From the NCBI GenBank assembly GCA_002839765.1, contig PGYR01000007.1, positions 1-46,141 on the forward strand: DNA of 46,141 nt. Reading direction: 5' to 3'. Each line of letters begins with the position of its first letter. Positions within the stretch are counted from its first letter, which is position 1. This DNA is from Ignavibacteriae bacterium HGW-Ignavibacteriae-4 (lineage in GTDB: Bacteria; Bacteroidota; Ignavibacteria; Kapaibacteriales; UBA2268). Under the pieces are notes generated by a model. It was not told the DNA's origin. It saw only the letters and a list, made by a program, of their open reading frames with translations, and searched no databases. Shown one piece after another: positions 1 through 46,141 of the stretch. A program made the translations under genes and the position numbers.

Positions 1-105
1 CGAAGAATAAATTTTTCATTTAATTCCCAAATTTTATTTAATTTCTTTTATCTATATCATCTTAAATTACAAAAATTATATATTTATACCTCATATAGGT
101 GGAAA

Positions 106-1899
106 ATGAATTTGAATTCGAACTCAATTTTTACAAGCTTTTTTGATGCACTCAGGACTAAGAGTAATACTGAATCTATTTTGCAATATTATAGAGATAA
201 AGAACTTATTCCTATGTCAAAAGGTGAATTTTTGAAGAAGGTTATATGCTTCAATAAAGCACTAACTGATTTGGGTATTGCCTCAAAAGATAGAGTTGGT
301 ATAATATCGGAGAATAGAATAGAATTCCTAATTGCAGATATGGCTACTAATAGTATTGGTATTATTAATGTTCCTACGTTTCCTAGTTTTACCCCCGAAC
401 AACAAAAATATATTTTCAATGATTGTGATGCTAAGATTATTATTGTCTCGAATAAACTACAGCTGAATAATATTCTATCTGTTAGAAATGAGCTCGAGCA
501 TCTGAAGTACATTATAACTATGGACGATGGGTTAGAGGATATATCTAATAGCATATACTCTATGAATAATCTAATAGAGTCTGTTGAGAAGAATTATAAT
601 TATGAAAACCTTAAAAGCCAACTGATAACGGCTTCACAGTCAGTAGATATTGATGATATTCTTACACTTATTTATACTTCGGGTACTACTGGTAATCCTA
701 AAGGCGTGATGCTGACTAATAAGAATGTATTGACAAACGTCTATTCAATTTGGGATACTGGAATTAAAAATGCGACTGATGAATTTTTATCATTTCTTCC
801 AATGTGTCATGTATTTGAGCGAACTGTGATTTATACTTTTCTAATTACAGGTGGTGTAGTTACTATAGCTCAGTCTATTGAATCTTTATCGAGTAATTTG
901 AATGAAGTGAAACCAAGAATAATAACAGTAGTTCCTAAATTACTAGAAACAGTAAAAAGCAGAATATTAAATGCACTGAATAATGAGACTGAATCCAAAA
1001 GGGACTTGGTATATAGGGCACTTGAGCTTTCAAATAAGTATATAGATGTAGAAAAAATTCCATTAAAAGATAAGTTGAAATTATTAGTTTATGACAAGTT
1101 AATCTTTTCTAAAATGCGTGAGAAATTGGGTGGTAGATTGAAGCATATTGTTTCTGGAGGTTCAGCTCTAAATCCAGAAGTACAGAAGTTCTTCCATTCT
1201 ATTGGGCTGAAAATAATGCAAGGATACGGTTTGACCGAATGTTCGCCAGTTGTGTCCGCTAATACACCGTCCAATTTGGAAATAGGTACAGTTGGGCCAC
1301 CTGTTAGTAATGTAGAAGTGAAAATTGACAAATCAGGCGAGATACTAGTCCGAAGTGATTCAGTAATGAAAGGTTATTGGCACGATGATATGGCTACTAA
1401 GCGATGTATTGATGATAATAATTGGTTCCATACTGGTGATATTGGTGAATTTACTTCTACTGGCAGTTTGAAAATAACTGGCCGCATTAAAAGTATAATA
1501 GTTACAAGTGGAGGGAAGAATATCTCTCCAGCTCCAATAGAAGATATGATTAGAATGAGTGAATATATTGATCATATTGCTATATTTGGTGAGAATAAAG
1601 ATTACTTAACGGCACTAATTTCACCTAATTTTGAATTATTGAAAAGTATAGCAATTGAAAGAAATATTGCCTTTGAATCTAACTATGATTTGGTTAAAAG
1701 CAAAGATATTAACGATTTAGTAATGAAAGACATAAATGAACATCAAGATACTCTAGCTAAATACGAAAGAGTAAGGAAAATAAGAATAGTACCTAATTCT
1801 TTTTCGATAGAAACTGGAGAACTAACTCCGAAGATGAGTATGAAAACGAATGTTATTTTAGAGAAATATAAATCTGAAATAGAAGGAATGTATAACTAG
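106..1899 (+). CDS. Long-chain fatty-acid--CoA ligase (AMP-forming)
   Basis: This is an adenylate-forming enzyme that activates fatty acids to acyl-CoA through an acyl-AMP. The 597-residue product carries the ATP/AMP signature YTSGTTGNPKG at about residues 190-200, the GYGLTE motif near 373, a TGDIGEF-type motif holding the ribose-contacting Asp, and the C-terminal lysine-region motif GGKNISP. The stretch 'VSGGSALNPEVQKFF' before GYGLTE is typical of the FadD15/long-chain acyl-CoA synthetase subfamily rather than acetyl-CoA or amino-acid ligases. Length is normal. An AGGTGG-like ribosome site precedes the ATG. The next gene starts one base after the stop, so the two are probably co-transcribed. 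Chain-length specificity cannot be read from sequence. Confidence 0.93.
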   Translation: MNLNSNSIFTSFFDALRTKSNTESILQYYRDKELIPMSKGEFLKKVICFNKALTDLGIASKDRVGIISENRIEFLIADMATNSIGIINVPTFPSFTPEQQKYIFNDCDAKIIIVSNKLQLNNILSVRNELEHLKYIITMDDGLEDISNSIYSMNNLIESVEKNYNYENLKSQLITASQSVDIDDILTLIYTSGTTGNPKGVMLTNKNVLTNVYSIWDTGIKNATDEFLSFLPMCHVFERTVIYTFLITGGVVTIAQSIESLSSNLNEVKPRIITVVPKLLETVKSRILNALNNETESKRDLVYRALELSNKYIDVEKIPLKDKLKLLVYDKLIFSKMREKLGGRLKHIVSGGSALNPEVQKFFHSIGLKIMQGYGLTECSPVVSANTPSNLEIGTVGPPVSNVEVKIDKSGEILVRSDSVMKGYWHDDMATKRCIDDNNWFHTGDIGEFTSTGSLKITGRIKSIIVTSGGKNISPAPIEDMIRMSEYIDHIAIFGENKDYLTALISPNFELLKSIAIERNIAFESNYDLVKSKDINDLVMKDINEHQDTLAKYERVRKIRIVPNSFSIETGELTPKMSMKTNVILEKYKSEIEGMYN

Positions 1900-1900
1900 T

Positions 1901-3361
1901 ATGATAAAAATAACTGACGAAGAAGGAAAAGTAGAATACCAAAGAGATGCTGCTAATTATAAAGGAATGGCAGATGAAGTATTTATGCCAGAAAGTATAG
2001 TTGAGATTGGTCCTTTGGTAAAGGAACTGTATTCTACGAATACACCGTTCACTATTTCGGCGGCAAGAACTGGTCTGACCGGTGGGGGAGTGCCACTTTC
2101 AGGAGTTCTAATCTCAACAGAGAGATTAAATAAGATAATATCTATTGATGTTGCTAATAAAACGGCTCTGCTAGAACCCGGTGTTCGGTTACAGACTTTC
2201 CACGATGAGCTAAAAGCACATAATCTTATGTATCCGTCGAATCCTACAGAGACTTGGAGTACAATAGGAGGGAATGTGGCTAATAATGCATCGGGAGCTA
2301 AGACTTTCAAGTACGGGCCTACTCGAAGTTTTGTCAATTATTTAGAAATTATACTTCCGGATGGCGATGAATTACACCTAAAAAGAGGAGAGTGCATAGC
2401 GAATGGAAATGATGCCGAAGTACACACAATTAATGGTAATGTTATAAAATTTCGTATCCCGAATATCAGAATACCAAAATCCTCAAAGAATGCGGCTGGT
2501 TATTTTCTAAGACCTGATATGGATTTGATTGACTTATTTATTGGGAGCGAGGGCACACTTGGTATAGTCAAGAAAGTAGGACTTGATTTACTATATCAAG
2601 TAGAAGAGGTTCTTTCTGCTATCGTATTTTTCGATGATTATAATAATCTATTGAATTTCGCTGAATATCTTAGAAATGATAATCCTCGTCAACTAAGACC
2701 TAGACTTATCGAATATTTCGACCACAATTCTCTAAGGTTATTATCAGAACATCATAGGGATTTACCTACGGATGCTATGGGTGCAGTATGGGTAGAATTT
2801 GAGACTAATTCTATAATGCTCGAGCACGATACTCTTGCACTATATGAATTGACATTGGAGCATACAGATTTGGTAGATATGACTTGGGTCGCTATGAATG
2901 ATAGAGAAAGGGATAAAATCACTAAATTCCGTCATGATTTACCTCTCGCCGTAAACGAACTACTAACTAAATATGGACAACAAAAAATATATACAGATAC
3001 TGCAGTTCATGCAGCTTCATTCCGTTCATACTATAATGAGATGTACTCTCAGTTGAATTCAATGGGATTAGATTATGTAGTATTCGGGCATCTAGGTGAT
3101 TGTCATTTGCATGCAAATCTTTTCGTTAAGAGCGAGGAGGATAAAGTAAAAGCAGACAAGTTTTATCACGATATGATGAAATTAGCAATTGAGTTAGATG
3201 GTACTATTTCAGCGGAACATGGTATTGGTAAAATCAAAAGACCATATATGAAGTACATGTTTAAAGTCGATGAAATAAAAGGAATGCTAGAGGTGAAAAA
3301 AACATTTGATCCTAAGAATCTACTAGGTTTAGACACTCTCTTTTTTAATGGGGAATTTTAG
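1901..3361 (+). CDS. FAD-linked oxidase, GlcD / D-lactate dehydrogenase family
   Basis: This 486-residue flavoprotein oxidises a 2-hydroxy acid (D-lactate or glycolate type substrate) and passes electrons to the respiratory chain. An FAD-binding PCMH domain occupies roughly residues 25-225, with the pyrophosphate-binding stretch around 53-68 (ARTGLTGGG) and the NPTETWSTIGGNVANNASGA stretch at 114-133. The C-terminal FAD-oxidase domain shows the FGHLGDCHLHANLF motif at about 395-408 and EHGIGKIKR near 440, both hallmarks of GlcD/DLD proteins. There is no iron-sulphur domain, so any electron-transfer partner is encoded elsewhere. The last 33 bases overlap, tail to tail, the end of the convergent regulator gene. 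The exact substrate is unknown. Confidence 0.9.
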   Translation: MIKITDEEGKVEYQRDAANYKGMADEVFMPESIVEIGPLVKELYSTNTPFTISAARTGLTGGGVPLSGVLISTERLNKIISIDVANKTALLEPGVRLQTFHDELKAHNLMYPSNPTETWSTIGGNVANNASGAKTFKYGPTRSFVNYLEIILPDGDELHLKRGECIANGNDAEVHTINGNVIKFRIPNIRIPKSSKNAAGYFLRPDMDLIDLFIGSEGTLGIVKKVGLDLLYQVEEVLSAIVFFDDYNNLLNFAEYLRNDNPRQLRPRLIEYFDHNSLRLLSEHHRDLPTDAMGAVWVEFETNSIMLEHDTLALYELTLEHTDLVDMTWVAMNDRERDKITKFRHDLPLAVNELLTKYGQQKIYTDTAVHAASFRSYYNEMYSQLNSMGLDYVVFGHLGDCHLHANLFVKSEEDKVKADKFYHDMMKLAIELDGTISAEHGIGKIKRPYMKYMFKVDEIKGMLEVKKTFDPKNLLGLDTLFFNGEF

Positions 3362-4432
3362 AGTAAATGTAGTTCCTTCGTTTGGCACAGAATCTATTTT
3401 TATATATAAATCGAATCTCTGACATACAAGTTTTACTATTGCTAAGCCAAGACCCATTCCTTGCTGTTCCATAGTCTTGCGACCAAACTGCTTGAAGCCA
3501 CCAATTTCGTCTAACTTAGTTAAATCAAATCCGATACCTCTGTCTTTGACTATCATTATGTATTGCTCTCCTTCAATATAAGTGCTAACATTTATCTTAG
3601 TACCATCTTTAGAGAATTTGAATGCATTAGATGCTAATTCGTCAGCTATTTTCAAGAAATATTCTGGGTAAACATCTATAACAGCAGGTACACAATTAAT
3701 CTCAACATCTTCCATCCTTTCGAATTCGGACGCCATTCTCAAGAATGAATTTTCAATCATATCTTCTGGGTCTATAGTGTAATTAGTGAATACCTTATCT
3801 TTGAAGTCAAGTTCTTCTTTGTTCAACAATAGATTAGTATAAACTAGATAATTAGAAATCAGTTTACTAAGTCTATTTCCTGAATTGACTATATTGTAAA
3901 TCATATCCTTTATCTCATTTTTTTCCATCATATCCATTTTCTTATGGAGGAATTGAGATGTAGCTAATATGACATTAAGCGGAGTCCTGAATTCATGCGG
4001 AAGAGATGACGCAAGTTGCAAACGAAGCTCATCTAACTTCGTTTCAGTCATTACTTTACTTCTGTCGTAAACTTCTAATCGTGTATTGATAGCATTAAGC
4101 AAATCTCTTGCTTTGAATGGCTTGAATATATAATCATCCGCACCGAGTTCCATGCCACGACGCATATCGTCGTTGCTAGCTTTAGCTGTTAAGAATATAA
4201 AAGGAATATTGGAGAGGCTTTCGGTAGATTTCAATCTTTCTAGGACTTCGTAACCGTCCATAACTGGCATATTAATATCACATAGAATTAAATCAGGCTT
4301 AATTTGAGTTAAACAATCAAGCCCAGCTTCACCATTTTTCGCAAGAATAGGTATATAGCCCTCTATCTCGAGCATGTCGGATATGGTCTCTCTTACAAAT
4401 TCTTCGTCTTCTATGACTAATATGTTTTTCAT
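3329..4432 (-). CDS. Response regulator receiver fused to histidine kinase (hybrid sensor)
   Basis: The 367-residue cytoplasmic signalling protein starts with a receiver domain (residues 1-122) that has the acidic pair E8/D9, phospho-acceptor D52 in CDINMP, T82 and K104. A HisKA-type dimerisation domain follows with phosphorylatable H146 in SLPHEFRTPLN, then a HATPase_c domain with an N box (ELASNAFKF) and G boxes DRGIGFD and GMGLGLAIVK. There is no membrane segment, so the receiver is probably the input and the kinase the output, the reverse of ordinary hybrids. It lies three bases downstream of lptD, suggesting co-transcription with the lipopolysaccharide export genes. The tail overlaps the convergent FAD-oxidase gene by 33 bases. 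No partner regulator is visible. Confidence 0.9.
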   Translation of the reverse strand: MKNILVIEDEEFVRETISDMLEIEGYIPILAKNGEAGLDCLTQIKPDLILCDINMPVMDGYEVLERLKSTESLSNIPFIFLTAKASNDDMRRGMELGADDYIFKPFKARDLLNAINTRLEVYDRSKVMTETKLDELRLQLASSLPHEFRTPLNVILATSQFLHKKMDMMEKNEIKDMIYNIVNSGNRLSKLISNYLVYTNLLLNKEELDFKDKVFTNYTIDPEDMIENSFLRMASEFERMEDVEINCVPAVIDVYPEYFLKIADELASNAFKFSKDGTKINVSTYIEGEQYIMIVKDRGIGFDLTKLDEIGGFKQFGRKTMEQQGMGLGLAIVKLVCQRFDLYIKIDSVPNEGTTFTLKFPIKKESV

Positions 4433-4434
4433 AT

Positions 4435-7038
4435 TTATCTATATATTGGGTCATCACGTTTTTCCAATTTCAAATCTTGTAACTGTGATGCCTTTATTCC
4501 AAATCTCAGGTAAAACCCTTGGTTTATCCCTGTTGGATACCACCTAACTGATAAATCCCAGCAGTGCATATCTTTTGTTATATTAACACTTGTATTGTCT
4601 AATTTATTGTCTATCAAATCGTATAGACCGTTTGCGTCAAATTTCCATGTCTCAGTCAGTTGGAATCGAATTCCTAAATTTAGATTAACACTTCTATCTA
4701 TTCTATCCTCGAAAGGTTGCGAATATCTGAAGTTCAAACCCAATGTCACAGACCAAGGAACACTAATTGGCTGATAACCAGCATTACACTCTCCGAATAA
4801 ATCTCTATCTTCTTCATTGAGATTCATTCTCCTCGAAAATCTATCGCCCAAAGAACTTGTAGTCTCCGCAGAGTCAACTGGCTCATTATCTTTGCCAAAA
4901 CTATCAGCAACTTTTATCCCATCGGAATCGAAACTTGTGCTTAATGATAGATTAAGATTTGTTAATCTAACTAATCCTTTATTATTTTCAAATAAAAATT
5001 TGTTAATTTTTTCTACACCAACTTTCTCATCTTGAGCATTTCTTATATCTGCTTCATCGTACAATGTGAAATTAGCATTACCTGAAAAAGTAACAAAACT
5101 CACTGCTGGTGTTCTGAATGATGTATTAATATCACTCCAATTAAGTGAATCAGCAGCTACGTTATAATTCGTATTCAAATTGAACTGCAATAGTTCCAAA
5201 TTCTTATCTAAAGAGTCACTTGAAACCTTTGCTTCGAATCTATTCACCAAATTTATGCCAATATTTTGTTGTAAATTTGATGATGCGTGGCTTCCACCAT
5301 CTGCATCGAATTTATTATAAGTGATCTCTCTTTCTAATTTAGTATCATAATACGTGCCATAAAAATCATAGCTCTGGTCAGAGAAGTCAGGGTTAATCCT
5401 ATAGCTTATAGTTGGTTCGAAAGTATGACGTAGTGCTTTCAACCCAGATTCACCAAAATTCAGCATACCATATAGTCTTGTCTGCGCACTAACACCGTAG
5501 TTATAATAGTACTCAGAGAAAAAGCCTTGTTCGAAATCTTGCTCTATTTCTTCGGACTCACTATTGTAGGAACGGGTCATTTTTCGGAAATAATTATTAA
5601 CTCCAAAGTTAAAACTAGGAGTAATATTGAAATGAAATATTCTAGGTAAACTAAAAGTAATCGAAGGTGAATGACTCAAGTATTTTCTTTCTTCACTTCT
5701 GAAAGTAGTGTCGGGTATCTCTAGTCCCAAATCTATGTTTTGTCTAGTCTGCTGAGTATAGTTCAGTCTAGAAGAATTTCTGAAAGTAACATCTTTGTCG
5801 AAGAGTTTGAATAGAGTTAAGTTCGGAATACTATAAGTAACAGGGATGTTCTGTGTTTGCTCGTCAGTTATTATATTCTGTTCTCTATTGTAACCTGCTG
5901 AAAGGTTAGACCCATTGTCGAAAGACATACTATATGATGCGTTGGAAGTGATGGTTTGAGTTATCCTCTGATTTATATTAGCAGATGTATTTCTATTGAA
6001 ATCTGAAGAGGAGAAATTCAGATTTGCACTAATGTTCTGATAAGGCGTTAAGTTTTGCTTGTGATCCAATTTGAATTTCCAAGCTGTTAAATACTCATCG
6101 TCAGTATTAAATCTAGTCTTTCCATATTCAAAGCTCGCACTTCCTGAGTATTGGTCTTTTACATTCCATCTCCCTGCAGTTCCTAATAGATATCCTCCTT
6201 TAGAGTAGAAATCAGTCGTGAATTGCATATCCCAGAACTCAGACGCTGCCCAATAGAATCCCAAATCGTCAAATATTACTCCTCTTCCTGCCGAAAAAGC
6301 AAATGAAGGAACCATCAGCCCTGATTGCCTACCACCCTTATTAGGGAAGAAAATACCAAATGGATAAATGAATACGGGAATATCTTCTACATAGAAGATA
6401 AGCGGGTCGATTAGGACTTTTTCTTTATTCACTATTTTCATCTCCGGCGAACCAAAGTAATAGTGGGGGTGTGGTGCATCGCAAGTAGTATAGAAACCAT
6501 TCTCTATGAAAATATCAGTTTCGTTGATACGCTTTATTTTCTCACCAAAGTAAAAACCTTCGGTTATTTCGGTCTCCCCAGAGCTTATTATACCCTTTTT
6601 GGTTTTGAAATTAAAAGTTAGTTGCTTTGCGAAATACTCGTTCTCTTGCTGATTATATTTGGGGAATCCATAGTATGTACCGTTGCTATCTTGTATAGCA
6701 TAGGCCTCTAGATTAGATTTACCCAAATCGAATAGAATAACCTCAGCTTCTAATTTATCAGTTCCATAGTCAACTTTGGCTCCTCCTCTAAGGCGAAGCA
6801 TATTCCGATTTGGCATAAATACAGCACTATCTTTGGCTGAGTATATTACCCTCTTTTCCAAATCAGAATCTATATCCAAATATAACTCGTCAGCAGTGCT
6901 ATCAGTGATAGTTGAGTCGATTAAAACTTTAGTGCTGTCTTGATCTTGTGCGAGGGCATTAGTTCCAGATAGGCAACAGACTATCAGTACTATAAATAGC
7001 ATTAATACATTGTTCTTTTGTAATGTATCTATTGACAA
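4435..7038 (-). CDS. lptD: LPS-assembly protein LptD (OstA)
   Basis: This outer-membrane beta-barrel inserts lipopolysaccharide into the outer leaflet. The 867-residue protein has a signal peptide (about 1-31, ending NALAQ), an N-terminal OstA-like periplasmic jellyroll region (about 50-190; 'MLRLRGGAKVDYGTDKLEAE' is typical) and a long barrel rich in alternating aromatic and polar strands from about residue 210. The IYPFGIFFPNKGGRQSGLMV stretch closely resembles the start of the LptD barrel in Bacteroidota. Length is in the usual range. It starts 4 bases after the stop of the DUF4292 lipoprotein gene and ends 3 bases before the hybrid kinase gene, forming one operon. No LptE candidate is adjacent unless the DUF4292 lipoprotein has a related role. 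Confidence 0.9.
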   Translation of the reverse strand: MSIDTLQKNNVLMLFIVLIVCCLSGTNALAQDQDSTKVLIDSTITDSTADELYLDIDSDLEKRVIYSAKDSAVFMPNRNMLRLRGGAKVDYGTDKLEAEVILFDLGKSNLEAYAIQDSNGTYYGFPKYNQQENEYFAKQLTFNFKTKKGIISSGETEITEGFYFGEKIKRINETDIFIENGFYTTCDAPHPHYYFGSPEMKIVNKEKVLIDPLIFYVEDIPVFIYPFGIFFPNKGGRQSGLMVPSFAFSAGRGVIFDDLGFYWAASEFWDMQFTTDFYSKGGYLLGTAGRWNVKDQYSGSASFEYGKTRFNTDDEYLTAWKFKLDHKQNLTPYQNISANLNFSSSDFNRNTSANINQRITQTITSNASYSMSFDNGSNLSAGYNREQNIITDEQTQNIPVTYSIPNLTLFKLFDKDVTFRNSSRLNYTQQTRQNIDLGLEIPDTTFRSEERKYLSHSPSITFSLPRIFHFNITPSFNFGVNNYFRKMTRSYNSESEEIEQDFEQGFFSEYYYNYGVSAQTRLYGMLNFGESGLKALRHTFEPTISYRINPDFSDQSYDFYGTYYDTKLEREITYNKFDADGGSHASSNLQQNIGINLVNRFEAKVSSDSLDKNLELLQFNLNTNYNVAADSLNWSDINTSFRTPAVSFVTFSGNANFTLYDEADIRNAQDEKVGVEKINKFLFENNKGLVRLTNLNLSLSTSFDSDGIKVADSFGKDNEPVDSAETTSSLGDRFSRRMNLNEEDRDLFGECNAGYQPISVPWSVTLGLNFRYSQPFEDRIDRSVNLNLGIRFQLTETWKFDANGLYDLIDNKLDNTSVNITKDMHCWDLSVRWYPTGINQGFYLRFGIKASQLQDLKLEKRDDPIYR

Positions 7039-7042
7039 TGGT

Positions 7043-7789
7043 TTATAGCTTTATTTTCGTGACGTTACTTGGAATTGAAAAATTGAATCCTTTATCAAAC
7101 TTATCAATTGATTTTATCTCATCAAATCTAAACTTTACACTTCCTTCTGTCTCTGGTATCAGAGCCGTTACTTTATGAGGCATATTACGTTTGCCTACCA
7201 TTTTGGGGTCTTCGAAAAAAACATTCAGAAGTAGGGTATTATCAGTTGATTTCTGTTGGTATTGGGTTATATAATTATCTTTGATATTATACTTGATGTA
7301 CTCTATGAACTCATCTTTGAAATATCTAAAATATAATATTTCCTGGGCATTAGAGCCTTCTTTATTAACTTTATAATCCATCTCCAAGTTTGGCTCATTT
7401 CTCAATAGGGCAATCATATCATTATAAGAAAAACCAAATCGCATAGCTTTCACCATGTTCTCTTTCGTTGGTTCGCCATAGAACGCCTTATTTTCTAATG
7501 CATTGTAAGCCATAAAAGTAAGAGGATTGGCATATACTTTAGCCGCAGGAATCCCCATGAATGCCTTTAGTATCATTAGTACAGAATCGCTAGCCGCTGA
7601 GTAAATGTCTGTATTCAAACTCAGGCTTTGACCGTTCATATCTATATCTACTTTACCAGAGAACTCCAGATTTGCTGGGGTTATGCTGCGTAGTTTCTTG
7701 AATTCAGTGTTCAGCTCACTTTTCTTTTCGCTCACTGATGAGCAACTATAAAGAAGTGAAGCGATAAGAATAAATAATATCTTTTTCAT
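7043..7789 (-). CDS. DUF4292-family outer-membrane lipoprotein
   Basis: The 248-residue product begins with a lipoprotein signal and lipobox LLYSC, placing the lipidated Cys at residue 16. The mature part reads as an antiparallel beta fold with 'FSGKVDIDMNGQSLSLNTDI' followed by 'MGIPAAKVYANPLTF', the pattern of DUF4292 proteins, which resemble LolB/LppX lipid-binding lipoproteins. It is the first gene of an operon with lptD 4 bases downstream, which fits a role in lipid or lipopolysaccharide handling at the outer membrane; that role is inferred, not shown. A divergent pterin gene begins 92 bases away. Confidence 0.8.
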   Translation of the reverse strand: MKKILFILIASLLYSCSSVSEKKSELNTEFKKLRSITPANLEFSGKVDIDMNGQSLSLNTDIYSAASDSVLMILKAFMGIPAAKVYANPLTFMAYNALENKAFYGEPTKENMVKAMRFGFSYNDMIALLRNEPNLEMDYKVNKEGSNAQEILYFRYFKDEFIEYIKYNIKDNYITQYQQKSTDNTLLLNVFFEDPKMVGKRNMPHKVTALIPETEGSVKFRFDEIKSIDKFDKGFNFSIPSNVTKIKL

Positions 7790-7817
7790 TTTTCGTAACT
7801 TTGTTTAATTTGTTATT

Positions 7818-7825
7818 CAAATTTA
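7818..7825 (-). promoter_or_regulatory. Candidate -7 promoter box of the lptD operon
   Basis: Read on the minus strand this is TAAATTTG, a match to the Bacteroidota -7 consensus TAnnTTTG, about 29 bases upstream of the DUF4292 gene start. I see no good -33 TTG partner, so the call is weak. Confidence 0.3.
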
Positions 7826-7881
7826 CAAATATTACAGGCATAATACCGTAATACTGTAAAAATTCAATTTAGGATTTAAAA

Positions 7882-8319
7882 ATGTTGTTTATTACTAAAA
7901 GTGTAGAGTTCAGTGCTTCACATAGATTGTTCAACCCCGAATGGGATTTTGCGAAGAATCAAGAAGTATATGATAAATGCAATAACCCGAACGGACACGG
8001 TCATAACTATGTATTAGAAGTTACTGTAAAAGGTAAACCTAACCCTGATACAGGATACGTTATAGACCTTAAAAAGTTGAAAAGCATATTAGTTAATAAT
8101 GTATTAATTCACTTAGATCATAAACATTTGAATGTAGATGTGGATTTTCTGAAAGGTGTAATACCTACAGTAGAGAATATTACTGTGCTAATATGGGATA
8201 TAGTAAAGCCACATATAACAGATGGTGAGCTTTATAAACTGAAACTATACGAGACTCCTAGCTCGTGGGTTGAGTACTTCGGTGAGCCAATAGAGATAAA
8301 GAGGTTCGAAAATGAGTAA
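7882..8319 (+). CDS. queD: 6-pyruvoyl tetrahydropterin synthase / 6-carboxytetrahydropterin synthase family
   Basis: This enzyme acts on dihydroneopterin triphosphate, made by the FolE encoded next to it. The 145-residue protein has the zinc-binding histidines H14 (in EFSASHRL) and H39/H41 in HGHNY, a nearby cysteine C33, and the C-terminal ETPSSWVEY segment with the pterin-anchoring Glu. The CNNPNGHGHNY stretch looks more like tetrahydrobiopterin-type PTPS than classic QueD, so the product may be a biopterin cofactor rather than a queuosine precursor; the queD symbol is used at family level only. The last 8 bases overlap folE, indicating translational coupling. No queC, queE or sepiapterin reductase gene is in the window. 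Confidence 0.85.
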   Translation: MLFITKSVEFSASHRLFNPEWDFAKNQEVYDKCNNPNGHGHNYVLEVTVKGKPNPDTGYVIDLKKLKSILVNNVLIHLDHKHLNVDVDFLKGVIPTVENITVLIWDIVKPHITDGELYKLKLYETPSSWVEYFGEPIEIKRFENE

Positions 8320-8950
8320 TAGACTATTCGACGAAATACCGAGTTTTGATGCCAATGCAAACCAAGAGCTTTCCAAAGAAGAGCTGTTAGAAATGCGTAT
8401 GCGATTGGAGCAGAAGTTCAGAGAAATACAACAGATATTAAAAATAGACCCGAATGACCCAAACTCAACGGATACACCAGAGAGAATGGCGAAAATGTAC
8501 GTCAATGAATTGCTAGAAGGTAGATTCAATAAACCACCGAAGCTAACTGTATTCCCAAATCGCTCAAAAGTGAATGACCTTGTAATATCCAAAGGAATAA
8601 AAGTGATGTCGCTTTGTTCGCACCACTGGCAACCAATTTCAGGTTATGCGGCTATTGGGTACATACCCAAAGATAAAGTAATTGGCCTATCTAAGCTAAC
8701 TAGAGTAACCGAATACTTCGCAAAGAGAGCTCAAATACAAGAAGAACTAGGCGAACAAATTGTCGATTTCCTACAAGACCTACTAGAGCCCAAAGCACTA
8801 GGCGTTGTAATAAGAGCCAAGCACTATTGTATGATAGCCAGAGGTGTTTCTGCTGACGAAAGCCACTCGGAAATGGTAACATCAGTTATGCGAGGGCGAC
8901 TACTCTCTGACCTAAATCTAAGACAAGAATTTTTGAGATTGATTGATTAG
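8312..8950 (+). CDS. folE: GTP cyclohydrolase 1
   Basis: FolE converts GTP to 7,8-dihydroneopterin triphosphate, the entry step of folate, biopterin and queuosine synthesis. The 212-residue protein shows the zinc site C102-S-H-H105 and C173 in AKHYCM, the conserved IGYIPKDKVIGLSKLTR segment at 115-131, and TPERMAKMY near 55-63. The usual CEHH of the zinc site reads CSHH and the following LVPF reads WQPI, small departures from the commonest form; the zinc-binding Cys and His residues themselves are kept. It overlaps the PTPS-like gene upstream by 8 bases, so the two steps are made together. Confidence 0.93.
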   Translation: MSNRLFDEIPSFDANANQELSKEELLEMRMRLEQKFREIQQILKIDPNDPNSTDTPERMAKMYVNELLEGRFNKPPKLTVFPNRSKVNDLVISKGIKVMSLCSHHWQPISGYAAIGYIPKDKVIGLSKLTRVTEYFAKRAQIQEELGEQIVDFLQDLLEPKALGVVIRAKHYCMIARGVSADESHSEMVTSVMRGRLLSDLNLRQEFLRLID

Positions 8951-9015
8951 GAGTGTATTAATTCATGCTTTAACTTAATTTATTTATTTTCGTTTAACAA
9001 GAAAAAGAGGATTAT

Positions 9016-10383
9016 ATGAAAAAAAAGCATGTTTTTTTAGTTCAATTACTTCTGTTTATAGTTTCAATCACTGTCGCAAGCTCCACAGAAGAGCAAATAG
9101 TCAATGAGTTTAAAGGAAAAGATGATGGGGTTTACTTCATTATTAGTTCATACAAGTGTCCACCTTGCTTAGCTTCAATCATCAATAGTACAACAGATGA
9201 ACTTAAAAGGAAAAACATTAACTATAATACTTTTCTTGTAGTGGAGAAAAAATTTGATTATTTGAAATATAAAGACTTATTTAAGAACAAAGTAGAAATG
9301 ATGTTAAATAAGGATTCATCAGAAGTGAGTTCTTTTTATCTAATTAAAAAAGATGGCTTACTATTTAAGTATAATCTACATCAGTTACTTGACTCTAGAC
9401 TCATAGTAAAACATGCTGAAGCACAACTGAAAATAGAAAATATAAAATTGGAAAATGATGACAATTTGATTTTTTCGGTGAATAGCCTCTTAAGAATTGA
9501 TATTAATAACTCCATATTTTTCGACGGATTTAATCAAAAAGTATATACTTATGATAATGAAACCAATAAAGTGAATGAGGTAGATTTAAAGATTGATTCT
9601 TTAAAAAACAATTACAGAAGAATTAATAAAGAAAATTTGCCACAAACATGGGCAAATGGTGATATTGACACTTTTGATTACTACAATAGTGCATTAAATG
9701 TATTAAGTCAATTTTACGGGATTAATTCGTTTTTTATAAAGAATCAAAATGCTTACGTAATCCTCAAACTTTGGTCAAAAATAGATTATAGATATGATGA
9801 AAAGTCAAAAAACCCGAAAAATCCCACACTTTTTGAAACAAATATTATTTTTGATTTAAAGAAAAAAGAACCTCTCGAATCAGAGTTACATTATCTTCAA
9901 AATATATTCCCTATTGATAATTCGAATTTCTATTATTATTCAAATCATAAGGATTTTGTAATAAATCAAATAGAAAATAATAAAGTCATAAAAGAAGGAA
10001 TAAATTTAAATAGTTATAGGAAACTTATTGATTTAGATAATTTTATCATTGCAATGAATCGAGGTAACACCGAAATAATTGATAAAAGAACTTTCGAAAT
10101 TGAAGAAGTAGATTTTTTTCTAAATAGATCATCTCAACATATTGCAAATTCATTCTTAACTGATTGTGTTACAGAGATAAAGCCTAAGGAAAATGAAATA
10201 ATTTTAAATAATTATAATTTTAATACTGAAGTAACATTTGATAAATTATACATCAATAATAATATCTTAAATAACGATAATTATTTGAGCATATTAAGAA
10301 TAGATTCTGATGATAAATCTACAATTATTGAAATATTAACTGAAGAGCAGAATATTTATAAAATTAAGTTAAGTAACAATTGA
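9016..10383 (+). CDS. Exported protein with thioredoxin-like CPPC motif, unknown function
   Basis: I do not recognise the full-length protein. The 455-residue product has a hydrophobic signal peptide (about 1-22, ending VASS). It then has 'FIISSYKCPPCLASI' at about 43-57, where a CPPC active-site-like pair sits at the strand-helix junction expected of a thioredoxin fold. From about residue 140 on it consists of repeating short strands with FDGFNQKVYTYD- and YRKLIDLDNFIIAMN-like turns, compatible with a beta-propeller. It lies 13 bases upstream of the HMA-AraC regulator in the same direction, so it is probably in the copper block, but a direct link to copper is inference. It is markedly AT-rich and Lys/Asn-rich compared with folE before it. 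Confidence 0.6.
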   Translation: MKKKHVFLVQLLLFIVSITVASSTEEQIVNEFKGKDDGVYFIISSYKCPPCLASIINSTTDELKRKNINYNTFLVVEKKFDYLKYKDLFKNKVEMMLNKDSSEVSSFYLIKKDGLLFKYNLHQLLDSRLIVKHAEAQLKIENIKLENDDNLIFSVNSLLRIDINNSIFFDGFNQKVYTYDNETNKVNEVDLKIDSLKNNYRRINKENLPQTWANGDIDTFDYYNSALNVLSQFYGINSFFIKNQNAYVILKLWSKIDYRYDEKSKNPKNPTLFETNIIFDLKKKEPLESELHYLQNIFPIDNSNFYYYSNHKDFVINQIENNKVIKEGINLNSYRKLIDLDNFIIAMNRGNTEIIDKRTFEIEEVDFFLNRSSQHIANSFLTDCVTEIKPKENEIILNNYNFNTEVTFDKLYINNNILNNDNYLSILRIDSDDKSTIIEILTEEQNIYKIKLSNN

Positions 10384-10396
10384 AAGAGAATCCGAA

Positions 10397-10957
10397 ATGA
10401 TCCTACATATTAAAAATATGGTTTGTGCTAGATGTATTCTTGCTATAGAAAACATCTTGAATGAATTAGGAATCGAATATCTAAATGTTAAATTAGGTCA
10501 GGTCTATTTAAAGAAAGAATTAGAAAGTTCTATTAAAAATAAACTTGAGGAAAATTTAAAATCACTTGGGTTCGAATTGCTCGAAAACAAATTATCTAAA
10601 GTCGTATCAGAAATCAAATCAATTATTATAGAACAGATACATCATTCTAACGAACCTTTGGAAACAAATTTTTCTACTCTCATTTCCCAAAAACTCAATC
10701 ATGATTATTCTTATCTAAGTAGATTATTCTCCTCTATCGAAGGTATCACAATAGAGAAGTTTATTACATCACAAAAAATAGAAAAAGTTAAAGAATTAAT
10801 ATTCTATCAAGAATTATCATTGTCTGATATAGCTTACCAACTCAACTTCAGCAATGTCTCTTATCTTTCCTCTTTATTCAAGAAAGAAACAGGAATGACT
10901 GTTACTGAATTTAGAGTTACACACGACCCTCATTTAAAGCTAATAGATAAAATTTAG
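10397..10957 (+). CDS. HMA domain-AraC fusion transcriptional regulator (probable copper sensor)
   Basis: The 186-residue protein joins a heavy-metal-associated fold (residues 1-70, with metal-binding C10 and C13 in NMVCARCILAIENIL) to a C-terminal AraC-type DNA-binding domain (about 95-180). In the latter, 'LSLSDIAYQLNFSNVSYLSS' is the second helix-turn-helix and 'LFKKETGMTVTEFR' closes it. This architecture recurs beside copper ATPases in Bacteroidota, so it most likely senses intracellular copper directly and controls the following copA-chaperone-oxidase genes. It sits 96 bases before copA; a dyad in that gap (10977-10992) is a possible target. Confidence 0.85.
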   Translation: MILHIKNMVCARCILAIENILNELGIEYLNVKLGQVYLKKELESSIKNKLEENLKSLGFELLENKLSKVVSEIKSIIIEQIHHSNEPLETNFSTLISQKLNHDYSYLSRLFSSIEGITIEKFITSQKIEKVKELIFYQELSLSDIAYQLNFSNVSYLSSLFKKETGMTVTEFRVTHDPHLKLIDKI

Positions 10958-10976
10958 TCATAATCTTATAGAATTT

Positions 10977-11022
10977 TTACATAATACTGTAATAAAATTG
11001 ATTGTACTTCAAATTAATTTTG
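10977..11022 (+). promoter_or_regulatory. Candidate copA operator and -7 box
   Basis: A dyad TTACA-N6-TGTAA lies at 10977-10992, followed by TAATTTTG (11015-11022), a match to the Bacteroidota -7 consensus TAnnTTTG, 31 bases before the copA start. The 15-base string CATAATACTGTAATA at 10980-10994 recurs with one change at 7839-7853, upstream of the pterin genes. No clear -33 box is seen. Assignment as the HMA-AraC target is inference. Confidence 0.4.
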
Positions 11023-11053
11023 TACCATAATTAACTTCAGAGATTAAAAAATT

Positions 11054-13303
11054 ATGAATACATCAATAATTAATGAACCATTAAGTGGTTCAAAAACTGT
11101 AAAAAGGATATTCCCAGTTAAGGGAATGACTTGTGCTTCATGTGCTTCAAGTGTAGAGTCAATGTTATCTTATGTAGAAGGTGTTGTTAGTGCAAATGTT
11201 AATTTTTCTACTAATAGTGTACTTGTAGAATATAAGGAAGATTTAGAATTAGAAATGCTTGAGGAAGCTGTAAAAAGCATAGGCTATGAACTAATAATAG
11301 ATCAATCAAACCCAAATGGCACCAATGATAATATAGTAAATGAATATTACCAAGAGATAAAGCTTAGAACTATTTGGTCAGTAGTTCTTACCTTACCGAT
11401 AGTCGTTATAGGTATGTTCTTTATGGAATGGGAATTAGGTAAATGGATTTCATTGTTTATTTCACTACCTATATTATTCTATTTTGGACGTAGCTACTTT
11501 ATAAATGCTTGGAAACAATTGAAGTATAAGAAAGCTAATATGGATACTTTAGTTGCGATGAGTACAGGAACTGCATTTATATATAGTTTATTTAATACTA
11601 TTTATCCTGAATTCTGGATTTCTTATGGTATCCACCCACACGTTTATTATGAAGCTGCAACTGTTATTATTACTTTTATAACATTAGGGAAATTATTAGA
11701 AGAAAAGGCTAAATCAAACACAACAACTGCAATTCGAAAATTAGTTGGATTGCAGCCTAAAACTTTAAATCTAATTATAGATGGAGTTGAAAAAGAAGTA
11801 GCAATATCAGAAGTGAAAATTGGTCAACGTATAGTAGTGAAACCTGGGGAAAGAATTCCTGTAGATGGTACAGTAGTATCAGGACTATCATTTGTTGATG
11901 AGAGTATGATAACTGGGGAGCCTATTCCCGTTGAGAAAAAAGAATCAGAGAAAGTATATGCAGGAACTTTAAATCAAAAGGGTAGTTTCCAATTTATTTC
12001 TGAGAAAGTAGGAGAAGATACTTTCCTAGCACAAATAGTTAAATTGGTACAACAGGCACAAGGTAGCAAAGCGCCTGTTCAAAAATTAGTCGATAAAATT
12101 GCTTCTATTTTTGTACCTATTGTAATATTAGCTTCGATTGTTACATTTTTTGTTTGGATTATATTTGGTGGTATGGATTATATATCACACGCTCTGTTAT
12201 CGTCTATTGCCGTTCTTGTTATTGCTTGTCCTTGTGCCTTAGGACTAGCAACTCCAACAGCTATAATGGTAGGGATTGGTAAAGGTGCTGAGAATAATAT
12301 ACTTATTAAAGATGCAGAGAGCTTAGAACTAGCACAAAATGTCAATGCTGTAGTATTAGATAAAACTGGGACAATCACTCAAGGGAAACCGTCTGTCACT
12401 GACATTGAATGGTTTATAGATAGTGAATCATTAATGGAAAGAAGAATTCTCTTATCTCTAGAATCAAACTCAGAACATCCATTAGCTTTATCAATTGTTA
12501 GACATTTAAAAGAAAATGGAATAATACCAACAACATTAACAGATTTTAATAGCATTACAGGTAAAGGTGCATTCGGATCTTATAATTACAAAATGAATTA
12601 CTATGTTGGTAATAAAAAATTACTTGAAGAGATAGGGGTAGAAATAGATGAAAACCAACAACAATTAACCAGTAAATGGCAAAAAGAAGCAAAGACTGTA
12701 ACATATTTTACTGATGAGGATAAAGTATTAGCAATAATAGCAATATCAGATAAAATCAAAGATTCGTCTTTTAGTTCGATAAAAAAATTAAGAGATTCTG
12801 GTATTGATGTTTACATGTTAACTGGAGATAGTAAATCAACGGCACAAGCTGTAGCTTCCCAGCTCGATCTAACTTACTTTAAAGGTGAGGTTCTTCCTCA
12901 AGAAAAAGCAGAATTTATTGAAGAACTTCAAGCAAAAGGTAAAATAGTAGCTATGGTAGGGGATGGTATAAATGACTCTCAAGCATTAGCACAATCGGAT
13001 GTTAGTATTGCTATGGGGCACGGTTCAGATATAGCCATGGATGTTGCTAAAATAACTTTGATTACTTCAGATCTAAGCTATATTCCAAAAGCATTAGAAC
13101 TATCAAGAAAAACAGTAAAAGGAATAAAACAAAATCTTTTTTGGGCGTTTATTTATAACGTTCTAGGTGTCCCAATTGCGGCAGGATTGCTATACCCCAT
13201 AAATGGATTTTTATTAGACCCTATGATAGCAGGGGCAGCTATGGCACTTAGCTCAGTATCAGTTGTAGCAAACAGTTTAAGATTAAGAAATATTAATATT
13301 TAA
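11054..13303 (+). CDS. copA: Copper-translocating P1B-type ATPase CopA
   Basis: This inner-membrane pump uses ATP to export Cu(I) from the cytoplasm. The 749-residue protein has one N-terminal HMA domain with GMTCASC (C27, C30) and the P1B membrane motif CPC at residues 392-394 followed by ALGLATPTA. It also has the actuator motif TGEP, phosphorylation site D436 in DKTGT, the SEHPLA motif of the nucleotide-binding domain, and the hinge motif GDGIND with D637. The transmembrane segments typical of P1B-1 enzymes are visible. A single HMA domain and about 750 residues are usual. Downstream, 27 bases away, is a small HMA chaperone gene and then a multicopper oxidase, so copper would be delivered, exported and oxidised by products of one operon. 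Confidence 0.96.
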
Positions 13304-13330
13304 TAACAAATAGTATAAAGGAGATTTAAA

Positions 13331-13567
13331 ATGAAAGAGTTAAAATTTAATACAAATATAAAATGTATGGGATGTGTATCAAGTGTAAAACCTGTACTTG
13401 ATAGAGAATCAAAAATAATTAATTGGGAAGTAGATTTAGAAAGTCCAAATAAAGTATTAACAATAAAATCTAACGAACTGAATCCACAAGAAGTCAGTGA
13501 ATTAGTTAAAAGAGCAGGTTATTTTGCAAATGAAATAAAGGAAGAAATACATAATGAAAAAGAATAA
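13331..13567 (+). CDS. Small HMA-domain copper chaperone
   Basis: The 78-residue protein is a single heavy-metal-associated domain with metal ligands in the IKCMGC motif (C12, C15). The rest fits a beta-alpha-beta-beta-alpha-beta ferredoxin-like fold. It is CopZ-like and probably hands Cu(I) to the HMA domain of CopA. A good ribosome site (AAGGAG) lies 7 bases before the ATG. Its last 14 bases overlap the start of the multicopper oxidase gene, implying coupled translation. The sequence around the motif departs from textbook GMTCxxC, so metal preference is inferred from context. Confidence 0.8.
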   Translation: MKELKFNTNIKCMGCVSSVKPVLDRESKIINWEVDLESPNKVLTIKSNELNPQEVSELVKRAGYFANEIKEEIHNEKE

Positions 13568-15806
13568 AATTTTAATTACTTATTTAATGATTCTAATCCT
13601 CTCATTAACCGAATCAATAGCAAAAGAAATAAATATTGTAGAATATGATCTATTCGTTAGAGATACAATTGTCAATTTTGCAGGTGAAGAAACAAGAGCA
13701 ATATCTGTAAATGGTCAAATTCCTATGCCTTCCTTAACATTTACTGATGGTGACAGTGTAATTATTAGAGTTCATAATTTGCTCGACGAATCGACCTCAT
13801 TTCATTGGCATGGATTACTAGTCCCAAATGAACAAGACGGCGTACCTAATCTAACTACAGCACCTATTGAGCCCAATACCGTTCATACTTATGCATTTAG
13901 ATTAAGGCAGAGTGGTACTTATTGGTATCACTCTCATACAGGTCTCCAGGAGCAGATTGGTATGTATGGATCCTTGACAATAAACAAAAAGAAAGATGAC
14001 CCCACATTTAGACAATTAGATGAATTACCAAGTTATAATGTACTTCTTAGTGACTGGACAAATATGAATCCTAGTACGGTACATAGATACCTACATAATG
14101 CAAATGATTGGTTTGCAATAGAAAAAGGGACAGTTCAAAGCTATGGGGAGGCATTAGTAGAAGGGCATTTTTGGACTAAAATCGAAAACGAGTGGAAGAG
14201 AATGTTAGCAATGGATGTCAGTGATGTTTACTATGAAAAATTCCTTATAAATGGAAAGAATGAGATTAACCTACCAGAGCTAAACAATTCTAATTTCAAA
14301 GCAGGTGACAAAGTCAGATTGCGTATAGCAAATGGGAGTGCTTCAACTTATTTTTGGCTAAACTATTCTGGTGGTAAACTAACAGTTATTGCGAGTGATG
14401 GGGTTGACGTTGAGCCAGTAGAGGTAGATAGACTTATAATTGGTGTCTCAGAAACTTATGATGTAGTGATCACAATACCAGAAGACCAGAAACAATATCA
14501 ATTTATGGCTACTTCGGAAGATAGAATTGGTTCAGCATTATTGAATTTTGGGGAGGGCGAATTAGTTCCACAACCACCACTTCCTAGACTGAAATATTTT
14601 GAAGGAATGAAAATGATGAACAATATGATGAATATGGATGGTAGTATGGACGATATGGGAATGAATATGGAATTACAAAAGATGGATATGAATAGAGTAA
14701 TGTATCCTGAAATTAAAAAGAAAAGTAAAAAGATGAATATGGATTCAAAAGAAATGGATCATTCAAATCATAAGATGGAAGAAGAAAAAAGTATAGTAAC
14801 GCTTAATTACAAAATGCTAAAATCTCCAACACAAACTGTATATCCTAAAGAATCTAATGTGAAGACCTTAGAATTCGAATTAACTGGTAACATGAATAGA
14901 TATGTTTGGAGTCTAGATAATAAAACGCTTTCTGAAACAGATAAAATACAGATTAAAGCCGGGGAAGTAGTTAGAATTATACTTTATAATAATTCTATGA
15001 TGCGACACCCAATGCATTTACATGGTCATTTTTTTAGAGTGATAAATGGACAAGGTGATTATGCTCCCTTGAAAAATGTATTAGATATAATGCCAATGGA
15101 AAGGGACACAATCGAATTTTTGGCTTCTGAAGAATATGGAGATTGGTTCTTTCATTGTCATATACTCTATCACATGATGAGTGGTATGGGGAGGGTTTTC
15201 TCTTATGAAAATTCACCCCCTAACCCTCAATTACCAGATAAAGAAGCCGCTTATGATAAGGTTAGATCCGATGACCAGGAATTCCACTTTATGGCTCAAA
15301 ATGATTTTGCTTCCAATGGTAATGATGGTATGTTAATGTATCAAAATACTAGATGGAGTTTAAGTACTGAATGGCGACTTGGATATAATGATCATCATGG
15401 ATATGAATTGGAAACTCATTTTGGTAGATACATAGGCCAAATGCAATGGTTTATGCCATTTATTGGCGTTGATGCTAGGTATCGGAAGACTGATGGTGAA
15501 TCAGAAAAAAATATATTTGGTCAAACAAGCACGAAAGACAAAAGAATCGCTTTTAGTTTAGGAGCGGAATACACTCTACCAATGCTATTAATTCTGCAAG
15601 CTGAAGCATTCCATGATGGGAAAGTAAGATTACAATTAATGAGAGAAGACATACCAATAACTGCCCGAATGAGGATGGCATTTATGATAAATACTGATAA
15701 AGAATATATGGCTGGATTAAAGTATATCATAACGCGCAATATTGGATTGTCAGCTCATTATGATAGTGATATGAATATTGGTGTTGGAATTTCTATTAAT
15801 TATTGA
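13554..15806 (+). CDS. Multicopper oxidase (CopA/PcoA type) with C-terminal barrel-like extension
   Basis: This exported enzyme likely oxidises Cu(I) to less toxic Cu(II). After a signal peptide (1-23) come three cupredoxin domains with all copper-binding motifs: FHWHGL (H84, H86), YWYHSHTG (H126, H128), HPMHLHGH from H485, and HCHILYHMMSGM from H534. Between about residues 350 and 420 lies a Met/His-rich loop (MKMMNNMMNMDGSMDDMGM), typical of copper-resistance oxidases. About 175 further residues follow the last cupredoxin motif; they read as amphipathic beta strands ending ISINY, resembling the outer-membrane protein CopB/PcoB. The 750-residue length therefore suggests an oxidase-CopB-like fusion. 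It overlaps the chaperone gene upstream and ends the copper operon. Confidence 0.9.
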   Translation: MKKNKILITYLMILILSLTESIAKEINIVEYDLFVRDTIVNFAGEETRAISVNGQIPMPSLTFTDGDSVIIRVHNLLDESTSFHWHGLLVPNEQDGVPNLTTAPIEPNTVHTYAFRLRQSGTYWYHSHTGLQEQIGMYGSLTINKKKDDPTFRQLDELPSYNVLLSDWTNMNPSTVHRYLHNANDWFAIEKGTVQSYGEALVEGHFWTKIENEWKRMLAMDVSDVYYEKFLINGKNEINLPELNNSNFKAGDKVRLRIANGSASTYFWLNYSGGKLTVIASDGVDVEPVEVDRLIIGVSETYDVVITIPEDQKQYQFMATSEDRIGSALLNFGEGELVPQPPLPRLKYFEGMKMMNNMMNMDGSMDDMGMNMELQKMDMNRVMYPEIKKKSKKMNMDSKEMDHSNHKMEEEKSIVTLNYKMLKSPTQTVYPKESNVKTLEFELTGNMNRYVWSLDNKTLSETDKIQIKAGEVVRIILYNNSMMRHPMHLHGHFFRVINGQGDYAPLKNVLDIMPMERDTIEFLASEEYGDWFFHCHILYHMMSGMGRVFSYENSPPNPQLPDKEAAYDKVRSDDQEFHFMAQNDFASNGNDGMLMYQNTRWSLSTEWRLGYNDHHGYELETHFGRYIGQMQWFMPFIGVDARYRKTDGESEKNIFGQTSTKDKRIAFSLGAEYTLPMLLILQAEAFHDGKVRLQLMREDIPITARMRMAFMINTDKEYMAGLKYIITRNIGLSAHYDSDMNIGVGISINY

Positions 15807-15858
15807 GAATATTTTTAAATTTCAAAAAAGTAATATTTCATTTATTAAAAACAAATTT

Positions 15859-16485
15859 ATGACCACCCCGAACTTCGACTATGAAAACTCCCAAATAAAA
15901 GACTACCCAATAATCGCTGGGGTAGATGAGGCGGGTAGAGGCCCACTAGCTGGGCCAGTAGTGGCTGCCGCTGTTATATTCCTCGAACAATTTGAAATAC
16001 CAAAACTAACTGATTCCAAGAAATTGACTGAAAAGATAAGAGAAGAGCTGTTTGATCAGATTACTTCTGATAAAAGAATATCTTATGGTATTGGAATAGT
16101 TGATGAAGCCAAAATTGATGAAGTCAATATACTGAATGCTACATATCTAGCGATGGAATTAGCAGTCAGTAAGTTATCTACTCAGCCCAATATGCTGCTA
16201 ATAGACGGTAACCGATTCAAATCAACTAAGTACCAATCATTCCAAACAATAGTAAAGGGCGACTCAAAGTCTTTCTCTATTGCTGCCGCTTCCATAATAG
16301 CGAAAGTAACTAGGGACAGTATGATGAAAGAATATCACGCCGAATTCCCCGAATATGGATTCGATAAACACAAGGGCTATGGCACTAAATCCCACTTTGC
16401 AGCCATAAAAAAATCCGGCAAGTGCCGGATTCATCGTAATAGTTTTCTCATCAAGTTTGATAATAGGGAAGAGGGGTTGTTTTGA
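15859..16485 (+). CDS. rnhB: Ribonuclease HII
   Basis: This nuclease cleaves RNA in RNA-DNA hybrids, including single ribonucleotides left by replication. The catalytic acidic residues are visible: D23/E24 in GVDEAGRGPLAGP, the Asp of LIDGN, and the Asp of KVTRDSMM. TDSKKLTEKIREEL and the closing IHRNSF match the family. I place the start at the ATG of MTTPNFDYEN. An in-frame extension upstream to 15778 would overlap the end of the multicopper oxidase gene and adds a hydrophobic stretch foreign to the family. The 208-residue length is normal. The 3' end contains a perfect hairpin that reads as a terminator on the other strand. Confidence 0.95.
   Translation: MTTPNFDYENSQIKDYPIIAGVDEAGRGPLAGPVVAAAVIFLEQFEIPKLTDSKKLTEKIREELFDQITSDKRISYGIGIVDEAKIDEVNILNATYLAMELAVSKLSTQPNMLLIDGNRFKSTKYQSFQTIVKGDSKSFSIAAASIIAKVTRDSMMKEYHAEFPEYGFDKHKGYGTKSHFAAIKKSGKCRIHRNSFLIKFDNREEGLF
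16413..16430 (-). terminator. Intrinsic-terminator-like hairpin inside the rnhB 3' end
   Basis: The palindrome ATCCGGCA-AG-TGCCGGAT has an 8-bp GC-rich stem. On the minus strand it is followed directly by seven T residues, the form of a rho-independent terminator, yet it lies in the rnhB coding region. It may stop antisense transcription from the island side. Confidence 0.45.
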
Positions 16486-16502
16486 GGCTCTTCTCTTAAA
16501 TT

Positions 16503-16522
16503 CCCCTTTTTTAAAAAAGGGG
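16503..16522 (+). terminator. Palindrome after rnhB, probable terminator
   Basis: CCCCTTTTTTAAAAAAGGGG is a perfect 20-base palindrome 17 bases after the rnhB stop. It can act as a bidirectional terminator. A near copy is at 33363-33382, so it may also be part of a dispersed repeat family. Confidence 0.45.
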
Positions 16523-16659
16523 GTTTAATAACTATTCAATATTGATTATACTCGTTGAATATCGTTCAGAATAACGTAATTTACTTATATACTTAATAGA
16601 TAGATTGTTCCATAAGGTTGCTTGTTCGGTCATAGCTGATGACAATAATTCTTATTTTC

Positions 16660-16677
16660 GTTAAGGATAACGTTAAA
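16660..16677 (+). repeat. Candidate left attachment-site repeat
   Basis: GTTAAGGATAACGTTAAA, 51 bases before the integrase start, matches GTTAAGAAAAACGTTAAA at 33289-33306 in 16 of 18 positions and in the same orientation. The sequence is AT-rich, so chance similarity is possible. Confidence 0.25.
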
Positions 16678-16728
16678 CTAAAATTCGTTTCATACGTATA
16701 TATATAAAAACTAAATTGAGTAATATAT

Positions 16729-17952
16729 ATGATACGAGTAAAATTTAACTTATTGAACAAACACAATAAATTATCACCATTAACAGTTTCTGCATCTTGG
16801 GATGGATTGAGACAGCAGAAATCACTCGGGCAAACAGTACCAACTATTCATTGGGATTTAAAAAAATCCCGATTAAAAGCAGCTAATAATAAATCCTACC
16901 TTTTCAATAATTATCTTAATGAGGTTGAGAAATCTATCATTGAGTTTTATAATGAAACAATTAGCTACAGCACCGTAGTAACAAAAAAACAAATAAAAGA
17001 TAAAATTGAAGACATACTCAGCAAAGGAGTCGAGAAAGATAAAAAAAATCTTTCAGTTGTAGATGTATTTAATACCTTTTTAGAAGTTTATACAAAAGAT
17101 GGTAAAAGACCAAAAGTCAAAACAATGGAAGGGTATATCAACACAAGAAATAAACTTACCCGATATCAAAGAGAGAAGAAAGTCCTGCTTCAATTCGACG
17201 ACATTAACTTAGACTTTTATAATGATTTTGTAGAATACCTATATGGTAAAAAAAATACTGCTGCTACAATAGGAACTAATATTTCTAAGATTATAACTTT
17301 TATGAATTGGACAAAGCGACATAAGTATCATAATAGTAGTGAATATATGGATTTTAAGGTGTTAAAAGGAGAGCCATTATTTACAACAGTTCTAAGGGAA
17401 GAGGAATATAAGAGAATATCAGAACTAAATTTTGATAACCCAGATATTGAATTTGCAAGATTATTTCTTTTAGTAAATTGCAACATAGGACTTAGATATT
17501 CTGACTTGTTAGAAGTAATAAAAGAATTTAATGTCTTTGGTGATGAGATGACAATAACCCAAATAAAAACTAATGCTAAGACTAGGCTACCAATAAATCA
17601 AAATGTCAAAGATATGTTAGGGAAATTGAAATCACTTTATAGATCAGGAATAGATAGAAAAATTATCAACGCCGGACTAAAAGAAGTTGGAAAATCAGCG
17701 GAAATGAATGATATTGAAACTTCTGTAAAAATAATTGGTAATTATAGAGAAACGATTAAAAAGTATAGATGGGAACTTCTATCGACACACGTTGGCAGAA
17801 GGACATTCGCCACTAGAGCAGCAGAGAAAGGTACACCTCTGCATATTATTATGCTATATACCGGACACAAGAATCTATCAACTTTGCAGAAATATATAAA
17901 ATCTTCGAGCTTTGCTAAACAGAATATTATCGAGGATTTGTGGGAATTATAA
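16729..17952 (+). CDS. Site-specific tyrosine recombinase (integrase)
   Basis: This enzyme would integrate and excise the island by strand exchange at attachment sites. The 407-residue protein has the N-terminal arm-binding region common in Bacteroidota integrases ('SASWDGLRQQKSLG'), a SAM-like core-binding domain (about 100-205), and a catalytic domain. That domain carries R256 (NIGLRYSD), H354 and R357 (THVGRRTF), H380 (TGHKN) and nucleophile Y389 (LQKYIK). The lysine between the two arginines probably lies in 'ITQIKTNAKTR'. All key residues are present, so it looks active. It is the first gene after rnhB and is followed 15 bases later by an unknown gene. No tRNA target is adjacent. Confidence 0.95.
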   Translation: MIRVKFNLLNKHNKLSPLTVSASWDGLRQQKSLGQTVPTIHWDLKKSRLKAANNKSYLFNNYLNEVEKSIIEFYNETISYSTVVTKKQIKDKIEDILSKGVEKDKKNLSVVDVFNTFLEVYTKDGKRPKVKTMEGYINTRNKLTRYQREKKVLLQFDDINLDFYNDFVEYLYGKKNTAATIGTNISKIITFMNWTKRHKYHNSSEYMDFKVLKGEPLFTTVLREEEYKRISELNFDNPDIEFARLFLLVNCNIGLRYSDLLEVIKEFNVFGDEMTITQIKTNAKTRLPINQNVKDMLGKLKSLYRSGIDRKIINAGLKEVGKSAEMNDIETSVKIIGNYRETIKKYRWELLSTHVGRRTFATRAAEKGTPLHIIMLYTGHKNLSTLQKYIKSSSFAKQNIIEDLWEL

Positions 17953-17967
17953 AAAAATATTGAGGCT

Positions 17968-18624
17968 ATGGATAAATTGCAGCTATCTTACGAATTAACA
18001 AAGTTTTATATTGATAATCTCCATTTTAAAAATATTAATGAATGGGATGATGAAATTAATAGTATTAATGCAATAGAGCAACTTGAAGTTATAAAGGATT
18101 CTTTCATTTTTATTCAACGAAAATTACCTGATGAGTTTCAAATTGACCTTTACTCAACTGAAGGTAAGTTTCAATTAACAGGGTACGATAAACCATTTGA
18201 CATACCCGGCGGCGACCAAAAAATTATTAATGATATCGACAAGAAAGGGAAAATAATCATTCAGATTATTGACAGACGAATTAGTGAGTTAAAAGAATCT
18301 GAGGTAAAACATTTTGATAAGTTCGGTGTTTGGGATGATAATGCCGCTCCAGCTTATTTTATACTATTTCCTAATACTCTCCCTTGTGTAGTAGTTGCAT
18401 TTACTCAAATAAAAAAAATATATCGCTTTTCTTATGAAGAACAATTTGACATGTTTTCAGACTTACTATATAAGAAAAAAGACACACCATATAAACGTAA
18501 TGGCATCCGTAGTGCTTGGCAACATCGAAAACATACATCTATTGACTGTAAGAAAGATAAAGCATTTTCACTTGCTGAATCAACTGAATTTCTAGAGTAC
18601 TTGATAGAATTTTCAAAAAAATAG
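17968..18624 (+). CDS. Hypothetical protein of the integrative element
   Basis: I do not recognise this 218-residue protein. It is soluble, acidic at the N-terminus and basic at the C-terminus ('RNGIRSAWQHRKHTSIDCKK'), with no signal peptide or membrane segment. A 'HFDKFGVWDDNAAPAYFILF' stretch (about 114-133) and 'YSTEGKFQLTGYDKPFDIPG' (about 62-81) suggest an alpha/beta fold. It is 15 bases after the integrase in the same direction and is probably co-transcribed with it. Its place between recombinase and replication genes is a common cargo slot, so a role in element biology or defence is possible but not shown. Confidence 0.6.
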   Translation: MDKLQLSYELTKFYIDNLHFKNINEWDDEINSINAIEQLEVIKDSFIFIQRKLPDEFQIDLYSTEGKFQLTGYDKPFDIPGGDQKIINDIDKKGKIIIQIIDRRISELKESEVKHFDKFGVWDDNAAPAYFILFPNTLPCVVVAFTQIKKIYRFSYEEQFDMFSDLLYKKKDTPYKRNGIRSAWQHRKHTSIDCKKDKAFSLAESTEFLEYLIEFSKK

Positions 18625-18642
18625 ACTTTTTCCAATTTATTT

Positions 18643-18729
18643 TACATCTTACTCATATCACATCTATGTTGTGTATTACCCTAAAAGATGTAAAAATACA
18701 TCCTTAATACATCCTTAATACATCCTTTA
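18643..18729. repeat. Iteron-like TACATCCTTAA repeats
   Basis: Three head-to-tail copies of an 11-base unit TACATCCTTAA begin at 18697, 18708 and 18719 (the last is imperfect). A related TACATCTTA lies at 18643, and an inverted copy AAGATGTA at 18685-18692. The cluster sits in the 201-base gap upstream of the HTH and VirE_N-DUF3987 genes. It could be an iteron origin or an operator for the HTH protein. Confidence 0.6.
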
Positions 18730-18784
18730 TAGTGTGAGTTAACCCTAGCAATATCAGTGCGTTAGACACGTATTGATTTATAGA

Positions 18785-18797
18785 AGCAATTATTGCT
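18785..18797. promoter_or_regulatory. Palindromic operator candidate before the HTH gene
   Basis: AGCAAT-T-ATTGCT is a perfect 13-base palindrome ending 28 bases before the HTH gene start. It is well placed for autoregulation by that protein; this is inferred from position only. Confidence 0.3.
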
Positions 18798-18825
18798 ATT
18801 TTATAAATTAATATGGAGTCTAGTC

Positions 18826-19011
18826 ATGAATGCTAGATTACACTCAATAAAAGAACTCTCACGAGAGTTAGGGATATCAATATCCTCATTGTATAGATTA
18901 CGCCAAAAAGGTATAATCCGCCAAATCAAAATTGGAGGTCGTATCCTATTCGATTATGAAAGCGTACTCAAATCTCTAAAAGAACAATCTAGTTTCGGAG
19001 GTATATTATGA
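18826..19011 (+). CDS. Small helix-turn-helix DNA-binding protein (excisionase-like)
   Basis: The 61-residue protein is a MerR/excisionase-type winged helix: 'SIKELSRELGISISSLYRLR' forms the helix-turn-helix and 'QIKIGGRILFDYESV' the wing. Such proteins serve as excisionases or element regulators in Bacteroidota. I chose the ATG at 18826, because GGAG lies 7 bases upstream; an in-frame ATG at 18793 would add 11 hydrophobic residues not typical of the family. Its stop overlaps the start of the next gene (ATGA), so the two are translationally coupled. It probably binds the palindrome or iterons just upstream. Confidence 0.85.
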   Translation: MNARLHSIKELSRELGISISSLYRLRQKGIIRQIKIGGRILFDYESVLKSLKEQSSFGGIL

Positions 19012-21356
19012 AGACGAATAATATAATAGACCACCAGAAATTGAATACCAATGTGTTCAGAACAATAATTGAATCAACCGGTGCGGCGTTCAATGGAGTA
19101 GGAGCTTATACAATAGCTGCTATATCGGATATACCTATTCAGGTAATAATGAACAAGGACGGACACTATTCTTATATTAAGAATAGTGTTACTTACGACC
19201 ACATAAACTTACTAAAAGAGTTTTTTGGAACAGAATGCGAAAAGGAAGCTGTAACTTCCTTTTCAACTGACTACTATATAGGTGATAGTGGATTGGTTAG
19301 CTTTTTCAAAGCACCAATCAAGAATACGCAAAAGGACAAAGATGTTAGTCTTACAACTGTCGCTAAATCTATTAGTGAAGACATAAGTAACAAAGCTATT
19401 GTTGATAGAATTAGAGCTGGTGTGAAAGCTCTAAAAGCACAAATGCTAGACTTCTTTACCTTTTCCGGTACTTTCAGTTTAAGAAGACTTGATGGTCTTA
19501 TAAATTATTCGGGCTATGTTTGCTTAGATATTGATAATGTTCCAAATCCGAACGAACTCCAATCTCAAATAATAGACCTTCATATCCCTATAATATTGTG
19601 CTTTAAATCTCCTTCGGGTAATGGTATAAAGGTAGTGCTAAAGAGTTGTTCCGATGCTGGAAAACATATTGATTACTTTCATTACTATGAAAAGCTGCTA
19701 AAACAAGAGCTAGGCATATGTATAGATAAATCGGGCAAAGATATTGCACGAGCTTGTTTTACTTCCTTTGACTCCAATCTTTATTACATTCACCCCGATT
19801 TCGTTAATGAGATAGAGGTAGTGAGAGACAATCCAAAATCAATTTTTGATTTTGCTGACAGATTCATACAAAGCTCTAGAAATGGAGAAAAACATACACG
19901 ACTGACTAAAATATCATATTTACTCGGCGGCTACTGTGCCGCCGGGTTTATTGATAAAGGTGAAGCTCTTTCTTCATTGAAAGAAAGTATTAGTAGAAGA
20001 GGAGACCTAACCGATATAGCATTAGCGTTCCGAACTATTGATGACTGCTTTACAAGTGGAGAGAGGAATCCAATTAACATAGAGAAGCTAAATGACTATT
20101 TTAACTACAATGACAGACAACTAGAAGAACAGATTAATAGTATTGAACCACCAGCAGGCATAGAGTATAATTTGGAAAACATAGTTTACCCTGAATTTGT
20201 TTTTTTGAGTATGCCGAAGCAGGTGCAGCAAATAATAAACAAAGTGAAGAATGATGAGAATCAATCATTTCTTTTGTACACGTTTCTAATACTTGCATCT
20301 GGTATATTCCCTGAGATTGATTTTAGTTATAGCGGTAGCAAAGCATCCTTAAATTTATCTAATATTACTCTGGCTGAATCAGGTTCTGGCAAAAGTGCTA
20401 CCAATTTAGTGAAAGAAGTATTCTTGAAAATAGATGAAGAGCTGAAGACCGTCGAAAACGAAGGTAAGATGAAATGTTTATTCCTATCTATGAATATATC
20501 GAGTAGCGAGATGGTGCATCGGCTGCATATTAACGAGGGTATGGCTATATTCTATGATACTGAAATCACTAGCTTCACATCAGCCAATTCCAAAGAGTGG
20601 GGTGATTACGATACGATTTTCAGACAAGGTGCTTCCAATGAGTCATTCTCGCAACATAGAAGAGATTCAAAGGACATACACATCAAATATCCAAGAGTAA
20701 CGGTATATCTAACCGGTACGCCGTCGCAGCTCAATGCAGTATTCAAAGATACAGCTAATGGACTCTATTCAAGATTTATGTACTTCACTATGCAAGGCAA
20801 AGATGAATGGAAGAAAAACCTAATCTTTGACGAGAAGCAAGACATAAGTCAAGAGCAAGAGTACTTGCTTGATATTTACAATCACTATAAGACGAATACA
20901 CCTAATATAATCAAAAAGCAGGAAGCGTCTGATTATCTTGATAGACACTTTGAACCGGTATTCGAGAAGTTCAAATCTGATGCCTTACTTAAATCGGTTG
21001 TAAAGAGACATGGTGGCTATGCTTGGAAATTAGCAATACTAATCAAGCTACTAGAGACAAAAGCTCCTGAAGGCGATGATATAGTCATAGATAAACAAGT
21101 AATGAGGGTAGCCGTAGAGATAGTTATGAAATCTATTTCGGTTGCATCCGATTTATCTTTTAATCTAAGCAATACACCTTTGACTAACGCACAAAGATTG
21201 GTGAAAATCCTCCGACAAATCGGAAATGAGTTCACCCGATCAGAAGTAGTAGAATACTGTAAATCCATGTTCCAAAGTTCGACAATAGACAAGCATTTGA
21301 AAAATGATACACTATTTGAGAAGCTGGGCTATGGAAGATACAGACTAAAAGGGTAA
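19008..21356 (+). CDS. VirE_N and DUF3987 domain protein (primase/helicase-like)
   Basis: The 782-residue protein has a BT4734/VirE N-terminal domain (about residues 100-275; 'YVCLDIDNVPNP' and 'PSGNGIKVVLK' are typical, resembling primase-polymerase folds). A DUF3987 ATPase-like domain follows (about 395-730) with a P-loop ESGSGKS at 457-463. Proteins of this build are found on Bacteroidota integrative and mobilisable elements and are thought to help replicate or process element DNA. That function is inferred from family context. It is coupled by a 4-base overlap to the HTH gene, and iteron-like repeats lie just upstream of the pair. Length is normal and no disruption is seen. Confidence 0.85.
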   Translation: MKTNNIIDHQKLNTNVFRTIIESTGAAFNGVGAYTIAAISDIPIQVIMNKDGHYSYIKNSVTYDHINLLKEFFGTECEKEAVTSFSTDYYIGDSGLVSFFKAPIKNTQKDKDVSLTTVAKSISEDISNKAIVDRIRAGVKALKAQMLDFFTFSGTFSLRRLDGLINYSGYVCLDIDNVPNPNELQSQIIDLHIPIILCFKSPSGNGIKVVLKSCSDAGKHIDYFHYYEKLLKQELGICIDKSGKDIARACFTSFDSNLYYIHPDFVNEIEVVRDNPKSIFDFADRFIQSSRNGEKHTRLTKISYLLGGYCAAGFIDKGEALSSLKESISRRGDLTDIALAFRTIDDCFTSGERNPINIEKLNDYFNYNDRQLEEQINSIEPPAGIEYNLENIVYPEFVFLSMPKQVQQIINKVKNDENQSFLLYTFLILASGIFPEIDFSYSGSKASLNLSNITLAESGSGKSATNLVKEVFLKIDEELKTVENEGKMKCLFLSMNISSSEMVHRLHINEGMAIFYDTEITSFTSANSKEWGDYDTIFRQGASNESFSQHRRDSKDIHIKYPRVTVYLTGTPSQLNAVFKDTANGLYSRFMYFTMQGKDEWKKNLIFDEKQDISQEQEYLLDIYNHYKTNTPNIIKKQEASDYLDRHFEPVFEKFKSDALLKSVVKRHGGYAWKLAILIKLLETKAPEGDDIVIDKQVMRVAVEIVMKSISVASDLSFNLSNTPLTNAQRLVKILRQIGNEFTRSEVVEYCKSMFQSSTIDKHLKNDTLFEKLGYGRYRLKG

Positions 21357-21488
21357 AAGCTAGCAGGTGAGCCGTACAAACTTGGAAAGTTGGAAACTTA
21401 TCGATGGAAAAGTTTACGAGTTTACGAGATTGTATGGGCTTTACCCTCCTATGCTAACTAATTTTTTCACTAATAAAGGAGTTGTATG

Positions 21489-21776
21489 ATGAATATAACT
21501 GAAATAATAAAAAATGACCTGTCTCTGTTAAGAGAAACTATTTACGATTTAGGTTTTACACTTGCTGAAGTGTCAATCAATATATATCCGAACAATCACC
21601 AGAATAAACTTAGTAGTAAGTTTGGTGACCAGAGGGTAACACCAAAAGATGCTGTGTTGATAGTAGATTACCTAAGAAAGGAAATAGGAGAATCTGTATT
21701 CAATCAATCGTATAACAAAGAGCTAGAGCGATTGACTAAGTATATGGAATCATTGCGTAATTCAAGGAAGAAATAG
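21489..21776 (+). CDS. Small hypothetical protein
   Basis: A 95-residue soluble, mostly helical protein that I cannot assign. It contains 'NDLSLLRETIYDLGFTLAEV' and 'TPKDAVLIVDYLRKEIGESV', and ends in a basic tail. AAGGAG lies 7 bases before the second of two adjacent ATGs, so I start it at 21489 rather than 21486. It follows the DUF3987 gene by 132 bases and precedes a good terminator, so it closes the element's replication operon. Confidence 0.6.
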   Translation: MNITEIIKNDLSLLRETIYDLGFTLAEVSINIYPNNHQNKLSSKFGDQRVTPKDAVLIVDYLRKEIGESVFNQSYNKELERLTKYMESLRNSRKK

Positions 21777-21790
21777 GCGTATAACATTAA

Positions 21791-21828
21791 ACGGGCTATG
21801 CTCTGACCGGAGCTTAGTCCGTCTTTTT
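21791..21828 (+). terminator. Rho-independent terminator
   Basis: ACGGGCTA pairs with TAGTCCGT (one G-T pair) and CTC with GAG inside it. The stem is followed by CTTTTTA. It lies 14 bases after the stop of the small hypothetical gene and likely ends the recombinase-side transcript. Confidence 0.65.
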
Positions 21829-22209
21829 ATACTAGAATCCGTAATAATCCTAGAGAATTTAAAGAAAATTACCTAGATATGCCCTAAACCCCCGACCAAA
21901 ACTCGACTGTCTTCCGAATATACGGCGTTTATTAAGAAGATTCTATCTTTTGGAAAAAACTTCTCATCTTCCTCTATCCGTGGATAGTCATAAACTGTCT
22001 TCTAATATCGTACAAAACGGCATTTAGAGGGAAAATTAACGAAAAATTGTATCCGATTTCATCTTTTTAGCATAAAACTAACCCAACAACTACCAAACCG
22101 GATGCCGCTACTACTAATATAGCACAATGCGATACGAAGAAAAATGGTCTAGGAAAATAATACCAATTGTTTTAAATTGTAAAAACGAGAAATCAACAGG
22201 AAACAGAAT
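21829..22209. other. Non-coding stretch without clear gene
   Basis: No convincing reading frame is present. Two imperfectly similar segments occur, ACTGTCTTCCGAATATACGG near 21908 and ACTGTCTTCTAATATCG near 21995, each followed by GGC(G/A)TTTA. Nothing else was recognised apart from a purine-rich ribosome site just before the next gene. Confidence 0.4.
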
Positions 22210-22635
22210 ATGAAAAAGCTATTAATAGTCATACTACTTGTATTTGCTGCGAATATCATAAAAGCACAGACCAGCACTAAACCTAAAATTCATCTATGGG
22301 TAAAAGAGGGTGAAACTGATTATACAATTTCAAACGAACTATGGACGAAGTTAGGAGATTCAAGAATATTTAATAAGTTAGGAACTTATGGTTATTGTTA
22401 CAAATGGGATAACATAAAAGAATACGATTATGTACTCCTAATAAATCTTATCATTTTAAATGGTGGGAATACAGTGACTATAGATCTTTTACAAACAAGA
22501 ATTATAGAGGATTCAAAAGAATTATTATTTAAATCTACTTTCGCATACACAAATATTAGTGATCAATCCTTCTCTGAGTCGGTTGAGAGTTGTTATAAAC
22601 AAACACTTATATGGCATGATGACTATATGAAATAG
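22210..22635 (+). CDS. Small exported protein, unknown function
   Basis: The 141-residue product has a clear signal peptide (about 1-20, ending IIKAQ) and a mature part of beta-rich character ('YDYVLLINLIILNGGNTVTI') with two cysteines. I recognise no family. An AGGA-type ribosome site precedes the ATG. It is followed by a small lipoprotein gene in the same direction and both point towards the convergent defence operon. It may be cargo of the island. Confidence 0.6.
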   Translation: MKKLLIVILLVFAANIIKAQTSTKPKIHLWVKEGETDYTISNELWTKLGDSRIFNKLGTYGYCYKWDNIKEYDYVLLINLIILNGGNTVTIDLLQTRIIEDSKELLFKSTFAYTNISDQSFSESVESCYKQTLIWHDDYMK

Positions 22636-22676
22636 TATATCTAAATTAAATTATATAATTACTGGAAATGCAGAAA

Positions 22677-23018
22677 ATGAATAAACAACTAATAACACTA
22701 CTTGCTTTATTATGTTTGGCAATACTTACGAGCTGTTCAAAAAGCACTACTGAGGAACTTGAACAGAAACTAGATAACTGTCAGGAAGAATTAGATTATA
22801 ACCAACAGGAATTAGAGGAAACTCAACAAGAATTAGCAAAGCTAAAAAAAGGGTTAGCCACCGCTAATGAAACTGTTGATGAGTTAGAGTCAGAGGTTCG
22901 TAATCTCTCAAACAATATTGACGATATTGATACAGGTGAAATTGATTTAGATGAAGTTCAAAGTTCAGCTAGAGATATAGATGAACTAGTAGAGGTTCTT
23001 AAAAATAAACTTCAATAA
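22677..23018 (+). CDS. Small coiled-coil lipoprotein
   Basis: The 113-residue product starts with a lipoprotein signal, lipobox LTSC with the lipidated Cys at residue 20, followed by a heptad-rich coiled coil (about 25-85; 'EELEQKLDNCQEELDYNQQE'). The build recalls Lpp/Alr5027-like tethers, but no family is assigned. An in-frame ATG at 22668 is possible; I prefer 22677 because it gives a normal MNKQ signal start and a better-spaced GGAA. The stop lies 5 bases from the end of the convergent YgjP-like gene. Confidence 0.65.
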   Translation: MNKQLITLLALLCLAILTSCSKSTTEELEQKLDNCQEELDYNQQELEETQQELAKLKKGLATANETVDELESEVRNLSNNIDDIDTGEIDLDEVQSSARDIDELVEVLKNKLQ

Positions 23019-23023
23019 ACACT

Positions 23024-23734
23024 CTACATCCCCTCCTTCGATAGTTTGTACTCACGTTCAGCACAATCGGGCATAAGTACTCTAAGGAATCTTGAAAATG
23101 CCTGAGAATGATTGGCAAATTTAAAATGAGCTAGCTCGTGCATTATTACATATTCAATACAGAACTTGGAAGTCTTTAAAAGCTCCGGGTTCAAATTTAT
23201 TATTCCTTTGTTCTGGATGCAGCTTCCCCATCTTTTTTCCATCTTACGTATCTTTATTATCGGTTTTGCTATTTGATAAGGTTCAATTTTTGGGTACAGA
23301 TTATCCAATGAATTATTGAAATATTTCTCAGCTTTTCGCAACCACCAATCATTAATATTCAGTTCTATTTGCTGCTTATCTTTTGGGTCTGCTGTATATA
23401 TATTCAGATACCCTGATTTGAGCTTTACTTCTTCTGTGTTGGACTCTATCACCTTTATTGTGTATTGCCTGCCTAAATACTTGATAGTCTCACCAGACTC
23501 ATAATCTAGCTGTAGTTTTCGTCCATAGAATTTATCGAAATGATTCTGTTGCTTTTTAATCCATCTTTTCCTTTTCTCAACCTTAGTTTCAATTTCTTCT
23601 GACGTATTGCCGTGAGGTGCTGAAATCTCAACCGTCTGGTCTGGATACACACGAAACTTCATATTCTTTCTAAACTCTGTGATAAGAGTATATTCTATAA
23701 CTTCACCAAATAATTCAAATGTTCTTTTTTCCAT
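23024..23734 (-). CDS. YgjP-like (DUF45) zinc metallopeptidase linked to type I restriction
   Basis: The 236-residue protein belongs to the YgjP/DUF45 family (M48-like). The zinc motif HELAH lies at about 198-202 in 'YVIMHELAHFKFANHSQAF', with a preceding 'RKMEKRWGSCIQNKGIINLN' stretch that is typical of the family. It starts one base after the hsdR stop, making it the last gene of the defence operon. DUF45 proteins are often found beside type I hsdR genes; their role there is not settled and may be proteolytic control of the restriction subunit. No signal peptide is present, so it acts in the cytoplasm. Confidence 0.88.
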   Translation of the reverse strand: MEKRTFELFGEVIEYTLITEFRKNMKFRVYPDQTVEISAPHGNTSEEIETKVEKRKRWIKKQQNHFDKFYGRKLQLDYESGETIKYLGRQYTIKVIESNTEEVKLKSGYLNIYTADPKDKQQIELNINDWWLRKAEKYFNNSLDNLYPKIEPYQIAKPIIKIRKMEKRWGSCIQNKGIINLNPELLKTSKFCIEYVIMHELAHFKFANHSQAFSRFLRVLMPDCAEREYKLSKEGM

Positions 23735-23735
23735 C

Positions 23736-26700
23736 TTAATATCTATTCTCAGCTAATTGAATAATATTACCATTTAGCTTATCAAGTTCTTCGTGCGATA
23801 GTTCTAATCCCTCGTTGTCTATCAAGTCATAAAAAATATCGTCTAGAGCTGATTGTAGTTCCTTCTTTATATCTTCATTTCGTTTCCAATCAACTATTGT
23901 TTTCTCATCTAAGATTGATTCTATATTGAGTGCCAATTCAATAAGTCTTTCATCAGATAGTTCTTTCTTTATCTCTAATAAATCACTTTTTATATTTCTG
24001 TATAAAGTCTGAGCGTTCTCATTATGTTCCAAAGCGGCTGGGATACCATCAATTTTCTTTCCTCTCAGCTTCTCGGTTAAATCGCTTACGGCTCTAGCAA
24101 ATTGCAGGTCATCAATTTTTCTCTGTCTGAATTTCTCTATTGCTTCCCTTATCAATTCCGAAAGTTTTTTGTAGAATACAGGATCTTTTTCCATATTCTC
24201 AGTACATTCTTTGATAGCATTATGGGCAATGGCAACTGGCATATTTACTTCATTTTTAGTACCTATCTTTTCTAAGAACTCTTCTACTTTATCTCTATCA
24301 GAAAGATTGATACTACCTTCTGTAAGACTCTCTATACCTTCTACGAAAACATGATTATTTAATAATGCTCTCATACGTGGTTCAAATTCTTTCATGCTGA
24401 AATGCTCTGAGTACGTTACCTTTAATGTGATATTTAGCTTGGTATAGAACTCATAATCATTCCTATATTTTTTTATTAGATGTGGGTGGTTACGATGGAA
24501 CTCTGCTTCATTCATAACTACGTGGAGTGAATTACCAAAAGTTCGTAATCTATCAGAAAATTCATCTCGCTTGTCTTTATTATCTAAGAAATTAACATAT
24601 AACTGGACATCTTCTTTATTCTCTATATCAATAAACATCTCCTCCAAGTGTTTCAAGTCTTCTGCGACTATAACTCTGAACTGAGATACATCTGTAACTG
24701 TTCCTTCTATATCTTCTTTGTCATATCCAGCCAAAGCACTATACTCATCTAACGCCTTTGTCATATTACCTAAGATGCCGTTATAATCAATGATGTAGCC
24801 GTATTCTTTGCCTTCGCAAACTCTATTTACTCTAGCTATTGCTTGTAGCAAATTGTGGTCTTTCAGGTTCTTTAAGTTGAATAATATTGTGTTTACCGGT
24901 GCATCAAACCCTGTGAGCAGTTTATCTACACAGATAATAATTTCTATTCCATCTGGGTCATCTTTGAATGAGTTTTTAACCATATCATTATAGTAAGTTT
25001 CCCCTCCATACTTAGCCATCATTTCCTTCCAATGCTTTTGTATTAGAGCTTTATCACTATCTTCATTAGTTGTAGTACCCGATTCTTCACCCTCTTTTTC
25101 TTGTGGGTTTGAGATAATTACTTCTGACTTTATCCTATCACCAGCTAATTCATCTAAGAATTTCTTTAGCATTATAGCATCACGCTTGCTATTAGTAGCT
25201 ACTTGTGCCTTGAACTTAGTTCCTTTCCAACTTGTCAAATATGTTTCTTTAATATCATTGGCTATTTCCATCAAATTGTTGTCGGTGCTTAGTATCAATT
25301 TTTCGTTGGAATACTTCTTCTTTAGCTGTTCCTTTTGATAATCAGTTTTTCCTTCAGCTATCTGTCCAAACTTCCTATCCATAGCTTCCTCAGCTACCTT
25401 ATTCACTATTAACCTGTTCTCATAGAGCAGGGGAACTATTACACCATCTGCTTCTGCTTCTTTCAATGTGTATTTGTGTATGAATCCACCGAATTTCTCA
25501 GCTGTATCTTTATCTCCTTTATTCAGAGGAGTACCAGTAAAACCGATATAAGTTGCCTTTGGCAATACGGCTTTCATAATAGAGTGTGATAGACCGTACT
25601 GCGATCTATGGCTCTCATCTATAAGGACGAATATATTTTCTGAGTTTACACTTTTCTTTTTATGTAACAGGGAGTTGAACTTTGCTAATACTGTAGTTAC
25701 TATCTCGTATTTTTCATTTTCTAATAGCTTCAACAAATTCTTGCCAGATGTAGCTTTCTTCGGTGTTAACCCTTCTTTAGTATTTTCAAAAGTGTCGTGT
25801 ATCTGTTTGTCTAACTGAATCCTATCGGTTACTATTAGGACTCTAGGGTTTTGAATTTCTGTGTCTAGTGCCAATGCCTTCGCTATTAGTACCATAGTCA
25901 AAGATTTACCGCTACCTTGCGTGTGCCAGATAACTCCACCTTTTCTATTGCCATCTTTTTTCTTATGTTTTATTCTTTCCAAAGTTTTCTTAGTTGCGTA
26001 GTACTGTTGGTATCGGCTCAGCTTCTTGATGCCACCATCGAATAGTATATGCTTTTGCACTAATTCCATTAGTCTGTCTGGGTGGCAAAGTGAGTACAGT
26101 CCTGATGATTGTTCTGTCAATGACAATTCAGAATTGAGTGAAGCACCTACTTCCTCGTAATCACTTCCTAAAAAAGCCATCGTTAGCTCTTCGCTAATGG
26201 GTTTATTTTGTACTTCTGCTATTTGCTCTGGTGTAAACTCTTGCTCTCTCCATACAGTCCAAAAACTACTACTTGTACCAGTTGTAGCATAGCTCAGATC
26301 TCTCGAATTGCAGGCAATATGCACCTGAGTGTAATAGAAGAAAAATTCGATATTCTCTTTCTTTTCATAGCCAGCTATATCACTTTTCGCTACTTCTAAT
26401 CCTTCTTTTACAGTTGCAGCTTTGCACTCAATAGCAACGAATGGGATACCATTCACAAATGCAACTACGTCCAACTTCTTCCTTGTCCTTCCATCAGCTG
26501 TTGTTACCTCGTATTCTTGTGTAACGTGGTATTTATTGTTTTCAGGATTCTTAAAATCTATAAATTTGCTCTGAGGAAAAAACTCTCTTCCTTTCACAAA
26601 TTCCTTTACAGATTTACCATCTACTAAAGTTTGGTAAACATTCTTATTAGTAGCCGTTAGCCCCTTTGCTTCGGGTGAAGATAGCTCACTAATCAGATAG

Positions 26701-26921
26701 GATACATTGTTCCCAGAAATCTCATAAGTGCCACCATCTAACTCAAATTGGTTCAATTTGCGTAGTTGCTCATCGAGTACATCAGATAGGAGTACGTGGG
26801 AGTAATTCCCCCCACGCTTGCTAATTGCTTGCTGCGGACTAATATACTCATAACCCATATTCACAAACATCTTCAACGCTTGTGCTTGGGTAAATCTCTC
26901 ATTCAGTAGTTTCGGGTTCAT
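23736..26921 (-). CDS. hsdR: Type I restriction endonuclease subunit R
   Basis: HsdR is the motor and nuclease of the type I complex; it pulls DNA through and cuts at distance from unmethylated sites. The 1061-residue protein has an N-terminal nuclease domain with the PD-(D/E)xK element 'PFVAIECKA' (about 158-166). The helicase domains carry Walker A 'TQGSGKS' near 332-338, the DEAD-like motif LIDESHRS near 436, 'GFTGTPL', and later 'IARVNRV'. The C-terminal region is helical and probably contacts HsdM. Length is normal and no break is seen. It sits 12 bases after the cyclase gene and one base before the YgjP-like gene, not next to hsdM and hsdS. Confidence 0.96.
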   Translation of the reverse strand: MNPKLLNERFTQAQALKMFVNMGYEYISPQQAISKRGGNYSHVLLSDVLDEQLRKLNQFELDGGTYEISGNNVSYLISELSSPEAKGLTATNKNVYQTLVDGKSVKEFVKGREFFPQSKFIDFKNPENNKYHVTQEYEVTTADGRTRKKLDVVAFVNGIPFVAIECKAATVKEGLEVAKSDIAGYEKKENIEFFFYYTQVHIACNSRDLSYATTGTSSSFWTVWREQEFTPEQIAEVQNKPISEELTMAFLGSDYEEVGASLNSELSLTEQSSGLYSLCHPDRLMELVQKHILFDGGIKKLSRYQQYYATKKTLERIKHKKKDGNRKGGVIWHTQGSGKSLTMVLIAKALALDTEIQNPRVLIVTDRIQLDKQIHDTFENTKEGLTPKKATSGKNLLKLLENEKYEIVTTVLAKFNSLLHKKKSVNSENIFVLIDESHRSQYGLSHSIMKAVLPKATYIGFTGTPLNKGDKDTAEKFGGFIHKYTLKEAEADGVIVPLLYENRLIVNKVAEEAMDRKFGQIAEGKTDYQKEQLKKKYSNEKLILSTDNNLMEIANDIKETYLTSWKGTKFKAQVATNSKRDAIMLKKFLDELAGDRIKSEVIISNPQEKEGEESGTTTNEDSDKALIQKHWKEMMAKYGGETYYNDMVKNSFKDDPDGIEIIICVDKLLTGFDAPVNTILFNLKNLKDHNLLQAIARVNRVCEGKEYGYIIDYNGILGNMTKALDEYSALAGYDKEDIEGTVTDVSQFRVIVAEDLKHLEEMFIDIENKEDVQLYVNFLDNKDKRDEFSDRLRTFGNSLHVVMNEAEFHRNHPHLIKKYRNDYEFYTKLNITLKVTYSEHFSMKEFEPRMRALLNNHVFVEGIESLTEGSINLSDRDKVEEFLEKIGTKNEVNMPVAIAHNAIKECTENMEKDPVFYKKLSELIREAIEKFRQRKIDDLQFARAVSDLTEKLRGKKIDGIPAALEHNENAQTLYRNIKSDLLEIKKELSDERLIELALNIESILDEKTIVDWKRNEDIKKELQSALDDIFYDLIDNEGLELSHEELDKLNGNIIQLAENRY

Positions 26922-26933
26922 CTTGTATCTTAT

Positions 26934-28184
26934 TTATTGAACAAAAATTGGAAATTCAATAACTTCCTTTCTATGATTATCTTTAGCTTTAAACTCACAA
27001 ATTGCTTTATGATGCCCTAAGAACGAGGCAACTACATTGCAGGAATCACTATTTATGAGTTCTAAATCTATATCTATCTTATTTGCTTTTTTTGCTTCTT
27101 TTCCAGTATTCTTAACAAACCAATTAATGAATTCGAAGCGCTCAATATTTATCTTTTGTCCATTATGTAATAATGTAAATTTAATATTCTTTTCTTTTGG
27201 AATTGAATAAGAATTTTCCCAATATTTTGAATTACTTTCATCCTTAACATTACATTGTAATGTGTATTCAGATTTTTTTAATTGAATACTGTTTTTTGTT
27301 GCATTCGGAAAATATAAAAAGCTAAAAGAATTTAAATAATCTAAATGTTTAAACAAATAATATTTATATTCTAAAATTTTATCGCCTTTTTTTTCAACTA
27401 GATTACTAGGTAAATCTAATTCTTTACATATATTATCCCCAATAATAATTTGATCTGGTTTTGCTTTAGATTGTAGCTTAGCAGCAGAGTCAGTATGAAA
27501 ACTTGTAGTTGTCAATTCACTACAATTGGGTATCCCAAAATGAGACCAAAGAACCTTATCTTTGCTACCATAATCTATTCCAGCTCTTAATTGAATTTCA
27601 CCCAAACCCTTAACTTTAAAAGTTGGATTAATTAAATCATTTACAGTCCGAAGAATGAAGGATGCTGCATTTAAAGAATTAATTATTGAGTCTAAATGAT
27701 TTCTATCTTTACGAACAAATTGTATAAAAATACCATCGCCTTGTAACCTGTGTATATGTCCACCAAAAAAATTTGCTACATAAATGCAAAGAGTAAGTAT
27801 ACTATCTTTTATGTATCTTATATTTGTAAGGCTCAATCTATTGTTCATATCAGTTGAACCTGCAATATCGATAAAACATGAAACAGAATAATGATTTAAG
27901 GAGTCGTGATTTCCAATTACATTTTTAAAATCTGGATGGTCACCGATACAAAAATCATCTATTTTGTGCTTATTCTTGCCTAAATATTTTACCATTTCCG
28001 AGTAATTAAAAGTTGTAAGTTTATCTGAAGACTCATTCACAATATTATTTGTGAAACCATTATTTTGAAGAGATTTTAAAAGCTGATTTGGTGCATAAGA
28101 AACTGCTTCACTAATGGATTTATTACTTTCATAAATATTTTTAAACAAATCATTTCTGAATTTTTCCAGTTCATTGAAAATCAT
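26934..28184 (-). CDS. pycC: PycC-like class III nucleotidyl cyclase with AGS-C-like tail (Pycsar)
   Basis: In Pycsar defence a cyclase senses phage and makes cCMP or cUMP. The 416-residue protein has a helical N-terminus and a class III cyclase domain (about 95-270) with the two metal-binding aspartates, D106 in FIDIAGST and D150 in LQGDG, and a WSHFG segment at 213-217. Where most adenylate cyclases have Asn-x3-Arg it has D232-x3-K236 (HTDSAAKLQ). The last 110 residues ('FINWFVKNTGKEAKKA' and 'FLGHHKAICEF') match the AGS-C sensor domain found after Pycsar cyclases and CBASS nucleotidyltransferases. The start overlaps the stop of the membrane-effector gene by 4 bases. Family assignment is by motif recognition; the nucleotide made cannot be read from sequence. 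Confidence 0.8.
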   Translation of the reverse strand: MIFNELEKFRNDLFKNIYESNKSISEAVSYAPNQLLKSLQNNGFTNNIVNESSDKLTTFNYSEMVKYLGKNKHKIDDFCIGDHPDFKNVIGNHDSLNHYSVSCFIDIAGSTDMNNRLSLTNIRYIKDSILTLCIYVANFFGGHIHRLQGDGIFIQFVRKDRNHLDSIINSLNAASFILRTVNDLINPTFKVKGLGEIQLRAGIDYGSKDKVLWSHFGIPNCSELTTTSFHTDSAAKLQSKAKPDQIIIGDNICKELDLPSNLVEKKGDKILEYKYYLFKHLDYLNSFSFLYFPNATKNSIQLKKSEYTLQCNVKDESNSKYWENSYSIPKEKNIKFTLLHNGQKINIERFEFINWFVKNTGKEAKKANKIDIDLELINSDSCNVVASFLGHHKAICEFKAKDNHRKEVIEFPIFVQ

Positions 28185-28708
28185 TTTATTACCTCGTTTA
28201 CAGCTAATAACACTAGTAAAGTAATTACAATAATTCCAATTAGATAAAGTATATTCATAGATTTACTTATTAATTTATACTTTTTTGTAAGTGCGTTAGA
28301 CAGGACATGTACTTGATCGGATAAATCTTTAATATTATCTTCTTTAGAATTAGTTGACATCTTTGAGATGTAATCTTCATTACTATACTGTGAAACAGAG
28401 CCAAAGAAAATTAGTGATTTCTTTTGAGTGTCGTTCTCGAACTTTAGCCAGGGGAAAACTGCTTTCAGTACAAAGAAAATACCAAAAAAGAGTAATATTA
28501 ACCCCAGAATAAGTAAAATAGACATCATTGTAAAAATCGAACAGTTCTCTATTCTTAATATTTCATTGATATTGTATAAAGTAATGGTAATAAGAAAAGT
28601 ATATATAGAAATTAAAAATGTTCCTTTAGTATTAATAACATCAAGATAGTGGTCGTATCTGTTAATTATAAGACTTAGATGTTCGTATGTACTCTTATTT
28701 TCATTCAT
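28181..28708 (-). CDS. pycTM: PycTM-like membrane effector (Pycsar effector domain)
   Basis: This small inner-membrane protein is expected to disrupt the membrane when it binds a cyclic pyrimidine nucleotide. Of 175 residues, hydrophobic segments lie at about 29-47, 58-86 and 152-171. The N-terminal 'NRYDHYLDVINTKGTFLISI', the soluble 'LIFFGSVSQYSNEDYISKM' (99-117) and 'LSNALTKKYKLISKS' (136-150) match the pattern of the Pycsar effector family (formerly DUF5706). It directly precedes the cyclase gene with an ATGA overlap, the arrangement expected for an effector-sensor pair. It has a perfect AGGAGG ribosome site. A SLATT-type or CBASS 2TM protein is a weaker alternative. Confidence 0.8.
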   Translation of the reverse strand: MNENKSTYEHLSLIINRYDHYLDVINTKGTFLISIYTFLITITLYNINEILRIENCSIFTMMSILLILGLILLFFGIFFVLKAVFPWLKFENDTQKKSLIFFGSVSQYSNEDYISKMSTNSKEDNIKDLSDQVHVLSNALTKKYKLISKSMNILYLIGIIVITLLVLLAVNEVIK

Positions 28709-28715
28709 TGTAAAT

Positions 28716-28721
28716 CCTCCT
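28716..28721 (-). promoter_or_regulatory. Strong Shine-Dalgarno of the membrane-effector gene
   Basis: On the minus strand AGGAGG sits 7 bases before the ATG, an ideal site that few genes in this window have. Just upstream is the inverted AT tract AATAATTATT. Confidence 0.7.
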
Positions 28722-28751
28722 AAAATTAATAATTATTATTTTTCATTTTCT

Positions 28752-30014
28752 TCACACCCTCACCTTACCAGTCAAAAGTACCTGCATCAGCCCACGCTTC
28801 TGCTCTACTAATCGCTGCTTCTCGTCTCGCAAACCCTCTATTAACTCGTCTTGTGTGCTTAGCACTTCCGCTATTCTTTCTTGTTCAGGTAATGATGGTA
28901 ATGGGATAGAGAGAGATTTAACTTCAGAGCTATTAATTGCAGGATAATTAGAACCTACTAAAAGAGCTTCTATTTGTTTTTCAAAAGGGTAGGAGAATAT
29001 ATAGGCATATAAATATTTTGGTTCTATTCTTCCATTTGAGCGAAGTACAGAAAACCCAGTTGATGCTATAAAACCATCTAAATTCGCACCTATAAATAAA
29101 AATCCTTTTAAATTTGGTCTTACTGTAGATAATAAGACATCGTTTTTCCTAACTATCCTTCTTGCTCTTGAAGGAGCATTCTTTAAATTATATGATTTTA
29201 AATTATCTGCTATGTTCCCTAATTGCACATCTGACAAAGATATGTAGTTAAACGTAATTTCTTTATTATAATCTTGGTTTATTGATTCTGAATCAACTAA
29301 GACAACCTCTTTCATTTTAGAAAGCTCCCAATCATTTGGAATCGAACCGATTTTAGTCTTTTTACAATCATTTTTATTTGTACTACTCCAATCCCCAGAA
29401 AATCGAGTTTTACCTGTTAGTAGCTGCTGCATTAGCCACTTCTTGCGTTGCTCCTGTGCTGCTATTAGCTTTTCAGTTGTCTCTATCGCTTCATCCCAAG
29501 TGCTTAGTATTTCGGCTATTTTCTTCTGCTCTCGCATCGGTGGTAGTGGGATAGATAGGGTGGAGACTACACCCCAATCAGATCTAGGCATTTTTGTTCC
29601 TGATGTCAAATTTGCTGTTTCTATAAATCTATCTGTATTTACTAAATAAAATAGAAATTTCGAATCAGTATTTGTTCTATTAGATAAAACCCAAATTTCA
29701 GAAGAGCAGACTCCATCAAATTCAGCATACCAAAACTTTCTAAGATATGGTCTTAACTTACCAAATAATATATTGCTCACTATAAATTTATTTTTTTGAC
29801 TCAGTAATTTATTTGATTCTGTAAAACCTAATATTCTTCCGGTTTCTTGTTCTATGTGTTCTAACTCAATACATTTCACACTTGTGCTATCTTTTGGGTT
29901 TAGTGTTTTACCTTTTTTTTCGGCTATTTCTTTAAAAGATTTCACCTCCCACTCTTTAGGAATCCACCCAATTTTTGTATGCTTGTAGCCGCTTTTGTTT
30001 TTGTTAGTTGTCAT
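28752..30014 (-). CDS. hsdS: Type I restriction-modification specificity subunit S (two target-recognition domains)
   Basis: HsdS chooses the DNA target of the type I complex. The 420-residue protein is a full-length tandem: TRD1 (about 8-155), conserved helix 1 ('PLPPMREQKKIAEILSTWDE', about 165-205), TRD2 (about 218-375) and conserved helix 2 ('LPEQERIAEVLSTQDELIEG', about 378-415). Both halves start with the repeated KIG-IP--WE motif and both helices end in LLTGK-R, so each half reads half of a bipartite site. Its ATG overlaps the stop of the degenerate cyclase-fold gene by 4 bases. A second, half-sized HsdS is encoded at the front of the operon. Confidence 0.95.
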   Translation of the reverse strand: MTTNKNKSGYKHTKIGWIPKEWEVKSFKEIAEKKGKTLNPKDSTSVKCIELEHIEQETGRILGFTESNKLLSQKNKFIVSNILFGKLRPYLRKFWYAEFDGVCSSEIWVLSNRTNTDSKFLFYLVNTDRFIETANLTSGTKMPRSDWGVVSTLSIPLPPMREQKKIAEILSTWDEAIETTEKLIAAQEQRKKWLMQQLLTGKTRFSGDWSSTNKNDCKKTKIGSIPNDWELSKMKEVVLVDSESINQDYNKEITFNYISLSDVQLGNIADNLKSYNLKNAPSRARRIVRKNDVLLSTVRPNLKGFLFIGANLDGFIASTGFSVLRSNGRIEPKYLYAYIFSYPFEKQIEALLVGSNYPAINSSEVKSLSIPLPSLPEQERIAEVLSTQDELIEGLRDEKQRLVEQKRGLMQVLLTGKVRV

Positions 30015-30976
30015 ACCCTTGTCTCATTTATAAGTACCTTTACTTCAGGATAAAACTCCTTATCTTTTATTAAATTATCAATATAATTAATTGCAATATG
30101 CTGTCCATCTTCTTTCCAAATATGGTGAAAATGAGTTATGGTACTCTTAATAATTAGACATATAAATTCATAATACTGAATAACAACACTTTTCTTTTTT
30201 TCTTTTTCTTCATTATCTATTTCATTCCGCATCTCTAGGTTGTAGTGTTCCCATAATCTAATAGCTGCTGGTAAATATTCATTAACTTTACTAATCTCAT
30301 CACCGGCTTCATTTCCTTCTATATAAATGATGTAAAACCACAAGAATTCATATAAATTATCATTTGGCTGTTTCAGAAAAAGATGCTTTAATCTTTGTTC
30401 AGCGGCTAAATAAAAATCTTCAGAAAGCATCAATCTTGGTCCTTTAAACCCACTCCTTTCTATATAATATGCCTTTATAAAACCATTTCCATAAAAGTTA
30501 AATGTTGTCATTAAATTTGATTGGAATAATGAATTCACTTTTATTGAATTAAATTCACCATAATATCCACCACCCCGGAAGAGTAAAGGATAGTTTTTAA
30601 CAGTTCTTGTCTTCCCATCAATATCTTTAAGTTCCATTTCAACAGGACTTTTATAAATACTATTAGCTATTGCATAATGTGAAAAGCTAGTATCTTCTAT
30701 CGAAATGTTAATACAACTCTTCAGGAATTTTGACAATTGGGGTAACATTATATTAATATCATTTGAACTAGCTATTACAGAATCACTTGAAAGTAAAAAA
30801 TCTGAAAATCCCGTTGTTAAGAACTTTGAACTTATTTTGCCCTTAAAGCGGTTATCATTGTTTTGTAAATTTAGTAAATTACTTACATCAAACAGTAATT
30901 GTGATGCCGCTGCGGGATCAGTTTCAATATATTTAGTAAACCCTAAAATGTCTAGAAATATTACATACTTTTTCAT
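30011..30976 (-). CDS. Degenerate cyclase-fold protein coupled to hsdS
   Basis: The 321-residue cytoplasmic protein begins 'MKKYVIFLDILGFTKYI', where the Asp of FLDILGF matches the first metal-binding Asp of class III cyclases. 'TGFSDFLLSSDS' (about 55-66) matches the region of the second metal Asp but lacks the GDG form, and 'FRGGGYYGEF' and 'GPRLMLSEDF' recall later cyclase-domain segments. It is therefore probably a cyclase-fold protein with altered or lost catalysis; the C-terminal 120 residues are helical and unassigned. I start it at ATG 30976, preceded by GAGAG; a TTG 15 bases upstream is less likely. It overlaps hsdS by 4 bases and follows hsdM by 100 bases. Its function is unknown. 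Confidence 0.65.
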   Translation of the reverse strand: MKKYVIFLDILGFTKYIETDPAAASQLLFDVSNLLNLQNNDNRFKGKISSKFLTTGFSDFLLSSDSVIASSNDINIMLPQLSKFLKSCINISIEDTSFSHYAIANSIYKSPVEMELKDIDGKTRTVKNYPLLFRGGGYYGEFNSIKVNSLFQSNLMTTFNFYGNGFIKAYYIERSGFKGPRLMLSEDFYLAAEQRLKHLFLKQPNDNLYEFLWFYIIYIEGNEAGDEISKVNEYLPAAIRLWEHYNLEMRNEIDNEEKEKKKSVVIQYYEFICLIIKSTITHFHHIWKEDGQHIAINYIDNLIKDKEFYPEVKVLINETRV

Positions 30977-31049
30977 ACTTTTTTCTCTCAATTTGTAATT
31001 AAACTTATTTTACCGTCTTTTATACTAAAAGTTTTTAACCTTTTCCGTT

Positions 31050-31066
31050 ATTCGAAAAATTCGAAT
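31050..31066. promoter_or_regulatory. Palindrome between hsdM and the cyclase-fold gene
   Basis: ATTCGAA-AAA-TTCGAAT is a perfect inverted repeat in the 100-base gap after hsdM, the largest gap in the operon. It could bind a dimeric regulator or act as a weak attenuator. No promoter box is evident beside it. Confidence 0.35.
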
Positions 31067-31076
31067 ATCTGCTTGT

Positions 31077-32573
31077 TTACACAACTCCTAGCTCACTCAG
31101 GTATTTGTCCATCTGTTTTTTGATTTTCGCTAATTCAGTTTCTATTTTTGCTATTTCCTTTTGTGTAGCAGCTATGTTTACTGGCTCTTCTTCCTCAAAC
31201 GTGTCCACATAGCGTGGTATATTCAAGTTGTAATCGTTTTCTGCTATCTCGTCCAGAGTGGCTACGTAAGCATATTTATCTACTGTCTTCCAGTTTTTGT
31301 AAGTCTTCACTATTTTCTCAATATCTTCTGAACGTAGTGAATTTTGGTTTTTATCTTTCTGAAATTCACTGCTCGCATCTATGAATAGTACATCTTTACG
31401 CTTTCTGTTCTTTTTGAATATTAGTATAGCAGCAGGTATGCTAGTGCCATAGAATAGCTTTTCAGGTAGTCCTATCACAGCTTCCAGCATATTCTCCTCA
31501 ATTAATTTTGTACGGATTTTACCCTCAGCACTCCCACGGAATAGAACTCCATGGGGAACTATTACGCCCACAGTACCATCAATAGGATTTGCCGTCTCTA
31601 TCATGTGTAGCAAAAAGGCATAATCACCCTTGCTTTTTGGTGGCACTCCTCGGTGGAATCGTCCGTATTGGTCATTCGTCATATCAGTATCAGCCCACTT
31701 ATCAAGCGAGAACGGAGGATTAGCTACTACAACATCGAATGTCATTAACTTGCTATCACGCAGCAATCGAGGGTGGTTCAGCGTATCACCACGTTCTATT
31801 TTGGAGTTTGATATACCGTGTAGGTACATATTCATCTTACCAATCGCCCAAGTAGAGCCATTGCTCTCCTGTCCATACAGCGAATAGTTATTATCACCTA
31901 CTGTCTTAGCTACCTCTATAAGTAATGAACCAGAGCCACAAGCAGGGTCACAAATAGTATCGCCAGATTTAGCACCTACCAAGCTAGCCAATAGCTTTGA
32001 TACTTCGTGTGGAGTATAGAACTCACCGCCTTTCTTACCAGAATCGGAAGCAAATCGCTTAATAAGGTATTGGTACGTGTTACCTATTATATCCGAATCT
32101 CCAATCACAGAAGGTCGTAAATCCATTTTTGGATCATTGAAATCCTCGAGCAAGTTTTTAATCCTTGCATTACGCTCTCTTGTTTCACCAAGAGCAACTT
32201 CCGAGTTGAATTTTATACCACGGAATACACCGTCCAATTTGCTCTTATTTTCTTCTTCTATTTTGAATAGTGCCTTGTCTATTAGCTCGCCTATGTTCTT
32301 CTCATTTCTATTTTCATAGAAATAATCGAATGTAGTGTCTTCTGTCAATATGAACTTCTCACGGCTTAGTTCTCTTGTAACTCTTGCATTACCTTTGCCG
32401 AATTTCTTTTCGTATGTTGCCTTGTGGTCTTTCCATACATCACTTGTATACTTCACGAAAAGCATTACTAATATGTAATTTTTATACTCAGCCGGGTCAA
32501 CTGTTCCACGGAAAGAGTCGCACGCTTTCCAAGCTATTTGATTAATCTCACTTTGCAGTTTGATATTATCCAT
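31077..32573 (-). CDS. hsdM: Type I restriction-modification DNA methyltransferase subunit M
   Basis: HsdM transfers methyl groups to adenine N6 in the target chosen by HsdS, protecting host DNA. The 498-residue protein has the N-terminal helical HsdM domain (1-145), the AdoMet-binding motif DPACGSGSL near 207, and catalytic motif NPPFS near 282 in VVANPPFSL. 'GGEFYTPHEV' just before motif I is characteristic of type I M subunits. A coiled-coil C-terminus (about 460-498) contacts S. It starts one base after the half-HsdS gene, so M and the half-S are made together, while the full S is encoded 1.1 kb downstream. Confidence 0.97.
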   Translation of the reverse strand: MDNIKLQSEINQIAWKACDSFRGTVDPAEYKNYILVMLFVKYTSDVWKDHKATYEKKFGKGNARVTRELSREKFILTEDTTFDYFYENRNEKNIGELIDKALFKIEEENKSKLDGVFRGIKFNSEVALGETRERNARIKNLLEDFNDPKMDLRPSVIGDSDIIGNTYQYLIKRFASDSGKKGGEFYTPHEVSKLLASLVGAKSGDTICDPACGSGSLLIEVAKTVGDNNYSLYGQESNGSTWAIGKMNMYLHGISNSKIERGDTLNHPRLLRDSKLMTFDVVVANPPFSLDKWADTDMTNDQYGRFHRGVPPKSKGDYAFLLHMIETANPIDGTVGVIVPHGVLFRGSAEGKIRTKLIEENMLEAVIGLPEKLFYGTSIPAAILIFKKNRKRKDVLFIDASSEFQKDKNQNSLRSEDIEKIVKTYKNWKTVDKYAYVATLDEIAENDYNLNIPRYVDTFEEEEPVNIAATQKEIAKIETELAKIKKQMDKYLSELGVV

Positions 32574-32574
32574 T

Positions 32575-33162
32575 CTATTTACTCCATTTGTATTTATTAA
32601 TTAATTCTAAGTTATAATCTTTTTGTAGTTCTGCCAACCTTTCCATGAGTTGTGCTCGCATTATTATTAATTGGTAGAATCCCGAAATTTTCTTTTGCTC
32701 TTCTAACGGTGGTACTTCTATCTCAAAGTCATTCAAAGTGGATATTGTAAGATTAGGAATACTTGTACCGGAGCTAAGTTTACCAAGATGGTATTGAGTT
32801 GCTTTTTTGTTCAGCACATAGAGCAAAAATTCAGGAAGAATAATTTTTTCATTGACTTCAATTATGAAATAGAAAGATGTTATAACTATATTATTAGGTA
32901 CATTACTATCTATCATATAAGCATCATTATTGAAGCCTTTACATTTAATAATAACTTGCTTATGTTTAGCAAGGTACTTATCTTGGATTGGTTTTAATTG
33001 CTGTTGTTGCAAAGAAGCATAATCTATTAATCCTGAATCATTGACATCAGTCATAGTAAGGACTTTGTATTTGATACCATTCACTGTATCAGTATCGCTT
33101 CTTCTGGCAAAGAGATAACCGGAGTATATTTTGGCTATATCTTTTAATTTATTAGCTGACAT
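32575..33162 (-). CDS. Half-size specificity subunit HsdS (single target-recognition domain)
   Basis: The 195-residue protein has one target-recognition domain (about 1-145, with 'LSSGTSIPNLTISTLNDFEI') and one conserved coiled-coil helix ('PPLEEQKKISGFYQLIIMRA', about 150-175), i.e. half of an ordinary HsdS. Half-S proteins can dimerise to form a palindromic specificity module or can compete with a full S. It is the first gene of the operon, directly under the promoter and one base before hsdM. The sequence is intact at both ends and does not look like a truncated copy of the full hsdS downstream, from which it differs. Its contribution to target choice is inferred. Confidence 0.85.
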   Translation of the reverse strand: MSANKLKDIAKIYSGYLFARRSDTDTVNGIKYKVLTMTDVNDSGLIDYASLQQQQLKPIQDKYLAKHKQVIIKCKGFNNDAYMIDSNVPNNIVITSFYFIIEVNEKIILPEFLLYVLNKKATQYHLGKLSSGTSIPNLTISTLNDFEIEVPPLEEQKKISGFYQLIIMRAQLMERLAELQKDYNLELINKYKWSK

Positions 33163-33174
33163 AATTATTTATTC

Positions 33175-33227
33175 CTTAGTGTGTTTTTTACTAAGACAAA
33201 CCTAAGAAATAAATATTTTATATTCAA
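33175..33227 (-). promoter_or_regulatory. Promoter and leader hairpin of the restriction/Pycsar operon
   Basis: On the minus strand a TTG (33225-33227) lies 20 bases before TAGGTTTG (33197-33204). This matches the Bacteroidota promoter form TTG-N19-21-TAnnTTTG, with the ATG 34 bases downstream of the -7 box. Directly after the -7 box is an inverted repeat, CTTAGT-N9-ACTAAG (33175-33195). Its distal arm overlaps the AAGGA ribosome site at 33173-33177, so it could limit translation of the operon's first gene or bind a repressor. Confidence 0.65.
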
Positions 33228-33288
33228 GCGTTTTTTTGTATAATTCTTTTTACTAAAGATATTTTACGTAATGTGGAATATTTTAACT

Positions 33289-33306
33289 GTTAAGAAAAAC
33301 GTTAAA
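33289..33306 (+). repeat. Candidate right attachment-site repeat
   Basis: GTTAAGAAAAACGTTAAA lies upstream of the defence operon and matches the repeat before the integrase (16660-16677) in 16 of 18 bases, same orientation. The two repeats would enclose the recombinase, replication and defence genes. AT-rich composition makes this tentative. Confidence 0.25.
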
Positions 33307-33357
33307 GGTGATGTTTTGAATCAGTGTAATTGTAATAATACAGTAGGTTAGAGGTTA

Positions 33358-33732
33358 TCGCTCCCCTTTTTTCAAAAAGGGGTGGCAGACGCACGCAGTG
33401 TGTCTGACGGGGTATTTGCATATCCACAAAATTTGTGATTATTTAAGAGTCTATTTATCTGAATCACGGATTATTTGGATTAAAAGATTTCACAGATTTG
33501 ATAGTCTGAATCAGAACAGGATTTCAAGATATATTTTATTTGTATTGCCGTTGGCTTCAGCCAACGGATATTATATTAGCTAAAAACCTACTTGGACTTT
33601 AGTCCCATTATATGCCGCCCCGCTGGGGCTTTGGTAAGCTCGTTTAAGGTAATAGCTACAGATATTACGCCCCGATGGGGCGAGTCAACTCACACCTTTT
33701 GCGTGAGCCGCTTAATGAGGGGAATAGACCGC
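33358..33732. repeat. Cluster of hairpin repeats in non-coding DNA
   Basis: The 570 bases between the half-HsdS and the broken gene hold no gene. Visible stem-loops are CCCC-T6-C-A5-GGGG (33363-33382), a 9-bp stem around GCA (33386-33406), CCGTTGGC-TTCA-GCCAACGG (33548-33567), GCCCC-GCT-GGGGC (33617-33629), CGCCCC-GAT-GGGGCG (33668-33682) and CTCAC-N9-GTGAG (33689-33707). GC-rich palindromes packed into otherwise AT-rich DNA look like a dispersed repeat family. The last one recurs after pepF. Confidence 0.6.
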
Positions 33733-34164
33733 TCATGAATTAACTTGTTTTCTTTTTTTTAGTTTAATCCACTTTTTGCCTTTTAAGACATCTTGTAAAT
33801 AATCTAACATTATTTTTTTATATAATTTAATTAAGTCTAATTTTATATCACCAGAAGCTTCTGACTTCAAGTATTGATCTATATCTTTCCATTTCATGTT
33901 TCCTTCAGTTATAGTCTCGATATTGAACCCGAGTTCCCCTTCTTTACCAAAACATAAATTTCAAATAATTCCCATGTTGATCAATTTAACATAAAAACCA
34001 TGATTTATTCCATCATAAAGTATTTGTACTTCTCTCTTCTTTGTACTATAAGTTAGATATATTTCAGTCAAATATACATACCTATCAAGAGTATAACCAA
34101 AATCATGAATTAAGAATTCAAATTCTTTTTCAAGTAATTTTTCTATTTTATTTACATTTATCAT
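33733..34164 (-). pseudogene. Interrupted paralogue of the adjacent small gene (in-frame TGA)
   Basis: Reading 33733-34164 on the minus strand in one frame gives 143 codons with a single internal TGA at 33961-33963, after 67 residues. The first part ('KLLEKEFEFLIHDFGYTLDR') aligns with the start of the neighbouring 139-residue protein ('QYLESEFKFLIDDYGF'). The part after the TGA ends 'LYKKIMLDYLQDVLKGKKWI', against 'LYRKIMLNYLHEVLLGKKWI' in the neighbour. Because frame and homology continue past the stop, this is a recent nonsense mutation or, less likely, readthrough. The family is unknown to me; small tandem acidic/basic proteins like these recall immunity proteins, but no toxin gene is present. 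Confidence 0.75.
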
Positions 34165-34175
34165 TATGATTATCT

Positions 34176-34595
34176 TTACTTTAGTCTAATCCACTTTTTG
34201 CCCAATAAGACTTCGTGTAGATAATTTAGCATTATTTTTCGGTAAAGTTTAGTCTTGTTTAATGCTTCTTCTTCAATAGTTTTCCACTTATAGGCTACCT
34301 TAAACTCTTCTTTTTTAATATCCCCACATGTTATCCTATCAAGATTTGATCTAATCCTACCATTACTTAGAAACAATTTGCCTATGAAAGTCAATCTTCC
34401 CAATTCAACATCAAGGTAATAATCAAATAAACTGTAATACAGATTAACATACCTCTTGGGGGATTCATAACGAATATATATTACCTTTTCATACGCTGAG
34501 AAGCTATTCTCTAGCTTCTCAAAGCCATAATCATCTATTAGAAACTTAAATTCTGATTCTAAGTATTGTTCTATTTCGTTAACACTTCTTCTCAT
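34176..34595 (-). CDS. Small hypothetical protein, intact paralogue of the adjacent pseudogene
   Basis: This 139-residue soluble protein is of unknown function. It begins with a helical segment 'EIEQYLESEFKFLIDDYGFE', has a central beta-rich region ('VIYIRYESPKRYVNLYYSL') and a basic helical end ('YLHEVLLGKKWIRLK'). It lies 11 bases upstream of a tandem paralogue that carries a premature TGA, so the pair arose by duplication. The build resembles small immunity proteins of polymorphic toxin systems, but that is only an impression. It is preceded by a hairpin repeat that separates it from pepF. Confidence 0.6.
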   Translation of the reverse strand: MRRSVNEIEQYLESEFKFLIDDYGFEKLENSFSAYEKVIYIRYESPKRYVNLYYSLFDYYLDVELGRLTFIGKLFLSNGRIRSNLDRITCGDIKKEEFKVAYKWKTIEEEALNKTKLYRKIMLNYLHEVLLGKKWIRLK

Positions 34596-34608
34596 TTAAC
34601 ACCCCGTC

Positions 34609-34657
34609 TCACGCCTTTGGCGTGATCCACCCCTCTTTCGCTAAGCTTATAGAGGGG
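34609..34657. repeat. Double hairpin between pepF and the small gene
   Basis: TCACGCC-TTT-GGCGTGA (34609-34625) is followed by CCCCTCT...AGAGGGG (34630-34657). The first stem and the trailing GAGGGGAATA resemble the element at 33689-33726. It lies just after the pepF stop and may end that transcript. Confidence 0.5.
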
Positions 34658-34671
34658 AATATCATCAATTT

Positions 34672-36501
34672 TTATAGCTCCGCTTCTAACTCATCTAATA
34701 ATCTATTCATAGTATCGATTACTGCTTTTACTGGTTCTGGCTTAGTCATATCCACACCAGCGTCTTTCAGTACATCAATCGCATATTTAGATTTCCCAGC
34801 TTTCAGGAATTGCATTAAGCTATCAACTCCTTCTTGCCCTTTGTCCTTCACGTTCTTAGCTACTAGCTCAGCTGCAGCCAATCCAGTTGCATATTGGAAT
34901 ACGTAAAAGCCATAGTAAAAGTGAGGTACTCTAGCCCAAGTGTATGACTCTTCATTATCTACTTCCATATCGGGTCCCCAATACTTCTGATACATTTCTG
35001 AGTATAGTTTACATAGATCATCTGGAGTTAGCGATTCGCCGGCCTCAGTTTTCTCGTGGACTAATTGCTCGTACTCTGCGAATCTTGTTTGTCTGTAGAA
35101 TGTAGTTACTATCTTGTTCAAGTACATTTCTATCAGATTCAGCTTCTCTAACTTGCTTTTGCTATTTGCGATTAGGTAATCCATTAGCATTGCTTCGTTT
35201 GTGATAGAGGCTACTTCTGCAAGGAAAATAGGATAATCTGCATATACATAAGGTTGATATTTCTCAGTGAAATAGGAGTGCATATTATGCCCCATTTCGT
35301 GCGTTAGAGTTGATACATCATTCATCTGATGATTCCAGTTCAGCAGTACATAAGGATGAACTCCGTAGCTAGTGCCAGATGAGTACGCTCCGCCACGCTT
35401 ACCTTTAGTTTCATATACATCTATCCATCGATTATCGAAGGCTTTATCAAGTGCCGTCAAATACTCTTCACCTAGTGGTAATAGTGACTCTCTAACTATC
35501 TTTACACCTTCATCATAGCTATACTTAGTATCATCGGAATCGAAAATAGAAACATAACTATCATAAGGGTGAAGTTTATCAACTCCGAGAACTCTTTTCT
35601 TGATTGCCGCCCATCTGTGCAATGGCGCTAGGTTGTCGTTCACTGCTTTTACCAGATTGTCATACACTTCCAGCGGAATATTATTCGGTTTCAGCGCAGC
35701 TTCTCTAGTTGATTTGAACTTTCTAACTTTTGCTGTAAATATATTGGCGTGTATGCTACCATTGAATAGAGAAGAAAGCATATTTCTATGTTCTATCATA
35801 GGTTCATAATACCCTTTGTAAACTCTCTCTCTATAAGCTCTATCTTTGTTGAATAGGGCAGAGTAATAACGACCATCGCTAATCTCTACATCGTTCCCAT
35901 CGCTGTCTTTTGTAGTTGGGTACTTTATATCTGCATTTTTGAAATAGCTGAATGTCTGATATGCTGTCTGTCTCATTTGCACAGTCATAGATAGGATTTC
36001 TTCTTTATCCTTATCTAGAGAATGCTCAGCCGTACGGAACATATTATCGAAGTAATGCTCATAGTGTGCTAGTTCCTCTTTCTCAGCGAGGAATTGAGCT
36101 ATTTTCTCTTTTCCTATTTCTATCAATTCTGGGCGAATGAATGCAGTTGCACTACCTAACTTTGAGCCAAGATCTTGCAATCGCCCAGCCATAGATTGAT
36201 ACTTAGTATCAGCCAAATCTAGATCTTTTGCTAAGAATGAGTAAAGGTGTAGTCGGTCATATTTGATTCCTACTTCTTCATCGAATTGGAACATAGTTAA
36301 TAAGGAATCAGCTGACTTACCGATAGTTCCTTCGTAAGTCTTGTATTCTTCTATTTTCGATTTGATATAATTGAAATCCTCGTCCCATAGGGCTTCAGTT
36401 TCGTATATATCTTTTAAGTTCCACTTGTATTTATCTTCTATTTTATCTCTTTGCATCAAGCTTCCGCTAGTGCTTTCTTCCGAAAAAATTCTTTCGTTCA
36501 T
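34672..36501 (-). CDS. pepF: Oligoendopeptidase F (M3 family)
   Basis: This cytoplasmic zinc metallopeptidase degrades short peptides. The 609-residue protein has the M3 zinc motif HEMGH at 401-405 and the third ligand in 'FLAEVASITNEAML' about 25 residues later. 'YSSGTSYGVHPYVLLNW' just before the motif is typical of PepF. The N-terminal 'YKWNLKDIYETEALWDED' and overall length match the family. It begins 20 bases after the end of the mscS gene on the same strand, so both are probably transcribed together. Confidence 0.95.
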   Translation of the reverse strand: MNERIFSEESTSGSLMQRDKIEDKYKWNLKDIYETEALWDEDFNYIKSKIEEYKTYEGTIGKSADSLLTMFQFDEEVGIKYDRLHLYSFLAKDLDLADTKYQSMAGRLQDLGSKLGSATAFIRPELIEIGKEKIAQFLAEKEELAHYEHYFDNMFRTAEHSLDKDKEEILSMTVQMRQTAYQTFSYFKNADIKYPTTKDSDGNDVEISDGRYYSALFNKDRAYRERVYKGYYEPMIEHRNMLSSLFNGSIHANIFTAKVRKFKSTREAALKPNNIPLEVYDNLVKAVNDNLAPLHRWAAIKKRVLGVDKLHPYDSYVSIFDSDDTKYSYDEGVKIVRESLLPLGEEYLTALDKAFDNRWIDVYETKGKRGGAYSSGTSYGVHPYVLLNWNHQMNDVSTLTHEMGHNMHSYFTEKYQPYVYADYPIFLAEVASITNEAMLMDYLIANSKSKLEKLNLIEMYLNKIVTTFYRQTRFAEYEQLVHEKTEAGESLTPDDLCKLYSEMYQKYWGPDMEVDNEESYTWARVPHFYYGFYVFQYATGLAAAELVAKNVKDKGQEGVDSLMQFLKAGKSKYAIDVLKDAGVDMTKPEPVKAVIDTMNRLLDELEAEL

Positions 36502-36521
36502 CTAATTTAATTCCTGATAAT

Positions 36522-37334
36522 TTAATCTTTTATTATATGTAAATCTCGTTGAGGGAATGGGAATGATATTCCATTCGCATCAAATTCTTTTTTCACTTTC
36601 TCTATTAATTCATAGTTTAGATTCCAATAATCTTCGTTCTTGCACCAAGATTTTGTAACCAAATTAACCGAATTATCTCCTAGTGCATCTACACCTATCA
36701 TAAATGCAGGTTCATCTAGAACTCTTGTCTCTGAAGAGATTATTTTTCTTAAAACTTCTTTTGCTTGATCGATATCATCACTATAATCTATGCCAAAAAC
36801 TAAATCCAATCTTCTAATTGGTTTTGTTGAGTAATTAACAATACTATTATTAGAAAGTTGAGCGTTGGGTATTACTATAGCTTGATTTTTTGGTGTAGTT
36901 AAGTAAGTGTAAAAAATACTGATTTCCTCTACAATACCAGTATGTCCAGCACCCTCTATGAAATCGCCAACTTTGAATGGCTTTAAGAATAGTATAAGTA
37001 CACCACCTGCAAAGTTAGCCAGTGAACCTTGTAGAGCTAAACCAATAGCCAAACCAGCTGCACCTATAATTGCAATGAATGACGTAGTAGGAATCCCAAC
37101 TAAGCCTGCTACTGAGATTAGAACTAATACTTTCAATCCAATTCTCACTAATGTAAGTAGAAATTTGTGAAGTGAAATATCAATATCTTTGCTGTCTAAT
37201 AGCTTATCTAGTATCTTAACTAATCTACCTACTAGCCAGAAGCCAACCACTAAGGCTACTACAGCATAAATTACCATTAATAATATACCCCAAAGCTCTA
37301 TTCCAATCGAATTAAAATCTATCTCGCCCATCAT
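36522..37334 (-). CDS. mscS: Small-conductance mechanosensitive channel (MscS family)
   Basis: This inner-membrane channel opens under tension to release solutes during osmotic downshock. The 270-residue protein has three transmembrane segments (about 13-38, 60-80 and 84-115). The Gly/Ala-rich pore helix 'GAAGLAIGLALQGSLANFAG' and the following 'FKVGDFIE' are highly characteristic, as is the beta-domain stretch 'IVIPNAQLSNNSIVNYS'. Length is that of minimal MscS. AAGGAG precedes the double ATG start. It lies upstream of pepF on the same strand and diverges from the TlpA-like genes. Confidence 0.95.
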   Translation of the reverse strand: MMGEIDFNSIGIELWGILLMVIYAVVALVVGFWLVGRLVKILDKLLDSKDIDISLHKFLLTLVRIGLKVLVLISVAGLVGIPTTSFIAIIGAAGLAIGLALQGSLANFAGGVLILFLKPFKVGDFIEGAGHTGIVEEISIFYTYLTTPKNQAIVIPNAQLSNNSIVNYSTKPIRRLDLVFGIDYSDDIDQAKEVLRKIISSETRVLDEPAFMIGVDALGDNSVNLVTKSWCKNEDYWNLNYELIEKVKKEFDANGISFPFPQRDLHIIKD

Positions 37335-37444
37335 TCTCCTTTAACTTTTGTAAAAATTATGACATTCTAACAGAATTACTTTGCTATAAGTGTAACAAAT
37401 ATAGTTTTCGTTTGTCTATTAAAGAAACAAAACGGATAAATAAC

Positions 37445-38056
37445 ATGAAAAGTGCTTTAATAACAATATTTATATCAATACTTTTAGTATCCTGTACTAA
37501 AGATAATACCGTAGTACCTGAGGAAGAAACACCCAAGAAAGTCTATGAAGATATTCAAGTAGCATCTGGATTATACTCTAATATACGAGTATTGGGGCAA
37601 TCATCAGATTCATATTTAAGACCTGGAGATTTCCCTCCTGACTTTCTAATAAATGAGAATGGAGATAACGAATTCTCATTGTCTGATTTACGTGGTAAAG
37701 TTGTCTTCTTAGAGTTCTGGAGAACTGGATGTAGCTTCTGTAGAGAGTCTATTCCTTCGTTGGTTAGTGCATATAGTATTATAGACAATGATGATTTTAT
37801 AGTAATTACTATTACGACTGATAGATCACTCAATGTTTCTCAATCTAGTGTAAAAGATTTTTTAGAAAAATTTGGAATGGATGAATGGATTAATATTTAT
37901 GATGGCAACACAATATCTTCGTCGATCGCCAATCATTATAGTATAATAGGTACTCCTACTAGCTATTTAATAGGCAAAGATGGCAAGGTAGTAAGTTCAC
38001 TTCATCCTAAAAGTTCTAATTTTGAAGAAGTTATAAATAGTGAATTAGCCAAATAA
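37445..38056 (+). CDS. TlpA/ResA-like thioredoxin-fold lipoprotein (first copy)
   Basis: The 203-residue product is a lipoprotein (lipobox LVSC, Cys at 17) with a thioredoxin-fold domain from about residue 58 ('PGDFPPDFLINENGD' then 'LRGKVVFLEFW'). Its redox pair C96-SF-C99 lies in WRTGCSFCRESIP, and the cis-Pro region is 'IIGTPTSYLIGKDG'. It probably reduces or rearranges disulphides in the periplasm. I start it at the ATG at 37445; an upstream TTG would place 11 charged residues before the signal peptide. The next gene, 14 bases downstream, is a close paralogue with the same layout. Confidence 0.88.
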   Translation: MKSALITIFISILLVSCTKDNTVVPEEETPKKVYEDIQVASGLYSNIRVLGQSSDSYLRPGDFPPDFLINENGDNEFSLSDLRGKVVFLEFWRTGCSFCRESIPSLVSAYSIIDNDDFIVITITTDRSLNVSQSSVKDFLEKFGMDEWINIYDGNTISSSIANHYSIIGTPTSYLIGKDGKVVSSLHPKSSNFEEVINSELAK

Positions 38057-38070
38057 ATCAGTAGATAAAA

Positions 38071-38682
38071 ATGAAGAAAATTATTTTAATATTCTGTGTA
38101 TCTCTTTTAATAGTGTCTTGTAAGAATAATACATCAGAACCATCAACTAAAATTGATGATGGTGGGATACTTGTCCCAAAAGATATAAGTCCAGGACTTT
38201 ATTCAGACCCAATTATCGTTGGTGAGTTTGTAGGCGAATTATTAAATGAAGGTGATACAATACCTGACTTCACGATTAATAAAGGTCAGGTCGATGAATG
38301 GTCACTGTCAGACCTGAGAGGTAGAGTTGTTTACATTAAGTTTTGGAGATCTAATTGCTCTAATTGCCGAGTTAGCATTCCCTTTTTAGTAGAGAAATAT
38401 AAAGAAATAAATGATGAAGGCTTTGTAGTTGTAACTGTTACTTCTGATATAACAGAGAAAGTTTCACTTGATAAAACTGCTCAGTTTATAACCGAATATA
38501 AGATGAATGATTGGATAAATATATATGATGGAGAGACAAAGAAAACTTCCATTTTCAAAAATTATTCTATATTTGGTACTCCTAATGGGTATTTAATTAA
38601 TAAAAAGGGGATAATCGTTAAGAGAATATATCCTCATGAGGAAAGTTTTATTTCTACTGTGAATCAAGAATTATATAAATAA
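38071..38682 (+). CDS. TlpA/ResA-like thioredoxin-fold lipoprotein (second copy)
   Basis: This paralogue of the preceding gene is also 203 residues long with the lipidated Cys at 17 (IVSC) and the redox pair at C96-SN-C99 in FWRSNCSNCRVSIP. 'IFGTPNGYLINKKG' marks the cis-Pro loop. The active-site dipeptide differs (SN against SF), and this usually shifts redox potential, so the two copies may act on different substrates or in opposite directions. It is transcribed with the first copy, 14 bases apart. Confidence 0.88.
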   Translation: MKKIILIFCVSLLIVSCKNNTSEPSTKIDDGGILVPKDISPGLYSDPIIVGEFVGELLNEGDTIPDFTINKGQVDEWSLSDLRGRVVYIKFWRSNCSNCRVSIPFLVEKYKEINDEGFVVVTVTSDITEKVSLDKTAQFITEYKMNDWINIYDGETKKTSIFKNYSIFGTPNGYLINKKGIIVKRIYPHEESFISTVNQELYK

Positions 38683-38706
38683 TTATTCATTCTATTTCAA
38701 GTTCAT

Positions 38707-38714
38707 TATCTTTG
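38707..38714 (+). promoter_or_regulatory. Candidate -7 box of rsmE
   Basis: TATCTTTG matches the Bacteroidota -7 consensus TAnnTTTG, 20 bases before the rsmE ATG. No clear -33 element is present. Confidence 0.35.
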
Positions 38715-38734
38715 AAATAAAAAAAGGTACAGAA

Positions 38735-39406
38735 ATGGAATGTATATACATACCAGAACTAACAGTAGATCACGATACAATAGAAGTTCCACAACACGAA
38801 GAGCAACACGTTAAGGCACTACGACTAAGTTCGGGTGACCAAGTGCTTGCTGTGAACGGAGAAGGGCTTGAATGCCTTTGTGAAATCCGATTCAAAGATA
38901 AACATGCATTCTTGAATATATTTGGAAGAGCAGAAGCTTTTCCTCCTAAATATATTACAGTTGCATTCGGTATGATATTAGACAAAGAAAGAATGGAGTA
39001 TCTAGTAGAGAAATGTACAGAAATAGGTGTTTCCGAATTCCAACCATTAATTACAAAGCACACTCAACGTAAGAATTTCAAAAGTGAAAGATTTGTCAAA
39101 AAGGCGATTGCTGCGATGAAGCAATCGCGCCGAGCTGTTTTACCTAAGGTAAATGAGCCGATGAAACTCGAAGATTTTATGAAAAACCAGAAGGGTGCTA
39201 TAGTTACTACTGATTATGCTGGTAATACGGACTATACCCTTACTGAAAAGCGTGCAATTATCTTGATTGGTCCCGAAGGTGGTTTCTCACCAGAAGAAAT
39301 AGAAAGAATAAAAAATAAAGCAAAGTACAACTGGCGAATTAGCGATAACCGATTGAGAACAGAGACTGCAGCAGTTATTGCAGCTACATTCGCTATCTCA
39401 CAATAG
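38735..39406 (+). CDS. rsmE: 16S rRNA (uracil(1498)-N3)-methyltransferase
   Basis: RsmE methylates U1498 of 16S rRNA. The 223-residue SPOUT-class protein has an N-terminal PUA-like domain ('HVKALRLSSGDQVLAVNGEG') and a C-terminal knotted AdoMet-binding domain. The domain is marked by 'ILIGPEGGFSPEEIERIKN' and the closing 'RLRTETAAVIAATFAI', both diagnostic. 'KCTEIGVSEFQPLITKHTQR' is also typical. Length is slightly below the usual 240-250. It is convergent with the TPR gene, 10 bases apart. Confidence 0.95.
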   Translation: MECIYIPELTVDHDTIEVPQHEEQHVKALRLSSGDQVLAVNGEGLECLCEIRFKDKHAFLNIFGRAEAFPPKYITVAFGMILDKERMEYLVEKCTEIGVSEFQPLITKHTQRKNFKSERFVKKAIAAMKQSRRAVLPKVNEPMKLEDFMKNQKGAIVTTDYAGNTDYTLTEKRAIILIGPEGGFSPEEIERIKNKAKYNWRISDNRLRTETAAVIAATFAISQ

Positions 39407-39416
39407 CATTACTCTA

Positions 39417-41234
39417 TTAAGATTCACCCCTTAACTCTCTTATCTTTAATCGAGCTTGATCTAAGTAAATAGAGTTAGGGAAATTGATTAGTATTTTCGA
39501 AAATAAGTCTATTGCCTTTTCATTCTCTCCAGCTACAACTTTGTTAGTAGCCAATTTGAATAATGCTTTGTCTGTATGTACTCCATCTGGTAAGTTCTTT
39601 ATGAACTCTTCTAAATAGAAGTCGGCTTTTTGTATATTATTGCGAGCCATATATATATCCGACAAAATAAGATGTGAGCGTTGCCAAATTTCAGTATCAA
39701 AGTTGCGAAGCTCATTTATTATCGATTCGTACTTTGTGATTGCACTTACTGTATCTAATCGTATCATATCGTATTCAGCCGCAGCGAATACTTTAACTTT
39801 GTCTTCTTCCTTGTATTTATCAGAAATTATAGAACTTTTCTCCAATACATCATTTGCTATATCATTGTCTTTTACTTCGGATAGTACTAGGAATAATGCT
39901 TCTGCGCTATCCAAATTGCCTGTGTAGTATTCTATGAGTGCTTGTCTATACCCAACTATTTCTGATAAATCACGATTTGATCTAGCATACCGTGCCTTTG
40001 CCGTTTCTAAAAAAGACTTTGCTTCTACCAAATCACCACGACTAATAAATAACTCTGATAATTCCACCATAGCCGTTCCGGCTTGTGGAGCCCCAGGTAT
40101 TTCCTTCGTCAACTCGAATAGCGTTTCTTCTGATTTCTTATAGTCTAACAGTCTATCTTTCTGCAAACGTGCTATTTCTAGGTAAGCATCAGCAGCAGTA
40201 GTACTTTTAGGAAATTCTTCGATTATAGTTCTATATCTTTTTATTATTTGCTGTATGTTGTCTTTCGATAAATTCTTATCGAACATCATCTTTGCTTCTA
40301 GAGTTCTAGTATAGCTATATATGGCAGAAGTGAAGAACTTATTACTTTTACCTTGGTCTATTATGTATTGGTACGCTTCTAGTGCTATTTCGGTATTACC
40401 GGCTTGCTCTGCATTCCCACCATAAGTGATTATCAATCGACCTTCTTGATTGGATATATCATCAGCATTTATAGTATATTCTAGTGCTTTTTTGTGATTA
40501 CCCAGATTCGTTTGATACCAGCTATATAGCTCATTTGCCATATAGTTTGAGTTGTTTTTATCAATAAAATCGTTTAGCGTTTCATCGATTATTTTCAGAT
40601 TATCATCATCTTGCATTAGGGCGTATATTCTAGCCTCTACTGCTGGTAAAGCACCTGCTTCCATTAGCAATGTAAGAGACTCATTGATTGCTCCTTTTGT
40701 ATCACCAATGGCTATATAGAGCTTACTTAGTTCTTCAGTGAATAGCGTTAGTCCATTATTAGTAGTTACGTTCTTGCGGCCTGATTTATATGTGTTTATC
40801 GCTTTATTGTATAGTTGTAATCTCGATTGTACCTCTGCCATATCAGAATACATATATTGATTCTTTGGCTCTGCTTTTTGAGCATTCTCCCATGCTTCAT
40901 CGGCCTCTGAGGATTTCCCAGCGTTCCATCTTGCTTCACCTAGAAGTATATAATTAACGGCTTTTTTGTCGAATTGAATTCTATCTTCTAGTAGTTCTAA
41001 TAATTTAGCGTTCATATTCTTCAATTTGTACGAACGAATCAATCCGTGGAATGCTTGCAGGTATCCTTTGTCTTGCGCATATACCTCTTCGTATATCCTG
41101 ATAGCATTGTCTAATTGCCCTACTTGCTCGTAAGATTGGGCTAAACTCAATTTTCTTTCTGTTGCAGTTTGACTATATCCAACGTATAAAATGAAAAAAC
41201 TTACTACCGAATATAGAAATATATTTTTTATCAT
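39417..41234 (-). CDS. Exported tetratricopeptide-repeat protein
   Basis: The 605-residue protein has a signal peptide (about 1-21, ending VGYSQ) and then repeated helical hairpins of TPR type. Good units are 'LSLAQSYEQVGQLDNAIRIY', 'LGEARWNAGKSSEADEAWEN' and near the end 'LFKLATNKVVAGENEKAIDL'. About ten to twelve repeats fill the whole chain, suggesting a periplasmic or outer-membrane-associated scaffold. No enzymatic domain is seen. It is convergent with rsmE and divergent from the SRPBCC gene. Its partner is unknown. Confidence 0.85.
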   Translation of the reverse strand: MIKNIFLYSVVSFFILYVGYSQTATERKLSLAQSYEQVGQLDNAIRIYEEVYAQDKGYLQAFHGLIRSYKLKNMNAKLLELLEDRIQFDKKAVNYILLGEARWNAGKSSEADEAWENAQKAEPKNQYMYSDMAEVQSRLQLYNKAINTYKSGRKNVTTNNGLTLFTEELSKLYIAIGDTKGAINESLTLLMEAGALPAVEARIYALMQDDDNLKIIDETLNDFIDKNNSNYMANELYSWYQTNLGNHKKALEYTINADDISNQEGRLIITYGGNAEQAGNTEIALEAYQYIIDQGKSNKFFTSAIYSYTRTLEAKMMFDKNLSKDNIQQIIKRYRTIIEEFPKSTTAADAYLEIARLQKDRLLDYKKSEETLFELTKEIPGAPQAGTAMVELSELFISRGDLVEAKSFLETAKARYARSNRDLSEIVGYRQALIEYYTGNLDSAEALFLVLSEVKDNDIANDVLEKSSIISDKYKEEDKVKVFAAAEYDMIRLDTVSAITKYESIINELRNFDTEIWQRSHLILSDIYMARNNIQKADFYLEEFIKNLPDGVHTDKALFKLATNKVVAGENEKAIDLFSKILINFPNSIYLDQARLKIRELRGES

Positions 41235-41295
41235 AATTTTAAAAACTTAATTTGGTTTATGTATATGTACGAATCTAAAATCCTTTAGTTTTAAA

Positions 41296-41868
41296 ATGAA
41301 ATACTTAAAAATATTATTAGCAATAGTTGCTGCTCTCGTTCTAGCTGTTATGGTCTATGCAATGACCCTTCCGGGTGATATTTCTATTAGTAGAACAATC
41401 AAAATAAATGTTCCACAAAGTTACGCATTTGATTACCTTTATGATATAAAAAATTGGGAAGAATGGACGACTTGGAAAGAATTCGACTCTACTCTAGTCT
41501 ATAGCTACCCTGGTAAAACAGAGGGTGAGGGGGCAAAACAAAAGTGGAATGGTGACCATTCAGAAGCTGCTGCATTGACTTTTGAATCAATTTCTGTACC
41601 TGAGAAAATAAACTTTATGTTGGTATGGAACAAAGGGGAGACCTCTTTTTCTGGTTATATCAAAACGAAAAGCGTTGATGAAACACATACAACTGTAGAG
41701 TGGGTTCACTACAAAAGTGTTGGCTGGAATCCTTTTATGAGATTGCTCGGTTCTATGCTTGATAATGTGATGGGACCTAACTTTGATAAAGGTTTGAGTA
41801 ACTTGAAAAAGAAACTTGAGCTAAAATATAACGTTGAAACTAAAAATATTAACGTCGTCTCTAATTGA
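41296..41868 (+). CDS. SRPBCC (polyketide cyclase/START-like) family protein
   Basis: The 190-residue product has one N-terminal transmembrane segment (about 5-24) and a START/Bet v1-like domain. The domain is shown by 'INVPQSYAFDYLYDIKNWEEW', the early helix-turn of this fold, and by the long C-terminal helix 'GPNFDKGLSNLKKKLE'. Such proteins bind hydrophobic ligands in a central cavity; the ligand here is unknown. The stop overlaps the TTG start of the OstA-like gene, so it may work in the same envelope-lipid process. Confidence 0.82.
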   Translation: MKYLKILLAIVAALVLAVMVYAMTLPGDISISRTIKINVPQSYAFDYLYDIKNWEEWTTWKEFDSTLVYSYPGKTEGEGAKQKWNGDHSEAAALTFESISVPEKINFMLVWNKGETSFSGYIKTKSVDETHTTVEWVHYKSVGWNPFMRLLGSMLDNVMGPNFDKGLSNLKKKLELKYNVETKNINVVSN

Positions 41869-43127
41869 AAAGAATCTTATTTATATTATTATTCATCTAT
41901 TCTTACTCTTTTGCACAAGAGCGGATTTTCTATTCTGCAGATAAATTCCAAGGGACAGAAACTCCTGATGGACCGATAAAAGAATACTTTGGCAATGTGA
42001 GACTAATCCAAGGTGATGTGACTATTACTTGCGATTATGCTAAATTATTCGAAGCAACTAATATTTCCAATCTAAGCGGTAATGTAAAGCTAACTCAGAA
42101 AGATTTGACAATGAAAACGCAGCGAGCGGTGTATAACGGGAATACTAAATTCACAAAATCGGATACGGAGCTTGAAATACAAGATAGAAAAACCTATCTG
42201 AAAGCAAAAGCTGGTGACTATAACAGCTTGACGAACATAGCTAATTTCTACCAAAATGTATTTATAGAAGATGATTCAGTAATAGTTAACTCTAACTACC
42301 TCCAATACAACAAGAAAACACAAGAAAGTTATGCCTATAATAATGTACTTATAAAAGGAAAGTTCAACAGCTCATATTTACTATCGGATACTCTTATATA
42401 TAAGCCAAAAGATAAATATAGTATTTCCTATGGTAATCCTATATTATTTCAAATAGATAGTCTGGAGAGTGATACTGGCTTCGACTATGATACTTTGAGT
42501 ATTTCTTCAGATACTATGCAGGCATTCCGCTATATAGACAACGAGCACTACGTATTTACAGATAGTGTAGAGATAATCAGAAAAGACGTTAAAGCAAGGT
42601 CAAATCTCGCTACCTTTTTCAGAACTAAGAATATATTCGTTCTTAACAAAGAGCCAATAATATGGTACGAAAATTCACAATTATATGGGGATTCTATAAC
42701 TATAGAGCTACAAGAATCAAAGCTCAAGCGAATAGAGTCAATTGGAAATGCATTTTCGGTCTCTAAAGAATTCGAGAAATATGCTCAGTTTCTAAATCAG
42801 CTAGCCGGTAATCAAATCGAAATGTTTTTCGAAGATGGGAAGATAAGTAAAATAATAACTACTCTGAATGCACAGAGCTTGTATTTCTCACAGAATGATG
42901 CTGGTGCAATAGATGCTCATAAACACGACTGCAATAAAATCGAAATGTTTTTCGAAAATGATGAGATAGATAGAATCAACTTTCTAGAGAATGTAAACGC
43001 TGTCGCTATCCCATACCAAGAGTTAAAGTCTGGTGTGAAGGAGTTCTATCTCCCTCGTTATAAGTGGTCTAAAAACATACCTGTTGAAAAAAATCTTTAC
43101 TATAAAAGTAATTATTTCGAATTATAA
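41865..43127 (+). CDS. OstA/LptA-like periplasmic protein
   Basis: The 420-residue protein has a short signal peptide (about 1-17, ending SFAQ) and then successive beta-strand repeats of OstA/LptA type. 'YFGNVRLIQGDVTITCDYAK', 'LSGNVKLTQKDLTMKTQRAV' and 'FTDSVEIIRKDVKARSNLAT' each have the pattern of a layer in a jellyroll bridge. Proteins like this carry lipopolysaccharide across the periplasm to LptD, one of which is encoded at 4435-7038. It starts with TTG, and the start overlaps the SRPBCC stop by four bases. It is longer than classic LptA (about 185 residues) but usual for the Bacteroidota OstA_2 type. Confidence 0.85.
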   Translation: MKRILFILLFIYSYSFAQERIFYSADKFQGTETPDGPIKEYFGNVRLIQGDVTITCDYAKLFEATNISNLSGNVKLTQKDLTMKTQRAVYNGNTKFTKSDTELEIQDRKTYLKAKAGDYNSLTNIANFYQNVFIEDDSVIVNSNYLQYNKKTQESYAYNNVLIKGKFNSSYLLSDTLIYKPKDKYSISYGNPILFQIDSLESDTGFDYDTLSISSDTMQAFRYIDNEHYVFTDSVEIIRKDVKARSNLATFFRTKNIFVLNKEPIIWYENSQLYGDSITIELQESKLKRIESIGNAFSVSKEFEKYAQFLNQLAGNQIEMFFEDGKISKIITTLNAQSLYFSQNDAGAIDAHKHDCNKIEMFFENDEIDRINFLENVNAVAIPYQELKSGVKEFYLPRYKWSKNIPVEKNLYYKSNYFEL

Positions 43128-43136
43128 CTGTTTGTA

Positions 43137-43168
43137 TTTGTATCCTATATCTCAATAAGTTATATTAG
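43137..43168 (+). promoter_or_regulatory. Promoter of the large surface-protein gene
   Basis: TTTG (43137-43140), 20 bases, then TATATTAG (43161-43168), one mismatch from the Bacteroidota -7 consensus TAnnTTTG. The ATG is 21 bases further on. Confidence 0.5.
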
Positions 43169-43189
43169 TACAAATCTAAATGGCAGTGT

Positions 43190-46141
43190 ATGATACGTTT
43201 TTATCTATTACTATTAGTTTTCATTCCACTTAGCGGTGTGTCGTCCTTTGCAAGTGAGGGTACTTTGTCCTCATACGAAGGTCGCCATTTCTTTGTTGGG
43301 TTTATTGACAATGAGATTAATGTATATGCACCACCTTACCAAAGTATATATCTCTCCTCCAAATATAATACTGATGTTACTATCACTGAGCCAAGAGAAG
43401 GTAAAACTTATATTCTTAAACTTAAAAAAGATAGTATTATATACATAGATGTAGATGTTGATTACGAACACATAGATCCCGAAGTAATATTCGGTAATAA
43501 GCTAATTGAAATTAGTTCGAATGCTCCAATCTCTTGTGTTGCCAAAAGCTCTTTACTCCAATCTGGAGATAAGTTCTCTATTATCCCTACTAGGAATTGG
43601 GGGACTGAACACTATGCCGTTACTATGCCTAATGACTATTATATAGAGCCATTGGATCAAGACCCACAAATAGTAGAACTACAAAAGACTTCAAGACTTG
43701 GTGAATTCCTAATACTAGCAAATGAAAATTATACTAATGTAGAAATTACAGTTGCTGCTGATACTTACAAAGGTGCCGCTAAGGACTCTACTCTAAAAAT
43801 TAGACTCAACAAAGGGCAAAGTTATTTAGTAAAATCAAAGTTCTCGTTTGGAATAAATGGAGTTCATGATTTATCAGGTAGCCGAATAGTTAGTGATAAA
43901 CCAGTCGGGGTAATATCCGGTCATATGCGAACTTCTATACAACAACAGACCTCTTATAATACTTTGACATCCAAAGACCATATAGTAGAGATGTTACCTC
44001 CCACTAATACGTGGGGCAAAGAATACCTGACTGTACCATTTGGTAATGGGATTAGGTCTATGTTCAAAGTAGTTGCAAAAGATACTATAGATTTATCTCT
44101 AGTCAATGAAGATAATGTAAATAGTATTCGTATGTTACCCGGTGAAGTTCATACTTTTGAAAATATAGAACTACCTACTTATTGGTCCGCTAGTGGGAAA
44201 TTCTTAATTACACAATTTATGGCTAAGTATGTGGAGTCATTTGATAGCTATAAGTATGACCCATCGATGGTTGTGATTCCTGCACTAGATAAGATGGTAA
44301 ATAAAACTACATATTTTGGTTCAAATGATGTTTTTGTTTACAATGATAAATTTATAACTCAATATGATAACCAAGCTGTAATAATAATAGCAGACGAAAA
44401 AGGTAAAACTTCTGTTAAAGTAAATAATAGAAATGTTGACCAGAATCTTGGTTTCAATACTTTTTCTTTAGCTGGCAAGCCATATTATTGGCAAAAAGTA
44501 TTTGTACCTCAAAACCCAAGTATTAATACAATAGTTGCCGATTCGGGTGGGTTTCATGCTATTGCTATAGCTACTGGCGTATATGATTCTTATGCTATGA
44601 CTGTAGGTGCTTCCCTTATAGATGAGGAGCAAACTGATTTTGCTGCACCAGAAGTAGAGTTCGTAGAAAGCTGTTCTAATATTAGAGGTACTATATTTGA
44701 TAAGAAATTATCAGACTTCTCTGGTATTAATGTTATTGAAATTGATGAAACTGAAACGTATAACTTCACTTGGTCATTCACCCCTATTACAGATACTACT
44801 ACTTTCGTCAAGTTAGACGGTAATGTCCTGGATAAGAATAAGCCAGCTAATTTCAAATTCAAAGCAATTGATTATTTTGGGAACTCTACTCCTTACGAAT
44901 ATTACAGACCGGGTGCTCAGATCGTATTGCAGGATTTGATAGACTACAATGAAGTGAACATAAAGAAAGATTCTTGCTTGTTCTTTGACTTACATACAGA
45001 TGCGGATTCTGTTCTATTAGAAAGTATAGATTTGCCTGCTGATATGAGGTTGAAACTAAATCTACCATTCGTCTTACCTAAAATGATGTATAAAGAACAA
45101 ACTTATAGATTGATATTATGTCTGAATAATCAAGTAGGTAATCAACAGGCTGTTCTTGACTCTATGTTCTTCAATTTCGCATGTGATTACACGCGCAAAG
45201 TTGATATAAATGCGAAGATAATTAGCTTCGACCTATCATCTAGTAATTTGAAACTACCTAAAATATTATCCGGTACCAGCTACACAACTAATCCTACGGA
45301 ATTCGTAGAGTTTAGAAATACTGGTAATGCTGATATAGTTTGCGATAGCTTAATTTTACCTCCGAGCAGCTACTTTAGTGTTGATACTACGGGTATGTTC
45401 CCTTTTGTACTTAAGCCATTTGAATCTATTAAATTTGATAAGATTACCTTTACTCATAATATAACAGGTAGCTACGATTATATTATAACACTAATGGAAA
45501 GTAAAAAGATAAATAGAACAGCTACTATCTCCGGAAGCACAGGCGAGCCGAAAATAAATAATGTTAGCTACAATTTCGGTGATACTCGCATCGGCTCTAC
45601 TAATAATACAATTCGAAGATTCACTAACTCTGGTAGTTTTCTTTCGAAATTCACATACTTTAGTGCTGTTTCTAACCTACCAAATGACCCGAATATAATA
45701 CTACTACAAGATCTGAATACTGTCACACTAGACGAGAACAAATCAACAGATGTAGCTCTAACATACAATCCGACAAATATAAATGATTATACGCCATACT
45801 CGCTCTCTGCTAAATTTGTAGAAAGATGGGCTCCTCACGATACTATATTAGTAAATCTGACAGGTCAGCCAACATTACCAAAGATTAATACTTATGATAT
45901 AGACCTTGATACTATTAAGGTATTCTCTTTCAAAGACTCTACCGCAGATGTTATATTCTCATTCGGGAATGAGGATTTGAAAATCAATAGAATTTCGAGA
46001 ATCACAGGTGATGAAAATATTTTCGAATTTGATAAATCATTTTATAATAGTAGAACACTAGCTAAAGGAATAACAGAGCAGCTTCCAATTAGATTCAACG
46101 GCTTGACTCTTGGTTTGCATACTATGACATTGATAGTAGAA
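43190..46141 (+). CDS. Large surface protein, IgGFc-binding N-terminal region and choice-of-anchor repeats (partial)
   Basis: The frame is open from ATG 43190 to the window edge (984 codons, no stop), so the 3' end is missing. After a signal peptide (about 1-22) residues 40-470 resemble the IgGFc-binding N-terminal domain: 'GSRIVSDKPVGVISGHMRTS' and 'VEMLPPTNTWGKEYLTVPFG' are characteristic. The rest shows Ig-like choice-of-anchor D/ASPM-SPD-2-Hydin modules, e.g. 'EFVEFRNTGNADIVCDSLIL' and 'NFGDTRIGSTNNTIRRFTNS'. Such proteins are exported and in Bacteroidota usually end in a type IX secretion signal, which would lie outside the window. A role in adhesion or as an extracellular scaffold is inference. 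Confidence 0.85.
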   Translation, partial: MIRFYLLLLVFIPLSGVSSFASEGTLSSYEGRHFFVGFIDNEINVYAPPYQSIYLSSKYNTDVTITEPREGKTYILKLKKDSIIYIDVDVDYEHIDPEVIFGNKLIEISSNAPISCVAKSSLLQSGDKFSIIPTRNWGTEHYAVTMPNDYYIEPLDQDPQIVELQKTSRLGEFLILANENYTNVEITVAADTYKGAAKDSTLKIRLNKGQSYLVKSKFSFGINGVHDLSGSRIVSDKPVGVISGHMRTSIQQQTSYNTLTSKDHIVEMLPPTNTWGKEYLTVPFGNGIRSMFKVVAKDTIDLSLVNEDNVNSIRMLPGEVHTFENIELPTYWSASGKFLITQFMAKYVESFDSYKYDPSMVVIPALDKMVNKTTYFGSNDVFVYNDKFITQYDNQAVIIIADEKGKTSVKVNNRNVDQNLGFNTFSLAGKPYYWQKVFVPQNPSINTIVADSGGFHAIAIATGVYDSYAMTVGASLIDEEQTDFAAPEVEFVESCSNIRGTIFDKKLSDFSGINVIEIDETETYNFTWSFTPITDTTTFVKLDGNVLDKNKPANFKFKAIDYFGNSTPYEYYRPGAQIVLQDLIDYNEVNIKKDSCLFFDLHTDADSVLLESIDLPADMRLKLNLPFVLPKMMYKEQTYRLILCLNNQVGNQQAVLDSMFFNFACDYTRKVDINAKIISFDLSSSNLKLPKILSGTSYTTNPTEFVEFRNTGNADIVCDSLILPPSSYFSVDTTGMFPFVLKPFESIKFDKITFTHNITGSYDYIITLMESKKINRTATISGSTGEPKINNVSYNFGDTRIGSTNNTIRRFTNSGSFLSKFTYFSAVSNLPNDPNIILLQDLNTVTLDENKSTDVALTYNPTNINDYTPYSLSAKFVERWAPHDTILVNLTGQPTLPKINTYDIDLDTIKVFSFKDSTADVIFSFGNEDLKINRISRITGDENIFEFDKSFYNSRTLAKGITEQLPIRFNGLTLGLHTMTLIVE

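Follow-up and report, generated by a model that had tools for sequence, protein, structure and literature searches.

A predicted class III cyclase-fold protein encoded between hsdM and hsdS belongs to a divergent family with a conserved metal site and an association with restriction loci

The embedding of defence genes in operons of type I restriction-modification (RM) systems is already known. In the sections of the published descriptions that were consulted, the loci of DarTG2 (in the RptR island), TgvAB and PrrC all carry extra genes between hsd genes, and the RptR island has an M48 metallopeptidase gene after hsdR (PMC12255303, PMC11411939, PMC3710099). The operon analysed here differs from these loci in holding a predicted cyclase-fold cargo gene in the hsdM-hsdS gap together with a Pycsar pair in the hsdS-hsdR gap, and it has a gene for a YgjP-like metallopeptidase after hsdR, which the M48 protein of the RptR island appears to resemble. 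For the Pycsar cyclase EaPycC (clade E), the consulted parts of PMC11224242 name D102, D146, F100, R142 and Q144 as its residues for metal and CTP and describe a dimer, arranged head-to-tail, whose interface holds the active sites; they also place 6YII as a clade A PycC and report that substrate residues differ between PycC clades. Our literature search, which left most subscription papers and bioRxiv outside its reach, found no description in print of the family reported below or of Pycsar within type I RM operons.

The window, i.e. the whole stretch of DNA that was analysed, comprises the 46,141 nucleotides of contig PGYR01000007.1 from Ignavibacteriae bacterium HGW-Ignavibacteriae-4. Its type I RM operon runs on the minus strand in the order half-HsdS, HsdM, P0001, HsdS, PycTM, PycC, HsdR and YgjP (Table 1). 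We refer to the hsdM-hsdS gap as slot 1 and to the hsdS-hsdR gap as slot 2. P0001 is encoded by a genuine gene, with an ATG start at 30976 preceded by GAGAG 8 bases upstream and a stop codon ending at 30011. At its TGA the gene overlaps the ATG of hsdS by four bases (GTATGAC), so that the overlap between P0001 stop and hsdS start that a first-pass annotation of this DNA had described is indeed present. The G+C content is 0.288 for P0001, 0.27 for PycC and PycTM, 0.304 for the half-HsdS gene, 0.395 for hsdM and 0.361 for hsdR. The low values of P0001, PycC and PycTM would fit cargo, although the half-HsdS gene is low as well. The 100-base gap between hsdM and P0001 contains a perfect inverted repeat. 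Elsewhere in the same genome (G000), two more type I RM loci (on C55 and C76) have no cargo between their hsd genes, and at least 10 class III cyclase genes score above the Pfam cut-off.

Table 1. Positions of the features discussed, numbered from the first letter of the window.
Feature	Position	Strand	Remark
YgjP-like metallopeptidase	23024..23734	-	relative in 18/20 related stretches
HsdR	23736..26921	-	domain search
PycC cyclase (P0002) with AGS_C tail	26934..28184	-	slot 2 cargo; Pfam, PADLOC
PycTM effector	28181..28708	-	slot 2 cargo; Pfam, PADLOC
HsdS, two Methylase_S stretches	28752..30014	-	domain search
ATGA, P0001 stop overlapping hsdS start	30011..30014	-	
Cyclase-fold protein P0001	30011..30976	-	321 aa; predicted cyclase fold (residues 1-215), then helical tail (216-321)
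Codon of D65, second metal Asp in S64-D65-S66	30782..30784	-	34/34 aligned members
Codon of D9, first metal Asp	30950..30952	-	34/34 aligned members
Inverted repeat, hsdM-P0001 gap	31049..31067		perfect, 8-base arms, 3-base loop
HsdM (N6_Mtase, HsdM_N)	31077..32573	-	domain search
Half-size HsdS-like protein, operon head	32575..33162	-	called in 19/20 related stretches

The variability of the two slots was evaluated in 20 related operons, taken from the best of the matches found in 185 of 395 genomes, whose hsdM products are 58-62% identical to that of the window. The half-size HsdS gene lies upstream of hsdM in 19 of these 20 stretches; in L050 the contig stops about 700 bases past hsdM. Slot contents were counted as ORFs of at least 60 aa in the 18 readable operons, leaving out L063, which lacks an hsdM call, and L069, which lacks one for hsdS. 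Slot 1 holds ORFs in 15 of the 18 operons (RhuM, Fic, BRO-like or other ORFs) and is empty in 3, while slot 2 is occupied in 16 of the 18. The 68 cargo ORFs of at least 90 aa include 9 RhuM, 7 Fic, 5 BRO, 4 SMODS, 2 SAVED and 2 AGS_C proteins, with Shedu, patatin and others once each. Cyclic-nucleotide defence domains besides Pycsar (SMODS, DncV-like, SAVED, patatin) thus occur, next to Shedu, in the cargo of these stretches (L050-L069). This is an operon type with two cargo slots of variable, often defence-related genes, and P0001, between same-strand hsd genes at a site of variable content, is embedded in it in the same manner. No member of the P0001 family was found in any of these 20 stretches. 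In 4 of the 18 readable operons the gene before hsdS overlaps it by four bases, and this gene encodes RhuM, is an ORF without a Pfam hit, or is hsdM itself; translational coupling as proof of a specific link between P0001 and HsdS was dropped, since the overlap is also made by unrelated genes.

The proposal that P0001 has a cyclase fold and a FLDILGF-type N-terminus is borne out, for the fold by prediction: after MKK the protein reads YVIFLDILGF, and structure prediction, Foldseek and VIA comparison point to the same fold, so that the objection of an unrelated fold fails. An AlphaFold model built with eight sequences from the window and from database contigs reached a pLDDT of 74.8 and a pTM of 0.79. 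The best VIA match of this model is a guanylate cyclase (Z 15.3, rmsd 2.6, 157 aligned positions, residues 1-214), and all 50 VIA entries among the matches listed are cyclases, including 7yz9 and 9u3u, which we take to be cyclases by their names. Foldseek gave a best E value of 3.9e-4, with just 3 matches below 0.001, and 6YII among the matches at 1.8e-3. In a viral structure library the two matches below 0.001 are long pandoravirus proteins annotated as kinases, with poor rmsd. Profile comparisons went in the same direction as the cyclase matches. A three-member family profile reached a canonical cyclase in the one genome searched (G078) at E 4.7e-4; an eight-row profile gave this cyclase 21 bits and the seven cyclases from the window's genome at most 14.5 bits, the corresponding E values referring to these eight sequences only; and hhalign of the family against canonical cyclases returned the motif register, though at a probability of only 24-48%. 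Residues 1-215 are thus supported by prediction as a class III cyclase fold. The C-terminal tail, predicted alone, is helical at low confidence (pLDDT 63, pTM 0.51). A HEPN-type tail was considered and dropped, as visual inspection of the C-terminal family alignment showed no conserved Rx4-6H, and no toxic effector domain was recognised in P0001.

In class III catalysis a Lys contacts the substrate, an Asp selects the base, and an Asn and an Arg stabilise the transition state. We assigned the corresponding residues of P0001 by alignment to canonical cyclases and within the family. The position of the first metal Asp of class III cyclases is taken by D9, which the first-pass annotation had rightly regarded as retained. 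The same annotation had read GFSDF in place of the GDG motif; this register was rejected, because the second-Asp motif of the relatives, (F/M)SDS, aligns with S64-D65-S66 in the LLSSDSVIAS segment of P0001, six residues downstream of the Asp of GFSDF. P0001 therefore has both metal Asps. Among the divergent members aligned, none departs from D9 or D65, and 33 of 34 have R134. By contrast, the substrate Lys, base-selecting Asp/Thr and transition-state Asn and Arg of class III cyclases are replaced in P0001 by L61, N160, I167 and Y171, respectively, and within the family the canonical Lys (position 61) occurs in 6 of 34 members, Asn (167) in 1 and Arg (171) in 2. P180 is found in 24 members and R181 in 21. 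Since the family as such lacks the canonical residues, this form belongs to the family and is not the decay of one copy. P0001 thus shares with class III cyclases (PF00211) the predicted fold over residues 1-215, the motif order and both metal Asps, but differs from them in giving no Pfam hit, in the missing substrate and catalytic residues and in its own helical C-terminal tail.

These results divide the earlier view of P0001 as a degenerate, non-catalytic cyclase. The canonical catalytic residues are absent, as that view supposed, and the missing substrate and transition-state residues argue against ordinary cyclase catalysis; both metal Asps are kept, however, and a strictly conserved metal site argues against a mere remnant. 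Residue conservation therefore suggests a conserved site with changed chemistry rather than decay. It is quite possible, though we would not assume it, that the family comprises divergent but active nucleotidyl cyclases or other NTP enzymes working with residues of their own (D9, D65, R134 and often P180-R181). The near invariance of the metal Asps and R134 across very distant sequences would fit such an activity, as would the precedent of the PycC clades with their differing substrate residues; the absence of the canonical Asn and Arg does not, nor does the incomplete conservation of P180 and R181.

The operon also encodes an active-looking cyclase, as had been claimed. The product P0002 matches PycC in PADLOC at E 1.3e-120, and the neighbouring gene matches PycTM in Pfam at E 1.1e-15. 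P0002 further matches PDB chain 8jsf, named cytidylate cyclase, which is probably EaPycC; a gapless alignment to 8jsf, combined with the residue spacing given in the consulted part of PMC11224242, places D106, D150, F104, R146 and Q148 of P0002 at the metal and CTP positions of EaPycC. By profile, metal and CTP residues and PycTM partner, P0002 accordingly qualifies as a PycC. P0001 has the cyclase fold in common with PycC proteins (6YII, 7R65, EaPycC) but is unlike them in other respects: it matched 0 PADLOC families at E 0.1, it has no N-terminal extension before strand 1, it is not next to an effector gene, with no relative of this PycC or PycTM in the 45 family loci fetched, and, by spacing from the metal Asp, L61 and S63 stand where EaPycC has R142 and Q144.

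As a pseudo-cyclase with a sensing or inhibiting role, P0001 might link the restriction complex to PycC and the cyclic pyrimidine signal, perhaps as a partner of PycC at the interface of a cyclase dimer. The predicted fold class common to both proteins, their position in one operon and the interfacial active sites of the EaPycC dimer would allow such a coupling. The comparative data do not bear it out. Relatives of the window's PycC or PycTM were found by phmmer in 0 of the 45 family loci fetched, a set that includes near-copies and three loci without a true member (L149, L156, L157), and a search from which distant PycC clades could escape. Conversely, a search at E 1e-30 recovers relatives of P0002 from 6 of 395 genomes, one of them that of the window, and the family profile found a member in 0 of the 5 other PycC stretches, one of which (L102) ends at a contig end. 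In L064 (G339), which carries the nearest relative of P0002, PycTM-PycC occupies the hsdS-hsdR slot and Fic the hsdM-hsdS slot, and no family member is present. RM-embedded Pycsar therefore occurs without P0001, and the family occurs without this Pycsar. Moreover, hhalign found no profile match between the family alignment A3 and PycC (probability 1.8%), and PycC keeps metal and CTP residues of its own. The absence of co-occurrence in both directions led us to discard P0001 as a dedicated Pycsar partner, and the expectation that homologues would occur only in operons with PycC or PycTM failed. Given, in addition, that the ATGA overlap is not specific, we consider a sensor or inhibitor of this kind very improbable; the related idea that P0001 is the missing trigger of a composite system may still hold for this one operon but finds no comparative support.

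To describe the family as such, we searched profile libraries, structures and genomes. P0001 has no match in Pfam, NCBIfam or PADLOC (the latter at E 0.1), and sequence searches of solved structures returned none for P0001 and only weak, unrelated matches for one relative. The profile of PHROG 23933, which spans 240 positions and has no assigned function, matches the N-terminus of P0001 at E 1.9e-8. In phage records nothing was found by tblastn with P0001 or with the member from L016, and pattern scans were likewise empty, both with P0001 alone (genome and viral contigs) and with alignments (viral contigs). The nearest relatives, 24-29% identical, come from Spirosoma/Fibrella, a Nitrospirae MAG, a Chloroherpetonaceae MAG and Oscillibacter. 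The wider family includes plasmid-borne members from proteobacteria, Bacillota and other groups, with 43 records for one query, for which the annotated rows among the matches listed are hypothetical proteins. In a phylum sample of 282 genomes searched with an 18-row profile at E 1e-6, 26 matches were obtained in 23 genomes; removal of G078, G101 and G274, whose matches are canonical cyclases with the VN-A-R motif, left family members in 20 of 282. In G101 (L156:3658-14108), five long tandem ORFs each carry a canonical class III cyclase motif. The tree and alignment comprise 34 rows and omit L146 (stop-split), L148, L083, L086 and L090 as well as the near-copies L003, L014, L141 and L143. By these searches and the predicted fold, P0001 belongs to a widespread family of class III cyclase-fold proteins that carries no name.

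To quantify the association with restriction genes, 19 distinct loci were derived from the 26 matches of the phylum sample (18 without the window), after dropping near-copies of L139 (G209, G229, G213), G110 (where the profile found no ORF) and G101, G274 and G078. Several of the RM reference proteins came from member loci, and for each locus its own references were left out. An RM gene lies within 5 kb in 6 of the 19 loci with the window and in 5 of the 18 without it, compared with none among 40 control stretches (Fisher p=0.0019; the controls, from 22 genomes, were placed by hand, mostly on long contigs, and were not matched for variable islands). One locus is borderline (L140, E 8.4e-6 in the RM scan, yet 7.6e-13 for Pfam Eco57I); without it the comparison is 4 of 18 versus 0 of 40 (p=0.007). 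An association of the family with restriction loci is thus supported. The objection that homologues sit mostly in non-defence contexts holds in part, 13 of the 18 loci having no RM gene within 5 kb, and our own earlier impression of the relatives as non-defence orphans was revised on this larger sample. The argument for a defence role is one of neighbourhood only, because no constant partner gene of the family was seen.

The restriction genes concerned are of several types. Type I RM genes are neighbours in the window, in L136 (HsdM followed by the member, SIR2 and HerA genes separating hsdS from hsdM) and in L154 (HsdR, a 200-aa ORF, then the member). Fused enzymes of the Eco57I/MmeI type adjoin members in L144 (MmeI/Eco57I enzyme, member, then DpnII-like and GmrSD genes) and in L109, a locus from another search outside the phylum sample (Eco57I/TaqI_C enzyme, member, YhcG, RhuM), where the member has a four-base overlap if a GTG start is used. 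In L140 the member is followed by an Eco57I-type methylase and a HATPase, and in L153 it is flanked on both sides by C5 methylase loci, with EcoRII and Vsr. Further neighbours of a defence type are a YhcG-type gene (DUF1016_N), located about 100 bases ahead of the member in L012, a locus from the subgroup of P0001 itself, and an AbiEii gene about 14 bases before the member of L091. The full row at L136:6801-15541 reads partial HsdS, SIR2, HerA, HsdM, family member, peptidase U49 and Fic. On the 34-row tree the RM label, borne by 7 rows, does not cluster and takes seven changes, at least five of them forced by well supported branches. These changes may be gains or losses; the simplest reading of the tree would be that restriction loci took up the family more than once.

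Two further explanations bear on these neighbourhoods. Members could be mobile passengers that play no part in defence and end up near RM genes since both live in variable islands. Members do occur on plasmids, several lie near transposases or integrases, and one (L147) is in a cassette-like array; immediate adjacency to RM genes in several cases, with four-base overlaps in the window and, given the GTG start, in L109, and the strict conservation of the metal site speak against it, and we regard it as unlikely. The L147 member (L147:3303-12739) is surrounded by small same-strand ORFs with regular gaps, which look like an integron cassette array. The main functional rival is an arrangement like that of PrrC, a protein of the hsdMSR locus PrrI that the RM complex keeps inactive according to the part of PMC3710099 that was consulted. 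The HsdM/HsdS complex would correspondingly hold P0001 inactive and release it as a second defence line once a phage disables restriction. The position of P0001 between hsdM and hsdS, its overlap with hsdS and the presence of members beside several RM types would suit such a guard; but members also occur at a distance from RM genes, the RM enzymes that they adjoin elsewhere are unrelated in architecture, and no toxic effector domain is recognisable in P0001, which makes this arrangement, too, an unlikely one, and slightly more so than a passenger.

Our preferred reading, towards which we lean without great confidence, is that P0001 is cargo of the hsdM-hsdS slot, a stand-alone accessory defence gene, and that the adjoining Pycsar pair is incidental. 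P0001 would then fill slot 1 of an operon whose hsdS-hsdR slot happens to hold PycTM and PycC; it would bind a metal-NTP via its two-Asp site, perhaps to turn it into a product, to hydrolyse it or simply to sense it, act as a self-contained accessory defence gene, and be co-expressed with the restriction enzyme rather than serve as a subunit of PycC. The divergent-enzyme reading given above is compatible with this cargo reading. More speculative, and in our judgement doubtful, is the extension to the family as a whole: a one-gene defence enzyme that, unaided, produces or degrades a nucleotide signal at a non-canonical site (D9, D65, R134, often P180-R181) and that type I, fused MmeI/Eco57I-type and C5 restriction loci have each acquired independently as a second defence line.

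For the operon, these data mean that Pycsar, like CBASS and Shedu domains, is able to occupy hsd cargo slots. For the family, they mean that proteins without a Pfam model or a name keep a metal site through extreme divergence and often adjoin restriction genes. If its members are indeed defence enzymes, a new nucleotide-linked module would join the known embedded systems.
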